A stretch of 64,000 bases of DNA from contig NZ_BDGT01000001.1 in NCBI RefSeq assembly GCF_001748285.1, positions 1 through 64,000 of the forward strand. Reading direction: 5' to 3'. The position numbers and the translations under genes were made by a program. Shown here in pieces: positions 1 through 64,000 of this stretch (position 1 is the first letter of the stretch; every line of letters begins with the position of its first letter). Source of the DNA: Thermogemmatispora onikobensis. Lineage in GTDB: Bacteria > Chloroflexota > Ktedonobacteria > Ktedonobacterales > Ktedonobacteraceae. Under the pieces are notes generated by a model that saw only the letters and a program-made list of their open reading frames with translations, ran no database searches and had not been told where the DNA came from.

Positions 1-1
1 A

Positions 2-58
2 GCGGTCGAGGTGAAGGCTGGTGACCCACGTTCGAGCCGCACACCATTGCTCGAATAG
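2..58 (+). CDS. possible 3' end of an upstream gene
   Basis: One frame is open from the window edge to a TAG at 56-58 and would encode 18 residues ending in RTPLLE. A GC hairpin follows seven bases later. There is too little sequence to name a family. The order of stop codon then hairpin suggests a gene end, but a chance open frame of this length is possible. Confidence 0.25.
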   Translation, partial: AVEVKAGDPRSSRTPLLE

Positions 59-64
59 GCGAAG

Positions 65-83
65 CCGGGGAGAGCAGCCCCGG
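65..83 (+). terminator. GC hairpin, possible terminator
   Basis: CCGGGG (65-70) and CCCCGG (78-83) form a perfect 6-bp stem with a 7-base loop. No T-run follows, so it is not a textbook intrinsic terminator. The rest of 1-203 shows no other supported feature. Confidence 0.3.
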
Positions 84-203
84 GTCGGCAGCTTCTGGTT
101 GGCCCGGCTGCTCCCTTCCTACTGGCGCCGTGCCGTGGTCCGCCTACGGGCATGTTTTGCCTGTTGTTGCTGTCGTCGTAGTTGAAAGGGAGGTGAACCG
201 TTC

Positions 204-893
204 ATGCGGAAGCATGTGAATACCATTCTGGCAACGGCTGAACCCTCGGGTCAGTTAGAAGCGTTGGAGCGTCTGATGCGTCAGGCGCAGGAGCTGGATG
301 TACAGGCAGTGGCCATACTGGGCAATCTGGCCGCGCGCAGCCTCAGCCGGCGCGACTACGGTCGCTTCTTCTCGCTGTTAGCCCAGAGCCGCCTGCCCAC
401 GTTCTACGTGCCAGGGCCCGAGGATGGGCCGCTGGCCCTCTACCTGCAGGAGGCAGCCCAGATTGAGGTCATCTATCCCTACCTGCATGGTGTGCACGGG
501 ACCTTCGCCCTGGCTCCGGGCTATGTGGTTTTCACTGGCATGGGCGGAGCAATTACCGATGACCCTCAACAGGCACGCGAGGAACAGGAAAACTTACGCT
601 ATCCAGCCTGGGAGGTGGCCTATCGCTTGAAGTTCCTCTCTGAACTCAAAGACTACGAGAAGGTTTTCCTGTTCCATACGCCGCCCTATCATAAGGGCTT
701 CCATGAAGCGGGCAGCCCAACCCTGGCCGAGCTGATCAAGAGCTATAGCCCGCGCCTGGTCCTGGTCAGCGGCCCAGAACGCAAGCGCGAGCTGCTCGGC
801 ACCTCTGCCGTGGTCGCTCCCGGCTCGCTCGCCAGAGGCGAGTACAGCATCATTGATGTGCAACACCAGACTGTCGAGGGGCGGACACTGTAA
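204..893 (+). CDS. metallophosphoesterase-fold protein with degenerate metal site
   Basis: The 229-residue product lines up along its whole length with small calcineurin-like phosphoesterases of the YfcE/MPP type: an N-terminal strand with ILATAEPSG, then ILGNLAARS, then YVPGPEDG, then FLFHTPPYHKG, then a C-terminal PGSLARGEYSIIDV. In active members these blocks read DxH, GD, GNHD and GHxH. Here the first Asp and His are Glu and Ser, GD is GN, GNHD is GPED and GHxH is GPER; only the middle histidine of FLFH remains clearly. It probably cannot bind a two-metal centre and may be a binding or scaffold protein. An SD-like GGGAGG (189-194) precedes the ATG by nine bases. The family assignment is fairly firm; loss of activity is inferred. 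Confidence 0.75.
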   Translation: MRKHVNTILATAEPSGQLEALERLMRQAQELDVQAVAILGNLAARSLSRRDYGRFFSLLAQSRLPTFYVPGPEDGPLALYLQEAAQIEVIYPYLHGVHGTFALAPGYVVFTGMGGAITDDPQQAREEQENLRYPAWEVAYRLKFLSELKDYEKVFLFHTPPYHKGFHEAGSPTLAELIKSYSPRLVLVSGPERKRELLGTSAVVAPGSLARGEYSIIDVQHQTVEGRTL

Positions 894-1044
894 CTCTGTC
901 TGTAAGAGAGGAAAAAAGAGCAGGGGGAGATTGATCGTCTGACCGGTAGCGGTCTGCCCCGTTTGTTCTCGGTTAGGCGTCTCTCCCGGCGGAGGGTGAA
1001 GAGCTGCCTCCTCTTGCTGCGCCTGACCCTGCCAGGAACCGGAA

Positions 1045-1060
1045 TGTGACCAACATCACG
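1045..1060. promoter_or_regulatory. CRP/FNR-like inverted repeat upstream of hsp20
   Basis: TGTGA (1045-1049), six bases, then TCACG (1056-1060) is one base off the TGTGA-N6-TCACA site recognised by many CRP-family regulators. It lies about 50 bp before the hsp20 start codon. A TTGACG is at 1072-1077 but no convincing -10 follows at the right distance. The gap 894-1112 contains nothing else I can support. Confidence 0.35.
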
Positions 1061-1112
1061 GTGCATAAGCGTTGACGCTATTGATTGGACCGCATTGAAA
1101 GGAGGTCACAGC

Positions 1113-1595
1113 ATGGCACTGACGCGCGGTTTCGATCCTTTCTCCGAAATGCTCAGCCTGCGCGATGCCATGAACCGGCTGCTAGAACAGAGCTTTGTAC
1201 GGCCAGGCTCGACCCTCTTCGGCACAGGGTCACGCATGATCCCTCTCGACGTGCTGGAGACCGAGCAGGGCTATCGCATCACCGCCCTGCTCCCGGGCGT
1301 GAAACCTGAAGATATCGAGCTACTTGCTCATGAGCATAGCCTGACCCTCAAAGCCAAATACCGCGGCAGCGAGGAGAGCGAGGGCCAGCAACAGGGCACC
1401 TGGCTGCTGCGCGAAATCGGCAGTGGCACCGTTGAACGCACCCTGGCCTTTGATCGCCCCATCGATGCCGATAAAATCGAGGCGCGCTATGAGAATGGGC
1501 GCCTGACCATGACGGTTCCCTTAAGTGAAGGCAGCCGTCCGCGCCGCATCAATGTCCGGGCAGCCATACCTGTCTCTGCTGGCGCTACCCCCTGA
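1113..1595 (+). CDS. Hsp20/alpha-crystallin small heat-shock protein
   Basis: A 160-residue ATP-independent holdase that would bind unfolding proteins in the cytoplasm. The alpha-crystallin domain spans roughly residues 40-145, with the PGVKPEDIEL strand-turn near the start and the ENGRLTMTVPL strand near the end, as in bacterial class A Hsp20s. The conserved C-terminal IxI/V anchor appears as INV. The ATG at 1113 is preferred over an in-frame upstream codon at 1095 because AAAGGAGGT (1098-1106) sits directly before it. The gene appears to stand alone, with a CRP-like site upstream and the convergent glycosyltransferase gene downstream. Confidence 0.93.
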   Translation: MALTRGFDPFSEMLSLRDAMNRLLEQSFVRPGSTLFGTGSRMIPLDVLETEQGYRITALLPGVKPEDIELLAHEHSLTLKAKYRGSEESEGQQQGTWLLREIGSGTVERTLAFDRPIDADKIEARYENGRLTMTVPLSEGSRPRRINVRAAIPVSAGATP

Positions 1596-1702
1596 TTTCC
1601 AGGGCCTGGCAGATACCTGAACGACGGATGCGCTCGCGTGGCGCGGAAGAAGCAGAGGCGCGAGCGCCGGCGAGGCAGCGCCATGACCTGGCGCCCGTCT
1701 CC

Positions 1703-3211
1703 TCAGCGGCGCCCCTCTGCTTCTCTTATGCTTCTGGTGGCTGCTCTCTCCCCTCCCTGCGCGGCCTGGGCCACCAGCCGTGGCGCAGAGCGCCGACGCA
1801 GGCCCAGCGCATTGAAGAGGTAGCCGACAGTGAGCAGCAAGAAGAGCAGGTTGCGCAGCTCGACCAGAGGAAGAAAGCCCGGTACGCGCCAGACCTGGGT
1901 AGCGTCCTGGACCCGAGTATAGAGGAAGGGATAAATGAGCGAGGTCTGCAGGGCGATCAGCCCGAACCACAGCAACCAGCGGCGCTGCGTCGCCGTCAGA
2001 TAGGCCACAAGCGGCATCAGCCACATCAGATACTGCGGGCTGAACACTTTGCCCGTCGCCACGAAAACCAACAGAGCCGCCAGGGACGCCTCAGCAAAGG
2101 CCAGCCGCCCGCGCGCACTCTGCCAGAGCACCAGTCCATAGCCGGCCAGCAGCGCCAGCGTACTGCCGAGCGAGACGGCAGGAACCAGGGGGCTGAGCAG
2201 GTTAATCGAGCCGTAGGTATAGGCAACGCGCACCGTCTGCCCGACCAGGGCCGCCAGCCAGATCACCAGCGTGCCACTCGACTCAATCTGCACAGGACGC
2301 TGAGCGAAATATGCAAGCTGGCTGGCCACCGCTCCCTGGAAGTCCAGAAGTGCAAAGACTCCCGTGGTCCCGAGCACCAGCGCAAGACAAAGCAGCAGGT
2401 TTCGCCAGTGGCAGCGCCGCAGCCACGAGAGCGCTTGCGCCACCCGTCCTGAAATCCCCATAGTAGCCCTGGCTGCCCCCTGCGCGCCGGTGATGCTCGT
2501 CGCCCTTGCAGCCTGCTGCTCGGCAAAGAAAAGCGGGGGCAATAGCAGGAAAGGATAGATCTTGAGCAGAATAGCCAGAGCCAGCGCGCTATAGGCCGCT
2601 GTCCAATGGCGGCGCTCTGCGGCCAAAACACAGAGCAAGGTCAGGGCCGCTGGTACGAGATCAAAGCGCAACAAGGCCAGGCCCCACTCGCCCAGGAATA
2701 AGTAGCAGGTGAAGGCCAGGGCCGCTCCGCGTGGTCCCCAACGTAACAGGAGCCAATAGATCAACAGCGCAGCCAGCGCCATCAACAGCCCGAAAACGAG
2801 GGGATAGTAAGCCGAGGGCACAAGCAGGCCGGGGGTGAAGAGGATGAGCGTCAACGGAGGGTACTCGATGGGCAGCGTATGCAAAGGCGGCAGCTTCTCC
2901 GCCCGGGCGGGCAAAAACGAACAATCGATCTGAGGAGCCAGCGCATGGGCCTGGCCTCCGAACCAGAACGCCAGCCCGTAGCACTCGTAGCGCGTCACGT
3001 CCGACGTGGCCCAGACCATCTGCCAGGAAGAAAGTGCCAGCATGACCAGGAGCGCCAGCGCCAGAGGCAGGAAGGAGAGCGCTCCCCCAGTGGGCTCAGC
3101 CAGCCGTTCTAGCCCCCCTCTGACTCCCTGGGCCACAGCCGAGAGGGCGGAGACGGGGGTCTCCGCAACGGGGAGGCCTCCCGAACCCGAACTGCTGCGC
3201 ACATTTGACAT
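1703..3211 (-). CDS. multi-spanning membrane glycosyltransferase (GT87/DUF2029-like)
   Basis: A 502-residue protein with a short charged N-terminus and many hydrophobic segments, the pattern of polyprenyl-phosphate-sugar-dependent mannosyltransferases of the GT87/GT-C superfamily. After the first membrane segment a long outer loop carries the acidic and aromatic residues expected near the donor site (around residues 70-120), followed by the EYPPLTLIL block typical of DUF2029 proteins. The acceptor cannot be told from sequence. GAGAAAGG precedes the ATG at close spacing. It runs convergent to hsp20 and has no obvious operon partner. Confidence 0.7.
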   Translation of the reverse strand: MSNVRSSSGSGGLPVAETPVSALSAVAQGVRGGLERLAEPTGGALSFLPLALALLVMLALSSWQMVWATSDVTRYECYGLAFWFGGQAHALAPQIDCSFLPARAEKLPPLHTLPIEYPPLTLILFTPGLLVPSAYYPLVFGLLMALAALLIYWLLLRWGPRGAALAFTCYLFLGEWGLALLRFDLVPAALTLLCVLAAERRHWTAAYSALALAILLKIYPFLLLPPLFFAEQQAARATSITGAQGAARATMGISGRVAQALSWLRRCHWRNLLLCLALVLGTTGVFALLDFQGAVASQLAYFAQRPVQIESSGTLVIWLAALVGQTVRVAYTYGSINLLSPLVPAVSLGSTLALLAGYGLVLWQSARGRLAFAEASLAALLVFVATGKVFSPQYLMWLMPLVAYLTATQRRWLLWFGLIALQTSLIYPFLYTRVQDATQVWRVPGFLPLVELRNLLFLLLTVGYLFNALGLRRRSAPRLVAQAAQGGERAATRSIREAEGRR

Positions 3212-3600
3212 ACCTTTCTCACCAGACTACAATTCGGAACAGCATCAGAGAAGAACGGCCCGACAAAGGGGCTGGCTTCTTCCCAGAAGTATTTGACGAC
3301 TGCCTGCCTGCCTTATCCCATCGGGAGGCACCGGGAGCGCAATGCTCAGCTCGGGGCGCGCCCACTCTTCTCGCGTGTCGACCTCGACCCCGGTGTGATC
3401 AGCGCAGTCCGAGGCCAGGACCAGAGGCTTCTCTGGGAAAGGCAGCTCGCACCAAGGATAGAGCAACGGCTCTGGTCTGTCAAGCAGCCTGGGGCAAGCA
3501 TCCTGCTCGCTCACAGCACCCGCTCTAACCCGCTAGATAGATAGATGGATCAGAGGCCGGGCAACAATTGCACTGCTTGTGAGAGGAGGACCCAATTCAG
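3212..3600. other. gene-free stretch upstream of the peroxiredoxin
   Basis: No frame here has both a ribosome site and recognisable protein character; the longest, on the minus strand at 3245-3514, matches no family I know. A short AGAT tandem tract lies at 3534-3546. The peroxiredoxin ribosome site GAGAGGAGG is at 3581-3589. No clear -35/-10 pair was found. Confidence 0.5.
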
Positions 3601-4101
3601 ATGGCTGAGTCCGCCCGTTCCTACACAAAGACGCTCAAGATCGGCGATGTCGCTCCCGACTTTACCCTCAAAAGCCATGTCCGCGAAGATTGGCATCTCG
3701 CCAACTTCCGTGGCAAGAAAAACGTCGTTCTCGCCTTTGTGCCTTTTGCCTTCAGCCGCGTCTGCTCAGCGCAGCTGCCCTCCTATGAGCGCGAGCTGGA
3801 GCGCTTCCGGAGCGCTGACACCGAGGTGGTTGCCATCAGCATGGACAGTGTCTATGCCCTGGATGCCTGGTCGCAGGCGATGCGCACCTCCTTCCCGCTG
3901 CTCTCCGACTTCTATCCCCAAGGGGCCGTTGTCGACCTCTATGGAGTGCGTCATCCAGCAGGTATGGCGGAGCGTGCTGTCATCCTGATTGATAAGGAGG
4001 GCATCATCCGCCACATTGAGGTCACCGCGAGCCCTTCCGACCTGCCTGATAACCAGAAGCTCTTCGAAGTCCTGCGCACACTCCAGGCCCAGGCAAACTA
4101 G
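3601..4101 (+). CDS. peroxiredoxin (AhpC/TSA family, 1-Cys, AhpE-like)
   Basis: A 166-residue thioredoxin-fold peroxidase that would reduce hydrogen peroxide and organic hydroperoxides in the cytoplasm. The active-site block PFAFSRVC matches the PxxxS/TxxC motif with the peroxidatic cysteine at Cys55. There is no other cysteine, so this is a 1-Cys enzyme needing an outside thiol for recycling. The N-terminal GDVAPDFTL and central FPLLSDFYPQG strands are typical of the AhpE/BCP side of the family. GAGAGGAGG lies ten bases before the ATG. No reductase gene is adjacent. Confidence 0.92.
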   Translation: MAESARSYTKTLKIGDVAPDFTLKSHVREDWHLANFRGKKNVVLAFVPFAFSRVCSAQLPSYERELERFRSADTEVVAISMDSVYALDAWSQAMRTSFPLLSDFYPQGAVVDLYGVRHPAGMAERAVILIDKEGIIRHIEVTASPSDLPDNQKLFEVLRTLQAQAN

Positions 4102-4261
4102 CCCGGCCAGGAGCGTCCTTCTCCAAGTCAGCCAGCCAGGTGCTCACTCAGTCGATCAGTGGCTGCCGCCGGCACCTGCAAAGAGCCTCTGGACGGCTGG
4201 CTGACTGGAGAGCGATCCCCCCTCCGCCCTATTCCGCACCGGAGCAACCGGACAGAGCGCA

Positions 4262-4290
4262 TTGACGTGCCGAAGAATTTGCGCTATCAT
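4262..4290 (+). promoter_or_regulatory. sigma-A type promoter for nfeD
   Basis: TTGACG (4262-4267), a 17-base spacer and TATCAT (4285-4290) form a near-consensus promoter. Transcription would start near 4297, leaving an unusually long leader before the start codon at 4622. Confidence 0.6.
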
Positions 4291-4390
4291 CTCCTATAGC
4301 AATAAGCAATATCCCAGACCAGTCAAAGGAGGCACGCACGGCCAGGGCGAGCACAACGCCAGCCGGATCGGGACGGCTCAGTCCCAGGCG

Positions 4391-4420
4391 GAGCGAGCGA
4401 GCGAACGAACGAACGAAGGA
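4391..4420. repeat. GAGC/GAAC tetranucleotide tract
   Basis: Three GAGC units run into three GAAC units and a GAAG, a clean 4-bp periodic tract inside the presumed nfeD leader. It is one of several such tracts in intergenic DNA of this window. Confidence 0.8.
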
Positions 4421-4621
4421 GTGGAGAGAGGTGAGAGCAAGACCAGGGGAAAGGCCATAAAGACCAGCTTAAGGAAGCAGAGGGGACGGTGATCGGCGGG
4501 CGGATCTTCCTCTGGGCTGAGCGCGGGCCTCTTTAGATCGAACTGGCCTGGGGCCTGGGATCGGCAGCAGCAGAGAGCTGCAGCAGGGCGCTGCAGTCTT
4601 CCACCGCAAAGGACAGAAGCT

Positions 4622-6067
4622 ATGGACATGCGCCATCATCGACGAGCGCCGAACGGCGTGCGGTCCCTGATGCTCGGGCTTGTCTCCCTGATCGTGGCCC
4701 TCCTGGCTGGGGCAGGAATAGCCAGCCTGGGCGCACAACCCGCGTGGGCCGCCTCCCCACACGTTGATGTGGCCAACCTCAACAGCGACATCAACCCGGG
4801 CGCGGCGCGCTTCCTCCAGCAGGCCATTGCCACGGCGGCCAGCGATGGGGCACAAGCGCTAGTCATTGTCATCGATACGCCTGGCGGTGATCTAGACTCC
4901 ATGAAGCAGATTACCCAGGCTGAGCTGGCCAGCACGGTGCCCATCCTCACCTATGTCTATCCGCCAGGGGCGCGCGCCGCCTCGGCGGGGGCCTTTGTGG
5001 CGCTCTCCGCTCCAATTGCAGCAATGGCTCCTACCACACGCATCGGCGCCTCCAGTCCAGTGACCAGCACTGGCAGCAATCTCGATTCCACGCTGCTCAA
5101 GAAGATCGAGAATGACCTCGTTGCTCAGATTACCGGCACCCAGAACCGCTACGGACGCAACGCCACCCTGGCAGCGAAAATGGTCACCGAGGCCGCTTCC
5201 TACGATGATCAGACTGCTCTGCGTGAGCACATCGTCGACCTCGGCGCTCGTTCGCTCTCCGAGCTGCTGCAGAGCGTTAACGGACGGAGCGTTACCCTGG
5301 CCTCCGGGCGCAGCGTTGTGCTGCACACCGCCGGAACCGCTCTCACGACCCTCAATCCAGGGCTGTTCGAAGTGCTCTATAGCTTTCTTCTGGACCCCAA
5401 CGTGGTCTTTCTCCTCTTCATTATCGCTCTGATCGGCCTCTACCTGGAGATCTCCCATCCAGGGGCCATTGTGCCCGGCGTTGTGGGTGGCATCGCTCTC
5501 ATCCTCTTCCTGCTGGGGGCGGGATCACTCTCTCCTAACTGGACTGGCCTGCTGCTGATGGGCCTGGCCTTAGTCTTGCTGGTTCTGGATGTCCGCCTGC
5601 CCTCGCATGGTGTCCTGACTGTGGGCGCGGTTATCTCGCTCGTTATCGGCTCCTTGCTCTTCTTCAACAGCGACCAGGCGGAGCATGGTCCAGGAGTCAC
5701 CCCCTGGATCGTCTACCTCATGGCGGGAGTAGTTGGCTTGCTCAGCCTGGCGCTGGTCAGTGTCGTTGTGCGGGCTCAGCGCCAGCGCCGGCCCTCGGGT
5801 GTTGAGAGCATGATCGGGGCCTGTGCCGTCACGCTGACGCCGCTGACACCCAGTGGCAGAGTGAACTACTGCGGTGAGAATTGGGCAGCCAGTCTGGTTG
5901 AACCCTATACTGCCCTCGATGAGGGCTGCGAGGTGACCATTGTGGCCGTCGAGGGCCTCCGCCTCTATGTCCAACCGGGCCTACCGCCGGCCCCACCCAC
6001 CGACGGTACACCGACAGTCCCACCCTCAGAAAAGGAGGATTCCCAATGGGAGACTCTCTCGCTATAA
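4622..6067 (+). CDS. NfeD-family membrane-bound ClpP-class serine protease
   Basis: A 481-residue full-length NfeD (NfeD1b type). A signal/anchor segment covers roughly residues 14-44. A ClpP-like protease domain follows, with VIDTPGGDL and the nucleophile in AASAGAF (Ser121); Lys160/161 lies about 40 residues on, the spacing of the Ser/Lys dyad in the archaeal homologue PH1510. Several membrane segments (about 255-385) and a C-terminal OB-like NfeD domain (about 395-465) complete it. These proteases cleave stomatin/slipin partners and are tied to membrane quality control. The slipin gene overlaps its end, which supports a partnership. AAAGGA lies just before the ATG. Confidence 0.9.
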
Positions 6068-6885
6068 GCGCCATTGTCGTCATTGTTCTCATTGTCGTGC
6101 TCATCTTGCTTTCTGGCCTGCGCGTCATCCAGCAATATGAACGCGGCGTCCTCTTTGTCCTTGGCAACCTGCGCGGGACACGGGGTCCCGGCCTGTGCTG
6201 GATTCCCCCGGTGATCGCGCGCTTGCTGAAAGTCGACCTGCGCATCGTTACCCTGACCGTGCCCCCGCAGGAGGTCATTACCCGCGACAACGTCACCGTC
6301 AAGGTGACCGCCGTCATCTACTTCTACGTGGTCAATCCCGAGGCCGCTATTGTCAATGTCATGAACTACCTGCAGGCGACCACGCAGATTGGCCAGACCA
6401 CCTTGCGCAATGTCCTGGGACAGTCAGAGCTGGATGAGCTGCTCGCTCAACGTAACAAGATCAATCGCGAGCTGCAGGCCATCATTGATGAATTCACGGA
6501 GCGCTGGGGCGTCAAAGTGACTGCGGTAGAAATCAAAGATGTGGAACTGCCAGCTACTATGCAGCGTGCTATGGCCAAGCAGGCGGAGGCGGAGCGCGAG
6601 AAGCGCGCCAAGATCATTCATGCCGAAGGTGAGCTCCAGGCCGCCACGCAGCTGGCCCAGGCGGCCAACATCATTGCCTCCGAGCCAGGTGCTCTGCAGT
6701 TGCGCTATCTGCAGACCCTGACTGAGATCGCGGTGGAGAAGAACTCAACCATCATTTTCCCTCTGCCGCTTGATCTCATCGAGCCGCTGCTCAGGACGCT
6801 GCATGCTGCTCGTGAGGGCCGGGCTGCTCCTGCGCCCCAAGATGGTCCACGCCCTACACCAGCCTCGCCTTACCCCCAGGGCTGA
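6046..6885 (+). CDS. slipin / stomatin-like SPFH protein
   Basis: A 279-residue membrane scaffold with one N-terminal hydrophobic segment (about 7-24), an SPFH/band-7 domain starting [11 protein letters not shown], and an EA-rich coiled region (about 185-215, [16 protein letters not shown]) as in slipins. Family members oligomerise on the inner membrane and organise ordered lipid patches. The ATG lies 22 bases inside the end of nfeD and is preceded by AAAAGGAGG, so the two are co-transcribed. The C-terminal hydrophobic [10 protein letters not shown] is the kind of site cut by the partner protease. Confidence 0.92.
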
Positions 6886-7065
6886 GCCGATCGATGTAGG
6901 GAGCAGCGAACAACGTGCGAGAGACGAAGAGAAGAGGCCTCGGCCCATAACCCCACTGGCGCGGCGCAAGCCTCCGGCCTCTTCCTTCCCTTCGCTCGCC
7001 CTGCTGCGTGCTCAGTTGCTTGCTGGTCAGGCTCCCCCTGGCGGCCCGCTACCAGTCCTCGCTGG

Positions 7066-7725
7066 CTACGATTGTCGCAGCTCTGCGCGCTTGCTTTGGA
7101 GATACTCGGAGCATACCCGATAGGTCTCTTCAGAGATCAGCCCGCGTGACATATAGTGATTGAGCATCACATCAAGCTTGAGGATGCTGATCAGATTATA
7201 GCCGTGCTGACGAAGGCGCTCGGTTGCTCCATGCTCGCGGTCGATCAGCACAATCACATCCTTGACCTTCAGACCGTGCTCTTCCAGCAGGGCTGCGGTC
7301 TCCAGCACACTGCCCCCCCGTGTGATCAGGTCATCGATAATCAGAGCGGTATCTCCCGGTGTGTAGCGACCCTCGATCCCTCGCTGGCCCGTCCCCTCGG
7401 GGCGGATACGTGCATAAATCAGCGGCGTATTCGTCTCCAATGAATAGGCCGTTGCCAGCAGCAGCCCGCCGACTGGCACGCCAGCCACCACGTTGAAGGG
7501 ATGAACGCGCGGACGCCGCAGCGATTGGGCGAGGCTGATCTCTTGCTGCATCAACTTGCTGGCTACGCGCAGCGCCAGCGGATTGCTGATCAGCACCTTG
7601 GGATTGACAAAGACCGGGGAACTCACCGCCGACTCGCTGACCGTGAAGTTCCCAAACTGGACACCGTTCAGGTCGAATAGGGCCTGGGCTAGCCAGAGGT
7701 TATCAAGAGACTGCTCTTTGACCAC
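7066..7725 (-). CDS. pyrE: orotate phosphoribosyltransferase
   Basis: A 219-residue enzyme that joins orotate and PRPP to make OMP in pyrimidine synthesis. The PRPP-binding loop is TALIIDDLITRGGS, and an upstream VAGVPVGGLLLAT loop and YARIRPEGTG catalytic-loop region fit the family. The frame is open much further upstream, but GTG at 7725 is preferred: it has AAGGAAGG seven bases before it and begins where the family homology begins. No other pyr gene is nearby. A TATACT at 7798-7793 could be its -10, although no good -35 is present. Confidence 0.9.
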   Translation of the reverse strand: MVKEQSLDNLWLAQALFDLNGVQFGNFTVSESAVSSPVFVNPKVLISNPLALRVASKLMQQEISLAQSLRRPRVHPFNVVAGVPVGGLLLATAYSLETNTPLIYARIRPEGTGQRGIEGRYTPGDTALIIDDLITRGGSVLETAALLEEHGLKVKDVIVLIDREHGATERLRQHGYNLISILKLDVMLNHYMSRGLISEETYRVCSEYLQSKRAELRQS

Positions 7726-7980
7726 GTGACATCCTTCCTTGCGACGAAGAGTTGGGTGGTAGGAGGATAAGATAGGCCTCTCGCTTGAGCACAGTATACC
7801 ATACCACTGGAACAAGAAGGCAGAGGAGCAAGACACCAGCCAGAGAAGAAAGCTCCCTGCTTGTCTGCTTCTTTGCTGCCCCTCCCCTTCCTCCTCAATG
7901 AAAAAACTGTCATGCCACTGGCGCAACTCGGTCCATATTCTCCCGATTCTCTGAAAAAATATTCATCTAACTGGGCGCGT

Positions 7981-8046
7981 AGTTCATGCAGAGTTCATGA
8001 CGATGAGCTATACTCTTTGACGTGGATGGTTGCCCGTGCCTTATAC
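7981..8046 (+). promoter_or_regulatory. Pho-box-like 11-bp direct repeats and promoter
   Basis: GTTCATGCAGA (7982-7992) and GTTCATGACGA (7993-8003) are tandem 11-bp units, resembling the actinobacterial PhoP consensus GTTCACC repeated every 11 bases; a weaker ATTCATC lies near 7961. They are followed by TTGACG (8017-8022), an 18-base spacer and TTATAC (8041-8046). The promoter faces a region with no convincing coding sequence for 900 bases. Confidence 0.45.
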
Positions 8047-8355
8047 AAGCACATGCATCTTTGGATATGACAGCTGGATAGGTGGCAAGGGAGAGCACTG
8101 GAAGATGGGGCGAGGATGCTGGATGGAGGAAGCAGAGTGGTAGGAGATAGTGAGGTGGGCGAAGATGCGAGAATGGCAAGGGTGTGCCGTGGCGTGGCAG
8201 GCGGGTGGGATGGATAGGGGTGGCAAGGATGCGCTGTATAGGGCAAAAGTCGATGACGCAGCGCGCGGGTCGTAGGGTGGAGAGGGGGGACAAGAGAGCG
8301 AAATCACCGGCACCGAGGAAACGAGTAAGTAAGGGCTGGCAAAAGCTGACCGCTG

Positions 8356-8372
8356 TTTGGGCTTATCCCAAA
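8356..8372. other. perfect hairpin TTTGGG/CCCAAA
   Basis: Six-base arms flank a CTTAT loop. It has no T-run after it, so it is either an operator or an RNA hairpin within the possible transcript starting near 8053. Confidence 0.4.
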
Positions 8373-8892
8373 TGGGGACGTTCTGGCTTAGAGAACGGGT
8401 GGCAAGGGAGGAGGCTGAGAATAGGTGGCATCGCTCACGGGCAATCTTCTTTTCAACAGGCGGCTGGCTGGACGCTGCTCTGATCGGTCCTCTCTGGGCA
8501 GTACACAGGGAAAAGACCGTCGAGCATCCGGTCAGCCGCTCTGTCTGTCTTCCTTTCGGTGGGAGTCTAGGGCTACGAGGGCTGCAGCTCTCTGTAGGAA
8601 GCCCGCGCGCCTGCTGAGGAGGGGAGAACATCTCAGAGGCGCCTGAGAGTGCTTGCACCTGGCCTGCTTTTATGATACCCTGGTCTCTACCTGCTGATCC
8701 GGGCGGGACGCGACGCAGGGCTTTCAGGAGAGGCAAGAGTCAATTCCCACGGCCAAAGCCGGGGGTCCAACGCCAGGGAGGAAGGGAGGGGGCGCGCGTC
8801 CACCTGACCTGGCGGCGAGGTCGCGCTCTTGCCAGCGGGTGCGGACGGCCAGGTCTGGTCGCGGCGGAGATGGTCAAAGCACGGCTGCTCCA

Positions 8893-8930
8893 CACTCGTA
8901 CTCACTCACTCACTCGCTCACTCTCACTCA
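8893..8930. repeat. ACTC tetranucleotide tract before the ABC-F gene
   Basis: Imperfect ACTC units run for about 38 bases and end 19 bases before the ABC-F start codon, in the place where a ribosome site would be expected. Confidence 0.75.
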
Positions 8931-8949
8931 GAAGCGACTGCACTGCCCT

Positions 8950-10950
8950 ATGCCACTGATTAGTGTCAACAGTCTCGGAAAAGTCTACGGCGCCGAGCGG
9001 CTCTTTGCTGATGTAACCTTCCAGATCAACGAGCAGGATCGCATCGGACTGGTCGGCCCCAACGGGGCCGGTAAGTCAACCTTGTTGAAGCTCCTGGCCG
9101 GCTGTGAGGAACCTGACGAGGGTACCATCCTCGTCGCTCGCGGAACCCGCATTGGTTACCTCTCCCAGACACTCGACCTGCAACCAGAGCGGACCCTCCG
9201 CGAGGAGCTGCTGGCGGTCTTCAACGATCTGCGCTCCTGGGAGCAGGAGCTGCAGGAGCTTGCTCTGGCTATTGCCAACGCTAGCGAGCGTGGGGATGCT
9301 CTTCAACGCGAGCAGTTGTTGCAGCGCTACGCCGAGCTCCAGCTGCGCTTTGAACATGCCGGTGGCTATACCTATGAGCAGCGGGTGCAGCAGGTGCTGG
9401 ACGGCCTCGGCTTCAGTCGTGAGCTGCACGATGTGCCCATTTCTCAGCTCAGCGGCGGTCAGCAGCGGCGGGCTGCCCTGGCGCGCCTGCTCCTCCAAGA
9501 ACCCGACGTGCTCCTGCTGGACGAGCCAACCAATCATCTTGATCTCGATGCCCTGGAGTGGCTGGAGGATTATCTGCAGGCCTGGAAAGGGACCCTGGTC
9601 GTCGTCGAGCATGACCGCTACTTCCTCGACAAGCTGGTGACCCGTATTCTGGAGCTGGCCTTTGGGCGCGTCGAGGAGTATCCTGGCAACTATAGCAAGT
9701 ATCTGCAGCTGCGCGCCGAGCGCTTTGAGCGCCGTCTGCAGGAGTACGAAGAGCAGCAGGAATTTATTCAGCGAACCGAGGAATTTATTCGTCGCTATAA
9801 AGCCGGTCAACGCAGCCGGCAGGCCCGGGGGCGGGAGAAGCTCCTCAGCCGCCTGGAGCGTCTCAATCGCCCCCAGGAATTCCAGGAGCTGCGCTTTGAG
9901 CTGAAGCCCGCGCAGGAAAGCGGGCGCAGTGTGCTCTCTACCCACGGGCTGGTCGTCGGCTATCGTCAGCCTGGCCGCGAACCCCGGGCGCTGGTGCGTA
10001 TGCCCGACCTGGAGATCCTCCGTGGCGAACGTATTGGCCTGCTCGGCCCCAATGGTGCCGGGAAGACCTCGCTGCTGCGCACCCTCATTGGCCAGCTGCC
10101 GCCGCTGCGCGGCAAAGTGGCCCTGGGCCACAACGTCCACATTGGCTACTACTCGCAGACGCACGAGGACCTTGATCCTACTCGTACAGTTCTGGATGAG
10201 ATTCGCGAGGTAGCGGCTCTGAGTGAGGAAAGTGCCCGTGCTTTGCTGGCGCGTTTCCTGTTCGAGGGCGATGATGTGTTCAAGCCCATCGGCAGCCTGA
10301 GCGGCGGCGAGCGTAGCCGCGTGGTCTTGGCCAAGCTGGCATTGCAGGGGCCCAATTTCCTGGTGCTCGACGAGCCTACCAATCACCTTGATTTACCGTC
10401 TCGCCAGTTTCTGGAGGAGGTTTTAGCCACCTTCAGTGGTACCCTGCTCTTTGTCTCGCACGATCGCTACTTCATTGATCGCCTGGCAAGCAGGATCTGG
10501 GTGATCGTTGAGGGCTTGCTGCTCTCCTATGAGGGCAACTACAGTGACTATCGCCTGCGTCTCCAGCACGAGCACGGGCGCTTGCTGGCGCGGGAACGCG
10601 AAGAAGAAAGCGCTCACGGGATCTCTCGGAAGTCGCTCGGTCCAGAGACAGTGCCTGCGGAGGTCAGACCTGACCAGGCCGGGCGGAGTCCCGGGCGCGG
10701 GCGGCGCAGCCGCCGGGTGGGGCAGCCTCGCCCACGCAGTCTGGCCGCGGTTGAGCAGGAGATCGAGGAGCACGAGCAGCGGGTCCACACGCTGGAGGAG
10801 GCCCTCAATGAGGCCGCTGGCAAAGGAGACGTTGCTGAGCTAGAGCGGCTGACCAGCGACTACGAGACAACCAAAGCAGAGCTAGAGCGGCTCCTTGCCG
10901 AATGGGAGCAACTGGCGGCAGACCAGGCTGAGGCTGAGGCCCCCCATTAA
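8950..10950 (+). CDS. ABC-F family ATPase
   Basis: A 666-residue soluble tandem ABC protein with no membrane domain. The first cassette has GPNGAGKST (about 36-44), LSGGQQRR (about 166) and LLLDEPTNHLD (about 187). A P-site-tip type linker of charged helices spans about 250-330. The second cassette has GPNGAGKTS (about 367), LSGGERSR (about 449) and LVLDEPTNHLD (about 471). A basic region and a C-terminal coiled coil (about 595-665) resemble Uup. ABC-F proteins bind the ribosome E site and rescue or regulate translation; some give antibiotic resistance. The ATG at 8950 is chosen because homology starts there (MPLISVNSLGKVYG), yet no Shine-Dalgarno precedes it. Confidence 0.9.
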   Translation: MPLISVNSLGKVYGAERLFADVTFQINEQDRIGLVGPNGAGKSTLLKLLAGCEEPDEGTILVARGTRIGYLSQTLDLQPERTLREELLAVFNDLRSWEQELQELALAIANASERGDALQREQLLQRYAELQLRFEHAGGYTYEQRVQQVLDGLGFSRELHDVPISQLSGGQQRRAALARLLLQEPDVLLLDEPTNHLDLDALEWLEDYLQAWKGTLVVVEHDRYFLDKLVTRILELAFGRVEEYPGNYSKYLQLRAERFERRLQEYEEQQEFIQRTEEFIRRYKAGQRSRQARGREKLLSRLERLNRPQEFQELRFELKPAQESGRSVLSTHGLVVGYRQPGREPRALVRMPDLEILRGERIGLLGPNGAGKTSLLRTLIGQLPPLRGKVALGHNVHIGYYSQTHEDLDPTRTVLDEIREVAALSEESARALLARFLFEGDDVFKPIGSLSGGERSRVVLAKLALQGPNFLVLDEPTNHLDLPSRQFLEEVLATFSGTLLFVSHDRYFIDRLASRIWVIVEGLLLSYEGNYSDYRLRLQHEHGRLLAREREEESAHGISRKSLGPETVPAEVRPDQAGRSPGRGRRSRRVGQPRPRSLAAVEQEIEEHEQRVHTLEEALNEAAGKGDVAELERLTSDYETTKAELERLLAEWEQLAADQAEAEAPH

Positions 10951-10962
10951 GGACCGCCTGGA

Positions 10963-10977
10963 GCCGTGGGCCACGGC
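10963..10977. terminator. palindromic hairpin between convergent genes
   Basis: GCCGTGG (10963-10969) and CCACGGC (10971-10977) flank a single base, between the ends of the ABC-F and caspase genes. It could act as a bidirectional stop, although no T-run is present. Confidence 0.35.
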
Positions 10978-10996
10978 AGTGCCCAGTCAGCCAGGC

Positions 10997-12862
10997 TTAG
11001 CGACGGCGCACGCCACGCAGCCAGCCGCTCAGCAGCCCAACCAATGCCAGCAGCAACGGCAAGACAGCCGCCAGGCCAAGCCAGAGCAAAGCAAATAGGA
11101 TGGCCGTAAAGCCCTGTGGGTTGGCCCCGACCAGTGCCACCAGGCGCGTCCTTCCACTCTGTGTCAAAAGCAGGTAGACTGGCAGCGCAGTAGCCAGCAG
11201 ACTCATCAAGGGGATGGGGAGAAAACGCCAGAAGCCGTCGAAATAGCAGCCGGAGAGCGCATTGGCAGAGAGCACCGCCAGTCCCAGGCCCTCGATGGTC
11301 AACGGGAGAACTCCAGGAACTCCCGGATGGGTGGTAGCCAGCCAGGCCCCAAGCCCCCCCAGTCCCAGGCCGATCGCCTGCAGTAGCAGGCTCATGAGCA
11401 AGGCCCGCCCCCGGCGACGTGCGCCTCGTCCACTCCCGGCAGGACTGCCAGCCGTGCCTGCAGCGCTCGTAGCGGGTGAGGCCGGTCCAGCGCTGGAGCT
11501 GAGCGAAGGCGCGCCAGTGGGCGATGCTGGCGTCTGGGCCACTGCCATCTTGACCAGAATCGCCGACCTGATCGTCTGGGTCTCCGCGTTGTGTGGGTCT
11601 AATGACAGCGAACGTTCTACAGCCTGGAGGGCCTCTTCGAATTGCCCCAGGTTAGCCAGGAGAGCAGCGCGCATGCTCCAGGCCAGGGCGTTGCCAGGCT
11701 CCTGATGCAGCACCTGCTCGACCGCCTGCATGGCTTCAGCAAAGCGGCCCGCGGTCCCGAGGAGCTGCCCCTTAAGAAGGAGTGCCTCGGTATGAGTCGG
11801 CATAAGCTGCAGAGCCTGCTCCAAATGGGAGAGGGCATCAGCGGGCCGTTGCTGCTGGAGCAGGGCCCGGGCCTGCTGGAGCAGCAGTGCTGCCTGCTGC
11901 TCTGCGCCTGGCGCCGCCATCGCCAGTGCTGGCTGCTGAGGAGAGAGTTGAGCGATGCCTGTGGGAGCTTGGGGTGGCTGCAGCATCTGACCCATCGGCT
12001 GAACAGTCTGCGGGGCTGGCCCCGGATCTGCTGGCCACTGTGGTAGACCAGGTTGACCGCTGCCTGGGCCTATGCCGATCCTGGCCGCGGCTGCTGCCGG
12101 CGTCTCGGTCTTCTCTTCGCCTACCAGGACCACTGGCCCGAGCCCCTGGCCAAAGAGCTGCGGACGCTGCTGCTCTCCAAGGCTCTGCTGCAGGTAGAGG
12201 GCAAGGCGCTGAAAAATGATCTGCCCGCTGGTGGGATCTGCTGCTCCCCCGCACAATCCGAGCAAGAGGCGATGGGCCAGCATGCCTACATTCTGTTCCC
12301 CCTGCTCGGGCGCGAACTCGTTCCCGCGACAGGAACAGAGCAGGAAGCGATTGGGGAGCTGCTGCAAGGCGGCCAGGAGCATGGGACCGGGCAGTGGCTT
12401 GCAATCGAAAGGCGAGGCTCGCCGCTGCCCCCAAAAGCGTCCTGTCTGGAAGCAGTCAAGCACACAAACAATGGCCCGCGCCGGGCTGCGCCCGAGCAGC
12501 TGCAGCAGCGTCGTGGCGAGCTGCAAGCCACTGGCGGGCTGCTGATAGAACGTATCTGCCAGCGCAAGATACCCCTCAGCTCGCCCTTCATCGAGAAAAG
12601 CATGCCCGGCGAAATAGAAGAAGAGCGTATCATCGGGACCTGCGACTTGGAGGCAGAGCTGCGTGAGACACTGCTCGATGCGCTGCCGTGTGGCCTGCGC
12701 TCCAAGCAGCAGTTGTACATCAGAGGAATTCCAGCGCCCTCCCCGGCTATTCGTCAGCCAGTGCGCAATGGCCCTGGCATCTGTCTCGGCGTAACGAAGG
12801 GGGTGAAAGCTCCTATCCTGGTACTGATTAATGCCGATCAGAAGGCCCAGGCGTCTGCCCAT
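10997..12862 (-). CDS. caspase-like (C14) protein with TPR repeats and membrane tail
   Basis: A 621-residue protein. The N-terminal caspase fold (1-250) starts LGLLIGINQY, carries the catalytic histidine in FFYFAGHAF (His87) and the cysteine in VCVLDCFQTG (Cys137), both in family positions, so the site looks intact. A glycine/proline/alanine-rich linker follows (about 255-320). TPR-like helical pairs span about 325-445 (repeats with A.....G and P.N/H). The C-terminal part (about 490-615) has around four membrane segments. Bacterial orthocaspases cut after basic residues and are linked to stress and cell death; TPRs suggest a partner. The ATG has AAGGAG upstream. No toxin or sensor gene is adjacent; its target is unknown. 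Confidence 0.82.
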   Translation of the reverse strand: MGRRLGLLIGINQYQDRSFHPLRYAETDARAIAHWLTNSRGGRWNSSDVQLLLGAQATRQRIEQCLTQLCLQVAGPDDTLFFYFAGHAFLDEGRAEGYLALADTFYQQPASGLQLATTLLQLLGRSPARAIVCVLDCFQTGRFWGQRRASPFDCKPLPGPMLLAALQQLPNRFLLCSCRGNEFAPEQGEQNVGMLAHRLLLGLCGGAADPTSGQIIFQRLALYLQQSLGEQQRPQLFGQGLGPVVLVGEEKTETPAAAAARIGIGPGSGQPGLPQWPADPGPAPQTVQPMGQMLQPPQAPTGIAQLSPQQPALAMAAPGAEQQAALLLQQARALLQQQRPADALSHLEQALQLMPTHTEALLLKGQLLGTAGRFAEAMQAVEQVLHQEPGNALAWSMRAALLANLGQFEEALQAVERSLSLDPHNAETQTIRSAILVKMAVAQTPASPTGAPSLSSSAGPASPATSAAGTAGSPAGSGRGARRRGRALLMSLLLQAIGLGLGGLGAWLATTHPGVPGVLPLTIEGLGLAVLSANALSGCYFDGFWRFLPIPLMSLLATALPVYLLLTQSGRTRLVALVGANPQGFTAILFALLWLGLAAVLPLLLALVGLLSGWLRGVRRR

Positions 12863-13111
12863 GCACGCTCCTTACTGCGATAGCAAAGATTGCGGAGTTA
12901 TTGTACGATAAATTTCGCCAGCCTGGAAAGAAATGGCGTACGTCGGTACTTTTGGCAGGGTGAAGGCAAAGGCTGGACTGGGACCGGGCGAGGACAAGCC
13001 AGACCCAGATAAGGTGACTGGCTTGCTCCTCTGCGGTCAACTGGGCCGGAAGCCAATCCGGCGGGCACCTGCTTGCCTCGATCATCTTGCGAGAGGAGCA
13101 TTTGTGTCTCT

Positions 13112-13720
13112 ATGCCTCGTGTGATTGGCCTGACAGGAAATATTGCCTGCGGCAAAACAACCGTGGGCAATATGCTGCTGAAACTGGGTGCAGAGCGCTA
13201 CATTGATGCTGATGCCCTGGTCCACTCGCTCTATGAACCGGGCCAGCCGGTTACGGCTCAAATTGCTCATGTTTTTGGCCCCTCCGTTGTGACATCGGAG
13301 GGGCGAGTTGATCGTCGGACCCTTGGTAATATCGTATTCCGTGATCCCGAGGCACTGCGTCGGCTGGAAGCCATCGTTCATCCAGCGGTTGGCGCAGCCT
13401 TGCTGGGAGAGCTGAGCCAGGTCAGCCCCTCTGGCATCGCGGTGATCGATGCCGTCAAGCTGCTGGAAGGGAAGACGGCTGCGCTCTGTCAGAGTAAATG
13501 GCTGGTCATCTGCTCGCCAGAGCAGCAGCTTCGCCGCCTGATGGAACGCAATCGGCTCAGCGAGGAGGAGGCCCTGGTGCGCCTGCGTGCCCAACCTTCG
13601 GTCGAAGAGCGTCTTCCACTGGTCGACGAGGTGATCGATAACAGCGGCTCACTGGAGGAGACTCGTCGGCAGGTTGCCAGCGCCTTCGCTCGCTTCTGCC
13701 AGCATTTTCCTCCCTTCTGA
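13112..13720 (+). CDS. coaE: dephospho-CoA kinase
   Basis: A 202-residue cytoplasmic P-loop kinase that phosphorylates dephospho-CoA, the last step of CoA synthesis. The N-terminal PRVIGLTGNIACGKTT contains the Walker A loop (residues 9-16). The substrate lid and CoA region show DADALVH, FRDPEALRRLEAIVHP and the VIDAVKLLEG strand. Many homologues have DVPLLFE at this last place; here AVKLLEG replaces it, a modest departure. The ATG at 13112 follows GAGAGGAG (13091-13098); an in-frame ATG 39 bases upstream has no such site. Confidence 0.92.
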   Translation: MPRVIGLTGNIACGKTTVGNMLLKLGAERYIDADALVHSLYEPGQPVTAQIAHVFGPSVVTSEGRVDRRTLGNIVFRDPEALRRLEAIVHPAVGAALLGELSQVSPSGIAVIDAVKLLEGKTAALCQSKWLVICSPEQQLRRLMERNRLSEEEALVRLRAQPSVEERLPLVDEVIDNSGSLEETRRQVASAFARFCQHFPPF

Positions 13721-13778
13721 AGGTGCCAGGTGAGGCGCGCGGCGCGCTCCCTTCCCGCGAAGAGAACAGGAATAGAGA

Positions 13779-13797
13779 GCCGGCCTTTCTGGCCGGC
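13779..13797 (+). terminator. hairpin after coaE
   Basis: GCCGGCC and GGCCGGC form a perfect 7-bp stem with a TTTCT loop, about 60 bases after the coaE stop. There is no T-run, so it may be a weak or factor-dependent stop. Confidence 0.4.
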
Positions 13798-13901
13798 CTG
13801 CTCTCCTGTCAGTCAGACTGCTTTCCTGATGCTGCCCAGCCCAGCCTGGCTATCTGGCCTTGCCCAGGAGCTGCCCACCCAGAGCCGTTAGACCTTTCTG
13901 C

Positions 13902-14087
13902 TTAGAGTTCCTTATCCTGGTTCTCCAGTTTTCGATGAAGCTCTTCGATACGCTCGATCACCTCATCGAGGGTCCGCAGGCCCAGCTCCTCCATGTCCTC
14001 ACGGATTGTCTCCAGAATTTCTAGCATTTCGAGATCGTCATACTCTTCAGCATCAAATTCTTCTTCCTGTTCAAGGTCATCGGTCAT
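13902..14087 (-). CDS. small acidic protein of unknown function
   Basis: A 61-residue protein, strongly acidic in its first half (DDLEQEEEFDAEEYDDLE) and then forming a likely amphipathic helix (EVIERIEELHRKLENQ). It has a good ribosome site, AAGGGAG, before the ATG and a base composition unlike a random frame. I do not recognise the family; the helix could mediate dimerisation or protein binding. It lies between coaE and a lipoprotein gene. Confidence 0.6.
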   Translation of the reverse strand: MTDDLEQEEEFDAEEYDDLEMLEILETIREDMEELGLRTLDEVIERIEELHRKLENQDKEL

Positions 14088-14150
14088 GGTGATACTCCCT
14101 TCTGAAATTGCTGCTCCGGCTCAGCCGGCGGCAGGCGAACCACTTGCCCA

Positions 14151-15506
14151 TTATAGCAATGGGCCCTGGAAGAGAAAAGAGACAGCGCTATCTTGATAGT
14201 TCCAGCCGACCTGAGTGATAGCACCGGTGGTCAGCAAACGGGGAGCGGCGAGGGGTTGACCTTGGGCATCCAGCGTTGCCAGATACAGGCCGTTGCCCTC
14301 GTGAAGAAGGCTTTTTCCCTGCCACCAGAGCCGTCCGCGTGTCAGGAAGACAAGGCTCCGGCTATCGCTCCCCCAGAGGCTATTGGGCACTGGCTGTAAC
14401 AGAGCGCTGACGGCTGGCAGCTGCTCGCCGGCTGCGCTCATCGGCCCCAACGGGGTCCGGTCGCTCAAGAGCAGCTGCTGTCGCCCCGTCTGGATATCGA
14501 CCAGCCAAAGGCTATGGCGTCCATCGAGGAGCAGGAAGCGCCCGTCAGGTGACCAGAAGGGGACGCTATCGATCTCTGCCTGGATGCTCAGGCGAAGGCT
14601 TCCATCGAGGTTGACAATGAGATAGCGGCCATCGGCTGTCGAAGCCAACACTTGCTGCCCACTGCTTGACCAGGCAAACTGTCGGCAGCTACAAGTGAGC
14701 AGCGTCCGCGTCTCACCAGTTGGCTGCTGCAGGATCAAGGAGATCTGACTCGCTGAGCCATTGGGTACCGCAGAGATGGCGTAGAGAAAGGCCGGTTGCG
14801 TCTGGTGTGGCTGCCAGAGGACACGCTCCAGCGTAGCTGGCAGCGGGTGACCGGGTGGCAGCGTGCGCGTGAGCCAGCGCTGCTCAGTGCCAGTGAGGTT
14901 GATGGTGAACAGGCCATGTTGGTCAACTCCCAAGATCCTCCCGCCAGCGTTGCTGAGCGAGGGAATGGCCAGGCTGGCCGGTAGCGTCCGCGTCGCGATG
15001 CCGCCAGGCTGGTCGTTCTGGGCCAATTCCCAACGCAGCAAGGAAGTCTCTCCTCTGAGGGTAAGACGATAGAGAAGGCGGCTTCCCGTGGGGTCCCACC
15101 AGGCGTCACTGATGCGCACGGCGGCACTGGAGAAGAAGATTGGGATGGGCGAGCCACCATCAACGCCAACGGTATTCAATCCGGCAGGAGCATCGGGCAC
15201 CAGCCCGGTCAGAGAGTCTGGTTTAAGACGGCGTCCCGCTGTGCTCGCCGCATAATCACTATCCAGCGTGCGGAACACCAGCAGGTGGTGATCAGGCGAC
15301 CAGCCTACTCCCACCACAGGAGGGGTGTTCTCAACGACTTTGTAGGCGCCGCTGCCGTCGGGATAGATGGTCCAGAGCTGACCATCGCGCACAAAAGCGA
15401 TTTTGGTCGTGCCGCTGTAGCCCGGGCTGCAGGCACTTGGTCCCAGGGCAAGCACGATACAGCTCAGCAGGACCAGAGTCACCATATGCCGCCTGCTGCC
15501 ATTCAT
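14151..15506 (-). CDS. TolB-like beta-propeller lipoprotein
   Basis: A 451-residue exported protein. The N-terminus MNGSRRHMVTLVLLSC with a hydrophobic stretch ends at GPSAC, a non-standard but plausible lipobox with Cys26. The body repeats the TolB/WD40-like pattern of W/F-S-P/S-D/S-G..L turns (GWSPDHHLLVF, WWDPTGSRLLY, AWSSSGQQVLA, FWSPDGRFLLLDG, GSDSRSLVF), indicating a six- or seven-bladed propeller on the outer face of the membrane. No Pal or Tol partners are present, so a ligand-binding or scaffolding role is all that can be said. An internal ATG 21 bases in could also be the start. Confidence 0.75.
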   Translation of the reverse strand: MNGSRRHMVTLVLLSCIVLALGPSACSPGYSGTTKIAFVRDGQLWTIYPDGSGAYKVVENTPPVVGVGWSPDHHLLVFRTLDSDYAASTAGRRLKPDSLTGLVPDAPAGLNTVGVDGGSPIPIFFSSAAVRISDAWWDPTGSRLLYRLTLRGETSLLRWELAQNDQPGGIATRTLPASLAIPSLSNAGGRILGVDQHGLFTINLTGTEQRWLTRTLPPGHPLPATLERVLWQPHQTQPAFLYAISAVPNGSASQISLILQQPTGETRTLLTCSCRQFAWSSSGQQVLASTADGRYLIVNLDGSLRLSIQAEIDSVPFWSPDGRFLLLDGRHSLWLVDIQTGRQQLLLSDRTPLGPMSAAGEQLPAVSALLQPVPNSLWGSDSRSLVFLTRGRLWWQGKSLLHEGNGLYLATLDAQGQPLAAPRLLTTGAITQVGWNYQDSAVSFLFQGPLL

Positions 15507-15751
15507 GCCTCAGAGTATAGCGCTCCCTTCCTTGCTCGTCAACCTTGTCAGGGAGCTGCCGGAAAAGCCGCCCTGCTCGCGCCCCTGAAAGGCGAATCTT
15601 GTATCCCTTTTTGATCACTTCACCGTGTTAGAGATGGTGAGTGTGATTTGTGCCAGCCACCGAATGGGAAAGTAAAGCAGGCTATCGGGCATGAATTGCT
15701 GTTCACTACACTGAATCTTCTTTTGTTCTACTCGAAGGAGGGACACCTATC

Positions 15752-16054
15752 ATGGCAGCAGCTTCGCTTGTGCTCGCGGCCACCTTGAATCCTGGAGGCA
15801 TCATTGCCTGGCTTATCATTGGTCTGATCGCAGGAGCGCTGGCCGGCTTTCTGGTGAAGGGAGGCGGTTTCGGTATCATCGGAGACATCATTGTTGGGCT
15901 GATTGGGGCCTTCCTTGGTGGCCTCATCATGGATCTGCTGGCACCCGGCGCCAGCTTCGGCTTCTGGGGTAGCCTGGTTGTGGCGCTGATTGGGGCCTGC
16001 ATCCTGATCTTTCTTCTGCGCCTCTTCTCGCGTGGGCGCGGCAGCACTGTCTAA
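15752..16054 (+). CDS. GlsB/YeaQ/YmgE family small membrane protein
   Basis: A 100-residue protein of three hydrophobic segments. It has the family pattern GGIIAWLIIGLIAGALAG, then a glycine-rich turn with GDIIVGLIGAFLGG, then a third segment and a basic tail. Members are stress-induced inner-membrane proteins, often annotated as transglycosylase-associated, and their activity is not established. GAAGGAGGG lies before the ATG. A strong terminator follows about 85 bases after the stop, so it is probably transcribed alone. Confidence 0.88.
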   Translation: MAAASLVLAATLNPGGIIAWLIIGLIAGALAGFLVKGGGFGIIGDIIVGLIGAFLGGLIMDLLAPGASFGFWGSLVVALIGACILIFLLRLFSRGRGSTV

Positions 16055-16138
16055 GAGGACGGCGTAGGCTCGCTTGAATGCTGACAGCTAGATTCACTTA
16101 CCAATCAGCAGAGGAGTGAGTCCTGTCTCAATGATCAG

Positions 16139-16190
16139 GCAGGTGCACGAGTAAGCACAAAAGGGCCTTGCTCGTGCACCTGCGTTTTTT
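16139..16190 (+). terminator. Rho-independent terminator after the GlsB-type gene
   Basis: GCAGGTGCACGAG (16139-16151) pairs perfectly with CTCGTGCACCTGC (16171-16183), giving a 13-bp stem with a 19-base loop, followed by G and six T residues (16185-16190). It is the clearest intrinsic terminator in the window. Confidence 0.9.
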
Positions 16191-16230
16191 CTGGTGGCTG
16201 GACCATGCAGCTGTCACCTTCCCGCCGCGA

Positions 16231-17265
16231 TCAGGCAGCCTTGATGCTGGGCAGTGGGTGAGCCACGAAGAACTGCCAGATCACAGCGGTGGCGCTGAGG
16301 GTATGGGTTGTCTTCCCAAGGTAGGGAACAGGGATCAGCGAGCCAGGCCAGGTATGGCCGCCCCCGGCCACCCGGTAGTGGACTACCAGGCCCGGAGCTG
16401 TGCAGTGGGACCATGCTTCGCCGGTGATATCGCTCTGGGTCAAGAAGACCGTAGGTCCTTGCTGGCAGCCATCGCGCCTGGCCCAGTCCTCCAGCCACTG
16501 TGGAATGGGAGGCAGGCCCAGACCTGGCATCCCCTCATAAGGAACAATGAAGTCGCCTGTCCCGTGAATCTCCAGGAGGGGGACGCTCCGCTGAGGGTGG
16601 CAGCCCCCGGGCAGCGGGTAGAAAGCGCCTGCCACAGGCGCGAAGGCCGCGATTTGTGTCGAGAGACGGCAGGCCAGCAAGGCTGTCAAACCGCCTCCAT
16701 TCGACAGACCAGTCGCAAAAATACGCCGCAGGTCAAGGCACCAGTGCCTTTCCAGCGTCTGGAGTAAGTCACTCGTGAAGCGTACATCATCAACGGGCGT
16801 GGGATGGGGGCCATAGGCGTTCCAGCCAGTCTTGCCGTCGGGGGCCAGAACGCCATCGGGATAGACCACCAGAAAATTGGCGCGGTCCGCCAGTGAAGAA
16901 AAACCCGTATAGGTCTCCTGCTGCTGACCATTGCTGCCGTGGCCGTGGAAATTGAGCACGAGAGGCAGGGGCTGATCCGGCTGGTAGCCTGGGGGGATAT
17001 GCAGGCGATAGCTGCGAGTGACCCTGCCTGACTGCAGAGTCGCCACCAGTGTCGTACCGCGGGCGGGGGCGGGTTGTCCGCAGCCTTGACTCTTCTGACT
17101 CGCCCCCGTTGGAGCCGTTGTCGCCTGGCTATTGTGGTTGCTCTCCGGGCTCCCACTGCCACTGAGGTTGTCTGAAGCATTGTTGCCGTGGCAGCCGCTC
17201 AGCAGCACCAGCAAGAGGAAAATCACCCACGCCACACGGGTACCCCTCCAACGAGCTTCTTGCAT
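16231..17265 (-). CDS. LpqC-like esterase lipoprotein (PHB depolymerase/CE1 family)
   Basis: A 344-residue secreted lipoprotein: a hydrophobic stretch ends in LLSGC (Cys25), then a low-complexity linker to about residue 65. The alpha/beta-hydrolase domain has an oxyanion strand VLNFHGHGSNG, nucleophile elbow GLSNGGG, acid in HGTGDFIVPY and histidine in GGGHTWPG, the layout of LpqC, feruloyl esterases and PHB depolymerases. It would hydrolyse esters outside the cell, possibly on plant polymers, but the substrate is not determined. ATG at 17265 is chosen since AAAGGAG sits seven bases before it; an upstream in-frame ATG would place that site inside the gene. Confidence 0.85.
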   Translation of the reverse strand: MQEARWRGTRVAWVIFLLLVLLSGCHGNNASDNLSGSGSPESNHNSQATTAPTGASQKSQGCGQPAPARGTTLVATLQSGRVTRSYRLHIPPGYQPDQPLPLVLNFHGHGSNGQQQETYTGFSSLADRANFLVVYPDGVLAPDGKTGWNAYGPHPTPVDDVRFTSDLLQTLERHWCLDLRRIFATGLSNGGGLTALLACRLSTQIAAFAPVAGAFYPLPGGCHPQRSVPLLEIHGTGDFIVPYEGMPGLGLPPIPQWLEDWARRDGCQQGPTVFLTQSDITGEAWSHCTAPGLVVHYRVAGGGHTWPGSLIPVPYLGKTTHTLSATAVIWQFFVAHPLPSIKAA

Positions 17266-17455
17266 CAGGGTTGCTCCTTTATCTTGAGTTCTCATAGGGG
17301 GGAGCGCGGGGCGGCCTTCTCTGCCACTCCCCTTAGAAAAGACGCTCCAGCCGGCTTCATCTGGCGAATGCCTTGGGCAATCTTGCTAGCCTCTGCCTCC
17401 GCTCACCCCCGGCTCGACCGGACTGAGGCCAGTCTCGCTTGTCCCCCCTTGTCTG

Positions 17456-17485
17456 TTAGCAGGAAAGCAAGCAAAGAATTATAAT
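17456..17485 (+). promoter_or_regulatory. promoter for the KdpD-like kinase operon
   Basis: TTAGCA (17456-17461), an 18-base spacer and a perfect TATAAT (17480-17485). Transcription would begin near 17491. The remainder of 17266-17626 shows no other gene. Confidence 0.5.
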
Positions 17486-17626
17486 AAAGGGAAGCGTCAA
17501 GCAGGGAGAGATCGCTCCCTGCTCCCAATGGAGGAACGGGAGCTGTATCCCGGTCCGGCCCTGCCCTGGTTGGTTAGCTCCGGGGGCCGTGGCTGCGCCG
17601 GGTGCAGAGCAAGGGGCATCGCGACC

Positions 17627-19507
17627 ATGAGAGAGCAACGCCATTCAGGTGACCACTTCCCGCCGTTATTGGAGCGACCGCAGCGTAGCTGGCGACGCCT
17701 GCTGATTGATACCCTGCTGGCCTTTTTCGCCGCGGCGCTGGTCACCGCCGTGATCTATACCTTCGCGCTCTATCCGCGCATTCCGAACATTTCGCTGCTC
17801 TATCTACTCGTGGTGCTGGCGCTGGCCAGCACACGTGGTCTCTACGCTGCGGTGTTGACATCCGTTCTGGCTTTCCTTTTCTTTGACTACTTCCTGGTGC
17901 AGCCGCTCTACAGTCTGACTGTGAATCGTTTCGAAGAGTGGCTCGCCCTCTTCGTCTTTCTCACCGCTGCCATCATCACCGGGCAGATGACCAACGCCCT
18001 GCGCAGGCAGGCAGACGAAGCCCGGCGACGTGAGCGGGAGACACGCATTCTCTATAATCTAGTGCGAGCAGCCAACCACGAAGAGGACTTCCAGCACCAG
18101 CTGACCATTGTGACGCAGGCCGTTGCCCAGGTCTTTGCTTCCTGGGGGGTCTGCGACTGCGTGCTGCTCCTGCCTAATGAGCAAGGCAGGCTGGAAGTGC
18201 TCGCGAGTGCGCGCCTGCCGCGAGAGCAACTCCGGCTCTCGTCGGACGAGCAGGCCACTGCGGCCTGGGTCATGGCCAATGGCCAGGCCGCCGAGCTGCA
18301 TGATGTGCCTCTGGAGGGGAGTAGACCCTATGGGCGGGGCCTGCGTGCTACCCTGCAGAGTTCCCTGCGTGGCTGGAGCCGACGCCGCTATGCCCGGCTG
18401 CTGCCGCTCAAGACGGGCGGGCGTGTCCTGGGCGTGCTCCTGCTCGTCATGGAAGAGACCGAGTGGCCGCACCCGAGCAGAGTCAAGACCTGGCAGCCTC
18501 GCCTCACCGGGCCGACAGCGGCACTGGAGGGACCCTTTTTCTCAGCTTTTCTCGATCAGGCTGCGGCAATCATCGAGCGCGCTCGTCTCAGACAGGAGGG
18601 CCTGCAGCTCGAGCTGCTGCGCCAGACCGATGCACTGCGCACAGCCCTCCTCTCTTCCGTCTCACATGACCTGCGCACGCCCCTGGCCTCCATCAAAGCG
18701 GCGGCCAGTAGTCTCCTGCAGGAAGACATTGTGTGGGACGAGGAGAGCCGGCGCAGTTTTGCCCTCACCATCGAGCGCGAGGCCGACCGGCTCAACCGCC
18801 TCGTCGAAAACCTGCTCGACATGTCGCGCATCGAGGGCGGTGCCCTCAAGCCCGAGAAAGAGTGGTACCCTCTTGACGAATTGATCCATGATGTCCTGCT
18901 GCAACTGCAGCCGCTGCTGCAGCAGCGCCAGGTGGAGGTTGACCTGGAGGAGGACCTGCCGCCCGTGCCAGTCGATTATCTGCAGCTCAGTCAGGTGCTC
19001 ACGAACCTGATTGAAAACGCCGTGCGTCATACCCCTGCCAGCAGCCCGATTGAGATCACAGCCAGACGCAGCAATGGCTACGTGCAGGTCAGTGTCGCCG
19101 ATCGCGGGCCTGGCATTCCCTCCACCGATCTTGAGCGCATCTTCGACAAATTCTATCGTGTGAGGCGCGCACGAGGTCCAGGCAGCGGGAGTGGACGCGC
19201 CGGGGGGACTGGCCTTGGCCTGGCGGTCTGCAAGGGTCTAATCGAGGCCCACGGGGGGCGCATTTGGGCCGAGAACCGCCAGGGCGGTGGCGCGATCTTC
19301 CACTTTACCTTGCCGCTCAGCACTCAGGAGCAGGAGAGCACGAGGGAGCAGGCCGAGACCGCTGTCCCCGCGCCAGAGGGGACCAGGCCCAGGTCGACCA
19401 CCTCGCCTCTTGTGGCACCGGTCTCGGACGAAGAGACGGCAGAGACGAGTAATCTGGCTCGTGTTGGTAAGCGAGAGCAGAGGGAGGAGGAACAATCGCG
19501 TTCATGA
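17627..19507 (+). CDS. KdpD-like sensor histidine kinase lacking the KdpD N-terminal domain
   Basis: A 626-residue membrane kinase. A DUF4118 four-helix membrane domain (about 20-125) is followed by a GAF-like domain (about 145-310), a HisKA domain with SVSHDLRTPLA (His347) and an HATPase domain with NLIENAVRHTP, ADRGPGIP and GGTGLGLAV. This is the C-terminal half of KdpD; the cytoplasmic KdpD and Usp domains that sense potassium are missing. A disordered tail follows. The response-regulator gene overlaps by 4 bases. ATG at 17627 has AAGGGG before it; an in-frame ATG at 17528 lacks a ribosome site. No kdpFABC genes are present, so potassium control is not implied. Confidence 0.85.
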   Translation: MREQRHSGDHFPPLLERPQRSWRRLLIDTLLAFFAAALVTAVIYTFALYPRIPNISLLYLLVVLALASTRGLYAAVLTSVLAFLFFDYFLVQPLYSLTVNRFEEWLALFVFLTAAIITGQMTNALRRQADEARRRERETRILYNLVRAANHEEDFQHQLTIVTQAVAQVFASWGVCDCVLLLPNEQGRLEVLASARLPREQLRLSSDEQATAAWVMANGQAAELHDVPLEGSRPYGRGLRATLQSSLRGWSRRRYARLLPLKTGGRVLGVLLLVMEETEWPHPSRVKTWQPRLTGPTAALEGPFFSAFLDQAAAIIERARLRQEGLQLELLRQTDALRTALLSSVSHDLRTPLASIKAAASSLLQEDIVWDEESRRSFALTIEREADRLNRLVENLLDMSRIEGGALKPEKEWYPLDELIHDVLLQLQPLLQQRQVEVDLEEDLPPVPVDYLQLSQVLTNLIENAVRHTPASSPIEITARRSNGYVQVSVADRGPGIPSTDLERIFDKFYRVRRARGPGSGSGRAGGTGLGLAVCKGLIEAHGGRIWAENRQGGGAIFHFTLPLSTQEQESTREQAETAVPAPEGTRPRSTTSPLVAPVSDEETAETSNLARVGKREQREEEQSRS

Positions 19508-20277
19508 ATGCAACAGGCGGGGCACGCATCCTGGTTGTCGACGATGAGATCGAGATTGTCCGCGCGCTCCAGCGCAGCCTCAGCGCCTACGGCTATGAAG
19601 TCTACGCGGCCAGCAGTGGCGAAGAGGCCCTCGAAGCGCTTAGCCACTTTCGTCCAGATGTCATGCTGCTGGACCTGGGATTGCCAGGGATCAGCGGGCT
19701 AGAGGTCTGTAAGCGCGTGCGTGCTCACTCGAATCTCCCGATCATCGTTCTCTCGGTCAAAGACAGTGAGCGTGATAAGGTGCTGGCGCTCGATCTGGGA
19801 GCTGACGATTACGTCGCTAAGCCTTTTGGGATGAACGAGGTGCTGGCCCGCATCCGGGTGGCGCTGCGCCATGCAGCGCCGCTGCAGGGAGGAACAGCCG
19901 CGATCTTTAAGGCCGGCCCGCTAGGCATTGACTTTGCGCGTCGGCTGGTACTGCTCAACGGCAAAGAGGTAAAGCTTACACCAACAGAATATGAGCTACT
20001 CAAGGTCCTGGTACAGAACAGAGGCAAGATCATGACGCGCCAGATGCTCCTGACCCGCGTCTGGGGGAGCGGCTATGGAGGTGAGGCTCACTACTTGCAT
20101 GTCTACATTGGGCAGCTGCGACGCAAGATCGAGCCAGACCCAGCTCACCCTCGCTTTATTCTCACCATCTCCGGTGTTGGCTATCGTTTCTCCGCTGAAG
20201 AAGAGACGGCAGGAGAGGATGCAGAGGAGGAAGAGAGAGAAAGGAGTGGCGAGAGGGGGAAGCCTGCAAGGGAATAG
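19504..20277 (+). CDS. OmpR/KdpE-like response regulator
   Basis: A 257-residue regulator. The receiver domain has the acidic pair in VVDDE, phospho-acceptor Asp57 in VMLLDLGLPG and the lysine in VAKPFG. A winged-helix DNA-binding domain (about 135-228) has LTPTEYELLKVLVQNRGKI and GVGYRF. A charged tail of about 25 residues follows. The ATGA overlap with the kinase gene shows they are one unit. Its targets are unknown; OmpR-type regulators bind direct repeats about 10-11 bases apart, and such an array exists at 24205-24254. Confidence 0.92.
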   Translation: MNATGGARILVVDDEIEIVRALQRSLSAYGYEVYAASSGEEALEALSHFRPDVMLLDLGLPGISGLEVCKRVRAHSNLPIIVLSVKDSERDKVLALDLGADDYVAKPFGMNEVLARIRVALRHAAPLQGGTAAIFKAGPLGIDFARRLVLLNGKEVKLTPTEYELLKVLVQNRGKIMTRQMLLTRVWGSGYGGEAHYLHVYIGQLRRKIEPDPAHPRFILTISGVGYRFSAEEETAGEDAEEEERERSGERGKPARE

Positions 20278-20581
20278 GTGGCCAGACGCTCCTTCAAGCC
20301 CATCTGATCCAGGGCAGACGACTTGCGGCGTCAGGCGTACCGGCACGGAGGCAGCCGAGGAGCAAGAGACAGCCCTGAGAGTCACCGAGCGCTCTCCACG
20401 ATCCTTGTGCGAAGGACTCATACAGAGACAGCTCGGCCACAACAACGCGATGCAGAAGATCGCTCTTTTCGTGTCTGGGAGGCGCTGTCTGTCTGTCTGC
20501 CTGCCTGTCTGCAGGCTTCCCAACCCAGTAGAGGAGCTGGTCCCACAGGTGTAGGACCACAGAAAGGCTCTCAAGAACCTC
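20278..20581. other. gene-free stretch between convergent genes
   Basis: No supported gene. It holds only the CTGT/CTGC tract at 20485-20512. Confidence 0.5.
20485..20512. repeat. CTGT/CTGC tetranucleotide tract
   Basis: Seven consecutive 4-base units (CTGT or CTGC). It is in an intergenic region between convergent genes. Confidence 0.75.
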
Positions 20582-21052
20582 TTAGATGCTCACCCAGATC
20601 AGCGGCCAGAAATTCTGGACGCTGCCCTGCACATAGAAGCCATCGTTCGCCTTCTCCAGCAGGAACGAATAGTATCCAGCCCCACCTGTCACCGTCACCG
20701 TGCCGCCGGCCTCGGGCAGCCAGACCGTTCCAATGGGGACATCGTTCAGATAGAGAGTCAGCAGCATGGCATAGCCGGGGCGATAGGTGTAGGAGGTAAA
20801 GACCCACTGGTGCGTCCCAGCATCCAGATAGTACTCGTCGCTGCGTGTCGCTGCCGCAAAACTATAGCCAAAGCTATAGTGCTGGTCGGGGCTATTATAA
20901 TAGAGACGTGAACGAAGAACAGGCAGCTGAGCCCGCGTCGCCGTCGCTGGCTTATGGGCCAGGGCTGCGGCCTGGGCATGAGCTGGCAACAAAAGCCAGC
21001 AGGAGACAACCATCGTCAGGGCAACACTCAAGGCAAGAACCCAGCGTTTCAT
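20582..21052 (-). CDS. secreted protein of unknown function
   Basis: A 156-residue product. A classic signal peptide (MKRWVLALSVALTMVVSC to about AHAQAAA, residues 1-30) is followed by a beta-rich domain with many Tyr, Ser and Gly residues. The mature part looks like a small jelly-roll or Ig-like fold. I do not recognise the family. ATG at 21052 is preferred because GGAAAGGAG lies eight bases before it. It has its own promoter and no operon partner. Confidence 0.7.
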   Translation of the reverse strand: MKRWVLALSVALTMVVSCWLLLPAHAQAAALAHKPATATRAQLPVLRSRLYYNSPDQHYSFGYSFAAATRSDEYYLDAGTHQWVFTSYTYRPGYAMLLTLYLNDVPIGTVWLPEAGGTVTVTGGAGYYSFLLEKANDGFYVQGSVQNFWPLIWVSI

Positions 21053-21139
21053 CAACTGCACTCCTTTCCAGCATTCCCAGCTAGCTTGCGGTATCTGCCA
21101 GAGCTTGTAGCCCCTGCTGAACAGAGAACTACTAGTGTA

Positions 21140-21167
21140 ATTATAACATATCTTTACAAACTAACAA
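21140..21167 (-). promoter_or_regulatory. promoter for the secreted protein
   Basis: On the minus strand TTGTTA (21167-21162), a 16-base spacer and perfect TATAAT (21145-21140), in an AT-rich patch about 90 bases before the start codon. Confidence 0.5.
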
Positions 21168-21275
21168 AGTGATTTACATCTATTTATCGATATAGAATCT
21201 CCTGACAAGCTATTACGCAAGTCGTCAGCAAGACGGCCTGGGGGGCACTGCTCGAGGGGGGGAGATGGCAGCAGC

Positions 21276-21998
21276 CTAGCGGCTGCTGCCGCTAAGCTCC
21301 TGGAAGGTCTCAGGAGCGAAGCTGCTCCTGTCGGTCCCCTCTTCGGTGGTGGGGTGGGGGGAGAACTGAGTAGGCTCCTGCTCGCGGTGGGGAAGGAAGC
21401 GGGCGCCGCTCAGTACCAGCACCTCGCACGGGGCATGCTTCAGCACATACTCGACAGCGGGATCAATCTGCTGCAAGCTGCCGCGTACTCGCACGGGGCA
21501 GTTGGCCACAATGATCAGGTCGGCGGCGATCTGGGTCGCCTCATAAACAATGGCAGAGCCAGCCTGTCGCGCCTTGAGCACCCGCACCGTGAGCGCTGAG
21601 GGCATCTGGCGGGCCACCGAGCGCGCCCGCTCGACCAGAGCCTGGACGCGCTCCTCCTCTGTCCCCAGGGTGGCATCCAGGGGCAGCATAAAGGGCACCT
21701 CAATCACAGCCAGCGCCCAGACGCTTCCATTGCGATGGCGGGCCATCTGCAGGGCCAGAGCCAGGGCGCGATCGCTCTCCTCACTACAGTGCAGCAGCGG
21801 CACCAGAATCCGTGTCATCTTATTCAGCGAGCGCACGGCCCGGCTAGCGGTACGGCTTAGCTCAGTCTCTGGGGGCAAGTGAAGCATCCAGCCGAGAACC
21901 CCTATGATCGAGGCAGCAAAGAGGAGCGCAATGGCTACCCCGGTGGGAGTAACCAAGAGCGGATTCGTTGGCGTGGCTACCAGCGTCACCAGCATCAT
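21276..21998 (-). CDS. membrane-anchored universal stress protein
   Basis: A 240-residue protein with one N-terminal membrane segment (about 20-40), then a UspA domain from about residue 62 (ILVPLLHCSEESDRALALAL) to about 198 (CEVLVLSG). The usual nucleotide loop G-x2-G-x9-G-S appears as a changed NCPVRVRGSL, so ATP binding is uncertain. A disordered tail of about 40 residues follows. The start overlaps the end of the preceding small membrane gene by 4 bases. Being the last gene of a permease operon suggests it tunes the transporter; that is inference. Confidence 0.8.
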   Translation of the reverse strand: MMLVTLVATPTNPLLVTPTGVAIALLFAASIIGVLGWMLHLPPETELSRTASRAVRSLNKMTRILVPLLHCSEESDRALALALQMARHRNGSVWALAVIEVPFMLPLDATLGTEEERVQALVERARSVARQMPSALTVRVLKARQAGSAIVYEATQIAADLIIVANCPVRVRGSLQQIDPAVEYVLKHAPCEVLVLSGARFLPHREQEPTQFSPHPTTEEGTDRSSFAPETFQELSGSSR

Positions 21999-22291
21999 GG
22001 CTCACCTCCTCTCCGTTGGCGGGCGTGAGCCAGGCGCCGGGGAGGGAGCAGCTGGAGGCGCACCATACCCAGCGCCACAAAGGCCAGGCCCAACAGCACC
22101 AGCGTCCAGCTCTGCCAGCCCAGCCAGAGTGCCCGCAAACTAATAATGAGGCCCAGAGGAATAATGAGAACGCTCACCACCTGGCGATAGCGTCCTTGCC
22201 AGTCGCGGCTGTCCCGCATCACCTGCTCTTGCTTCTCACCTGCCTGGGTGATACAAGCATGTGCTCTCTCCCGACTTCGGCGGGCACTCAT
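21995..22291 (-). CDS. small two-helix membrane protein in a permease operon
   Basis: A 98-residue protein. A charged N-terminus of about 35 residues precedes two hydrophobic helices (VVSVLIIPLGLIISLRAL and LVLLGLAFVALGMV) and a basic tail. It overlaps both neighbours by 4 bases (ATGA), so it is translationally coupled between the permease and the stress protein. I know no named family; an accessory subunit of the permease is a reasonable guess. Confidence 0.7.
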   Translation of the reverse strand: MSARRSRERAHACITQAGEKQEQVMRDSRDWQGRYRQVVSVLIIPLGLIISLRALWLGWQSWTLVLLGLAFVALGMVRLQLLPPRRLAHARQRRGGEP

Positions 22292-24036
22292 CCTTTCCTC
22301 CTTTGCTCCTCTTCACGAGCCGTTGTCGTTGTGCGTCGACCATTGCCCCGGCTCTCCTGGGAGGAGAGTGGTACTGGCACCACGCGAGTGGGAGGCGCAG
22401 CCAGAGGCGCCCGCGGCTCTTCACCCGCCAGGTGGCGTTTGCGCGCCAGATTCTCGCGCAGTTCCTCAACCAGGTCATACTCCTCGGCATCTGCATAGAC
22501 AACCAGTTGTTCCTCGGGCCAGTCGCGCGGCACACTTCCAAAGATCGGCAGACCCGAGCGCTTGCGATGCCAGACATAAATCAGCAAGCCCAGCAGCAGC
22601 CAGCCCGGTCCGGCGAGCCGTCCGATAGCGTGTGTCAATACCACCATCACCAGCATACTGCTGATCCCCAGCAAGCCCAGGATGCCTACCACTGGCAGCA
22701 AGCGACTCTCGCCATCCTTTCCGCGGAAGCGAATATTCAGCGGCACCTTGAAAGGGCGCGGCGTCCAGGGATCGACGAAACGCAGCACCAGCAAGGAGAT
22801 GAAGACCAGAATATAGGCCGTCGCAGCGCCAAAGGCGTACATATTGCCCAGCACGTCGTAGGCATTGGGCGAGAGACCTGCCAGCCACAGCTCCAGCAGG
22901 GCAAAGCCGGAGAAGACCACCAGCGTGCGCACAGGCGTGCGAAACTTCGGGTGCACTCGTGCCAGTTGCCGTGGCAGCAGATCGTAGCGGGCCATAGAAT
23001 AAGTGATGCGCGAAGATCCGAAAACGCCCGCGTTCGACGAGATCAGCACCAATGTGGCGCCCAGCAGGGCCACGTAGGGGCCGGCAACCAGCCCGAGAAA
23101 AGGAATATGGCTGGCGAGCCAGGCGATTGGGTCGCCGTTGTGCTCGGCGAAAGACTGCCAGGGCAGCATCGCCAATCCCAGGTTCGAGAAGGCCAGGGCA
23201 TAGATCAGTACTGTCAAAATCAGGGCGAGCGAGGTGCGCGGCACCACCTTGCCGGGCCGAATCGTCTCCTGGCTGGCCTGACTAATCGATTCCAGGCCCA
23301 CGAAGGAGATGATCGCCAGCGATGCCCCATAGGCCAGATGGTAGGGATCGGGCCAGGACTGTGTCATCTGTTGCAGCAAGAGCTGTGGATCAAAAGCGAA
23401 CAGGAAGCCGAAGAAAAGGATCGTCGACTCGCTGATCACATCCAGAGCGCCCAGCACCTCATTGAAGCGTGAGGACTCACGCACCCCGATAATATTGAGG
23501 ATCGTCAACAGGACGACGAAAACAGTCGCTTCCAGGATGAGCCACGGCTGAACGCCGGGCAGGGTCAGCGCTCCCAGGTGCAGGTCGACGCGCGCATTCA
23601 GGGCCGGCAAGAAGAAGTTGATGTAGCCGGCAGAGGCCAGAGCGAAGAGAGAGATGTCGATAGTAAAATCCAACAGGACGGCCCAGCCGGCCACAAAGCC
23701 CCAGAAATCGCCCAGGCCGCGCAGCACGTAGAACTGGCCACCGCCGGCCATTGGATAGGCCGCTGCCAGCTCGGTGTAGGCCAGGCCGACCATCACGTAG
23801 ACCAGGCCAGCGAAAAGGAAGGCCACATTGGTCGCGCCCTGAGCCGCGGCCATCACGATGCCCAGCGCCACATAGACATCGGCCCCTACGTCAGCGTACC
23901 CCCAGGTATAGGAACCCCAGATCCCCACCGCGCGCCTGAGTCCCGGTCCCACCTGCTCCTGGGCCGCTGCGGGAGTAGTGTGTGTATCGGCCTCAGCGGA
24001 GGCGAGCGGCGCTCGCGCTGACTGATTGCCGAGCAT
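22288..24036 (-). CDS. APC-family amino acid permease
   Basis: A 582-residue secondary transporter with about twelve membrane segments. The APC signature region appears early (GSYTWGYADVGADVYVALG, then YTELAAAYPMAGGGQFYVLRGLG) and SRITYSMARYDLLP in the middle. It would import an amino acid or related compound by cation symport or exchange. The C-terminal 80 residues are hydrophilic and could be regulatory. GAAGGAGGGAAG precedes the ATG. The two following genes overlap it, forming a three-gene operon driven by a promoter with TTGAG repeats. Confidence 0.88.
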   Translation of the reverse strand: MLGNQSARAPLASAEADTHTTPAAAQEQVGPGLRRAVGIWGSYTWGYADVGADVYVALGIVMAAAQGATNVAFLFAGLVYVMVGLAYTELAAAYPMAGGGQFYVLRGLGDFWGFVAGWAVLLDFTIDISLFALASAGYINFFLPALNARVDLHLGALTLPGVQPWLILEATVFVVLLTILNIIGVRESSRFNEVLGALDVISESTILFFGFLFAFDPQLLLQQMTQSWPDPYHLAYGASLAIISFVGLESISQASQETIRPGKVVPRTSLALILTVLIYALAFSNLGLAMLPWQSFAEHNGDPIAWLASHIPFLGLVAGPYVALLGATLVLISSNAGVFGSSRITYSMARYDLLPRQLARVHPKFRTPVRTLVVFSGFALLELWLAGLSPNAYDVLGNMYAFGAATAYILVFISLLVLRFVDPWTPRPFKVPLNIRFRGKDGESRLLPVVGILGLLGISSMLVMVVLTHAIGRLAGPGWLLLGLLIYVWHRKRSGLPIFGSVPRDWPEEQLVVYADAEEYDLVEELRENLARKRHLAGEEPRAPLAAPPTRVVPVPLSSQESRGNGRRTTTTAREEEQRRKG

Positions 24037-24189
24037 GAGACTTCCCTCCTTCTCTGCAGGGCGAGGCCGCAGGGGTGGCTGATCCGTTCCTTCTTCTCTT
24101 CTCTGCGATCTTCGGACCGGTTCCCGCTCGTTCCAGCTGGGCGCGCCGCGTCTCGGCTCCCGCAGTCTCGCCCTGTGAGCGTTACTCCC

Positions 24190-24254
24190 ATTATAAAAGC
24201 GCCTGCCTCAAGGAAGCCTCAAGAAAAAGCAACACCTGCTCAAAAGCTGCTCAA
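24190..24254 (-). promoter_or_regulatory. permease promoter with four phased TTGAG repeats
   Basis: On the minus strand TTGAG occurs at 24254-24250, 24243-24239, 24222-24218 and 24211-24207, spaced 11, 21 and 11 bases, so all lie on one face of the helix. A perfect TATAAT follows at 24195-24190. No -35 sits at a normal distance, as expected for an activator-dependent promoter. An OmpR-family regulator is the likely type of binder. Confidence 0.55.
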
Positions 24255-24297
24255 GATGGCGCCTGTTCCCCGGACCGTCTACACACTGCCGTTGCCC

Positions 24298-24326
24298 TTG
24301 CGCTTTCTTTCTCTAGAAGATAGAAT
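24298..24326 (+). promoter_or_regulatory. promoter for the MoxR/VWA operon
   Basis: TTGCGC (24298-24303), a 17-base spacer and TAGAAT (24321-24326). Transcription would start near 24333, giving a leader of about 290 bases in which I see no gene. Confidence 0.5.
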
Positions 24327-24625
24327 AGGATAGGTTCCACACGTTTTCCTGGTGAGTGGGCGTCTGGAGTGCCCCAGGCCCGTGGCCAGCCAGTCTGTCT
24401 GCCGGAGTCACTCGACCAGGCAAGAGCGTTGGCGACGGGCGGCAACGCAACGGCTGCCTTCGACCGGCTGCTCGCAGCAGCAATGCTCCTGGGCAGGAGC
24501 AGCCAGCGCATTGGCCCACATTGCGCTCACCCATGAGCGCAGCCTTGGGCCGAGTCGAGAAGGCGGAGCGCCGGAGGCGCAGAGCGCACACGTAACCACC
24601 CCCGAGAAAGGTAGCTTAGAGCGGA

Positions 24626-26029
24626 ATGACCATCACAACACAACCGCGCACAATCGGAGAACTGCGTGAAAGTGGCTACAGAGTCCTCTCCGTCAAAGAA
24701 GAGATGCGCAAAAATCTGATCGAGAAAATTCGCAAAGGAGAGGAACTGTTTCCCGGGATCATCGGCTACGAGGACACGGTGATTCCACAGATTGAGAACG
24801 CGATCCTTTCCGGCCAGGACATCGTCTTCCTCGGAGAACGTGGTCAGGCCAAGACGCGCATGGCGCGCAGCCTGGTCAATCTGCTCGATGAGGAGATTCC
24901 GGTCATTGCTGGCTGTGAAATCAACGATAATCCCTACGCGCCAATTTGCAAAGCATGCCGCGATAAGGTAGCAGAGCAAGGCGACAAGGTTGAAATTGTC
25001 TGGCTGCCGCGGGATCGCCGCTACAGTGAGAAGTTGGCCACACCAGACATCACCATCTCCGACCTCATCGGTGAGGTCGATCCCGTGCGCGTTGCCGAAG
25101 GGCGCTATCTCTCGGACGAGCTGACCATTCACTACGGCCTGATCCCTCGTACCAATCGCGGCATCTTCTGTATCAACGAGCTGCCCGATCTGGCCGAGCG
25201 CATCCAGGTTGGCCTGCTCAATATCATGGAAGAGCGCGATGTCCAGATCCGCGGGTATAAGATCCGGCTGCCGCTTGATGTCTATGTGGTGGCCAGCGCC
25301 AACCCCGAGGACTATACCAATCGTGGGCGGATCATCACGCCGCTTAAGGACCGCATCGGGTCCGAGATTCGCACCCACTATCCGCTCGAAATCGAGCACG
25401 AGATTCAGATCATGGAGGCGGAGAGCAACCGTTTTCCCTCCGATGGGCTGGAGGTTGTGGTGCCGCGCTTCATGAAAGAGATCGTTGCCATGGTGACCCA
25501 CCTGGCGCGGAGCAGCAATGACATTAGCCAGCGATCCGGCGTCAGTGTCCGTGTCTCGATCACCAACTATGAGAACGTGATCAGCAATGCCTGTCGCCGG
25601 GCCCTCCGGCTGGGCGAGCGTGTAGCAGCGCCGCGCGTGAGCGATCTCTCGGCCATCATCGCTTCAACCAGCGGCAAGATCGAGCTGGATACCGTGGGCG
25701 AGGTCAAGGAGGAGCGCGTTGTTGGGCGCCTGATCAATGGGGCAGTGGCGGAGGTCTTTGGCCTGTACTTTGAGCCGCGCGAGTTCGATCAGCTCCTGGC
25801 TGGCTTTGAGCGCGGCCTGAGCGTCCAGGTCGGCAACGACCTGCCGGCAATGGAATACGTCAACCAGCTCGCGCGCGTCGGCGGGCTGAGCAAGGCCATC
25901 GATAAGCTGCAGGCTCGCGGGCATCCCGCGACCATCGCTTCGGCGGTCGAGTTTATCCTTGAGGGCCTTCACCTGAATCGCCGCCTCAATAAAGACGAGA
26001 TGAGTGGCAAGATCCGTTATCGACGCTAA
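24626..26029 (+). CDS. MoxR/magnesium-chelatase-like AAA+ ATPase
   Basis: A 467-residue ATPase. Walker A is GERGQAKT (70-77), looser than the standard loop. The Walker B strand reads GIFCINELPDL, with Asn where many AAA+ proteins have Asp; this pattern recurs in this branch as far as I recall. NIMEERDVQIRG and ASANPEDYTNRG give sensor 1, and PLKDRIGSEIRTHYP supplies the arginine finger region. A cysteine cluster (CEI...ICKAC) near 93-110 could bind metal. MoxR ATPases act with VWA proteins in protein or cofactor maturation, and the VWA gene follows 158 bases later. Confidence 0.85.
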   Translation: MTITTQPRTIGELRESGYRVLSVKEEMRKNLIEKIRKGEELFPGIIGYEDTVIPQIENAILSGQDIVFLGERGQAKTRMARSLVNLLDEEIPVIAGCEINDNPYAPICKACRDKVAEQGDKVEIVWLPRDRRYSEKLATPDITISDLIGEVDPVRVAEGRYLSDELTIHYGLIPRTNRGIFCINELPDLAERIQVGLLNIMEERDVQIRGYKIRLPLDVYVVASANPEDYTNRGRIITPLKDRIGSEIRTHYPLEIEHEIQIMEAESNRFPSDGLEVVVPRFMKEIVAMVTHLARSSNDISQRSGVSVRVSITNYENVISNACRRALRLGERVAAPRVSDLSAIIASTSGKIELDTVGEVKEERVVGRLINGAVAEVFGLYFEPREFDQLLAGFERGLSVQVGNDLPAMEYVNQLARVGGLSKAIDKLQARGHPATIASAVEFILEGLHLNRRLNKDEMSGKIRYRR

Positions 26030-26136
26030 GAGGCTCACTGCGGCTTCCCCTCTTCTGTAAGAGCCACCGCTGATCAGGCTGATCTGGGTATGCCGATGGG
26101 CGGACAAGCAGAAGCGGCACGCCAGAGATGGCCTCT

Positions 26137-26154
26137 CCCCAGCTGAAACTGGGG
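26137..26154. other. hairpin between the MoxR and VWA genes
   Basis: CCCCAG and CTGGGG flank a CTGAAA loop in the 158-base gap. It might protect mRNA ends or set relative expression; there is no T-run. Confidence 0.35.
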
Positions 26155-26187
26155 GGCAGAGGAGCGGGGAGCAGAGGGAGATTTCCC

Positions 26188-28287
26188 ATGTTGAAGCGCT
26201 TTTTCCGAACCCGCTACGGCTATTCGCGCTGGGATGGGACCCAGGAGATCGAGGGTCTGGATGCCGATGACATCATGCGCGCCCTCGCGGATGACTACCT
26301 GGAGCAGGGCGATCTCCAGCAGGCCCTGCGCCGCCTGATGCAGGACGGTATGCAGCTGCCCGATGGGAGGCGCAATCTCGGTCTACGCGAACTGCTGGAG
26401 CGGCTGCGCGCTCAGCGTAGTCAGCTGCTCAATCGCTATAATATGGCCTCCGGCGTCATGGATGATCTGCGCCAGAAGCTGGAGGAGATTAAGCAGCTGG
26501 AGCGTGAAGGGATCGAGCGCCGTCTCAAAGAGGCTCAGGAGCTGGCCGAGGCCGAGCAGGCCCACCAGTCTGAGGCCGGGGCTCCGTCTCAGCCTGGCGA
26601 GGATACTGCTGGTAGCGATGCCCTGACGCCCGAGCAGAAGCGCCGTATGCTGGAGACAATCGCCCAGCGCAAAAGGCAGTACCTGGAGAGCCTGCCTCAC
26701 GATCTGCCAGGGCAGATTAAGGCCCTCTCCGAGTACGATTTCATGGAAGAGACGGCGCGCGAGAAGTTCAATGAGCTGCTGGAGAGCCTGCGACAGCAGA
26801 TGATGCAGCAGTTTTTCCAGGGCATGCAGCAATCGCTGCAGAGCATGACGCCGGAGGATATCGCTCGCCTGCGCGAGATGATCCGCGAGCTCAATCGCAT
26901 GCTGCGCGAACGGCAGCAGGGCCTGAATCCAGACTTCGATTCCTTCATGGAGAAGTATGGCGAGTACTTCCCCGGGGTGAACACGCTCGATGATCTGATC
27001 GAGCAGATGCAGCAGCGCATGGCCGCCATGCAGGCGCTGATGGAGAACCTCTCGCCGGAGCAGCGCCAGGAGCTGGAGGACCTCGTGGAGCAGCTCATCA
27101 GCGACGACCGCATCCGGGTGGATCTGATGGAGCTGTCGCAGAATCTCCAGGCCCTGGCTCCCCTGGATGACTACCGCATGCGCTTCCCCTTCCGCGGCAG
27201 CGAGCCCCTACCGTTCAACGAGGCCCTGCGCATGATGGGCCGGTTGCAGCAGATGGAGGGCCTGGAGGAGCAGCTCCAGCAGGCCCGGCGCCTGGATGAC
27301 CTGGAGGCCATCGATAGCGAGAAGGTACGCGAGCTGCTCGGCTCTGAGGAGTATCGCTCGCTGGAAGAGCTGAAAGAGCTGATGAAGGTCCTGGAGGAGG
27401 CCGGCTATATTCAAAGGAAGGGGAACCGCTGGGAGCTGACCGCGCGCGCCATCCGCAAGATTGGCCAGAAGGCGCTCCAGGACATCTTTGACAAGCTCAA
27501 GCACGATGGCTTCGGGCGCCACGTCAGCCCCTTCCGCGGCCCCGGCGGCGAGCGCACCGATGAGAGCAAGCGCTATGAGTTCGGCGACCCCTTCCTGCTG
27601 GACCTGCAAAAGACGGTCATGAATGCCGTCTATCGCAATGGCACCGGCACGCCCATCAGGCTCTCTCAGGAGGACTTCGAGGTCTATCGCACGGAGTTCA
27701 CAACGCAGTCATCAACGGTGCTCATGCTCGATATGAGTATGAGTATGATCTATAACGGCTGCCAGCAGGCGGCCAAGAAGGTAGCAGTGGCCCTGGAGAG
27801 CTTGATTCGCTCACAGTTCCCGCGCGACAACCTCTACATCGTCGGCTTCTCGTTCGTGGCGCGTGAGTACAAGCCAGAAGAGTTGATCGAGATCGGACGC
27901 TACGATCATAGCCAGGGGACCAATCTGGCCCACGGCTTGATGCTGGCTCGCCAGTTGCTCTCACGCCATCGCGGGGTCAACAAGCAGATTATCCTGGTCA
28001 CGGATGGCGGCCCGACGGTCTGGTACGAGGAGGAGCTGGGGGGCTGGCAATTCGCCTATCCCCCCAATCCCTGGGCCGAGCAGCAGGCACTACTAGAGGC
28101 TCAACGCTGTACCCGTGAGGGGATCACTATCAACACCTTCATGCTTGAAGATGATCGCTGGATGGTCAGCTTCGTCAATCAGATGGCTGAGATCAACCAC
28201 GGGCGCACCTTCTACGCCGATAAGAACAACCTGGGCGAATACCTGCTGGTCGATTACCTTAATAGCAAACGCAAGCGAATCTCGTGA
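26188..28287 (+). CDS. VWA-domain protein partner of the MoxR ATPase
   Basis: A 699-residue protein. The first 500 residues are mostly charged, Gln/Glu/Arg-rich helices. The C-terminal von Willebrand A domain has a complete MIDAS: DMSMS (Asp515, Ser517, Ser519), the threonine in SQGTNLAHG and the aspartate in LVTDGGPT. Such MoxR-VWA pairs assemble or remodel other complexes with metal-dependent binding by the VWA domain. ATG at 26188 follows AGGGAG; an in-frame codon at 26128 lacks a site. The stop overlaps the rsmG start codon. Confidence 0.87.
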   Translation: MLKRFFRTRYGYSRWDGTQEIEGLDADDIMRALADDYLEQGDLQQALRRLMQDGMQLPDGRRNLGLRELLERLRAQRSQLLNRYNMASGVMDDLRQKLEEIKQLEREGIERRLKEAQELAEAEQAHQSEAGAPSQPGEDTAGSDALTPEQKRRMLETIAQRKRQYLESLPHDLPGQIKALSEYDFMEETAREKFNELLESLRQQMMQQFFQGMQQSLQSMTPEDIARLREMIRELNRMLRERQQGLNPDFDSFMEKYGEYFPGVNTLDDLIEQMQQRMAAMQALMENLSPEQRQELEDLVEQLISDDRIRVDLMELSQNLQALAPLDDYRMRFPFRGSEPLPFNEALRMMGRLQQMEGLEEQLQQARRLDDLEAIDSEKVRELLGSEEYRSLEELKELMKVLEEAGYIQRKGNRWELTARAIRKIGQKALQDIFDKLKHDGFGRHVSPFRGPGGERTDESKRYEFGDPFLLDLQKTVMNAVYRNGTGTPIRLSQEDFEVYRTEFTTQSSTVLMLDMSMSMIYNGCQQAAKKVAVALESLIRSQFPRDNLYIVGFSFVAREYKPEELIEIGRYDHSQGTNLAHGLMLARQLLSRHRGVNKQIILVTDGGPTVWYEEELGGWQFAYPPNPWAEQQALLEAQRCTREGITINTFMLEDDRWMVSFVNQMAEINHGRTFYADKNNLGEYLLVDYLNSKRKRIS

Positions 28288-29042
28288 TGAGCGAGGCAGA
28301 GGAGACGCTGCAAGCTTTTGTCCGGCAGCTCTATGCGCAGACGCCCGAGGCGTCCGCACAAGCCGCAGAAGCCCTGGCGCGCTTCTTGCGCTATCGTGAG
28401 GAGCTGCTGCGCTGGAACGAGCGCGTGAATCTCACCGCGATTGTCGATCCCGAGGAAGTGCTGACACGGCACTTCCTCGATTCGTTAGCGATCCTGACTG
28501 CGGTCGATCCACCGACCTGTCGCCTGCTGGACATCGGCAGCGGCGCGGGTTTCCCCGGTCTGCCGCTCAAGATCGTGCGTCCTGCCTGGGCAGTCAGCTT
28601 GCTGGAGGCGACGGCTCGTAAGGTGGCCTTTCTTCGCCATGTCTGCCAGGTGCTGGAGGTGGACGGAGTGACGATTGTGCATGGACGGGCCGAGCAACTG
28701 GGGCATGATCAGCGCTACCGCGGTGCCTTCGATCTGGTGACGGCGCGCGCCGTGGCCGCTCTGCCGGTTGTGTTGGAGTACGCAGCCCCCTATTGCCGGG
28801 TAGGTGGCACTATCGTGCTGCCCCGCAAGGGCGATAGCCCGGAGGAGATGGCACAGGGCCTGCGGGCAGCTGAGCAGCTGGGCCTGACGCTTGAGGCTCA
28901 GCGACCGATCTCCTTGCCCGGTCTCGATGATGGGCGCTATCTCCTCCTCTGGCGTCAGCAGCAGCTTTGCCCTCCGCACTTTCCTCGCAGCAACGCCGCC
29001 ATTCTCAAGCGCCCTGCCGGTGAGCGTCTCGGTGGGCGCTGA
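28287..29042 (+). CDS. rsmG: 16S rRNA (guanine527-N7)-methyltransferase
   Basis: A 251-residue SAM-dependent methyltransferase that modifies G527 of 16S rRNA; loss gives low-level streptomycin resistance in other bacteria. It has the family signatures WNERVNLTAI, RHFLDSL, the SAM loop LLDIGSGAGFPGLPLKI and VTARAVA. The ATG overlaps the VWA stop (TGATG), and a GTG three bases earlier is also possible. In most genomes rsmG sits near parA/parB or mnmG, so fusion to a MoxR/VWA operon is unusual. Confidence 0.93.
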   Translation: MSEAEETLQAFVRQLYAQTPEASAQAAEALARFLRYREELLRWNERVNLTAIVDPEEVLTRHFLDSLAILTAVDPPTCRLLDIGSGAGFPGLPLKIVRPAWAVSLLEATARKVAFLRHVCQVLEVDGVTIVHGRAEQLGHDQRYRGAFDLVTARAVAALPVVLEYAAPYCRVGGTIVLPRKGDSPEEMAQGLRAAEQLGLTLEAQRPISLPGLDDGRYLLLWRQQQLCPPHFPRSNAAILKRPAGERLGGR

Positions 29043-29120
29043 GGGGCGGCCTGGCTGACCGTCCCCCTCAGCACCTACACGAGGTACAAGGAAAGGAAAC
29101 GCAGAAACGCAAACAAAAGC

Positions 29121-30161
29121 TCATTTGAGCTTTGAAGGGAGGGGTGTCTTGCTCAGGAGCGCGTTGTTGATCGCCTGGGCCACCGCCTGCTGGATCAGGT
29201 AGCCGGTCAGAGAGTGGGGATCAGCGGGATTGTTCTGAACCGGCGTGCAGATCACAGCCTGGCCGGGAGGGCCGGGAAAGAGTGGCGCAAGCGCAGGAAC
29301 AAGCGCGACAATATCGTTAGGGTCGTAGAAATTCTGCCAGGTTGCTACATTCGGTGGAAAGGGGTGCTTTTGCCCAGGCGGCACCGGCGGCAGCAGCTCC
29401 TGGTAGATGAAAGGACTCAGTCCCAAGGGCGATCCCAGGGTGATGAAGGCCGTAATCGGAATCTCGCGATGGGTGTTGAGGACGTCATAGGCAACAACCG
29501 TTCCCAGGCTGTGGGCCACTACGATGATCGAGCGACCCGCTTGCTGGCGCAGAAGCGCGAGCAGACGCCCCATGACCTGGGTTCGTAGCGCGGCATTGTG
29601 CAGGTAGAGATCGACATCACTGACAAAGAGCCGCAGCAGCTCGCGGGGAGCACCAAGGATGTGCTCCAGACCCTGGAGAATGTGCACCAGGAGCGAGTGG
29701 AGCCAGAGGAGGCCCCCCCCAGTATGGGGAGCCATCGCTTGTGGTGCCTGCTCTCCCCCAGCACTTCCGTTCCCCATCAGTCCGCGCCGGCTCGCTTCGC
29801 GCAGAATAGCCCGCGCCACATTGATCTGGTAGAGCGGATCTGCGGCTGTGTGGGCAGTGCGCTGGGCGGTCTGCTGCCCACTCGGGGTCGGTTGCTCTCG
29901 ATAGCTGCCCGTTTCGCCTGGCCAAAGGGCTGCCGCAGCCAGGCGCTGACCAGCCGTCCCCCCGCTTGCCGGCGGAAGGACCACATCCGGGAGAAAGAGG
30001 TCGCCGTAGAAGGCCAACAGGATGCGCTCACGCCCGATCACGACTGGCGCAGGGAGTCTTCCCAGACCCTCTAGTATTCCTCCCTGAAAGTCAGCCAGGA
30101 TCTGGTCCTTCAAATGCCACTGTTCGCTTCTTCCATGCACACAGACGATAACGCTATCCAC
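29121..30161 (-). CDS. alpha/beta hydrolase, lipase-like
   Basis: A 346-residue protein starting MDSVIVCVHGRSEQW, the oxyanion strand. The nucleophile elbow is IIVVAHSLGTVVAYD, the acid is probably in NFYDPNDIVALVP and the histidine in DPHSLTGYL, in the order of lipases and PGAP1-like hydrolases. No signal peptide is seen, so it is probably cytoplasmic. The GTG start at 30161 is supported by AAAAAGGAG eight bases upstream. The substrate is unknown. The upstream region is AT-rich and separates it from the divergent CoxM-like gene. Confidence 0.75.
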   Translation of the reverse strand: MDSVIVCVHGRSEQWHLKDQILADFQGGILEGLGRLPAPVVIGRERILLAFYGDLFLPDVVLPPASGGTAGQRLAAAALWPGETGSYREQPTPSGQQTAQRTAHTAADPLYQINVARAILREASRRGLMGNGSAGGEQAPQAMAPHTGGGLLWLHSLLVHILQGLEHILGAPRELLRLFVSDVDLYLHNAALRTQVMGRLLALLRQQAGRSIIVVAHSLGTVVAYDVLNTHREIPITAFITLGSPLGLSPFIYQELLPPVPPGQKHPFPPNVATWQNFYDPNDIVALVPALAPLFPGPPGQAVICTPVQNNPADPHSLTGYLIQQAVAQAINNALLSKTPLPSKLK

Positions 30162-30590
30162 TACTCGTTCTCCTTTTTCTAATGCTTAGGCAAGCAGCCG
30201 CGCCACGTAAATGTAAATACTCTCTTATTCTATTGTACTGATTCGCAAACATATACATATGCAAAAGCAGTGAAAGTTGAGGGAGGAGAAGATACTGGGA
30301 GAAGGGCATAGTGTTGCAGGAAAGTGGTGGTCAAGGGGTGGTAGGCTGGGAGGCTTGACAGCGCTTGGGAATAGGGGTACTCTTTTGGGTATTCCCTCAC
30401 CCTTTCAGGCCGGGTCAGTGCTGGAAGCGAGGCAAGAAGAGCAAGCGCTCGCTGGTCCGGCCCCAGCTCTGAGTTCAGGTGAGTCAGGGCCTGCTGCCCG
30501 CGGGGGAGCAGTCGTTGGCGTTCTCTGAAGCCGCAGTCGAAGGAGAGAGCGCGAAACGATCAAGAGACTGGGAGCAAGGAGCAAGCAGCG
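30162..30590. other. gene-free divergent region
   Basis: An AT-rich patch with ACATATACATATGC near 30249-30262 is followed by a purine-rich part, then a promoter-operator (30355-30396). No coding frame is supported. Confidence 0.5.
30355..30396 (+). promoter_or_regulatory. promoter with overlapping inverted repeat for the Mo-hydroxylase operon
   Basis: TTGACA (30355-30360), a 17-base spacer and TACTCT (30378-30383). The inverted repeat GGGAATA (30367-30373) and TATTCCC (30390-30396) brackets the -10, a placement typical of a repressor operator. Transcription would begin about 200 bases before the first gene. Confidence 0.45.
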
Positions 30591-31481
30591 ATGAAACCAC
30601 CACGCTTTCAATATTGCGCGCCGCGCCTCCTTGACGACGCGCTGGATCTGCTGGACCGCACTGCTGAAGAAGCGAAGGTTCTGGCGGGCGGTCAGAGCCT
30701 GATGCCGCTCTTGAACATGCGCCTGGCCAGGCCAGCCTATCTTCTGGACATTAACCATATTTCGGAGTTGCACTACATCGAGGAGGAGACAGACTATCTC
30801 GCGATTGGGGCTGTGACCCGACAGCGGCAGGTTGAGCGCTCAGTCGTTGTGCAGCACAAGCATCCGCTGCTGGTTGAGGTTATCCGCCATATCGGCCACT
30901 TTCAGATCCGCAATCGAGGGACCGTAGCAGGCAGCATTGCCCATGCTGATCCGGCGGCGGAGTTGCCGGCCCTGCTGGTCTGTCTGGATGGCACGGTGGT
31001 GGCGCAAAGCGCGCGCGGCGAGCGCCTGTTACCAGCGGCTGACTTTTTCCACGGCTATCTGACCACCGAGTTACGGCCCGATGAAATGGTGACCGAGGTG
31101 CGTTTCCCCTGGTTGCCTCCGGCTGCCGGCTGGGCCTTTGCAGAGTTCGCGCGCCGCTCCGGCGATTATGCGCTTGCCGGGGCCATTGTGGTGCTGACGG
31201 CGGGACCTGATGGGCGCTGCAGCTCGGCGCGCTTGAGCTATCTAGGGGTGGCCCCAGTGCCGCAGCGCGCCGTCGCGGTGGAGGCGCTGCTGGTTGGTAG
31301 CACCCTGGACGCGGCCACTCTGGAGGAGGCTGCGGAGGCAGCTCGCACACTTGTCAGCGAGGAGATGCAGGATATCCACGCTACCGCTGAGTACCGACGC
31401 GAGCTGGTGGCAGAGCTGACGCGCCGCCTGTTGCCCCTGGCCTGGTCGCGTTGCTCCCACGCTCGCCCCGGGCCGGTCTGA
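30591..31481 (+). CDS. FAD-binding (medium) subunit of a CoxMSL-type molybdenum hydroxylase
   Basis: A 296-residue subunit that carries electrons from the iron-sulfur subunit to a quinone or other acceptor. It has the FAD motifs KVLAGGQSLMP (about 29-39) and RNRGTVAGSIAHADPAAE (about 105-122), as in CoxM, and a C-terminal CO-dehydrogenase flavoprotein domain. It is the first of three genes in the order M-S-L. A 384-base gap with a terminator-like hairpin separates it from the small subunit. Confidence 0.9.
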   Translation: MKPPRFQYCAPRLLDDALDLLDRTAEEAKVLAGGQSLMPLLNMRLARPAYLLDINHISELHYIEEETDYLAIGAVTRQRQVERSVVVQHKHPLLVEVIRHIGHFQIRNRGTVAGSIAHADPAAELPALLVCLDGTVVAQSARGERLLPAADFFHGYLTTELRPDEMVTEVRFPWLPPAAGWAFAEFARRSGDYALAGAIVVLTAGPDGRCSSARLSYLGVAPVPQRAVAVEALLVGSTLDAATLEEAAEAARTLVSEEMQDIHATAEYRRELVAELTRRLLPLAWSRCSHARPGPV

Positions 31482-31865
31482 GGTGCATGCTCTCCGGTGT
31501 CCGTGGCAGGCCGCCCAGCAACTCACAGGCCCCGTCAAGGGGCCGTTCCTCTTCTCTGTTCTTTTTCTTTCTATCTTTCTTTCTTGCTTGCTTTTATCTT
31601 GCGAGCGGTCGGCCCATCAGCCACCTGGCCAATCAGCGAAGAGCGCCCAAGAGGCCAGAATAAGAGAGATGGCGGGCTGTGGCCTTGTCTCACTCGCACC
31701 CGTGCGCAACCTGCGCAAGAGTGGGCTGACGCGCGGGTCCTTTCTCAAGGTGCAAGCAGGCCAGGCAGCAAGCAGTCAGGCTGTCTTTCTCGCCTGCGCG
31801 GTGGGCGTGGCGTTTGGTCCAGCCACCTGGCAGCCTGGCTAGTAACGAGAAAGAGGTTATTGCCT
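31482..31865. other. gap inside the Mo-hydroxylase operon with a TTTC tract
   Basis: After the hairpin at 31528-31544 there is a pyrimidine run with TTTC and TTGC tetramers (about 31564-31596). The frame of the small-subunit gene stays open through this gap, but its protein has no similarity there and the ribosome site marks 31866 as the true start. Confidence 0.5.
31528..31572 (+). terminator. terminator-like hairpin between the medium and small subunit genes
   Basis: GGCCCC (31528-31533), GTCAA, GGGGCC (31539-31544) followed by a U-rich run (GTTCCTCTTCTCTGTTCTTT). It would reduce transcription of the two downstream subunits relative to the first, or be an attenuator. Confidence 0.5.
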
Positions 31866-32405
31866 ATGTATGCCTTCGAAGAGCCTGGGTCTCCTCCGCA
31901 GTTCTGTGAGGAGTATGATCTGACGGTGACGGTCAATGGCTGTCTCTATCAGCGCCGTATCCCGGCGCGCATGCTCCTGTCAGATTTCTTGCGCCATGAA
32001 CTGCATCTGACCGGCACCCATGTGGGATGCGAGCATGGCGTGTGTGGCTGCTGTACAGTGCTGCTCAACGGGGAGGCTGTACGCTCATGCCTGCTGCTGG
32101 CTGTGCAGGTGGATAACATGGCACTGACGACTATTGAGGGACTGGCGGGCAGTGCTGAGGAGCTGCATCCTATCCAGCGGGCCTTTCAGGAGAAGCATGC
32201 CCTTCAGTGCGGCTTCTGTACCCCTGGCTTCATTATGTCGATCCATGCATTCCTCCACGAGCATCCTGACCCGGACGAGCCTGAGATTCGCCAGGGATTG
32301 GCGGGAAATCTCTGCCGTTGCACTGGTTATCAAAACATTGTCGAGGCGGTCAAGTTGGCAGCCCACTATCTGCGCAGCTCTCAGTCTGAGAGGGAGGAGG
32401 CTTAA
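31866..32405 (+). CDS. [2Fe-2S] small subunit of the molybdenum hydroxylase
   Basis: A 179-residue electron-transfer subunit. The plant-type ferredoxin cluster is CEHGVCGCCTVLLNG with a further cysteine in RSCLL, and the C-terminal cluster is QCGFCTPGFIMS with LCRCTGY, as in CoxS and the XDH family. The N-terminus is about 20 residues longer than usual. ATG at 31866 follows AAAGAGG. The catalytic subunit begins six bases after the stop. Confidence 0.92.
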   Translation: MYAFEEPGSPPQFCEEYDLTVTVNGCLYQRRIPARMLLSDFLRHELHLTGTHVGCEHGVCGCCTVLLNGEAVRSCLLLAVQVDNMALTTIEGLAGSAEELHPIQRAFQEKHALQCGFCTPGFIMSIHAFLHEHPDPDEPEIRQGLAGNLCRCTGYQNIVEAVKLAAHYLRSSQSEREEA

Positions 32406-32411
32406 GCGCCT

Positions 32412-34805
32412 ATGGCAACACGCTGGTTTGGTGCTCCAGTTCAGCGTTCCGAAGACCCGCGCTTGCTGCGCGGGCGGGGAACCTACGTCGATGATATCGA
32501 TTTGCCGGCAATGGTGCATGCTGCCGTTTTGCGCAGCCCTTATGCCCATGCTCGCATCAGGAGCATCGACGCCTCGGCGGCGCGCGCCCTGCCTGGCGTG
32601 CACCTGGTCTTGACGGCGGAAGATTTGGGCGAGCTGCTGGAGCCATCGCCGCTGCTGGTGCCGCACCCGGCGCTGACGCAGCCGCGTACACAGCTACCGC
32701 TGGCGCGCGATGAGGTCCACTATGCTGGGGCCGCGGTGGCTTTTGTAGTGGCTGAGAATCGCTATCTGGCTGAAGATGCCCTGGAGCTGATCGACGTGGA
32801 CTACGAGCCTCTGCCAGTCGTGGCGAGCCTGGAGCAGGCGGCAGCTGAGGGGGGGCCGCTGGTCCATGCCGATGTGCCGGGCAACGTGGCTGCGCACCTG
32901 GTGCAACGGGTTGGTGATCCCGAGGAGGTCATAGCTTCCGCTCCTCATGTGCTGCGCGAGCGCTTTGTGATGGAGCGTGGTTCGGCTATGCCAATGGAGG
33001 GCCGTGGGGTTGTCGCCCGCTGGGACCCCCACGAGGGCATGCTGACCTGTTGGATGTCAACGCAGGGGCCGATCCCCATCCGCAATGGTCTGGCGGCGAT
33101 GTTCCACTTGCCAGAGCATAAGGTGCGCGTCGTGGCTCCCGATGTGGGCGGGGGCTTTGGCACCAAGATTATGATGTTCTACCCGGAGGAGATCCTGACG
33201 CCCCTGGCGGCGCTGCGGCTGGGGCGTCCGGTGAAGTGGATCGAAGACCGCGCCGAGCATTTCCTCTCGGCTAACCAGGAGCGGGGCCAGATCCACGACG
33301 TGGAATATGCCTTCAATGATGAGGGCATCTTGCTGGCGGTCCGCGATGTCTTTTTGCATGACACCGGGGCCTATACGCCCTATGGAATCATTGTCCCTAT
33401 TATTACAGCCTGTACCTTGCCCGGCCCCTATCGCTTGCGTCATTATTATAGCGAATTCAAGGTCCTCTATACCAACAAGGTGCCGGTCAGCCCGTATCGC
33501 GGCGCGGGTCGCCCCCACGCAGTTTTTGTCATGGAGCGCATCATGGACCGCATTGCGGAGGAGCTGGGACTCGATCCGCTGGAGGTGCGCAGCCGCAACT
33601 TTATTCGGCCTGACGAGTTTCCCTGGGATGTCGGCCTGGTCTATCAAGACGGCGGGCCAACAATCTACGACAGTGGCAACTACCAGGCCGGCCTGGAGCG
33701 TCTCAAGGAGGCTCTGGGCTACGAACAGTTTCGCGAGGAGCAGCGACGAGCGCGCGAGCAGGGGCGCTATCTGGGTGTAGGAGTCGCCTGCTATGTCGAG
33801 GGCACGGGGATCGGTCCATACGAGGGAGCCCAGGTGCGCGTCGAGTCGGATGGACGGGTCTATGTCTCAACGGGCGTGACGACCCAGGGACAGGCCCATC
33901 AGACGACTTTCGCCCAAATTGTGGCCGACCAGCTGGGGGTTGATCCACGGGACGTACTGGTGACGACTGGAGACTCGCAAGCCTTCTATTGGGGCGTTGG
34001 CACCTTCGCCAGTCGGGCTGCCACAGTGGCCGGCTCGGCAATCCATCTAGCGGCGGTCAAGGTTCGTGAGAAGGCCAGGCAGGTGGCGGCGGACCTCTTT
34101 GAAGCCTCGCCGGAGGATATCGAGCTGGCTGATGGCAAGGTCTTTGTGCGTGATGCACCTCAGCGGGCACTGACCCTTGGCCAGGTGGCCATCGCCTCTA
34201 ATCCCCTACGCTATTCGTATGGAGAGAACGCCCGCAAGTTGATGCAGATGCAGCTGGCAGGACCACGTCCTGGTCCGGCACTGCCGGAGGAACGTGGCGG
34301 CCCAGGGCTGGAAGCAACAGCGTTTTATAGCCCCCCGCGCGGTACCTTTGCCAGTGGAGCGCATGGGGCCATTGTGGAGGTTGATCCGCGGACAGGTCTG
34401 GTCACGTTCCTCAAGTATGTGGCCGTCCACGACTGCGGGCGAGTGATCAACCCGTTGGTGGTTGAGGGCCAGGTGCATGGAGGTGTGGCCCAGGGCATCG
34501 GCGGCGCCTTCTACGAGCGCCTCGTCTTCAATGAAGAGGGGCAGCTGCTCAACGGCAGCTTTATGGATTACTTGCTGCCCACCGTCGAGGAGATCCCCCC
34601 ACTGCAGGTCGAGCATGTAGAGACCCCTTCGCCGCTCAATCCGCTGGGCGTGAAGGGGGCAGGCGAAGCCGGTACCATTCCGGTGGCGGCCCTCTTTGCC
34701 TCGGCTCTGGACGATGCATTGGCCCCCTTCGGCCTGCGCATCCGTGAGATGCCCCTCGATCCCTGTCGTTTGCAACAGCTGCTCAGAGAGCGTCAGAATA
34801 CTTGA
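32412..34805 (+). CDS. molybdopterin catalytic subunit of a CoxL/XDH-type hydroxylase
   Basis: A 797-residue subunit with the a/b-hammerhead domain (about 10-120) and two molybdopterin-binding domains, including DVGGGFGTK. The active-site loop reads SPYRGAGR; true form I CO dehydrogenase has AYRCSFR with the cysteine that holds copper, so this is a form II-like enzyme of undetermined substrate. The catalytic glutamate is in GVKGAGEAG. The start follows AGGGAGGAGG at the end of the small-subunit gene. CO, purines, aldehydes or other carbonyl or N-heterocycle substrates are possible. No maturation genes are nearby. Confidence 0.9.
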   Translation: MATRWFGAPVQRSEDPRLLRGRGTYVDDIDLPAMVHAAVLRSPYAHARIRSIDASAARALPGVHLVLTAEDLGELLEPSPLLVPHPALTQPRTQLPLARDEVHYAGAAVAFVVAENRYLAEDALELIDVDYEPLPVVASLEQAAAEGGPLVHADVPGNVAAHLVQRVGDPEEVIASAPHVLRERFVMERGSAMPMEGRGVVARWDPHEGMLTCWMSTQGPIPIRNGLAAMFHLPEHKVRVVAPDVGGGFGTKIMMFYPEEILTPLAALRLGRPVKWIEDRAEHFLSANQERGQIHDVEYAFNDEGILLAVRDVFLHDTGAYTPYGIIVPIITACTLPGPYRLRHYYSEFKVLYTNKVPVSPYRGAGRPHAVFVMERIMDRIAEELGLDPLEVRSRNFIRPDEFPWDVGLVYQDGGPTIYDSGNYQAGLERLKEALGYEQFREEQRRAREQGRYLGVGVACYVEGTGIGPYEGAQVRVESDGRVYVSTGVTTQGQAHQTTFAQIVADQLGVDPRDVLVTTGDSQAFYWGVGTFASRAATVAGSAIHLAAVKVREKARQVAADLFEASPEDIELADGKVFVRDAPQRALTLGQVAIASNPLRYSYGENARKLMQMQLAGPRPGPALPEERGGPGLEATAFYSPPRGTFASGAHGAIVEVDPRTGLVTFLKYVAVHDCGRVINPLVVEGQVHGGVAQGIGGAFYERLVFNEEGQLLNGSFMDYLLPTVEEIPPLQVEHVETPSPLNPLGVKGAGEAGTIPVAALFASALDDALAPFGLRIREMPLDPCRLQQLLRERQNT

Positions 34806-34851
34806 AGCGCATGGATCGTGTGAGATACCGCGATTTGTGAAAAATTACCGG

Positions 34852-34880
34852 TAGACATTCAGGCGGCGATATGCGATACT
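34852..34880 (+). promoter_or_regulatory. promoter for the zinc-ribbon membrane protein
   Basis: TAGACA (34852-34857), a 17-base spacer and GATACT (34875-34880), 65 bases before the start codon at 34945. Confidence 0.45.
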
Positions 34881-34944
34881 CAACGTGGCTAGCCATGCGT
34901 GTGAGCCGAGTATGCCAACCAAGAAGAGTGGAGGGTCCTATCTC

Positions 34945-36165
34945 ATGTCCTCAATGTATCCTCCGTATGGGGGAGGGACCGCAGGTCAACTCTGTCAGCG
35001 CTGTAGGATGCCGTTAGCACCCAACGAGGTCTATTGTAGTAACTGCGGATACTATAATGCACCTGCCAGCAACCAGCCGGCGCCATCGAATCCGGGGACG
35101 CCCTGGGGAGAAGGGGCGGGAGGCTATCCGCCGACAACCTACGGTCAGCCGTATCCTGGTGGCGGGACGCCTTCGCAGTGGGGCCAGCCAGAGACTCCTG
35201 TCTCGACGCCCCCGCCGCCGTCTTCGCCTGGCTTTAGCGGAGCACCGGGCTACTATGGAGGCACGCCGTCGTCCTCGACGCCCCCCCCGCCAGGGTACTC
35301 CTTTCCTGATCAAGGGGGCGCTCCTCCCTATGCTTCTCCGGTCCCGGGCAGTTACCCCCAGGTAGGGGGCTATCAGGTACCGCCCCTGCCTCCTTCCCAG
35401 CCGCCTGAGCGACCTCGCCAGGGGCCGAATTTCGGCCTGATCGCCCTGATAGTGGTGGTGGTCCTGGTGCTGGTACTTGGCGGAATCGGCGTTTTTGCCC
35501 TCACGCATCGCAGCGGGGGAACCGCGGGTACCCAGACCCCAACACCTGCGCAGGGCACGAGTGTCCCGACTGCCACGCCACTGTTCAGTGACAATTTTGC
35601 GAACAACAACCACGGCTGGGATCTGACTAGTGTGCCGGGACGTTACTCGGTCAAGCTTGGGAACGGGCAGCTGCTCCTGGAAGAAGATAACAATCGCATC
35701 CTGCCAGAGTTCGTGCCCGGCAAGACCTTCGATGACTTCAGGCTGGACGTCGATGCCACCATCACCAAGGGAACGCAGGAGAACAGTGGCTTTGGTATCT
35801 ATGTCCGCGCCTCGGCCAACCAGAATACTGAGTTGGCAACCTACTACCGCTTCGCGATGTATGGCGATTCAACCTACGCCATCTTCAAAGGCGTTGTTGA
35901 TTCCTCGGGTCAGCCACTCGATGACCAGAAGCTGGTGGGCTATCTGTCGACCACAGCTCTCAAACCGATTGGCCAGGTCAACCATGTTGAGATCGTTGCC
36001 AAGGGGTCGACGATGACGCTCTCAGTGAATGGTCAGGTGCTCAACAGCGTGACCGATACCAGCTATAAGAGTGGCTCGATCGCCCTCTATGTCTCGAATC
36101 TGCCCGATACGCCCAAGGGCGTGGTAGTGGCCTACTCGAATCTGGCGATCTATCCTGCTGCCTGA
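34945..36165 (+). CDS. zinc-ribbon, proline/glycine-rich membrane protein with C-terminal jelly-roll domain
   Basis: A 406-residue protein. An N-terminal zinc ribbon (Cys17, Cys20, Cys31, Cys34; CQRC and CSNC) lies in the cytoplasm, followed by a long Pro/Gly/Ser/Tyr-rich stretch (about 40-170), one membrane segment (about 175-197, FGLIALIVVVVLVLVLGG), a Thr/Pro linker, and an outer beta-rich domain (about 225-405) like concanavalin/DUF1080 sugar-binding folds (DNFANNNHGWDLT, TMTLSVNGQVLN). It may link a surface binding domain to the cytoplasm. ATG at 34945 has GGAGGG before it. Confidence 0.75.
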   Translation: MSSMYPPYGGGTAGQLCQRCRMPLAPNEVYCSNCGYYNAPASNQPAPSNPGTPWGEGAGGYPPTTYGQPYPGGGTPSQWGQPETPVSTPPPPSSPGFSGAPGYYGGTPSSSTPPPPGYSFPDQGGAPPYASPVPGSYPQVGGYQVPPLPPSQPPERPRQGPNFGLIALIVVVVLVLVLGGIGVFALTHRSGGTAGTQTPTPAQGTSVPTATPLFSDNFANNNHGWDLTSVPGRYSVKLGNGQLLLEEDNNRILPEFVPGKTFDDFRLDVDATITKGTQENSGFGIYVRASANQNTELATYYRFAMYGDSTYAIFKGVVDSSGQPLDDQKLVGYLSTTALKPIGQVNHVEIVAKGSTMTLSVNGQVLNSVTDTSYKSGSIALYVSNLPDTPKGVVVAYSNLAIYPAA

Positions 36166-36308
36166 GCTGGCAGGTGCTGTATCCTGCCGGCCCAGGGTGA
36201 TCAGACGGATCTCTCTGCAGTGCCAGGTGGAGGTAGATGGGAACCCGGGGGTTGGTCAGCTGGCCGGCCTTGGTGGCAGAAGCCGATACCGTCCCGAGCC
36301 TTGACCAT

Positions 36309-38252
36309 TCAGGTTCCTCCTCCAGGACCGGCCCCGTTGGCGGCTGAGGGCGTGGCTGCTGATGAAGGTGCTGGCCGAGGCTGGTAGATGAGGTAGCCAA
36401 CAAACTGGTAGAGGTGGTAGGTCTGTCTGGCCTTGGGGGAGGAGAGTACTTGTTGCTGGAAAAAACTGGCTTGCTGACGTCCCGTGGCGGCATCGAGCAA
36501 CCCGTTGGCAACAGGAAAGACGTAGGCGGGCGTGGGGGCGCTCTCGACAATTTGACGGTATGGTTCATAGCGGTTAAAGCCCGGTCGTAGCTTGGAGTCG
36601 AGCACGCTGCAGATGATACGTTCCTGGCTCAGGAAGACGAGCCAATTGCAGGTCCAGTATTCAGAGTAGACCCGGGTGGCTCCAATCGTCTCTAACTTCT
36701 GAATTAAGGCCAGACGCCGCTGGTAGTCGGCCTGGGAGGCCGGAATGTCCGCGAAGGTGCGGGCAGTTCCAACCACGAAGGTCGCCCCTACGAGCGACAA
36801 GAGAAGCATCAGAGGAAGCGCCGTGGCCATTCTGGCCCCGTGGTCACGAGCGCCGATGCTGGTGGGGAGGGGCTGCTGCCTGGCCTGACGGAGATGTCCC
36901 AGAGTGTGGGCGCTCCGCTGCCAGAGTGGCCAGAGCAGGACTGGAAGAGCCACCAGGGCACAGGTCAGGTAGCGGAAGGTAGTCTCCGGCGAGACGGCAG
37001 CAACGGGCGCAGCAGCGTAAAGGAAGAGCGTCAGACCAACACTTGCCAGCAGGGCCAGTTGCACACACTGGCGTATTGTCTCCTCGTGGGCCGCTCCAGT
37101 CTCCAGCAGCTTTGGCTCGGCGCTCGTCAGATGGAGTTGAGGCCAGCAATGACCGGGCCAGGGTAGTGACAAAGAGTGGGTCCACCGGAGTCGCTGCAGG
37201 CGGCGGAAACAGAAGAGGGTTGCCAGCAGAGCCAGCACCACGTAGGCAAGTCCCCAACCCATTTGAGCTGAGACGCAGAGCCAGGTCTGCGAAGTCGGTA
37301 GTCCCCAGGGTGGAATCGCACTGAGCGGGCAGCGCGGCTGGTAGCCTGTGGCCCACGGCAGGGCGATGAAGAAGGCTCCGCTCAGCTGGTGAAAGCCAGT
37401 CAAATGGCGAGCGGCTAGTTCATCAGCGCCGCCGTGATGGATAGACAGTAGCACGGCTAGTGAGTTCTGACTGAGCGGAGCCGTCAGATTGTAGTAGAGC
37501 AGCGGCTCCGCCCCGACCATCATCCCCAGTAGCAGGCCCAGGCCCGCGCGCCCCCACAGCTCGCGCCCGCAGAAAAGCACCAGCAGCGCCAGGGCAGCCA
37601 GCACGAATGGACCGATCAGGAAGTCAATCCACAAGGCCAGGCCGATGCTGACCCCGAGCAGGACATAAACCGCCAGCCGCCTCCAAGAGGGTGATCGGCG
37701 CTGCACCCTGCTGGCAGGGAAGGAGAGGGCCAGCCAGCCAGCCAGCAGTAGAATCAGAGGGGCGAACATCAGCATCTCGGGGTATTCTCCCACCGCGCGT
37801 AGCTGAAGGAAGAGCACATCCCCCGAGCCAAAAGTAAAGAGCAGGAGGCAGGCGAAGGCAAAAGTTCTGCCGTAGAGAAGACGCACCAGACCGTAGCTGC
37901 TCAGTAGAAAGCCAGCGACGAACGGCAGCAAGGCCAGGCGCAATGTGAAAAGCGAAGGGCCGAAGAGACGGAAGAGAGCGGCGGCGACATATCCTTCGAC
38001 TGGTCCCATATAGGGCAAGCCGTAGAAGAAGATAGGATGATCGCCCTGAAAAGCGACGTGCAGCGCTACCAGGCCCATATTCGCCTCATCGCTGTTGGTG
38101 ATGGGCCAGGGGGAGCGAATCAGCACGAAGCGGAGCGTCAGAGCCAGCAGCAGGATCAGGGCCACGGCGAGCCATTCCAACAAGCCAGAGCGAGCGAGGC
38201 CTCTGGCGTGCTGAGGACGCTGCACTGAGACGGTAAGCTGATGTGTGAGCAT
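36309..38252 (-). CDS. membrane glycosyltransferase (GT39/ArnT-like), paralogue 1
   Basis: A 647-residue GT-C type protein with many membrane segments. After the first segment it has NSDEANMGLVALHVAFQGDH with the acidic donor site of GT39-like enzymes, then FYGLPYMGPVEGYVAA. The C-terminal soluble part contains YSEYWTCNWLVFLSQERIIC, matching YSGYWICDRLTFVSQEQVIC in the gene at 48388-50190, so the two are paralogues. They would transfer sugars from polyprenyl phosphates to an outer-face acceptor. ATG at 38252 is chosen over an upstream TTG on composition; the ribosome site is weak. Confidence 0.75.
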   Translation of the reverse strand: MLTHQLTVSVQRPQHARGLARSGLLEWLAVALILLLALTLRFVLIRSPWPITNSDEANMGLVALHVAFQGDHPIFFYGLPYMGPVEGYVAAALFRLFGPSLFTLRLALLPFVAGFLLSSYGLVRLLYGRTFAFACLLLFTFGSGDVLFLQLRAVGEYPEMLMFAPLILLLAGWLALSFPASRVQRRSPSWRRLAVYVLLGVSIGLALWIDFLIGPFVLAALALLVLFCGRELWGRAGLGLLLGMMVGAEPLLYYNLTAPLSQNSLAVLLSIHHGGADELAARHLTGFHQLSGAFFIALPWATGYQPRCPLSAIPPWGLPTSQTWLCVSAQMGWGLAYVVLALLATLFCFRRLQRLRWTHSLSLPWPGHCWPQLHLTSAEPKLLETGAAHEETIRQCVQLALLASVGLTLFLYAAAPVAAVSPETTFRYLTCALVALPVLLWPLWQRSAHTLGHLRQARQQPLPTSIGARDHGARMATALPLMLLLSLVGATFVVGTARTFADIPASQADYQRRLALIQKLETIGATRVYSEYWTCNWLVFLSQERIICSVLDSKLRPGFNRYEPYRQIVESAPTPAYVFPVANGLLDAATGRQQASFFQQQVLSSPKARQTYHLYQFVGYLIYQPRPAPSSAATPSAANGAGPGGGT

Positions 38253-38616
38253 CGTTCTTCCGGATCTCCGTTGCTGAAGGTGGTATGAGCTGAGCAGGGC
38301 CAAGCGGGGAGGTTAGAAGTGGACACTCCGGCGAGCCGACCCATTGCATTGTCTTCGGGACCGGAGAGAGAAGCGCCAGTCCAGCAGGTGTCTGTTCTCT
38401 GCCATGTCCCTCCCAAGAAAAGAGGAACGAGTTTCAACGGAAGTGAGTCACGTCCCCGTACCCTGCTCCTGAGAAGCCCGGCGCATCTCCCTCCGTCCAG
38501 AGCCGTGGCGCGAACCTCATGAAGGCAACCAGGCCCGTCAGAAGGGAAAAGGAACGTAGAGGGAGGGAAGCAGGGAAGCAGGGAGCCGAAGAGGATGAGC
38601 GCCAGCTCACACCAGA
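38253..38616. other. gene-free stretch
   Basis: Nothing supportable as a gene. There is only a short GGGAAGCA-type repeat near 38566-38590. Confidence 0.5.
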
Positions 38617-39591
38617 TTAGGGCCAGGCGCTCAGGGCCTGGGCATAGACTGCCGGATCGACGTTGCCGCCGCTCACGATGCAGCAGACACGTTGACCACG
38701 GAAGCGCTCCGGCTGGAGCAGCAAAGCCCCCAGGGCTAAAGCACCTGTCGGCTCAACCTTCAGATTAGCCAGCAAGAAGAGACGGCGTAGCGCTTCCAGC
38801 GTGACCTCATCCGGGACCTCGATGATCTCCTCTACTCCCTGGCGGATGATCTCCCAGTTGAGTCGCCCCAGGGAGAGGGTGCGCGCCCCATCAGCAACCG
38901 TTTCCGGCTCCATTCCATTCGAGAGCAACTGTCCGCTGCGTAGCGAGCGAGCGGCATCATTGCCAGGCAGCGGTTCTGCCCCGACGATGCGTGTTGAGTG
39001 CCCGAGAAGATCACGAGCGATGACCTGTCCTGAGATCAGTCCACCACCGCCGACCGGTACCAGCAGTACATCGACCTCTGCCTGGCGCAGAATCTCCTGG
39101 CCGAGGGTCGAATTGCCTGTCACCACGCGATAATCGTCGTAGGCCGGAGCGATGAACGCCTCGGGCACTTCGCGGGCCAGCTCTGCCACACGCTCCTGAC
39201 GGCTGACACGGCGGACATCGGTCAGCTCGACCCTTCCCCCATAGGCCTGGACGGCCTCAATCTTCACACGGGCCGCAGTCGAGGGCATGACGATCGTTGC
39301 CTCTTTCCCCAACAAGCGCGCCGCGTAGGCCACAGCCTGGCCAAAGTTACCAGAAGAGGCAGTGATAATCTGCCGCTGAGGAACACTGGCCAGCAGGTGG
39401 TAAGCGGCGCGGAATTTAAAGCTGCCCGTATATTGAAAGGTCTCACTGGCGAGCAGCAGCTGACAGCCCAGGGCTTCGGAGAGACGGGGTATAGGCAGCA
39501 GGAGCGTAGGACGCAGGTGACGCGGCAGCCTGTGCCAGACCTCCTCAACGTAGGCTGGAGTCAGCTCGGGAGCCAGATCGTAGCGGTGCAT
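38617..39591 (-). CDS. PLP-dependent threonine/serine dehydratase-family enzyme
   Basis: A 324-residue fold-type II PLP enzyme. The Schiff-base lysine is in YTGSFKFRAA (Lys59), the phosphate-binding loop is VPVGGGGLISG, the substrate loop is ASSGNFGQ, and the C-terminus has IVSGGNVD. It matches the catabolic threonine dehydratase/serine racemase branch, with no C-terminal regulatory domain. It would deaminate threonine or serine, or racemise serine. No isoleucine-pathway genes are near, so a catabolic role is more likely. Confidence 0.88.
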   Translation of the reverse strand: MHRYDLAPELTPAYVEEVWHRLPRHLRPTLLLPIPRLSEALGCQLLLASETFQYTGSFKFRAAYHLLASVPQRQIITASSGNFGQAVAYAARLLGKEATIVMPSTAARVKIEAVQAYGGRVELTDVRRVSRQERVAELAREVPEAFIAPAYDDYRVVTGNSTLGQEILRQAEVDVLLVPVGGGGLISGQVIARDLLGHSTRIVGAEPLPGNDAARSLRSGQLLSNGMEPETVADGARTLSLGRLNWEIIRQGVEEIIEVPDEVTLEALRRLFLLANLKVEPTGALALGALLLQPERFRGQRVCCIVSGGNVDPAVYAQALSAWP

Positions 39592-39911
39592 AGCAGGTAT
39601 CTGCGTCTTTCCAGGGCAAGATCGTCAAGCGGGCAATGGCCCAAGCCACAAGCCAGCAACTGACCAAAGGAGCGCCGCCCCAATGGCCTTCCTTCTCTGC
39701 CAAGGCGGCAGGATGGGATCGCAGCAAAGTGTCTCTACGGCGCTCCTCTGGTCATTGTACCACTGTCGACTTGCAGAAGACAAGGCACCGCCGCCATGAT
39801 CGGCTCAGGCAGGCACTGGCCTGCTCCTTCTCGGGCGGATAGAGGCCCACCAAGGAAGAGGGAGCAAGACCAGGAGGCAGCTCTGGGCCGAAGTGAAGCG
39901 GACAAGCCAGG
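39592..39911. other. gene-free stretch
   Basis: I see no gene, no clear promoter pair and no strong hairpin here. Confidence 0.4.
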
Positions 39912-41318
39912 TTATGCATGCTGCTCCGGTGGTTCTGGCTCCAGCGAGCGCTCGCCTGCTGGATTCAGGCCCACAGCGGCGTCGGCTGTCGCTGCCTCCT
40001 CCGGCTCCGGCTCTGGCTCGCGCAGAATCTGGTAGAGGATAATTGATCCAAACGTTGCCACGCCGATGGCGCTCAGCTGGAAGCTTCCAATAGTGAGCGC
40101 CAGATTCCCGGCCCCCACGATCAGAGCAAAGGCCACCGTAATCAGATTACGGCTCTTCGAAAAATCCACGCGGTTCTCGACCCAGATGCGACCACCAGTG
40201 GCGGCAATCAGGCCGAAGAGGACGATCGCCAGGCCACCAATCACTCCGGAGGGAATGGTCATGATCAGGGCGCCGAACTTCGGGCAGAAGCCCAGCAAGA
40301 TGGCCACGATGGCAGCAATGATGAAGATAGCAGTAGAATAGATACGAGTAACGGCCATAACGCCAATATTCTCGGCGTAGGTTGTCACCCCGGTACCACC
40401 GCCAAAACCGGCCACAATAGTAGCAAGGGCATCGCCGAGGAAGGCGCGGCCCAGATAGCGATCCAGATTGCGCCCTGTCATGGCTGCCACTGCCTTGACA
40501 TGGCCGGTGTTCTCTGCGACCAGAATGACGGCCACCGGGGCGATCAGCGCAATAGCCCCGGGTGAGAACGTGGGCGTTGAGAAGTGGGGGAGGCCGATCC
40601 AGCTCGCCTTTTCCAGTCCTGAGAAATCGATAGGCTTGCCCAGATGCAGGCCATTAGCGAACAGCAGGTAGATCAGATAACCGATGATACCGCCGAGCAG
40701 AATGGGCAAGCGACGCAAGGGGCTGGGGAGGAAAACGGCCACGAACGCGACCGCCAGCACAGTAATGAGGCCCATCCAGGTATCGAACGCCGAGCCGCTG
40801 ACATCGCTCACGGCCACCGGGGCCAGATTCAGCCCAATGACAGCGACAACGGCGCCAGTTACCACGGGGGGCATCAAGATATCGATCCAGCGATAGCCAG
40901 CGGCTATCACGATCAAGGCAATGATGCCGTAGACGACCCCCGCGGCAATGATGCCGCCCAGGGCTACCCCAATGTTTGGATTGAGGCCCGAGCCGTGGAA
41001 GCCGCTGGCGAAGCCAGTAGCAGCCAGCACCACTGCGATAAATGAGAAGCTAGAGCCAAGGTAGCTCGGCACTCTCCCGCCCACGACCAGGAAGAACAAG
41101 AGCGTGCCAATACCTGAGAAGAAGATGGCTGTGTTTGGATCGAAGCCCATCAAAATGGGAGCCAGCACGGTTGAGCCAAACATAGCCAGCACATGCTGCA
41201 GCCCCACCAGAATAGACTGCCCCCAGGGAAGGCGCTCATCGGGCGCAATAATCCCTTCGGTCTTGAGCGTCCAGCCGCTGAAATAGCCGCGTTTCTCCGC
41301 GGTGTCGCCTGTTGCCAT
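39912..41318 (-). CDS. NCS2-family uracil/xanthine permease
   Basis: A 468-residue nucleobase symporter with about fourteen membrane segments. Family features are WGQSILVGLQHVLAMFGSTVLAP near the N-terminus, ENTGHVKAVA in the middle (the conserved acidic substrate residue), and GGGTGVTTYAENIGVMAVTR. This places it nearer UraA/RutG/PyrP (uracil) than xanthine transporters. ATG at 41318 follows GAGGG and is better than the codon 18 bases earlier. The TetR gene is divergent, so it may be the regulator. Confidence 0.88.
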   Translation of the reverse strand: MATGDTAEKRGYFSGWTLKTEGIIAPDERLPWGQSILVGLQHVLAMFGSTVLAPILMGFDPNTAIFFSGIGTLLFFLVVGGRVPSYLGSSFSFIAVVLAATGFASGFHGSGLNPNIGVALGGIIAAGVVYGIIALIVIAAGYRWIDILMPPVVTGAVVAVIGLNLAPVAVSDVSGSAFDTWMGLITVLAVAFVAVFLPSPLRRLPILLGGIIGYLIYLLFANGLHLGKPIDFSGLEKASWIGLPHFSTPTFSPGAIALIAPVAVILVAENTGHVKAVAAMTGRNLDRYLGRAFLGDALATIVAGFGGGTGVTTYAENIGVMAVTRIYSTAIFIIAAIVAILLGFCPKFGALIMTIPSGVIGGLAIVLFGLIAATGGRIWVENRVDFSKSRNLITVAFALIVGAGNLALTIGSFQLSAIGVATFGSIILYQILREPEPEPEEAATADAAVGLNPAGERSLEPEPPEQHA

Positions 41319-41592
41319 GCGGAAAACCCTCCTCATAGAAACAGTTGGCCAAAGGTGGATGCCAGAATCGCGAGAAAGAAACGAGAAAGAAAAAAGAGGG
41401 TAGTTCGTTCCTTGAATGTGCTACCCAGGGTGTGAGCGAAACGCTGAGGTGATTGACTGAGGTTCGGACCAGATCGGTGGGACAATCTGTGAGCGCTGTG
41501 GCCTCCTTTCTGGTACCTGCGCGGCAGGCCGGCGGACGCAGCTGACAGAGGTGACTGACCGCGGACCGAGCAGGCAGGGCCTATTTCCCTAG

Positions 41593-41598
41593 ATTATA
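41593..41598 (-). promoter_or_regulatory. -10 element for the NCS2 permease
   Basis: Perfect TATAAT on the minus strand, without a good -35. Placed about 275 bases upstream of the start codon. Confidence 0.35.
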
Positions 41599-41743
41599 CC
41601 CTATTCTGGCCTCAAATGCGAGCCATCCCTGGAGGCGCGAGCAAGCCACGCTGATAGCAGGCAGACCTCATGCTCGCTGGCCAGAGCGAAGAAGGAGGCG
41701 AGGGAGTGGAGTACGCTGCGGCTCTTTCCCGGCCCCTGTGCTC

Positions 41744-41772
41744 TGGGCAGGTCAGGGCTGCTCTGCTAGAAT
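41744..41772 (+). promoter_or_regulatory. promoter for the TetR gene
   Basis: TGGGCA (41744-41749), a 17-base spacer and TAGAAT (41767-41772); transcription would begin near 41779. Confidence 0.4.
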
Positions 41773-41806
41773 AGGGGCAAAGCCTGGGAAAGAGGACAAG
41801 AGCATT

Positions 41807-42679
41807 ATGCCCCAGGCGCCAGCGGCAGCCGGAGGAGCGCTGTCGGGCTGTGTGTCTGGGCAGGACAGGACAAGACAGGTAGAGAAGGGCATGAGGCCAT
41901 CTCGTGATCAGCAGCCAGAGAGGAAGGATCGAAGCAACGTGAGAAACAGCCAGCTGAAGCGACAGAGCAGCGAGGCGCCAAGTGGCCAGGTCAGCCACAG
42001 CGAACCCCGCTCCGTCAGAGAGACCATCCTGGCCGCCGCCGTCGAGCTATTCGCTCGCTACGGCTACCATGCGGCCCCCCTACGCGACATAGCCCGTATG
42101 GCCGGCATTCAGGCGGCCAGCATTTACTATCACTATGCGAACAAGCAGGCGCTGCTTGTTGAAATCATGGAGACCTACATGCGCCACCTGAACGCCAACC
42201 TGGAGCGCATCATACGGGAGCAGTCGGGGCCACTGGAGCGGCTACGGGAGGCCATTGCCAACCACATTCGTCTTCATACCAGTTTCAAGAACGAATTCTT
42301 CATCATCGACACCGAGATTCGCGCGCTGGAGGGGGCCAACCGTGACTATATTATTGCCCTGCGTGACCACTATGAGCACCTGATTCAGGAAATCCTGCGC
42401 GATGGCATGGAGCGAGGAGTCTTCAAGCCGAGCGACATCAAGGTCACCTCCTATGCCCTGATTGCCATGTGCACCGAAGTCGCCACCTGGTTCCGTCCGG
42501 GTGGGCGACTCGGCGTGCAGCAGGTCATAGACCTCTACAGTCAGCTCATTCTGCAGGGTCTGCTGTGCGAAGGAGATCCCGAGCGAAGGCCGGCGGGATC
42601 AGGGCATACTTTACCCCCTGCTTCTGGAGCAGCAGGTGAAGGGCCGTCACGGCCTCAGCCAGAGGGAAGCGAGCCGTGA
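41807..42679 (+). CDS. TetR-family transcriptional regulator
   Basis: The helix-turn-helix domain reads AAAVELFARYGYHAAPLRDIARMAGIQ-AASIYYHYANKQ in two parts, typical of TetR/AcrR, at about residues 72-115 of the product. An all-helical ligand domain follows (YMRHLNANLERIIRE, EFFIIDTEIRALEG) resembling fatty-acid/acyl-CoA TetR regulators with a TetR_C_33/KstR2-type core. The start is uncertain: 41807 or the ATG at 41891 are both possible. The last 45 codons overlap the convergent alcohol dehydrogenase gene by 134 bases and look non-conserved. Confidence 0.8.
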   Translation: MPQAPAAAGGALSGCVSGQDRTRQVEKGMRPSRDQQPERKDRSNVRNSQLKRQSSEAPSGQVSHSEPRSVRETILAAAVELFARYGYHAAPLRDIARMAGIQAASIYYHYANKQALLVEIMETYMRHLNANLERIIREQSGPLERLREAIANHIRLHTSFKNEFFIIDTEIRALEGANRDYIIALRDHYEHLIQEILRDGMERGVFKPSDIKVTSYALIAMCTEVATWFRPGGRLGVQQVIDLYSQLILQGLLCEGDPERRPAGSGHTLPPASGAAGEGPSRPQPEGSEP

Positions 42680-43637
42680 TGAGGGCCTCGACGGGGATCT
42701 GTCCGCTGGCGATCAGCTCCAGAGCGCGTGCGAAGTAAGTAGGGGTATGATGAAAGACCCCTTTGAGGGTGAGCTCATCGTAGTGCAGCGGGCGTGTCTC
42801 CAGCGAGATGCGTGTGCCCGAGGCGCAGCCCCCAAAGAAATTCACCAGCCCGCCGCGGCGCACCAGGGAGACTGCCAGTTCCCAGGTCTCGGGAGTGCCC
42901 ACGGCCTCGATAACCACATCGGCCCCGCGTCCCTCGGGGGTGGCCTCCCGCAGCAAGGCGCGCTGCTCTTCGGCGGAGAGGGAGCCGGTTTCAAAGACCT
43001 GCGCGGCGCCGAAGTGACGAGCGAGGGCCAGGCGTTGCTCGCCGTGCCCGCTGACCAGGACCCTGGCCCCTGCCAACCGGGCGGCTGCCGTCAGCAGCAG
43101 GCCCAGGGGGCCAGCCCCAATGATCAGCACCGTATCACCGGGCTGGATCTCGCTCTCCTCGACCCCATGCAGGGCGCAAGCCAGGGGCTCTGTCAAGGCA
43201 GCCGCCGTAAACGAGAGGCCCTGCGGCAGGCGATAGAGATTGCGCTGCACAATGCGGGCCGGAACCAGCAGATACTCGGCGTAGGCTCCATTCAGCAGCA
43301 GCAGATCCTCGCAGAGGCTATAGCGACCGCGATGGCAGTAGAAACAGCGATCGCAAGGGGCGGAATTGGCCGCCACCACGGCATCGCCCTCCTTCCACCC
43401 CTGGACGCCCGGGCCGACAGCCGCCACCACACCCGCGGCCTCATGGCCAAAGCCGGCGGGTGGATGTTTGAACAAGAGAGGATGGCCGCGCACATAGGTC
43501 TTGACATCGGTGCCACAAGTAGTAGCTGCCGCGATTTGCAGAACAAGCTCGCCGGGGCCTGGCTCGGGAATAGGGCGCTCCTCCAGACGCACATCGCCCG
43601 GCGCATAGAACATCGCCGCCAACATCTGTCCAGGCAT
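42546..43637 (-). CDS. zinc-dependent alcohol dehydrogenase (MDR family)
   Basis: A 363-residue oxidoreductase of the sorbitol/threonine dehydrogenase branch. The catalytic zinc ligands are Cys41 (TTCGTDV) and His65-Glu66 (GFGHE), and the structural zinc is bound by Cys95, Cys98, Cys101 and Cys109. The Rossmann loop is VLIIGAGPLG. It would use NAD(P) to oxidise a secondary alcohol or polyol. GGGAGGAAG precedes the ATG. The 3' end overlaps the TetR gene on the other strand. Confidence 0.9.
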   Translation of the reverse strand: MPGQMLAAMFYAPGDVRLEERPIPEPGPGELVLQIAAATTCGTDVKTYVRGHPLLFKHPPAGFGHEAAGVVAAVGPGVQGWKEGDAVVAANSAPCDRCFYCHRGRYSLCEDLLLLNGAYAEYLLVPARIVQRNLYRLPQGLSFTAAALTEPLACALHGVEESEIQPGDTVLIIGAGPLGLLLTAAARLAGARVLVSGHGEQRLALARHFGAAQVFETGSLSAEEQRALLREATPEGRGADVVIEAVGTPETWELAVSLVRRGGLVNFFGGCASGTRISLETRPLHYDELTLKGVFHHTPTYFARALELIASGQIPVEALITARFPLAEAVTALHLLLQKQGVKYALIPPAFARDLLRTADPAE

Positions 43638-43833
43638 AGCGTGTGACTTCCTCCCTTACCTCTCACGTTGCAGCTCGTTTCATTGTGGCCTCTTGAAGAG
43701 AGCCTGTCAAGGGGCGAGCGGGGGCCAGTGCTCTCACCCCGACAGGCACAGGTTGCGTTGCGAATGCCAGACGCCGGGTCGCCGGCCTGATCTTCTGACC
43801 TCACACGCCAGCCGGGCCACCAGACGAAGGGGG

Positions 43834-44958
43834 CTAGCTCAGAGAAGTCTCCAGCAGGCTATCGCTGCCACGGCCAGGACTCTCGACAGGCTCTAGCAAG
43901 CGGTAGCGATCGGGGAGATCCTCTTCGCCGCTGAGGTCCAGCTCCTGCAGAGCAGGATAGACCAGCGGCGGGGTGAGCGTCAGCTCCAGCTCCTCACAGG
44001 TGCGTAGCAGGGCCTGCTCCACCTGGAGCGGGAGCTGTTCCTGAAAGAGCAGGAGAGAGCCGAGGCTTGCCGCGATCATCTCGCGGATATGTTCCTCATC
44101 GCGCTTCGTGTGGAAGTGGGGGCTGTGGGAATGATACTGCTGCAGCAGCGCTGCCATAGGGGTGGGATGAAAAGGGCTGGCCTTGAAAAGCAGATCGAGG
44201 AGCAAGAAGGTTTCCACGGAGAAGCCGGAGGCGAAACGCAGGGTTTGCGCCGTTGTCGAGGTCATTCCCTGCTCTCCGGCATTCGGGGAGGTAATTGTCT
44301 CGGAAAGACCAGACCAGGACTGGCAGAGGAGGGAGACAATCGGCGAGACTACGCTCGTGCAGCGGCCAGCGCTGGCCTCGACCAGCATGCCATTACGCAG
44401 GCCGGGCTTGGCAGCCCAGCAGATGCGAATATTATGTAAGGTCCCACTGGCATGATAAGCGTACGTCGTATGGGCAGCCATAAACAGGCGGCCCATTGCC
44501 AGCGTATACTCCAGCAAAGCACAAGGGACCAGGTTATCGGCATCATAGAAGATGAGCCAGCGGGGGAAACGCAGCAGGTGCGCCAGCAGCGTTCCGAGGT
44601 ACATGCCTTCCCCCTTCCCATCGCGCACATGGCCGCTGCTATCCAGAATGTGGGCCACGCCGTGGGCACGCAGCAGCGTGGCCAGAACCTCGTCCTTCTG
44701 GTGCACCACGAACAGCTGACGGTGGGAGGCCAACCGGGCCCGCAGGCCCAATCTGAGCATCTCATACTCCTCTGGGGGGCAGTTGGTCACGACAATGATC
44801 GGACTGTTCACCGGCAGATACCAGAGTACTCCGGCCAGCGTCTCCAGGCTCTCGGACTTGTGGGAGATGATGAAGGCGGTGTGGGCCAGGAAATGGGAAA
44901 GATCGTGGAGGTTGTGCTCTTCGAGAAGATGGGCAAATCGGATGGTGTCAATGAGCAT
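43834..44958 (-). CDS. mannosyl-3-phosphoglycerate synthase-like enzyme (GT55)
   Basis: A 374-residue GT-A enzyme. The motifs HQKD (86-89), GKGEGM (114-119), the metal-binding FYDADN (138-142), the KPGLRNG-GRCTSVVSP region (184-206) and SPNAGEQGM (224-232) line up in order with MpgS, which makes mannosyl-3-phosphoglycerate from GDP-mannose and 3-phosphoglycerate in mannosylglycerate synthesis, a compatible solute of thermophiles. The family usually has GNAGEHAMT at the last block; here it is NAGEQGMT. It is somewhat diverged, and the partner phosphatase MpgP is not in the window. AGAAAGGAA lies upstream of the ATG. Confidence 0.78.
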   Translation of the reverse strand: MLIDTIRFAHLLEEHNLHDLSHFLAHTAFIISHKSESLETLAGVLWYLPVNSPIIVVTNCPPEEYEMLRLGLRARLASHRQLFVVHQKDEVLATLLRAHGVAHILDSSGHVRDGKGEGMYLGTLLAHLLRFPRWLIFYDADNLVPCALLEYTLAMGRLFMAAHTTYAYHASGTLHNIRICWAAKPGLRNGMLVEASAGRCTSVVSPIVSLLCQSWSGLSETITSPNAGEQGMTSTTAQTLRFASGFSVETFLLLDLLFKASPFHPTPMAALLQQYHSHSPHFHTKRDEEHIREMIAASLGSLLLFQEQLPLQVEQALLRTCEELELTLTPPLVYPALQELDLSGEEDLPDRYRLLEPVESPGRGSDSLLETSLS

Positions 44959-45587
44959 ATCGCTTGCTTTTCCTTTCTAATCGAGAGGAGTTGCGTCTGT
45001 CGCGACCGGAAAGATTCGACCATCTGTAGAGAAAAGACGCACGGAGGAGGGTTTTCCTCTCAGCGAGGTTGGCAGGAGTACGGAAAGGCCCGGACTGTGC
45101 CGGCCCCGGCTCTGCCCACGACCGACCACTAAGAGAATGAGCCACTCCCCCGGGCACCGCCATTCTGCTTCAGAGGCGAGGGCGGTGCTCCAACCCTGGC
45201 TAGCATCCTCGCTAGCCAGCCAGAAGGGAACTCTGCCGTACAGTAATACGTTCGCTTCCCGGAAGGCGCGCCGCCTGCTGGCTCAAAGTACTACTGCCTG
45301 CTTGTATGGATGGCCAGGCGGAGAGGCAGAACGGTCAGCACCGGGGAAAACAAGAACCAGGCCTGTACGGCTTTGTAGACAGGCGCTACTCGCGCGCCCC
45401 AGGCGGGGCATCACGGCCCCAAGAGCGCGGCCCGGGGTGCCGAGAGAGGACGAGGTGGGCATCCGGCAAGGGAGCAAGGCTGCTTGCCCGCAGTGGGCAG
45501 GCGCCGGGCCAGGAGCCGGATGGGGAGAAAGGAGACAGGTGCTGTCTTCTCAGCTCCCTCCTTCCTTCCCAGCTTACTTCGCTCAGA
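44959..45587. other. 629-bp gene-free stretch with hairpin
   Basis: It carries the perfect hairpin at 45196-45219 and minor stem-loops near 45472-45510. Frames here have low-complexity, arginine- or glycine-rich translations without ribosome sites. I compared it with RNase P RNA and tmRNA core sequences and found no match. Confidence 0.5.
45196..45219. other. perfect 9-bp hairpin
   Basis: CTGGCTAGC (45196-45204), loop ATCCTC, GCTAGCCAG (45211-45219). No T-run follows in either direction; an operator or structured RNA is possible. Confidence 0.45.
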
Positions 45588-46820
45588 TCAGAGCGAGCCG
45601 TCGTGACTATCGAAGACGACGGAGGGGGGACTGGGAGAGAAGTGCTCCAGGAATCGGTAGAGGCGTCGTAATTGGCGCTCGTGTTCTCCTTGTTGCTGTT
45701 CGACGTTCAAATAGAGCTGCGAGAGCAACTCATAGCGCTGGGTCTGCTCATTGAGCCGCAGCAGCAGCGTTCCCAGCTGCTCCTGTTGACCGGCCAACAC
45801 CCCCAGCAGCTCCTGCTGTGCCTCCTGTTGGACTCGCCGGCGCTCCTCCAGCTCGCGCTCGAGATAGCTGAGCTGAAGCCCCTGTTGCTCTTGCCGGTCG
45901 TGCTCTTGTTCCAGGCGTTGGCGCTGCTCGGCCATCTGAGCTGTCAGAAAGGTCACCTGCTGGGTAAGCTGCCCCAAGGTATGCGCCATCTGCTCTTGCT
46001 GGATGCGTTGCTCCGCCAATTGGGTCGTCAGGTGCAGCATCTCTCGCGTGAGCTGCTCATGGATTTCAACTTCCTGCTGCACATGAGTTGTAAGCGCCTC
46101 AACCTGCTGACGAAGCAGTGCCAGCGTCTGCTGCCACTGTTCACTTGTTTGCTGCAAGTGCGTGGTCAGCTCTTCGAGTTGCTGCTCCAGCTCAGTCTGG
46201 CGTGCACTGGTCTGGATCTGGAGGGCGGCGATCTCATCCTCAAAGGAGGTTTGCAGCCGGGCCAGGGCCTCATCGACAGCGAGACGCTGTTGCGCAGAGG
46301 CCTCTTGCTGTTGCTGAAAACGGGCCTCCAGTCGGCTGCGCAAGCGCTCCAGGGCCTCATGCTGGCGCAGTGACTGCTCGCGGATCAGCCTGCGCAGGGC
46401 GGCCACCTCATGCGCGACAAACTCGGGGGAGGCCAGAGGGGCCTCCTGAGTGGCTCCTGTGGCTGGTCGCTCCCGCTCAGGCGATGAGCGTGGCTCAAGC
46501 TGACCGACTTCTCTTCTGGCCGGGGGCGGCGTTGGCACGGTGTTAGCCGGCGCGGCAACGCTGGCGTTAAGCAAGGCCAGATCGCTGGCGCGGATCAGAC
46601 GGAGCTGGCTTCTACCCTCTGGAGAGTGGCGGCGTACCGGCAAGAGACCTTGACCGATCCAGCGTTCGATGGTCGCCTCGCTCTGCCCGCTGGTACGAGC
46701 GGCCTGGCTAATGGTCAGCCAGCGATCTTCTGGGCTGGCCAGCTCGTCAACGAGTTGTTCCTGCTCCACGGCTTCTTCTGTTCTTGCAGGCGCGTGTTCC
46801 TGCGTGTGTTCCTCGAACAT
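45588..46820 (-). CDS. MerR-like HTH protein with long coiled coil
   Basis: A 410-residue protein. An N-terminal winged HTH of the MerR/excisionase type (about 33-80, LTISQAARTSGQSEATIERWIGQGLLPV) reads as a DNA-binding domain, followed by a Pro/Ala linker and a very long Gln/Glu/Arg/Leu-rich coiled coil (about 130-395) with heptad-like spacing. The plan recalls KfrA and other DNA-binding filament proteins more than a normal MerR sensor, which has a short dimerisation helix. Its role could be chromosome organisation or regulation; it is not named. Confidence 0.7.
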   Translation of the reverse strand: MFEEHTQEHAPARTEEAVEQEQLVDELASPEDRWLTISQAARTSGQSEATIERWIGQGLLPVRRHSPEGRSQLRLIRASDLALLNASVAAPANTVPTPPPARREVGQLEPRSSPERERPATGATQEAPLASPEFVAHEVAALRRLIREQSLRQHEALERLRSRLEARFQQQQEASAQQRLAVDEALARLQTSFEDEIAALQIQTSARQTELEQQLEELTTHLQQTSEQWQQTLALLRQQVEALTTHVQQEVEIHEQLTREMLHLTTQLAEQRIQQEQMAHTLGQLTQQVTFLTAQMAEQRQRLEQEHDRQEQQGLQLSYLERELEERRRVQQEAQQELLGVLAGQQEQLGTLLLRLNEQTQRYELLSQLYLNVEQQQGEHERQLRRLYRFLEHFSPSPPSVVFDSHDGSL

Positions 46821-47006
46821 GAAAGCAACTGCCTCCAGCTATCCGCTGGTCTCAGTATATGTTGCCAGCCCGGGGACGTCAACAGCAGAAGGCAAGAAGC
46901 TGGTTTCGACTAGTACGAGTGGCTAGTTGAGATCAAGGACGGGGGGAGAAGAAAGGCTGGCCCAGATAAGGTAAGTGGAGCCTGGGACCGGGGCAGGAGA
47001 CAGGCA

Positions 47007-47069
47007 CAGGCGCAAGCGCCCGTAGCTCGTCGGTCCTCGCTCCCATTATGGGGTGGGGGCTTGCGCCTG
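47007..47069. other. 11-bp inverted repeat spanning a gene end
   Basis: CAGGCGCAAGC (47007-47017) and GCTTGCGCCTG (47059-47069) flank the stop of the glucosaminidase gene with a 41-base loop. Without a T-run it may be a processing or weak termination structure. Confidence 0.35.
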
Positions 47070-48239
47070 TTGATCCTGCCCGGCTTGTTTACTCTGCTGT
47101 CGCCAGAGCGTTACCTGGCGCTCCACCATCTGGATAAAGGTTTTCACGACCAGGGGGTCACGACTCTGGGTATAGGCGGGAACGAGCTGCCCAACGGTGG
47201 CGAGGCCCTGCTGCTCCAGGTAGGAGTCGTGCACATACTGGTACCAGTCGCGGATGCCGTCCTCCCAGCTCTGGTAGCTTCGATAACCACTGAGAGAGCG
47301 GCAGTGGCAGTCAGCAGTGACTGGGGCGTGCAACAGGCCAGGCGAGTGGGTGACGCGGGCCAGACCTACGGTGCCGAAGGTGCTATCGTGCAGGAAGAAG
47401 GCCAGGGCATAGACGGGGTCGATCCCTGTCTGTTTCCCACTCTCGTAGATCAGCTGAGCATCGCCGGCCAACGGTGACCGGTAGTGGCTCAGCAGGCTCG
47501 CGATGAAATCGACCGTGATTGTTGGCTGTCCCCGGAGCGGGTAACCATCAGCGGGATAGGGCGTGGCAGTGGCGCTGCCGCTGGCTGAGGGCCCAACCGC
47601 TGTGGGGGTAGGTACCGGCGTCGGCTGTTGGCCTGTGCCGCTGGTGGTCGCGGTGGCATCGCTGACCGGACCGAAGAGCCGCACCTGCTCGTTGCGCCAG
47701 GTGTCGACTGCCGTCTCCACTGCCCGAATGTACCCCGCCACGTCATTGTGGTCCGCCGCTGGGGCATAGCGCGGAATGATCTCCTCGACAGTGCTCAGCC
47801 CCCAGCTATCAATGTAGACGGTGCGAATGAGCCGATACCAGGCGATGAAGCCGGCTTCCCAACTGGGGAAAGCTGCAAATCCATCGATGCAGGCGGCATC
47901 GGGGATGCAGCGCAGGTTGCCCAATGACAGCGTCGTCCGGGCGATCCCTGCTGTTCCAAAGGTGCTTTCGTGGAAGAAGAAAGCCAGGGCATAGACGGGG
48001 TCGATCCCATATTCGATGCCATCGTCGTAGAGGGCCTGGCCTTTGCCGGCTGCTGGCGAGTGATAGCTGGTGAGCACGAGGTCGATCAGCGCAGGGCTGA
48101 CAGAGGGTGGTCCCGCCAGAACGTACGTGCTGGCAGGCTGCGGGGCGGCTCGCAGTGGTGCGCTCTCCGAGGCAAGGGAGGCAACGCTAAGGAGAAGAAG
48201 CAGAAGGCTCACGGTGAGAATTTTGCTGATCCGCTGCAT
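47046..48239 (-). CDS. secreted protein with tandem glucosaminidase-like domains
   Basis: A 397-residue protein. After a signal peptide (1-30) come two copies of a lysozyme-like/glucosaminidase domain (about 48-190 and 243-385) joined by a Pro/Thr/Ser linker. Copy 1 has PVYALAFFFHESTFGT with the expected acid Glu91; copy 2 has PVYALAFFLHDSTFGT with Asp285 in that place. Each copy ends with a W..G...WY block. The enzyme would cut peptidoglycan glycan strands outside the cell. ATG at 48239 follows GAAAGGTAG; an earlier ATG is 18 bases upstream. Confidence 0.78.
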   Translation of the reverse strand: MQRISKILTVSLLLLLLSVASLASESAPLRAAPQPASTYVLAGPPSVSPALIDLVLTSYHSPAAGKGQALYDDGIEYGIDPVYALAFFFHESTFGTAGIARTTLSLGNLRCIPDAACIDGFAAFPSWEAGFIAWYRLIRTVYIDSWGLSTVEEIIPRYAPAADHNDVAGYIRAVETAVDTWRNEQVRLFGPVSDATATTSGTGQQPTPVPTPTAVGPSASGSATATPYPADGYPLRGQPTITVDFIASLLSHYRSPLAGDAQLIYESGKQTGIDPVYALAFFLHDSTFGTVGLARVTHSPGLLHAPVTADCHCRSLSGYRSYQSWEDGIRDWYQYVHDSYLEQQGLATVGQLVPAYTQSRDPLVVKTFIQMVERQVTLWRQQSKQAGQDQQAQAPTP

Positions 48240-48387
48240 GCGTCTACCTTTCGTCATAGCCTCTCTTCCCCTAATGATACCCTATTTCGCGCAGAAAAGG
48301 CAGCCCCCTTGTGACTTCCTCCTCTCACTGCGTTGGCCCGATTCTTTCGAAGGCGCCCGCCCTGGCACAGGTGACGAGCAAGCCAGT

Positions 48388-50190
48388 TCAGGGGTGCCCC
48401 TGGCGTAGGTAGAGTACAAAGCCAGGAAGGTTCACGCGCCGGTAGTGGCGGCTGGCAAGGAGGTGGGCCTGACTGCTGAGCAGAGGGAACTCTCCATGCT
48501 GGGCGTCGCTGAAGAGATAGGCGGCCTGGGGGTCGGCGCTGACTTCCTGGTAATAGGGTGGATAGCGCACCAGGTCATTGCGCGTGAGCCAGGGATTGAT
48601 GGTCGCGCAGATCACCTGCTCCTGGCTTACGAAGGTCAGGCGGTCGCAGATCCAGTAGCCGGAATAGACGTGGTGAATGCCCCGGCGCTCCAGGGTGATG
48701 GCCAGATCGACGTATTGCTGCTGACGAGCAGCGGCAGCGGGGAGCTCAGCGAAGTTGGCCAGCGTACCCTCCAGAAAGGTTAGGAAGAGCAGCGTCAGCA
48801 TCATTCCGGCGAGCAGGAGCTGGACGCAGGCGCAGACACGGGCACGGGCGCGGTCGACAGTGCGCGCGAGTGTTGGTAGCCGGGGCTGGTCCTGGAGGAG
48901 GGCGAGGGTGGTGCTGGGGCACAAGCTCTGTTGAAGGAGAGAGACCAGAGGCCAGATGAGGGCAGGGGTCATGATCAGCAGGCCGACCAGGTAGCGCATG
49001 CTCTGAGGACGCTGGGCCGCTGTGAGACTGGCGGTGTAGCTGAGCAGGGTGATGAGGCCTGCGAGCAGCAAGAGCAGGCGACTGGCATGCAGGGCCAGCT
49101 GCTCTCGCTTTGCTCGTCGCAGAGGCTGGTCTTCTTGCGAGAACAGCCGAAGCTGCCAGAGCGGGCGCAGGGAGAAAAAGAGAGCGCTGACCACCAGGGA
49201 GAGGTAGACCAGGCTCCAGCCGCCATAGAGTGCGGCGCAGCTCAGGCTCTCTCCGCGCTTCCAGCCGTAGAAGGGCAGTGCTTCCAAAGGGCAGGTCGGG
49301 GTCATACCAGTCGCCAGGGGCAGGCTGTAAAGAAAGGTGCCGGCCAGCTTCTTGAGCCAGAGCTGCAGGCCCGTGGGAGGCACTCCGGGGTAGCGGTTCT
49401 GACTGTAGAGGGCCAGGAAAATGCTGAGCGAGTCCTGGCCGGGGGGAGCCTGCAGGTTATAGAGGATCAGGGGAAACGCCCCAAGCACCAGGCCGGCCAG
49501 CAGCAGCAAGGGCAGGGTCGGGCGCCTCAACCACTCGCGCCAACAAAAGAGGACCAGTAAGATAGCCGAGCAACAGAGAAAAGGCAGCACGAGCCAGTGA
49601 CTCCACAGGCCCAGGCCCGCCACCAGCCCCCAGGCGAAAGAAGCCAGCAGACGGCTCCTGGCCCCTGACGCACCTGGCGCTGCCGGTTGAGTGTGGGCCA
49701 GCCAGGTCGCCAGGAGCATGGCCAGGGAGCCAAACGCCAGTGTCTCGACGGCCCCTCCAACGGCGCGCATTTCGGGCGTCAAGATATAGCGAGGTGCCAG
49801 ACAGAGTAGCGCCAGCGAGAGGAGGGCCACCAGGCGCCCATAGAGCAGTCGGGCTAGCTGGTAGAGGGCGAGCGCGAAAAGGAGGAGAAAGATCAGCATG
49901 GCCAGGCGCAGCGAAAGCAAGGAGGCGCCAAAGAGGTGAAAGAAGACGGCGGCCACGTAGGCTTCGCCAGCCCCCATATAGTTTTGCCCATAATAGAAGA
50001 TAGGCCAGTCCTGGCCGCGAGCGATATGGAGGGCCATCAATCCCATCGTCCCTTCCTCGCTGTCGGTGCCAGGCCAGCCAGCGAGGCTGAAACCTAGGCG
50101 GATTCCCAGCATAGTGGCGACGAGGGCCGGGGCGGCGATCTGACGCGCTGCTCTCCACTGCTGGATGCGCAAGATCGACAAGGAGGCCAT
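48388..50190 (-). CDS. membrane glycosyltransferase (GT39/ArnT-like), paralogue 2
   Basis: A 600-residue multi-spanning protein sharing the plan of the gene at 36309-38252: DSEEGTMGLMALHIARGQDW after the first helix, FYYGQNYMGAGEAYVAA, and a soluble C-terminal region ending in SGYWICDRLTFVSQEQVIC and a proline-lined tail. Acidic residues after the first helix are the expected donor/catalytic site. GAGAGGAA precedes the ATG at 50190. Confidence 0.75.
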   Translation of the reverse strand: MASLSILRIQQWRAARQIAAPALVATMLGIRLGFSLAGWPGTDSEEGTMGLMALHIARGQDWPIFYYGQNYMGAGEAYVAAVFFHLFGASLLSLRLAMLIFLLLFALALYQLARLLYGRLVALLSLALLCLAPRYILTPEMRAVGGAVETLAFGSLAMLLATWLAHTQPAAPGASGARSRLLASFAWGLVAGLGLWSHWLVLPFLCCSAILLVLFCWREWLRRPTLPLLLLAGLVLGAFPLILYNLQAPPGQDSLSIFLALYSQNRYPGVPPTGLQLWLKKLAGTFLYSLPLATGMTPTCPLEALPFYGWKRGESLSCAALYGGWSLVYLSLVVSALFFSLRPLWQLRLFSQEDQPLRRAKREQLALHASRLLLLLAGLITLLSYTASLTAAQRPQSMRYLVGLLIMTPALIWPLVSLLQQSLCPSTTLALLQDQPRLPTLARTVDRARARVCACVQLLLAGMMLTLLFLTFLEGTLANFAELPAAAARQQQYVDLAITLERRGIHHVYSGYWICDRLTFVSQEQVICATINPWLTRNDLVRYPPYYQEVSADPQAAYLFSDAQHGEFPLLSSQAHLLASRHYRRVNLPGFVLYLRQGHP

Positions 50191-50489
50191 CGTTCCTCTC
50201 TCTAGAGAAGAGGCAGGCAACACCTGCCTGGTCCGGGGGCAGGTCTCACCTTGCGGCTCGCTACTTCAGGTGGCTCTATTCTAGATGACCGACGAGATGT
50301 TGCCTAGACGGTTGGACGAAAAATACTGGCCTTGGCGGGTTGGCTCCCCCCGCCCTCCGGTTTGACCGTAACGAGGCAAGGCGGGGGTGATCGATCGCTG
50401 GGGACGAACGCGAACCGCGAGATTTTGGTGGGGCAATTCAGCTATACTGTCTCGTATCAAGGCTGATGACGGAGGAGAAGAAGCTGACT
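50191..50489. other. intergenic region upstream of the GH3 gene
   Basis: Minus-strand gene start on one side and a TATACT (50443-50448) on the other. Apart from the presumed promoter nothing is seen. Confidence 0.4.
50443..50448 (+). promoter_or_regulatory. -10 element for the GH3-GH43 operon
   Basis: TATACT with a weak -35; transcription would begin near 50455, which favours the start codon at 50490 because the codon at 50466 would leave a leader of only about 11 bases. Confidence 0.35.
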
Positions 50490-52769
50490 ATGAGCCGAGA
50501 TGAACACGCTGGGCAGGTCCAACAACGGATCGAAGCGTTGTTGGCCTCGATGACCCTTGAAGAGAAAGCCGGGCAACTCACGCAGTACTTCTACTTTCCA
50601 GGTTTCACGCTCCAGACCGCCTTTGTGGAGGAAGAGATCCGCGCCGGACGGGTAGGGAGCCTGTTGTTTGTCGCCGACCCGGCTCAGACCAATCGCCTCC
50701 AGCGCCTTGCGGTTGAGGAGAGTCGCCTTGGTATCCCGCTGCTCTTCGGCTTCGATGTCATTCACGGCCTGCGCACCATCTTCCCCGTGCCGCTCGGGCT
50801 GGCGGCCTCGTGGGACCCGGAGCTGGTTGAGCAGGTGCAAGCGGTGGCGGCGCGCGAGGCGCGGGCGGTCGGTATTCACTGGGCCTTTGCTCCGATGGTG
50901 GATATTGCCCGTGATCCGCGCTGGGGCCGCATCGTCGAGGGAGTCGGCGAAGATCCCTATCTGGGGGCGCGCCTGGCTGCTGCTCATGTGCGCGGCTTTC
51001 AAGGCGAGGGAGATGGAGCAGCCGGGCAGATTGTGGCGGGGCCGAAGCACTTCGTTGGCTATGGGGCAGCGCTGGGTGGACGCGACTATGATGAGGTCAA
51101 TCTTTCCGAGAGTGAGCTGCGCAACGTCTATCTGCCGCCGTTTGCAGCGGCAGTTGAGGCGGGAGCCGCAAACATCATGAGTTCCTATGTGGGGATCAAC
51201 GGGGTGCCAGCGGCGGCGGATCGCCGGCTGCTCACCGAGGTGCTGCGGAACGAGCTAGGTTTCCGGGGCTTTGTGGTGAGCGACGCCAACGCAGTGATCG
51301 ACCTGACCACCCACGGTCTGACGCGCGACGATCGCGATGCGGCGCTGCGGGCGCTCCAGGCCGGCCTGGACATGGAGATGTCCCTGGGAGTGCAGTTTGT
51401 GGGCGAGCACGGCCCAACGGCGCGCCCTGCGGCCTTCGCAACGCTGCCGGAGGCGGTGCGAGCTGGCCAGGCCGACGAGCGTCTGCTCAACGAAGCAGTG
51501 AGGCGGGTGCTGGCCCTCAAGTTCCGCCTGGGCCTCTTTGAGCAGCCGTATGTCGACGAGGCACGTGCCAGCGTGGTTCTGGGAGCGCCCGCTCACCGTG
51601 AGCTGGCGCGCGTGGCCGCCGAGCGCTCGGCGGTGCTGCTGCGCAATACAGGGGTCTTGCCCCTCGACCGGGCAGCGCTGCGCCGGCTGGCTGTCATCGG
51701 GCCGCTGGCAGCGGATCAGCGGGCGACCCTTGGCCCGTGGGTATTTGTGCCGGATCTGGAGCGTACGGTCACCCTGCTAGAGGGACTCCGCCAGACGGCA
51801 GGCCCTACAGTGCAGGTCGACTATGCGCCAGGGGTGCCGCTGCCAACCCGGCCTATTCCCTCGCCATTCGCGGCTCTTGACCAGCTCGTCGCCGGCTCTT
51901 CCCTGGCGGGGGAGCCGCCATTTGATGAGCGGGAGGAGTTCGAGCGAGCCATTGCCCTGGCCCGTTGTGCCGATGTGGCCGTGCTGGTGCTGGGCGAGGC
52001 GGCAGACATGAGTGGTGAAGCGGCTTCGCGCTCCACGCTCGATTTGCCGGGCCGTCAGTTGGAGCTGTTGGAAGCGGTGGCCGAGACTGGGACGCCGCTG
52101 GTCCTGGTGCTGCTCTGTGGTCGACCGCTCGACCTGCGTCGCGTGGTTGAGCGGTCGGCGGCCATCCTGGTAGCCTGGCATCCCGGCAGTGAAGGGGGCA
52201 ATGCGGTGGCCAGGTTGCTCTTTGGCGAGGTCGCGCCTGGGGGAAAACTGCCTGTGAGCTGGCCGCGCAGTGTGGGGCAGGTGCCCTTGATCTATGCGCA
52301 TCTGCGCTCGCACCAGCCGCAGACGAGTGGTCTGCGTTACTGGGAGGAGGAGAGCACGCCCCTCTATCCTTTCGGTTTTGGCCTCAGCTATGGCGAAGTG
52401 GAGTACAGCGATCTCCAGTTAAGCGCTAGCTCAATTGGCCTGCACGATACGCTGGATGCCAGCGTGGTGCTCTCCAATCGCTCGCAGCGCCCTGTCGAAG
52501 AGGTAGCACAGCTGTATCTGCATCAGCGCTATGGGCGGGCGGCCCGTCCGGTGCGTGAGCTAAAAGCCTTCGAGCGTGTAAGCCTGGCCCCAGGAGAAAG
52601 ACGCACGCTCCATTTCAGGCTTGGACCAGAGGCGCGGCGCTACTGGAGCGCTGCGGTGGGGGGCTATGTGCTTGATGAGTCCGTCTTTGACGTTTGGGTA
52701 GGCGGCTCATCGCAGGCCGCCTTACACGCCGAGTTCAGCGTTCAAGCTGACGGTCTGGCCGGCTCCTGA
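50490..52769 (+). CDS. glycoside hydrolase family 3 beta-glycosidase
   Basis: A 759-residue enzyme acting on beta-linked oligosaccharides (glucosidase or xylosidase). The GH3 N-terminal barrel has AREARAVGIHWAFAPMVDIARDPRWGR, GPKHFVGYG and the nucleophile Asp265 in GFVVSDANAV, where many members have SDW. The C-terminal sandwich carries WHPGSEGGNAVARLLFGE, and a fibronectin-III-like domain ends the protein. No signal peptide is present, so it is likely cytoplasmic. GGAGGAG lies upstream of the ATG. The GH43 gene follows by 140 bases. Confidence 0.9.
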   Translation: MSRDEHAGQVQQRIEALLASMTLEEKAGQLTQYFYFPGFTLQTAFVEEEIRAGRVGSLLFVADPAQTNRLQRLAVEESRLGIPLLFGFDVIHGLRTIFPVPLGLAASWDPELVEQVQAVAAREARAVGIHWAFAPMVDIARDPRWGRIVEGVGEDPYLGARLAAAHVRGFQGEGDGAAGQIVAGPKHFVGYGAALGGRDYDEVNLSESELRNVYLPPFAAAVEAGAANIMSSYVGINGVPAAADRRLLTEVLRNELGFRGFVVSDANAVIDLTTHGLTRDDRDAALRALQAGLDMEMSLGVQFVGEHGPTARPAAFATLPEAVRAGQADERLLNEAVRRVLALKFRLGLFEQPYVDEARASVVLGAPAHRELARVAAERSAVLLRNTGVLPLDRAALRRLAVIGPLAADQRATLGPWVFVPDLERTVTLLEGLRQTAGPTVQVDYAPGVPLPTRPIPSPFAALDQLVAGSSLAGEPPFDEREEFERAIALARCADVAVLVLGEAADMSGEAASRSTLDLPGRQLELLEAVAETGTPLVLVLLCGRPLDLRRVVERSAAILVAWHPGSEGGNAVARLLFGEVAPGGKLPVSWPRSVGQVPLIYAHLRSHQPQTSGLRYWEEESTPLYPFGFGLSYGEVEYSDLQLSASSIGLHDTLDASVVLSNRSQRPVEEVAQLYLHQRYGRAARPVRELKAFERVSLAPGERRTLHFRLGPEARRYWSAAVGGYVLDESVFDVWVGGSSQAALHAEFSVQADGLAGS

Positions 52770-52909
52770 CCCTGTTCAGGAAGAATGCCAGCGATGCTGT
52801 AGCTGGTGGGCGCTGATCTCCAGCCCTGGGAGGGCCTCGGGATAGCTTCCCCGGGGGGTCAGCGCTCAGGTCAATGTTTGTTGACAGCCTACGGAAGGCG
52901 AGGTAGACG

Positions 52910-54481
52910 ATGCAGGTGCAAAATCCGATCATTCCCGGTTTCCACCCCGATCCCAGCATCTGCCGCGTCGGTGACGACTACTACCTGGTGACCAGCTCCT
53001 TCGAATATGTTCCTGGCGTACCGGTTTTTCACAGCCGCGACCTGGTCCACTGGCAGTGCATTGGCTACTGCCTTACCCGCCCTGAGCAGCTTCCCCTGCC
53101 GCGGAGCGAGCCGTCGCTAGGGATCTTTGCCCCTACCATCCGCTTCCACCAGGGCATCTTCTACCTGGTCACCACGAACATGGACCTGTATGAAGAGAGA
53201 AGCGGGCGTTGCAGCTTCTATGTCACTGCCCGCGACCCGCGCGGTCCCTGGTCCGATCCAATCTGGCTTGAGCAAGGGGGGATCGACCCATCGCTCTTCT
53301 TTGACGACGATGGCCGTGTCTATCTGACAAGCACCGCTGAGAGTGAGGAGCAGGCGATTCAGCAGAGCGAGCTCGATCCGGCGACAGGCAAGCTCTTGAC
53401 GGAGCCGCGTCTCCTCTGGCGGGGCACTGGGGGCGCCTATCCTGAAGGGCCGCATCTGTACAAGATCGCAGGTCGCTATTACCTGATGATTGCCGAAGGA
53501 GGCACCTCCTACGGTCACATGGAGACGCTGGCCCGTGGCCCAACCCCGTGGGGACCGTGGGAAGCCTGTCCCCACAATCCCATCTTGAGTCATCGCAGCC
53601 TGCTCAGCCCGATTCAGGCGACCGGCCATGCCGACCTGGTGCAGGCCCAAGATGGCAGTTGGTGGCTCGTCTGTCTTGGAGTGAGGCCGCAGCCCTTCAC
53701 CGGACTCCATCATCTGGGGCGAGAAACCTTCCTCGCCCCAGTGGTCTGGGACAGCGACGGCTGGCCCCACGTCGGTGAGAAGGGGCAGATCAGGCTCACC
53801 CTCGACGGGCCACAGCTGCCCGCGGCGCCCTGGCCTGCTTCCCCCACACGCGATGACTTTGACCAGCCCTCGCCCGGCCTTGAGTGGAACTTCCTGCGCT
53901 GGCCTCCGCCCGGCAGTTGGTCGCTGACCGCTCGTCCTGGCTTCTTGCGCCTGCTCGGAAATGCTGCCACGTTGGATCGAGGCTTTGGGGTGGCCTTCAT
54001 GGGGAGGCGGCAAGAGCACGGGCAGTGCACCGCCTCCACCCGGCTCGAATTTGCCCCCCAGCGAGAGGGACATGAGGCCGGCTTGACTGTCTGGATGAAC
54101 CGCGAGCACCACTATGAGATCGCCGTCGTCTGCCAGAACGGGGAGCGCTGGGTCATCGTCCGCCAGCGCCTTGGGGGCCTGACGGCTATCGTCGCCCGCG
54201 AGCAGGTGGAAGCCGGATCGATCTTCTTGAGCGTTGAGGCCATTCAGCCGACACAGCCGGCGTTTCGCGCTTCCTCCCACTATCGTTTCTCATACTCCCT
54301 GGGCGAGGGAGCAGCACGCGAGCTGGCCCGGGGCGAGAGCCGCTATCTGGCTTCAGAGGTCGCCGGCGGCTTCACTGGTGTCTACTTCGCCCTCTATGCG
54401 ACGACCAACGGAGGGACGGATACCGCCGTCGCCGACTTCGACTGGTTCGACTACCTGCCCTCTCCAGACGTTGCCTCCTGA
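52910..54481 (+). CDS. glycoside hydrolase family 43 beta-xylosidase/arabinofuranosidase
   Basis: A 523-residue enzyme. The five-bladed propeller has catalytic residues in the family positions: Asp14 (FHPDPS), Asp126 (GGIDPSLF) and Glu179 (EGPHLY), close to those of characterised XynB3-type beta-xylosidases. The C-terminal beta-sandwich (about 310-520) is the accessory domain of that subfamily. No signal peptide, so it works on imported xylo-oligosaccharides. Its start lies 140 bases after the GH3 gene, suggesting one operon for hemicellulose breakdown. Confidence 0.92.
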   Translation: MQVQNPIIPGFHPDPSICRVGDDYYLVTSSFEYVPGVPVFHSRDLVHWQCIGYCLTRPEQLPLPRSEPSLGIFAPTIRFHQGIFYLVTTNMDLYEERSGRCSFYVTARDPRGPWSDPIWLEQGGIDPSLFFDDDGRVYLTSTAESEEQAIQQSELDPATGKLLTEPRLLWRGTGGAYPEGPHLYKIAGRYYLMIAEGGTSYGHMETLARGPTPWGPWEACPHNPILSHRSLLSPIQATGHADLVQAQDGSWWLVCLGVRPQPFTGLHHLGRETFLAPVVWDSDGWPHVGEKGQIRLTLDGPQLPAAPWPASPTRDDFDQPSPGLEWNFLRWPPPGSWSLTARPGFLRLLGNAATLDRGFGVAFMGRRQEHGQCTASTRLEFAPQREGHEAGLTVWMNREHHYEIAVVCQNGERWVIVRQRLGGLTAIVAREQVEAGSIFLSVEAIQPTQPAFRASSHYRFSYSLGEGAARELARGESRYLASEVAGGFTGVYFALYATTNGGTDTAVADFDWFDYLPSPDVAS

Positions 54482-54512
54482 ATGCACTCAGCGGGCGGGC
54501 CGCAACAAATCG

Positions 54513-54560
54513 CAGGACCAGAGGAGCAGGGGTCGCAACCTCCCCTCCCTACTGGTCCTG
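54513..54560. terminator. hairpin between GH43 and receptor genes
   Basis: CAGGACCAG (54513-54521) and CTGGTCCTG (54552-54560) pair perfectly, and an inner AGGGG/CCCCT adds to the stem. It lies in the 150-base gap between convergent genes and could terminate both; no T-run. Confidence 0.5.
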
Positions 54561-54633
54561 CCCTGGCCTGCGTTCTGTCGCGCAAGATGATCCGACCTGT
54601 CTCCTGCAGACATGGGCTGGCTACTGGCCTTGC

Positions 54634-56577
54634 TCAGGCAGTGCTGCCCTCGCGCAGACGGAAGACCTCAACCGAGCGGCGCAGGTACTCGACCCGCTGC
54701 GCCAGCGCCTCCACATGCTGCGAAGCCTGGCGCGTATTCACATTCATCTGGCGCGTTGCCTGAGAGAGGCGCTGCATAATCTGCACAATCGACGTGAACG
54801 CCTGCAGTTGCCGGGCCGCCATATCCGTAATGCGCTCAATCTCGCGTGCCTGCAATTCGACCGCTGCCGAAATTGTCTCCAGTGCAGAGCCAGCCTCCTG
54901 AGCACGCTCTGCCCCAAAGGCGCTTTCTTGTTCTGTCGTGCGCATTGAACTGGTCACGGTGCTGATATCCTGTCGTACCCCTTCGACGATGTGGACGATC
55001 GAGCGCGCCTGGCTATTGGCGCGCTCGGCCAGGCGTTGGATATCTGCCGCGACGGCCCCGAAGCCACGCACGGACTCCCCTTCGTAGGCGACCAACGCTG
55101 CTGCATCCTGGGCCAGACGGTTCGTCTGCTCAACAATGGCCGAGATCACCTCGACGGTGCTATTAATGGCACGCGAATGCTCATCGAGCTTTTCAACCTT
55201 GGTGGCAGTGGCCTGCACATTCTCATAGATGCGCTTCAGCCCCTCAAGCACTTGCTGAACAGCCTGTCGACCCTGGCGCACATGCTGGAGCGACTCATGG
55301 GTACTCGTTTGAAGCATATGAGCGCGATCAGCGATATGGCGGCTGGAGGAGGCCATATGCTCGATCTCGCGGCTCGCGCGGGCGATCTGCTGCAGTTGCT
55401 GATCACCTGTTTCCACCAGGCGCGCCAGGGCATCGACCACAACGGTCGTCGAGATGGCCACCTCGCGCGCCGCTCCTTTGACACGCATGACCAGGCTGCT
55501 CAACTCGGCCAGCATATAATTAAAGGCATTGGCAATAATCTGCAGCGTCCCGCCGGTCATTCGAGCGCGACCGCTCAAGTTGCCCTGGCTGACCCCGCTG
55601 ACATCGCCCACCAGGGCCTCAATCTGCTTCTGCAGGGCGTTGCGCTGAGCTTGAATCTCCTGGATCAGGCGCACCATATGGTCAAGCATACTATTGAGGG
55701 AGCGCGCCACCAGGGCGATCTCATCACGGCCCGAAACCGAGGCTCGAACACTGGTGTCACCGCGGGCGATACGGCGGGTCAGGCGAGCCAGCTGACCCAG
55801 GGGGCGCGCGATCGTCCAGTAGACAAAGGTCCCGACCAGCAAGACGACCGCGATAATCAGGATGGCGGCCAGCACGATCTCAATCGCCGTCTGCGTAGCC
55901 TGGGGTCCAGTCACCTCGACGACCTTGTCACCTACGGTTTCCGTGAGGTCGACAAGATGCTTCCAATCATTTTCCAGAGGGGTATAAGTGCTATTGGCCT
56001 GCTGCAGCAGCTGAGTTGTCTGACTGGTCTTGCTCGAAGACTGCAACGCAGCCAGCTCGCGATCTTGCGCCTGCAGGTAGTGCTCCCACTCACCTGACAA
56101 GATGCGCTGCAGCGTCTGCTGTTGATCGCTGGCCAGGCCGCGGGTACTGCTCTCGCTCTCGAGCAGGGCGCGGATAGGGGTCATCTGCGGCGAAGTGGCC
56201 AGCAGATAATGCTGCTGGTAGCTTGTCAGGCCCTGAGCAAAGGTCGACTCCAGGGTCTTGATCTCGGTAGTCAGGCGCTGGCGCAGGGCGGACAGATCCG
56301 TATTGGGGGCTCCGGCGATCGTCGTTGACACGAAAGTCTGGGCCTGCAATGCGATCAGGTCGGCGTGCATATGCTGTAAAGTTGCCAGCTGCGTGGTGGC
56401 AACATGGACGGCGTCAGTGCTGACCTGGACCGCCTCGCTGCGGCCATTGAGCGCATCGATATAGGCACGTCCGAGCAGCCAGAGGATGATGCCCGGGATG
56501 ACCGCCACCAACATGGCTGCCAGGAAGAGGCGCCGCACAATGGGCGCCTGCGAGATCCATCTCATCGGAACCATCAT
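54634..56577 (-). CDS. methyl-accepting chemotaxis protein-like receptor 1
   Basis: A 647-residue membrane receptor: helix (about 15-37), extracytoplasmic four-helix-like domain (about 40-230), second helix (about 232-260), HAMP (about 260-312) and a long signalling coiled coil. The hairpin tip reads EQTNRLAQDAAALVAYEGES, whereas canonical receptors have QTNLLALNAAIEAARAGE; GFGAVAADIQRLAERA follows. So kinase contact may be altered. ATG at 56577 has AAGAAGGGA before it. It is the third gene of an operon with a solute-binding protein. Confidence 0.8.
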   Translation of the reverse strand: MMVPMRWISQAPIVRRLFLAAMLVAVIPGIILWLLGRAYIDALNGRSEAVQVSTDAVHVATTQLATLQHMHADLIALQAQTFVSTTIAGAPNTDLSALRQRLTTEIKTLESTFAQGLTSYQQHYLLATSPQMTPIRALLESESSTRGLASDQQQTLQRILSGEWEHYLQAQDRELAALQSSSKTSQTTQLLQQANSTYTPLENDWKHLVDLTETVGDKVVEVTGPQATQTAIEIVLAAILIIAVVLLVGTFVYWTIARPLGQLARLTRRIARGDTSVRASVSGRDEIALVARSLNSMLDHMVRLIQEIQAQRNALQKQIEALVGDVSGVSQGNLSGRARMTGGTLQIIANAFNYMLAELSSLVMRVKGAAREVAISTTVVVDALARLVETGDQQLQQIARASREIEHMASSSRHIADRAHMLQTSTHESLQHVRQGRQAVQQVLEGLKRIYENVQATATKVEKLDEHSRAINSTVEVISAIVEQTNRLAQDAAALVAYEGESVRGFGAVAADIQRLAERANSQARSIVHIVEGVRQDISTVTSSMRTTEQESAFGAERAQEAGSALETISAAVELQAREIERITDMAARQLQAFTSIVQIMQRLSQATRQMNVNTRQASQHVEALAQRVEYLRRSVEVFRLREGSTA

Positions 56578-56670
56578 GCTCACATTCCCTTCTTGCTTTG
56601 CGGCATTGCTTCGTCCTCAACACAGGGACCTGGAATGAGATTGGTTGGACAGGTGGGCCACTCGGACCAC

Positions 56671-58476
56671 TCAGACATGATGCAAGGTGAGCGCCACTTG
56701 CTCATTATCGGGATAGCTGTAGGGGGAAGGCACGGCGTAGGGGTTGTGCTCATCGGGCCATCCCACAAAGCGGGCCGTTGTATACTCGTACCAGTTGACG
56801 CTGTAGAGCAAGGGAATCGAGGGCAACTGCTCCACCATAATGCGCTGCAATCCATTGAGAGCCTGCTGCTGCACAGCGGGGTCGGTTGAGTGAGCATACT
56901 GAGCCAGCAGGTGATCGGTTGTGGGATCGCTCCAGCGCTCCCAGTTCGAGGGGGCGGACTTTCCGATCGGTGCCGTGTTAGCGCTATCGAGCAGCGCATC
57001 GTACAGGTAGTAAGGAGAGGGGCCGCTGTTGGTCCAGGAGATCGCACTCTCAAAGGAACCCAGCTGCAGATCCGAGATATAGGTATTGAGCGAGAGGGCC
57101 TTGACAGTGACCGAGATGCCGATCGCAGCCAGATCCTGGGCCATCAACTTGCAGTCCTTCTCCCAGTCGGTCCAGCCAGAGACGACCTCCATGCTGAAAG
57201 CCAGCTGCCGGCCCTCGCGATCTACAAAGATGCCATCGCTTCCCCGCACAAAGCCAGCCCCTTCCAGTAAGCGGATGGCGCGGGCTCGATCGACCTGGAA
57301 CGAGAGCGAGCGATACTGCGGAGCCAGGAAGGAGCGGTAGGCGGGCAGAACAATGCCCGTTGGATGAGGCGGTGGCTCGTAGCCATTCTCTCCCTCTTTG
57401 GAGAGGCGCTCACGGTCGATTGCCAGACTGATGGCCTGGCGCACAGGGAGGAGATTGAAGGGATAGCGAGCCGTATTGAGATAGAGCATAACGATGGCGA
57501 TAGGGGGCAGCCAGTAGCGATTGTGAGTGGGATCGCGTCCCACAAAGCTCTGCAGATTCGAGCTAAAAAGGCCGGTCCAGTCAATAGAACCCTGGGCCAG
57601 GAGCAGGTCGGCGCTGGCGTTGGAGACATAAGCCGGATAACGCAGCTGGCTGATATAGGGCTTGCCGGGCTGCCAGTAGTGCGGATTACGCTCCAGGATA
57701 TAGAGTGTGGGATCAAACGACTTCAGCATGAAAGGACCAGTGCCGACTGGATTGGGATTGGCCTCATGGACGGGATCTTTGAAGCGCTCCCAAATATGGC
57801 GCGGCACGATGTAGGTCTGGCCCCCGATGTACCACTCCTCCGGGAACGATGGCTGCTTGAAGGTCACGACCACACGAGAGGGATCGGGGGCCGTCACCTC
57901 CTTGACGGTTGTCCAGATGCTATGGAGATCGAGGGCAGGGAAACGATGGAGCAGATTCAGCGTAAAGACCACATCGTCGCTGGTCAAAGGCTGGCCGTCG
58001 CTCCACTCGACCCCGCGACGCAACTGGAAGGTCAGCGTCTTGAGGTCGCTGGACCAGGAGAAGCCGGTTGCCAACCAGGGCTTCACCTGCCCGGTCTCCT
58101 GATTAAAGAAGAGCAAGGTCTCATAGATCATCCCTTTGGTGCCACTGAGTGTCGAATTGTCGGCAGCAAAGGGGTTGAAGAAGCGCTGGAAGCGTCCATA
58201 GGGGCCGGGCACAATGGTCAAAGCTCCCCCATACTTGATCTGCGAACCTGGCTGCGCGCTACTCCCGGGCATACTGCCAGGTATACAGGCTGTCATTACC
58301 AGCAACAGGGCCACAGCCAGCATCAAGAGCCATAGGGCCTGTGGATGCTGGGACCTCTCGCGGTGTTGTCTCCCCCAGCGCGGGCTGGAACCAGGCGAGG
58401 AGCCACCCCTGGGCGAGAGCGTGGAGCGATGAGACTGGTGGGCAGGGCGAGCATGAGCAGGGACAGCGATGGACAT
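56671..58476 (-). CDS. family-5 extracellular solute-binding lipoprotein
   Basis: A 601-residue protein. A 45-residue hydrophilic leader precedes a hydrophobic stretch ending LLVMTAC, the lipobox. The mature part is the SBP_bac_5 fold (DppA/OppA/CbtA type): MIYETLLFFNQETGQVKPWLA, RRGVEWSDGQPLTSDDVVFT, VGTGPFMLKS and RQAISLAIDRERL. It may bind peptides or cello/xylo-oligosaccharides. No permease or ATPase genes are next to it, so a sensing role with the flanking receptors is plausible. AAGGAGG lies before the ATG, 25 bases after the first receptor gene. Confidence 0.85.
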   Translation of the reverse strand: MSIAVPAHARPAHQSHRSTLSPRGGSSPGSSPRWGRQHRERSQHPQALWLLMLAVALLLVMTACIPGSMPGSSAQPGSQIKYGGALTIVPGPYGRFQRFFNPFAADNSTLSGTKGMIYETLLFFNQETGQVKPWLATGFSWSSDLKTLTFQLRRGVEWSDGQPLTSDDVVFTLNLLHRFPALDLHSIWTTVKEVTAPDPSRVVVTFKQPSFPEEWYIGGQTYIVPRHIWERFKDPVHEANPNPVGTGPFMLKSFDPTLYILERNPHYWQPGKPYISQLRYPAYVSNASADLLLAQGSIDWTGLFSSNLQSFVGRDPTHNRYWLPPIAIVMLYLNTARYPFNLLPVRQAISLAIDRERLSKEGENGYEPPPHPTGIVLPAYRSFLAPQYRSLSFQVDRARAIRLLEGAGFVRGSDGIFVDREGRQLAFSMEVVSGWTDWEKDCKLMAQDLAAIGISVTVKALSLNTYISDLQLGSFESAISWTNSGPSPYYLYDALLDSANTAPIGKSAPSNWERWSDPTTDHLLAQYAHSTDPAVQQQALNGLQRIMVEQLPSIPLLYSVNWYEYTTARFVGWPDEHNPYAVPSPYSYPDNEQVALTLHHV

Positions 58477-58501
58477 GGTGCATCCTCCTTGACATCAGAT
58501 C

Positions 58502-60703
58502 CTACTGATAGGGCTCGCCATCGGGAGCTTGCGGCTGTTGCGGGACCCACAGCGGTGAAGAGGGCAAAGGAGTCTGAGGGCTGGACCCTGCGAGCCCCGT
58601 TGGTGGCAGGGGAGTCACCGCTCCGCCGGGAGGCAGAGGGGTCTGGGGCGGGAGATGGAGCAGCCCGGGCTGGGACTGACCAAGCGGGGCGCTGACAGGT
58701 CGTGTGCCTGAGCCAAGCGGGGAGATCGAACCCGTCGTTGTCAGACTGCGACGCTCGCTTGCGACCGAGCTCGGAGCAGCTGCAGCTGACTGCTCACGTG
58801 AGACCTTGAAGGCATCGACAGAGACTCGTAGATGCTCAACTAATGAGGCCAGGCGCTGCATATGATGAGTGGCCTCACCCAGCCGAGCCTTGTTCGTCTG
58901 CGTCAGATCGGCCACATACTGCATAATCTGGACAGCCGCCGTGGCCAGCTCCATCTGTCTGGTCACGAGGCTGGTGATATCGGCGATATCGCGGGCCTGG
59001 CGCTCAACAGTGGCAAAAATGCCCTCCAGGGTTCGCTCAACATCTTGAGAGACCTTGCTTTCCAGAGTGGTCTCGCGCTGGGTGCGCTCCATAGAAGTCG
59101 CGGCCTCGGCGATATCCTCCTGAGCGCTGCGCACAATGCGGGCGATGTTATTGGCCTCCAGCTTGGCCTGCTCAGCCAGGCGCCGAATGCGTACGGCAAC
59201 CGCGCCGAACTCTTTGCGCCCCTCGCCGGCCATTGCCGCCTGGATAGCCGAATCGAGAGCGAGGCGATGAGTCTGATAGGCCAGGCTGAAAATGACCTCT
59301 ACGATATCGTTAATCTCCTGTGAACGCTCGCCGAGGCTGCGCACGCGCTGCGTCGTCGCCTGCACATGAGCGTGAATATGCCCGAGGCGATTAATGGCGT
59401 CCCAGGTGGCCTGATGCCCACCAGTAGCGCTGCGCTGCGTGTCCTGGGCAATGCCTTCCAGAATCTGGGCATGCTGCGCCACCTCCTGGCTGGCCAGGGC
59501 CATCTGCTCCACGCCGCCTGCCGCCTCAGTGATCTGCTGAATCTGGAATTCGCTGATCTGGCTGAGGTGGGTCATCTGCTCCAGCGTGAGGCGGGTTGAG
59601 GTCTCTACCTCACGGGCCACCTGCTTGATGCGAATCACCAGCCCCTCCAGCTCGCTGATCATGTAATTGAAAGAGGAGGCGAGCACGCCCAGCACATCGC
59701 CAGTCACATCGGCGCGGATGCGCAGATCACCCTCGCCAACTCCCTTCACTTCGCCTGCCAGGTTACCGATGCGCGTCTGTAGAAGATCGCGCTGCTGCTG
59801 GGTGTTTTCCATCAGTTGGACAATGGTGTCGAGCATCGTATTCATCGAGGCGGCCACGCGGGCGATCTCGTCGCGCCCGCTTAGCCTGGCACGCGCCAGC
59901 GTATCGCCGGCACTGATGCGTCGGGTCAGCTGGATGAGCTGGCGCAGCGGGCGGCTGATCGTCAGATTGACAAGGTAGCCAATGGTGAAGACAAAGAGCA
60001 TGGACAGGGGGATGGCGGTCACCGTTCCAATCAACATGGGAACGGTCTGCGAAGGGCCAACGCGCACGACCTCGGTGTTAACTCGCTCGGCAATGTCTAC
60101 AATACGTTGCCAGCTTGCTAAGAGCGGGGTGTAGAGCTGATCAGCCTTCTGCAGGAGCTGGGCGGCTTGGGCCAGGGGCATGCGCGTGTCGAGGCCGATC
60201 AAAAGGTCGTCCTGCGCGGCCTTGTACTGCGGCCATTGATGCTCCAAAATAAGGTCCAGCAGCTGCTGTTGCTCGCGAATAATGGGGGTATGTGGATCAT
60301 TATCGAGCAGAATCTGCCGAATGTCGGCCATCGCCGGGGCGGTGGCGAGCTGGTACTGTTCCTGATAGGCCACACTGTCAACATCAAAGCTCCCTTCGAT
60401 GCTGAGCACCTGAAGAATAACATCTTCTTCAGCGCGCGTCACGGTGGCATCGCTGGTGCTATTGGTGGTGACGCTCGGTAGGAGGGCCACAAGCAGAGCA
60501 TGCATGCTCTGCAGACGCGCCAGCTCGGTGGTGGTGATCTTGATGGTCTGGTTACTGATCAAGACAGCTTGTCTTCCCGACTCCAGGGCATGGAAGTAGA
60601 TACTGCTGAGGAAGACAATAGCAATAAAAGGGATGATGGTTGCCCAGGCAAAAGTGGCAAAGAGCCGTAGGGAAATCGGTGTGTTACTGATCCATCTCGG
60701 CAT
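58502..60703 (-). CDS. methyl-accepting chemotaxis protein-like receptor 2
   Basis: A 733-residue receptor with the same plan as its partner: helix (about 12-35), extracytoplasmic domain, second helix (about 235-258), HAMP (about 258-310), a coiled-coil signalling region with the tip YQTHRLALDSAIQAAMAGE, closer to the canonical sequence, and a long proline/threonine/serine-rich tail of about 110 residues not normal for such receptors. ATG at 60703 follows GAGGAGG. It is the first gene of a receptor-SBP-receptor operon. Confidence 0.82.
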   Translation of the reverse strand: MPRWISNTPISLRLFATFAWATIIPFIAIVFLSSIYFHALESGRQAVLISNQTIKITTTELARLQSMHALLVALLPSVTTNSTSDATVTRAEEDVILQVLSIEGSFDVDSVAYQEQYQLATAPAMADIRQILLDNDPHTPIIREQQQLLDLILEHQWPQYKAAQDDLLIGLDTRMPLAQAAQLLQKADQLYTPLLASWQRIVDIAERVNTEVVRVGPSQTVPMLIGTVTAIPLSMLFVFTIGYLVNLTISRPLRQLIQLTRRISAGDTLARARLSGRDEIARVAASMNTMLDTIVQLMENTQQQRDLLQTRIGNLAGEVKGVGEGDLRIRADVTGDVLGVLASSFNYMISELEGLVIRIKQVAREVETSTRLTLEQMTHLSQISEFQIQQITEAAGGVEQMALASQEVAQHAQILEGIAQDTQRSATGGHQATWDAINRLGHIHAHVQATTQRVRSLGERSQEINDIVEVIFSLAYQTHRLALDSAIQAAMAGEGRKEFGAVAVRIRRLAEQAKLEANNIARIVRSAQEDIAEAATSMERTQRETTLESKVSQDVERTLEGIFATVERQARDIADITSLVTRQMELATAAVQIMQYVADLTQTNKARLGEATHHMQRLASLVEHLRVSVDAFKVSREQSAAAAPSSVASERRSLTTTGSISPLGSGTRPVSAPLGQSQPGLLHLPPQTPLPPGGAVTPLPPTGLAGSSPQTPLPSSPLWVPQQPQAPDGEPYQ

Positions 60704-61097
60704 CTTCCTGGCCTCCTCTCTTGCGCTCGGCTCCGTCGCGCCTCTCTCTGCTGCTTGCGGGTTCGCTTGCAGGACCACACGCGGTCATGAGTCATGACGT
60801 CAAACGCTGCCAGTGATGTTGAGCTAAGTATACAATATCAGTAGTCATGGAATTCCTAAATGGTTGATTACTCACCTGAATTTCTTACCGACATTCTTCT
60901 CTACGTTGTTACGGTACCGGTACCGTAACAATATCAGAAATCGATCTATAGTGCAAAGACAAAACTCATGCTCCGGCGAGGAGCGAGAGCCGGAGGACAT
61001 GCAGTGTGGGCACGTTGTAGAGGGGAGGTGGAGGTAGTGGGCAAGGAGTGGTGGGCAAAGTGAATGGGGAACCTGGTGTGTGATGAGGCAGAGATCG
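60704..61097. other. control region upstream of the receptor operon
   Basis: It contains a TATACT (minus strand 60834-60829), the 26-bp palindrome (60906-60931), a TTGCAC with 17-base spacer and TATTGT overlapping the palindrome (minus strand about 60956-60928), and a purine-rich stretch from about 61015. No coding gene is seen. Confidence 0.5.
60906..60931. promoter_or_regulatory. perfect 26-bp palindrome, candidate operator
   Basis: The half-site TTGTTACGGTACC is followed directly by its exact reverse complement. A possible -10 (TATTGT) overlaps its right edge on the minus strand, the direction of the receptor operon that begins about 200 bases away. The size and symmetry suit a TetR- or LacI-type repressor dimer, or two dimers. 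Confidence 0.7.
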
Positions 61098-62681
61098 TCA
61101 GCCGCGCAGAGGAAGGGGGAGCTGGAGTGGTAAGAGGAGGAGGGCGCCGGGCAGGGGGAGCGGGAGGCTGCCGGCGCTGTGGGCAGAGGCTATCAGGAAG
61201 AGGAAGACGAAGACCAGGAGCAGTACCGCCAGAGCAATGGCTGTCAATAGGATTGCCGTGCGCAGGCTCAGGCCCTTCTCGGAGAGGGAGAGTGGCCACC
61301 CTTGAGAGTGGGCCGTGTGGGGAGCAGGGGCGGTGGAGATGGCGGCTGCTCTGCGCCGTGAGCGTATTGACCCCGCCTGACCGCTGACGTCGCTGACGAC
61401 GGGGGCAGCCGAGGAAGCGGCCTGAACGCGGGTTGAAGGCAGCACCAGACGCTGTGGTTGTTCCTGACTGGTTGGACTGCCAACGCGCGGCGAACGAGTC
61501 GAACCACCTGCGGCCTGGGGATTGACCCAGCCGCAGCGGGGGCAGCCTGGCTGCGAAGAGGTCAGAGGCATCTGGCAGACTGGACAGCTCACGCCGGGTG
61601 TGCTGGTACGGGCCTGATGCAGGTCCTCGTAGAGTTGAGGCAGGTCTGGCTGCGTTTTATGAGGATCGACTGCGCGCCCTCTCTCCGCGGTGGGAGCGGG
61701 AGGCTCCTGACGCGCTCGTTGCAGCTGCTCCTGGACCTGTCTCAGCTCGGCCTTCAGCTCTGCCACCGACTGGTAGCGTTCTGCGGGCTTGAGCGCCATA
61801 GCTCGCTGGATAATGGCATTGAGCCGCTGCAGAATCTCTGGAGGGAGCACGGCGAGCTGGGCCACATGACGCGGCATGCGTGCCCCTCGCGAGGGGCGCG
61901 CGGCCTCGAAGCGGAAAGATTTGCCAGCCTTTTCTTCGGCCAGGAGACGGGCCAGCTGCTCCTGCAGCGAAGGCAGGCCAGAATGTCCCTGCTGGAGTGC
62001 CTGATTGCGGGCCGAAACGCTGGCTGGCTCTTGCATCGTTAAGGCGAAATAGAGTGTTCCACCCAGAGCGTAGACATCGGAGCGGGGGTCGGTGCCGCTC
62101 CCACCGGGATACTGTTCGGGCGGAGCATAGCCGGGCGTGCCTTGATGGCGGGCGAAGAAGAGCGTACGTGCTCCGTCGGCCACCGCCTTCGCATTGCCCA
62201 GGTCGACCAGATAGGCCGTCCCGTCGGAGGTAATGCGGATATTGTCGGGCTTGATATCGCGATGGATCACCGGCGGCTGCTGACTGTGGAGAAACTGGAC
62301 GGCATCGCAGACCGCTAGCAACCAGCCCAGAATCACAGGTAAAGGAATAGCCTCATCGCGCTGGCGAGCCAGACGCAGCTGTTCGGTCAGGTCGCGCCCT
62401 TCGATATAGCTCAGCACGACATAGTAGCGCCCGCGCTCGCTGAAGGCGTCGATAAAGCTGGGCAAATGGGGATGGTGGAGGCGGCTGAGCACGCGCGCCT
62501 CATGCTGGAGCTGAGCCTGGCCACTGGCACCGGTGACCAGATATTCTTTCACCGCACAAGGTTGATTGCTGCGCAGGTCCACTGCCAGGTAGACATGGCC
62601 GAAGCCGCCGCTGCCCAGGGCCCGCTCAATGCGGTACTGGCCACGCATGATCGTCCCCGGCGGGATGGTTTCGATCATCAT
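61098..62681 (-). CDS. Hanks-type serine/threonine protein kinase
   Basis: A 527-residue membrane-attached kinase. The domain (about 14-290) has GSGGFGHVY, the lysine VKEY (Lys45), HRDIKPDN (Asp142), DLG in place of DFG (Asp160) and APPEQY. A zinc ribbon (CPVC and CPRC, about 370-390) lies in the linker, and a membrane segment is near 475-500. The C-terminal 30 residues are leucine/proline-rich and unusual. It would phosphorylate proteins in the cytoplasm; the target is unknown. A receptor operon lies downstream and the deacetylase gene is divergent. Confidence 0.88.
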   Translation of the reverse strand: MMIETIPPGTIMRGQYRIERALGSGGFGHVYLAVDLRSNQPCAVKEYLVTGASGQAQLQHEARVLSRLHHPHLPSFIDAFSERGRYYVVLSYIEGRDLTEQLRLARQRDEAIPLPVILGWLLAVCDAVQFLHSQQPPVIHRDIKPDNIRITSDGTAYLVDLGNAKAVADGARTLFFARHQGTPGYAPPEQYPGGSGTDPRSDVYALGGTLYFALTMQEPASVSARNQALQQGHSGLPSLQEQLARLLAEEKAGKSFRFEAARPSRGARMPRHVAQLAVLPPEILQRLNAIIQRAMALKPAERYQSVAELKAELRQVQEQLQRARQEPPAPTAERGRAVDPHKTQPDLPQLYEDLHQARTSTPGVSCPVCQMPLTSSQPGCPRCGWVNPQAAGGSTRSPRVGSPTSQEQPQRLVLPSTRVQAASSAAPVVSDVSGQAGSIRSRRRAAAISTAPAPHTAHSQGWPLSLSEKGLSLRTAILLTAIALAVLLLVFVFLFLIASAHSAGSLPLPLPGALLLLPLQLPLPLRG

Positions 62682-63189
62682 AAATGCTCTCTCTTCCTCC
62701 AGTTATCGCTCGGCTAAGAATAAGGGAGAGGCGGCGCTCCATGAGGCCCCGCTGCATTATAACACTCCCGTCGCGCCACTGTCATGAACACACACTACAA
62801 TGGCTAGCTCGCTGGCTGGGAGAGACAAGCAAGCGTACAGTGACCGCCAGGAGTAAAGGAGTTGCCACGTCCTCCAAGGTTCTCCTGGAGAGACAAACGC
62901 CCTTCTCCCCTTTTTCTTACCGATGAACTTCTTCCTGGCAGCAGTGTGCCATATGAGATACTGGCCCTATTCCAGCGGCCGCGGCGCCGGGTCATCTCGC
63001 GTAGCTGCCGGACCGCCTGGCACGGCCAACGCATCGAGATACGTGCGCATTGGCTGGTGCTGAGGTAACCTGAACGTGCTATGCTAGAGATATTCCCTTT
63101 TTCTTGTTGTCCCAGTCGCAGCCGGTTGCTCGACTGTTCCTGAAGCAGCCGGTGGGCGAGCCTTCTGATCTGAAAGATGGAGTGAACGG
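62682..63189. other. divergent region between the kinase and deacetylase genes
   Basis: The kinase promoter is at 62756-62785. A TATGCT at 63080-63085 could be a weak deacetylase -10. An open frame at 62862-63068 exists without a properly spaced ribosome site and resembles nothing known. No other feature is supported. Confidence 0.5.
62756..62785 (-). promoter_or_regulatory. promoter for the Ser/Thr kinase
   Basis: On the minus strand ATGACA (62785-62780), an 18-base spacer and TATAAT (62761-62756) with a TG extension before it. The start codon lies about 75 bases on. Confidence 0.6.
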
Positions 63190-64000
63190 ATGCCTGCGGC
63201 GAACTCGACCAGTGGTCTCCTCTTTGACGAGCGCTTTCTGGCCCACGACGCCGGGGTTGAAACGATTGTGCAGATGCGTGAGGGGAGCTTTGAGCTGGAC
63301 CCTGAGCCGCATCCTTCGGATCTGGCCATTACCAGGCGCACCTGGCAATTCTTGGAGCGTTCCGGGCTGCTGGGGCGCATGCGACGTCTGGAAGCACGGC
63401 CAGCCCGTGAGGAAGAATTGCTTGTCTATCACACGCGCCCCTATCTCAATGGTCTGCAAGCCCATGCGGCGGGTGGTCCACGGCAAGGAGACTGGGGCGA
63501 AATCGATGAGGACACACCAGTGAGCGCCAGCTCCCTGGAGGCCGCGGTATGGGCTGCCGGCGGGGCCTGTCAGGCAGTGGAGGCTGTGATGCGTGGCGAG
63601 GTGCGTAACGCCTATGCCCTCCTGCGACCTCCCGGTCACCATGCCGAGCGCGAGCGGGCCCTGGGTTATTGCATCTTCAATAACGCGGTCATTGCTGCCG
63701 AGTATGCGCGCCACACATATGGGCTGGAGCGCATTCTGATTATCGACTGGGATGTCCACCACGGCAATGGGACCCAGCAGGCTTTCTACCTGGACCCGGG
63801 AGTCCTCTTTCTTTCCCTGCACCAGCACAACTGGTATCCCCGTCACTCGGGTGAGCTAGAGCAAGTCGGCGCGGGCGCGGGCGTTGGCTATACCGTCAAT
63901 ATTCCTCTGCCACCGGGGACGGGTGACCGTGGCTACATTGCAGCCTTCGAGCAGCTGGTGCTCCCGATCGGCCTGCGCTATCGCCCGCAGCTCATCCTTG
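63190..64000 (+). CDS. histone-deacetylase-family enzyme (partial, runs off the window)
   Basis: The first 270 codons of a class II-like deacetylase/acetylpolyamine amidohydrolase. It has RPPGHHAERERALGYC (His150, His151) and IDWDVHHGNGTQ with the zinc ligands Asp188 and His190, the complete catalytic half. It would deacetylate proteins or polyamines in the cytoplasm. GGAG precedes the ATG by about seven bases. The final C-terminal ligands are beyond the end of the window. Confidence 0.9.
   Translation, partial: MPAANSTSGLLFDERFLAHDAGVETIVQMREGSFELDPEPHPSDLAITRRTWQFLERSGLLGRMRRLEARPAREEELLVYHTRPYLNGLQAHAAGGPRQGDWGEIDEDTPVSASSLEAAVWAAGGACQAVEAVMRGEVRNAYALLRPPGHHAERERALGYCIFNNAVIAAEYARHTYGLERILIIDWDVHHGNGTQQAFYLDPGVLFLSLHQHNWYPRHSGELEQVGAGAGVGYTVNIPLPPGTGDRGYIAAFEQLVLPIGLRYRPQLIL

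Follow-up and report, generated by a model that had tools for sequence, protein, structure and literature searches.

The window (the whole stretch of Thermogemmatispora onikobensis DNA analysed here, 64,000 nucleotides in length) carries on its minus strand a gene for an APC-superfamily permease, followed by two short genes with which it is probably co-transcribed, and on its plus strand the genes of a KdpD-like histidine kinase and a KdpE-type response regulator (Table 1). Upstream of the permease the minus strand reads, in order, TTGAG-N6-TTGAG-N16-TTGAG-N6-TTGAG-N11-TATAAT, with box starts that are 11, 21 and 11 nucleotides apart. A preliminary description had pointed out four TTGAG repeats with this spacing, accompanied by a perfect TATAAT and no proper -35 element. 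All three features were borne out: the boxes have exact minus-strand coordinates, the TATAAT follows the last of them by 11 bp, and the -35 is indeed missing, since a sigma-70 scan of 24030-24630 on either strand found no -35/-10 pair. On the same ground an ordinary sigma-70 promoter was rejected. A riboswitch in the 5' leader was likewise discarded, as no Rfam family reached its gathering score in the window. We also observed a genus-conserved block upstream of the boxes (approximately 24285-24360), which may serve as promoter for the gene that starts in the other direction at 24626, presumably of MoxR type.

Table 1. Features of the permease locus and of the second kdpE (C3, another contig of the same genome)
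Feature	Position	Strand	Remarks
KdpD C-terminal-half histidine kinase	17528..19507	+	DUF4118 + HisKA + HATPase_c, no PF02702 N-half
KdpE-type response regulator, candidate binder	19504..20277	+	Pfam, NCBIfam, PDB alignment, recognition helix
Universal-stress-type protein (Usp)	21276..21998	-	Pfam Usp; probably co-transcribed
98-aa small protein	21995..22291	-	overlaps permease stop; probably co-transcribed
APC-superfamily permease, 582 aa, target gene	22288..24036	-	Pfam AA_permease_2
-10 element TATAAT	24190..24195	-	11 bp after box 4; invariant in 5 species
Box 4 TTGAG	24207..24211	-	43 from box 1; invariant in 5 Thermogemmatispora
Box 3 TTGAG	24218..24222	-	32 from box 1; invariant in 5 Thermogemmatispora
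Box 2 TTGAG	24239..24243	-	11 from box 1; invariant in 5 Thermogemmatispora
Box 1 TTGAG	24250..24254	-	seen in sequence; invariant in 5 Thermogemmatispora
Second kdpE	C3:74197-74907		directly upstream of four-box site and kdp operon

A cluster of four same-strand TTGAG words spanning at most 65 bp is found a single time in the window; 200 Markov resamplings produced none, and the exact four-box array has an expectation of about 2e-6 per genome of this size and base composition. Conservation of the repeats, on which the preliminary description had staked its proposal, was readily apparent. In an alignment of five Thermogemmatispora genomes all 20 box bases and all six bases of the TATAAT were invariant, the corresponding figures being 28 of 39 for the other positions in 24190-24254 and 67 of 153 for the leader. 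The permease start and a Shine-Dalgarno-like AAGGAGG are also conserved in the genus, and the permease itself is 95-96% identical to that of the nearest named genomes, all Thermogemmatispora species. The array is kept in two other genera as well, at the orthologous permease of G015 (four boxes, spacing 10/21/11) and of Ktedonosporobacter rubrisoli (TTGAG at 0, 11 and 43, TTTAG at 32). In both of these the best or likely -10 is TATACC, lying 19-20 bp from box 4 rather than 11, and in both a Usp gene again lies behind the permease. Ktedonobacter robiniae has a truncated permease, with about 92 matching residues, and lacks the array. No such TTGAG array was found at the 61%-identical permease homologues in G048 and G060 (L039 and L038, respectively), nor a good one in the 16 upstream regions scanned of more distant homologues.

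When the four-box pattern was searched with up to three mismatches in the 5.56-Mb genome of T. onikobensis, two arrays were found, the permease site (0 mismatches) and a site before kdpABC (1 mismatch), while the reversed control pattern gave none at the same threshold. The second array (C3:74925-74972) starts 5 bp past the end of the second kdpE ORF. Downstream of the array come a 188-aa gene, a receiver-like gene and then kdpA, kdpB and kdpC; the 188-aa protein is Usp-like by look alone and has no Pfam match. This pair of arrays, at permease and kdp, is present in all six Thermogemmatispora genomes. Across the family, the same search detected the array in 29 of 29 genomes, with 108 hits compared with 2 for the reversed pattern. 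The regions around these hits comprised 106 distinct sites, which we grouped as 95 arrays. The first downstream ORF was of K+ type in 21 of the 26 arrays with 0-1 mismatch, in 11 of 22 with two mismatches and in 21 of 47 with three, where K+ type means kdp-leader-, kdpA-, KdpD/DUF4118-, KdpD-N-half-, KimA-, APC- or permease-like, the permease-like class includes one weak match (L192, 22% identity) and the KimA class rests on the match of one array-associated protein, from another genus, to solved KimA (E 7.5e-103). Among the arrays with two or three mismatches, about half stand without a recognised K+ gene immediately downstream, several of these lying within coding sequence, and five 1-mismatch arrays are likewise without one. 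As a separate observation, the arrays at L125 (5804-5851), L126 (5959-6006), L128 (4439-4486), L178 (358-405) and L194 (3610-3657) stand before genes for proteins of about 300 aa that resemble the sensor part of KdpD without the kinase, and those at L206, L193, L191 and L196 precede genes that, judged by eye from the translation, are serine/threonine protein kinase-like.

A search of the phylum with up to two mismatches found the array in 31 of 301 genomes, with a single control hit, and 16 of the 31 lie outside the family. In 18 of 20 regions outside the family (representing 14 of the 16 genomes, with G252 left out and G040 reached only through a short search locus), homologues of kdpDE, kdpABC or kimA adjoin the site, L264 and L265 being the two without. 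The kdp region of K. rubrisoli (L129) has no array at up to three mismatches, although its KdpE is of the His type described below. Searches of open-licence PMC papers brought up none whose title or abstract describes a KdpE operator of this TTGAG kind.

The position of the boxes relative to the promoter is also constrained. Among 87 sites that are non-redundant at 75% identity (from the 106), a TATAAT-like -10, defined as a hexamer with at least five of six matches to TATAAT, lies exactly 11 bp downstream of box 4 in 26, and any other offset from 0 to 30 accounts for at most 3. Relative to the mean of the other offsets this corresponds to a binomial p of about 2e-36, a value that treats the sites as independent when some are related. 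At the Thermogemmatispora kdp arrays we found no convincing -10 at +11 (AAACTC in T. onikobensis). In larger genomes the arrays can overlap with a 32-bp offset, which gives a run of at least three putative dimer sites (loci L184, L190, L201, L211, L223, L230 and L232).

The candidate binder encoded in the window, a regulator to which the preliminary description had already pointed, has receiver and OmpR-type winged-helix domains (PF00072 and PF00486). Its best NCBIfam model is NF007820 (KdpE; 212.6 bits, under the equivalog cut-off of 325) and its best PDB hits, 4kfc and 4kny, are E. coli KdpE. It keeps Arg200 and Thr215 of the E. coli protein and has His at position 193; the KdpEs that adjoin TTGAG arrays similarly have His in place of Arg193. 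According to the E. coli study, Arg193 is conserved among KdpE orthologues and essential for binding (PMC3264566), and because the window regulator departs from this we file it as KdpE-type rather than as a canonical KdpE. Its LHVY recognition helix is found in only 2 of the 19 OmpR-family regulator matches of the genome, the other being the C3 paralogue. To relate helix and site we used 49 regulator loci, 19 of T. onikobensis and 30 returned for an Arg-type query. Of the 10 His-type loci, 6 had a four-box site with up to three mismatches no more than 1.5 kb away, compared with 0 of the 39 others, in a set where one T. onikobensis regulator is present twice over and several loci are mutually orthologous. 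L313 and L317 count as independent positives, since it was their boxes that had first led to L275, L305, L318 and L320. The window KdpE is among the four misses because its candidate site is about 4 kb away; no array lies within 1.5 kb of L300, an LHVY locus, or of L296 and L298, both LHVF loci. KdpD is split in this genome: the window kinase is without the KdpD N-terminal domain, which together with a Usp domain forms a separate 452-aa protein (L121 11084-12442) encoded behind kdpC on another contig.

The best PDB hits of the permease are the amino-acid transporters 6f34 and 5oqt, and KimA (6s3k) is absent from its 22 PDB hits at 1e-5. The genome has no KimA orthologue, the best match being 28%. 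APC-superfamily amino-acid transporters carry a Gly-x-Gly substrate motif in TM1. In the alignment with 5oqt/6f34, ADVGADVY of the permease stands opposite AIIGTGIF, so that the motif is missing and the segment carries two conserved Asp instead. The stretch ADVGAD[VI]Y recurs in almost every homologue of about 40% identity or more, the exceptions being L063 and L073. Given this TM1 segment, the regulon and the absence of KimA orthologues from the genome, it is a reasonable guess that the permease carries a cation, with K+ as the first candidate.

We consider it very probable, judging from the sequences compared here, that the four TTGAG boxes make up a KdpE-type operator, boxes 1-2 being one dimer site and boxes 3-4 a second in tandem. 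KdpE would be the most likely binder because the same four-box layout precedes potassium-uptake genes in many related bacteria. The dedicated OmpR-type activator put forward in the preliminary description is strongly supported by the conservation of the array and its recurrence at kdp, kimA and kdpD loci, and may now be sharpened to KdpE. In the mechanism that we propose, K+ limitation or osmotic stress would lead KdpD to phosphorylate KdpE, two dimers of which would bind in head-to-tail orientation to a single face of the DNA, at a distance of 32 bp, or three helical turns. Of these, the downstream dimer would replace the -35 element and bring RNA polymerase to the TATAAT that follows 11 bp on, thereby switching on the permease along with the small protein and the Usp protein, and the second dimer site, 32 bp away, would presumably add cooperativity. 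The comparison itself establishes the array, its fixed spacing, its conservation, its recurrence at kdp, kimA and kdpD genes and a KdpE recognition helix that co-varies with it; we infer KdpE binding, the signal, the acting KdpE paralogue and activation rather than repression, the last because the -35 is missing, the box-to--10 distance is fixed and E. coli kdp is activated by KdpE.

In a variant of this explanation, fully compatible with it, the second KdpE or both regulators would bind the boxes, such that one stimulus drives pump and permease and the window KdpE may serve other sites or the same ones. We give this only slightly less than an even chance. On sequence the C3 paralogue is an equally good candidate. 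Both regulators have the LHVY helix, the two loci share the box word, and a four-box site follows the second kdpE immediately, whereas the window gene is some 4 kb from its own. Nevertheless, the window kdpDE pair stands next to the permease in T. carboxidivorans, T. aurantia and T. tikiterensis too, kdpDE adjoin a permease homologue in the distant loci L050, L052, L059 and L061, and no kdpD match adjoins the second kdpE in the stretch read.

Repression by KdpE, in which an array overlapping the promoter would shut the permease off, seems improbable to us. OmpR-family regulators can repress, and the array does cover the whole -35 region, but with no -35 present the promoter should need help, and the constant 11 bp that separate the -10 from box 4 in many promoters suit contact with polymerase. 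Moreover, the kdp operons share the layout, and KdpE activates kdp in E. coli (PMC3264566). It is harder still to believe that some other TTGAG-reading regulator acts at the permease and that the kdp genes are merely its further targets: the genome does offer 19 OmpR-family regulator matches, but only the two LHVY regulators among them match the helix seen beside TTGAG arrays, and arrays come after kdpE genes in many genomes. Finally, TTGAG is slightly enriched in the window (148 observed, 128.3 expected), as repeats arising by chance or composition might lead one to expect, but an origin of that kind is barely conceivable against the 0 of 200 resamplings, the 108 hits compared with 2 for the control and the conservation of the array, and we have rejected it.

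A wider reading is that KdpE in Chloroflexota follows a fixed grammar in which only the half-site word varies, with the permease as a new class of K+ importer. The grammar would be two dimers at 0/11/32/43 with a -10 at +11; the word would be set by one recognition-helix residue, His giving TTGAG and Arg a TTTAC-like word; and the permease, an amino-acid-permease relative with two acidic TM1 residues, would replace KimA in genomes without it. We advance this tentatively and think it rather more likely to fail than to hold. When the 16 upstream regions of distant permease homologues were scanned for the 0/11/32/43 geometry with free words and 60 shuffles each, L050, L055 and L061 were picked out, and L052 weakly. 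In a 1000-shuffle repeat covering six of the 16 (L055 lies outside it), equally good arrangements arose in 0 shuffles for L061 (TCTGAAT/TCTAAAC), 7 for L050, 22 for L052 (TTTAC-like), 151 for L056, and 422 and 321 for the two L059 genes. Since shuffling preserved nothing beyond base content and the loci tried were many, these scans are suggestive only. A free-word search of the 49 regulator loci with a -10 at +11 gave 2 hits at the 32-bp layout and at most 1 at any of 22 other layouts, and 2 are too few to call the grammar general. Two individual loci are worth recording. L323 has TTCAC three times plus GTCAC in the 11/21/11 layout (3027-3074, minus strand), with TATACT 11 bp on; it adjoins another OmpR-family regulator of T. 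onikobensis and has no clear large gene downstream. L316, an Arg-type regulator locus, has a four-box TTTAC/TTTAT site with E. coli-like words and the same geometry (3 mismatches).

The data support a candidate new operator variant of a known regulator, KdpE, together with a K+ transporter candidate from an uncharacterised permease family. Such an operator would make K+-stress control readable in a phylum with few genetic tools, would allow regulon members to be predicted from sequence alone, and would present a natural specificity switch, in which Arg193 to His accompanies TTTA(T/C)A to TTGAG.

In E. coli, KdpE binds two half-sites, TTTATA and TTTACA, that are separated by 5 bp and so stand in an 11-bp register, and needs R193 (PMC3264566). 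The array resembles this kdpFABC operator (TTTATA-N5-TTTACA) in its direct half-sites, 11-bp register and initial TT, in its position upstream of K+ transport genes and in its predicted binder, a KdpE-type winged helix (PMC3264566). It differs in the half-site word, which is TTGAG rather than TTTA(T/C)A, in having two dimer sites 32 bp apart rather than one, and in the recognition-helix His that replaces the essential Arg193. In promoters of the PhoB or pho box class an activator likewise sits over the -35 region beside a good -10, as proposed here, but the word, regulator and stimulus are others, and contiguous pho boxes set dimer sites 22 bp apart compared with 32 bp in the array. Their 11-nucleotide direct repeat units (PMC4415409) are nevertheless shared. 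The direct repeats of M. tuberculosis PhoP (PMC4832192) have a similarly strict spacing, with 7-bp motifs and constant 4-bp spacers in a row, and tandem tri- and tetra-repeats are bound more tightly. In contrast to those repeats, the array upstream of the permease skips a full helical turn between its two predicted dimers.

Follow-up and report, generated by a model that had tools for sequence, protein, structure and literature searches.

A perfect 26-bp palindrome upstream of a chemoreceptor-like operon in Thermogemmatispora onikobensis (Ktedonobacteria) is very probably an operator of the LacI family and, the sign of regulation set aside, is likely to be the operator of one particular regulator, the product of the unlinked LacI-family gene G000:C30:7582-8730 (hereafter C30). 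Operators of this family are already known, and this is a further example, with an unlinked regulator, a receptor operon as its target, and a distant position. An orphan palindrome is in this way tied to a specific unlinked regulator gene, which makes a two-target regulon open to test in a class of bacteria that has received little study and would place a predicted sugar-type repressor over chemoreceptor-like genes.

The palindrome and the receptor operon

The window, the whole stretch of 64,000 nucleotides that was analyzed, carries TTGTTACGGTACCGGTACCGTAACAA at 60906-60931, a loopless palindrome with the arms TTGTTACGGTACC|GGTACCGTAACAA, bordered on one side by a Ser/Thr kinase gene (61098-62681, minus strand), of which the 3' end is the nearer, and on the other by an MCP/SBP/MCP operon. 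The features of this region are as follows.

54634-56583, minus strand: second MCP-type receptor, HAMP and MCPsignal domains (open reading frame and domain matches)
56671-58476, minus strand: family-5 extracellular solute-binding protein, SBP_bac_5 (open reading frame and domain match)
58502-60703, minus strand: MCP-type receptor of 733 aa, first gene of the operon, HAMP and MCPsignal domains (open reading frame and domain matches)
60704-60957, minus strand: conserved noncoding block, from the MCP start codon to 26 bp upstream of the palindrome, 93-99% identity
60906-60931, unstranded: proposed LacI-family operator, 26-bp perfect palindrome, three CpG at 6-bp steps with the dyad at the central CpG
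60908-60929, unstranded: 22-bp core GTTACGGTACCGGTACCGTAAC, exact in the operator of a Clostridia LacI gene and 20/22 in that of the Thermogemmatispora LacI gene

The palindrome is the longest perfect one in the window, the runner-up being 20 bp long and situated in a gene, and lies 203-228 bp upstream of the MCP start codon. At uniform composition, 64000/4^13 = 0.001 palindromes of 26 bp are expected per window, and the original prediction, which placed a perfect palindrome at a receptor operon and judged its symmetry very improbable by chance, was correct on both points, its coordinates and the downstream operon included. In 264 kb of the window's genome, only two perfect palindromes of at least 22 bp are found, namely this site and one at the LacI-family gene described below. 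An intrinsic terminator was rejected as an explanation, as no T-run follows the palindrome on either strand and the lone terminator-like match lies at 60970-60984.

The operon itself (54634-60703), in which the two MCP-type receptors flank the family-5 solute-binding protein, is devoid of transporter genes, and by eye the signaling tips of both receptors look degenerate when set against the usual MCP consensus (e.g., AYQTHRLALDSAIQAAMAGEG). Since CheW-domain proteins are encoded elsewhere in the same genome, the receptors could act as inputs to a chemosensory pathway.

Conservation of the palindrome and its leader

In an alignment of six Thermogemmatispora genomes, the palindrome is identical at 26/26 positions and occupies the same location in all six; variation of the site, which had been named along with a lack of protein binding as grounds for refutation, was not seen among them. 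Records with the same site include T. carboxidivorans PM5, T. tikiterensis T81, T. aurantia A1-2, and metagenome-assembled genomes (MAGs). Outside the palindrome 21% of the alignment columns are variable, versus none inside it. The 254-column block as a whole reaches the identity listed above between species, compared with 50-89% at four-fold degenerate sites of the MCP gene in the same pairs, and it is noncoding, indels of 1, 6, 7, and 12 nt disrupting its frames. The same indels led to the rejection of an MCP frame extended upstream of 60703, and a conserved upstream open reading frame of 18 codons (ATGACTACT...) was likewise discarded, its start codon being lost in one genome (G004) and its changes being nonsynonymous.

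Because the whole block of approximately 250 bp is conserved, the constraint covers more than the palindrome alone. The remainder of the MCP leader (60704-60905) is conserved in the six species and includes invariant stretches of 23 and 24 bp (e.g., TATTGTATACTTAGCTCAACATC), far more than an operator explains; it probably contains additional regulatory elements or serves a function as RNA. As an alternative to a DNA operator, the palindrome itself might act at the RNA level, as a hairpin within a 5' leader that is long and conserved (a stability element, or a leader that binds a protein or ligand). Conservation over the full leader length is in keeping with this, as are flanking bases that lengthen the stem with imperfect pairing and one pair among them that varies as G-C, A-U, A-C, or C-C; however, the leader folds no better than its shuffles (z -1.24), covariation is essentially nil, Rfam contains no match, and the related LacI-promoter arrays show CpG periodicity and for the most part form no hairpin. 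A hairpin is consequently considered quite improbable, and a known RNA or riboswitch was rejected owing to the same Rfam, folding, and covariation results.

A sibling site at an unlinked LacI-family gene

When the half-site TTGTTACGGTACC was searched with up to one mismatch, the whole 5.56-Mb genome yielded no further copy, but symmetric relaxation, carried out as part of the half-site search that had originally been suggested, gave exactly one sibling, which lies at a LacI-family gene and therefore points to the binding protein. Searching the six genomes with GTTACGRTACCGGTAYCGTAAC at up to three mismatches returned two sites in each of five, one at the receptor operon and one at the LacI-gene promoter, and the receptor-operon site alone in G004. 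In that genome the LacI gene falls into an assembly gap (the flanking dnaE contig stops at base 7558, while the opposite flank starts at base 1 of another contig); the pair of sites is present in 5/5 testable genomes.

The sibling site, GTTACGATACCGGTATCGTAAC, directly follows a TTGACA-17-TACACT promoter of C30, and GTAACCGGTTACGATACCGGTATCGTAACCGGTAAC is found immediately upstream of the gene. In all five genomes TTTACCTTGTAACCGG... follows this promoter, so placed that the operator spans roughly +1 to +36. An operator located just downstream of a gene's own promoter is the usual layout of negative autoregulation. The 22-bp cores of the two sites differ in one symmetric pair (G/A), which leaves 20/22 positions matching, and the LacI-gene site is the longer of the two, with 30 bp of perfect symmetry and six CpG rungs that provide symmetric centers 12 bp apart. 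A third site (G000:C12:61741; one mismatch to the 16-bp core, five genomes) was dismissed as coincidental, since it falls where a nuoK-like coding sequence begins and lacks the outer CpG.

The C30 protein (382 aa) consists of an N-terminal LacI helix-turn-helix domain (PF00356, 70.8 bits) followed by a periplasmic-binding-protein-like sensor domain (Peripla_BP_3, PF13377, 124.3 bits), both above the cut-off, and its relatives of solved structure are CcpA, PurR, and LacI. Against the NCBIfam equivalogs (PurR, CcpA, RbsR, GntR, and others) all of its scores fall far under the cut-offs, so that it matches no named LacI group from which an effector could be read. The GH3 and GH43 genes that adjoin the receptor operon (50466-54481) make a plant-sugar effector plausible at most. 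Literature searches on LacI operators in Ktedonobacter and on transcription in Thermogemmatispora found nothing on point.

It is unlikely, although the family is large enough to raise the question, that the palindrome is instead the LacI-type operator of a different paralogue and that C30 is not its main regulator. Each genome holds approximately 18 LacI-family matches, several with the helix SKATVSRVLN, and the paralogues C103 and C3 are 62-67% identical to C30 with a nearly identical recognition helix; given the one symmetric pair that separates the receptor-operon core from the C30 operator, such a paralogue could be the true partner. When the arrays at the paralogues' own promoters are compared with the receptor-operon core, however, C103 matches at 15/22 and C3 at 14/22, and none of the 12 other LacI-family genes examined in this genome (13 in total) exceeds 15/22 in its upstream region, versus 20/22 for C30. 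Against the preferred reading as a whole stand the unusual distance of the site from the start codon, the absence of a strong promoter that overlaps it, the conservation of the entire 250-bp block, and the absence of linkage between the regulator gene and the receptor operon.

With C30 as the preferred regulator, one dimer would bind the 22-26-bp site with its dyad at the central CpG. The same protein, on the longer version of the site just downstream of its own promoter, would exert negative autoregulation. At the receptor operon it would most likely keep MCP-SBP-MCP repressed until released by a small effector, probably a sugar-like one, and on balance action as a repressor is moderately favored over the opposite sign.

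Occurrence of the core outside Thermogemmatispora

When 84,980 genomes were scanned for the 20-bp core, five Thermogemmatispora records and one Clostridia MAG were recovered; the latter, the sole match outside the genus, lies at a LacI-family gene's promoter. In the MAG, the identical 22-bp core is contained within a 28-bp perfect palindrome approximately 40 bp upstream of the gene, and a TTGACA-17-TACATT promoter lies 11 bp ahead of the array. The clostridial protein and C30 share 35% identity over their whole length but resemble each other much more closely in the DNA-binding domain (VSKATVSRVLNHKPDVDPVTRE in C30 versus VSKTTVSRVLNQKPDVNPVTRE). The proposal of a strong operator made at the outset is supported by these near-identical sites at LacI-gene promoters in the same genome and in Clostridia, together with the lack of interspecies variation and of a U-tract.

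In 41 other Ktedonobacteria genomes the palindrome is absent at up to three mismatches, and the 18-bp core has no match in the viral collection. A DNA search with the leader outside the genus produced two 35-bp matches only, of which the one inspected (G030) resembles GC-rich coding DNA. Perfect symmetry and an identical place in six genomes might also be expected of a site for chromosome maintenance or recombination (dif, parS-like, or telomere resolution), and symmetry could arise by chance; yet the site is internal to a single 5.6-Mb contig of T. carboxidivorans, its sole sibling marks a LacI gene, it is missing from the 41 genomes yet present at the clostridial LacI gene, and its invariance excludes chance, so that this explanation is regarded as very improbable indeed.

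Comparison with known LacI-family operators

Operators of the LacI family are even-length palindromes, about 16-22 nt long and centered on CG (PMC4052901). The receptor-operon site conforms in its even length, 26 bp of perfect symmetry, shared 22-bp core, and C|G center, and in these respects resembles the operators of CcpA, PurR, and GntR/IdnR (PMC4052901). Similarity extends to the autoregulated regulator and the small regulon, unlinked or local; 72% of the family is autoregulated (PMC4052901), and a site matching this one at 20/22 is present at the LacI-gene promoter in the same genome. In contrast to the known examples (PMC4052901), the symmetry here is longer (26 bp, and 30 bp at the LacI gene), the palindrome is further upstream, and the target is a chemoreceptor-like operon and not sugar catabolism. 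Its distance from the start codon departs from the usual position, which is a tendency rather than a requirement, 7% of the sites in the family lying more than 200 bp upstream (PMC4052901).

Candidate promoters at the receptor operon

Two candidate promoters are predicted from the sequence upstream of the first receptor gene.

60928-60956, minus strand: P1, TTGCAC-17-TATTGT with TG extended -10, overlapping the palindrome, proposed by analogy of geometry
60832-60860, minus strand: P2, TTTAGG-17-TATTGT with TG extended -10, no change in either hexamer among six genomes

P1 stops 2 bp short of the first CpG, in a geometry similar to that of the LacI-gene promoters, and its -35 falls where the conserved block begins. 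The palindrome had been thought to overlap a possible promoter, and this holds in so far as the weak P1 overlaps the left arm (as read on the minus strand); the -11 A of P1 varies between species, however, and the better-conserved extended -10, that of P2, is found approximately 90 bp downstream. No strong promoter overlaps the palindrome. Both candidates are weaker than the LacI-gene promoter, and transcription of the operon may start from either.

CpG ladders in Ktedonobacteria

The LacI subfamily to which C30 belongs is expanded in Ktedonobacteria, with close relatives, often several, in 40/47 genomes. Runs of at least four CpG at exact 6-bp steps are present in 18 of 25 upstream regions scanned, most of them never matched in 200 dinucleotide shuffles; the arrangement is an unusual one. 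Of 17 arrays inspected, 13 are preceded by a TTGACA-17-TATACT-like promoter, which matches at 10-11 of 12 positions and stops 3-12 bp short of the run. The run at L154 is doubtful, as it lies in GC-rich surroundings 320 bp upstream. Upstream of MCP homologues outside the genus, no CpG ladder exceeds three rungs.

Overlapping LacI-family sites approximately 13 bp apart, as described for GntR at gntKU of Escherichia coli, have been called difficult to reconcile with structures (PMC4052901). The C30 operator is similarly arranged, its centers 12 bp apart (rungs 0 and 2) sharing a CpG rung; the difference from GntR at gntKU (PMC4052901) is that here the ladders comprise 4-8 rungs at an exact 6-bp step and occur class-wide, the receptor-operon site having three. 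We tentatively suggest that a large Ktedonobacteria LacI subfamily, together with its Clostridia relative, may use CpG-ladder operators, that such ladders might be occupied by successive overlapping dimers with rungs in common, and that the receptor-operon palindrome might be the minimal three-rung unit. Compared with the six rungs at the C30 site, three would be enough for one dimer. Ladder operators could represent a new variant of LacI-family operators, and they offer natural substrates for the study of overlapping LacI-dimer binding, a question that the comparative literature leaves open.

Ladders of 4-8 CpG lie upstream of a LacI-family gene at each of L130, L132, L133, L135, L136, L137, L139, L141, L145, and L149, with further loci at L115 and L069:2700-2765; they directly follow promoters of the TTGACA-17-TATACT type, and the set spans Ktedonobacteria and the Clostridia MAG. 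L142, the contig-end case among the scanned regions, carries a 120-bp perfect palindrome upstream of a LacI-family gene (L142:1-140), which is probably an assembly artefact given its location. Another 26-bp perfect palindrome, TATCTATAACTAATTAGTTATAGATA, is found in a family relative (L024:1301-1326), 175-200 bp past the 3' end of an MCP homologue.
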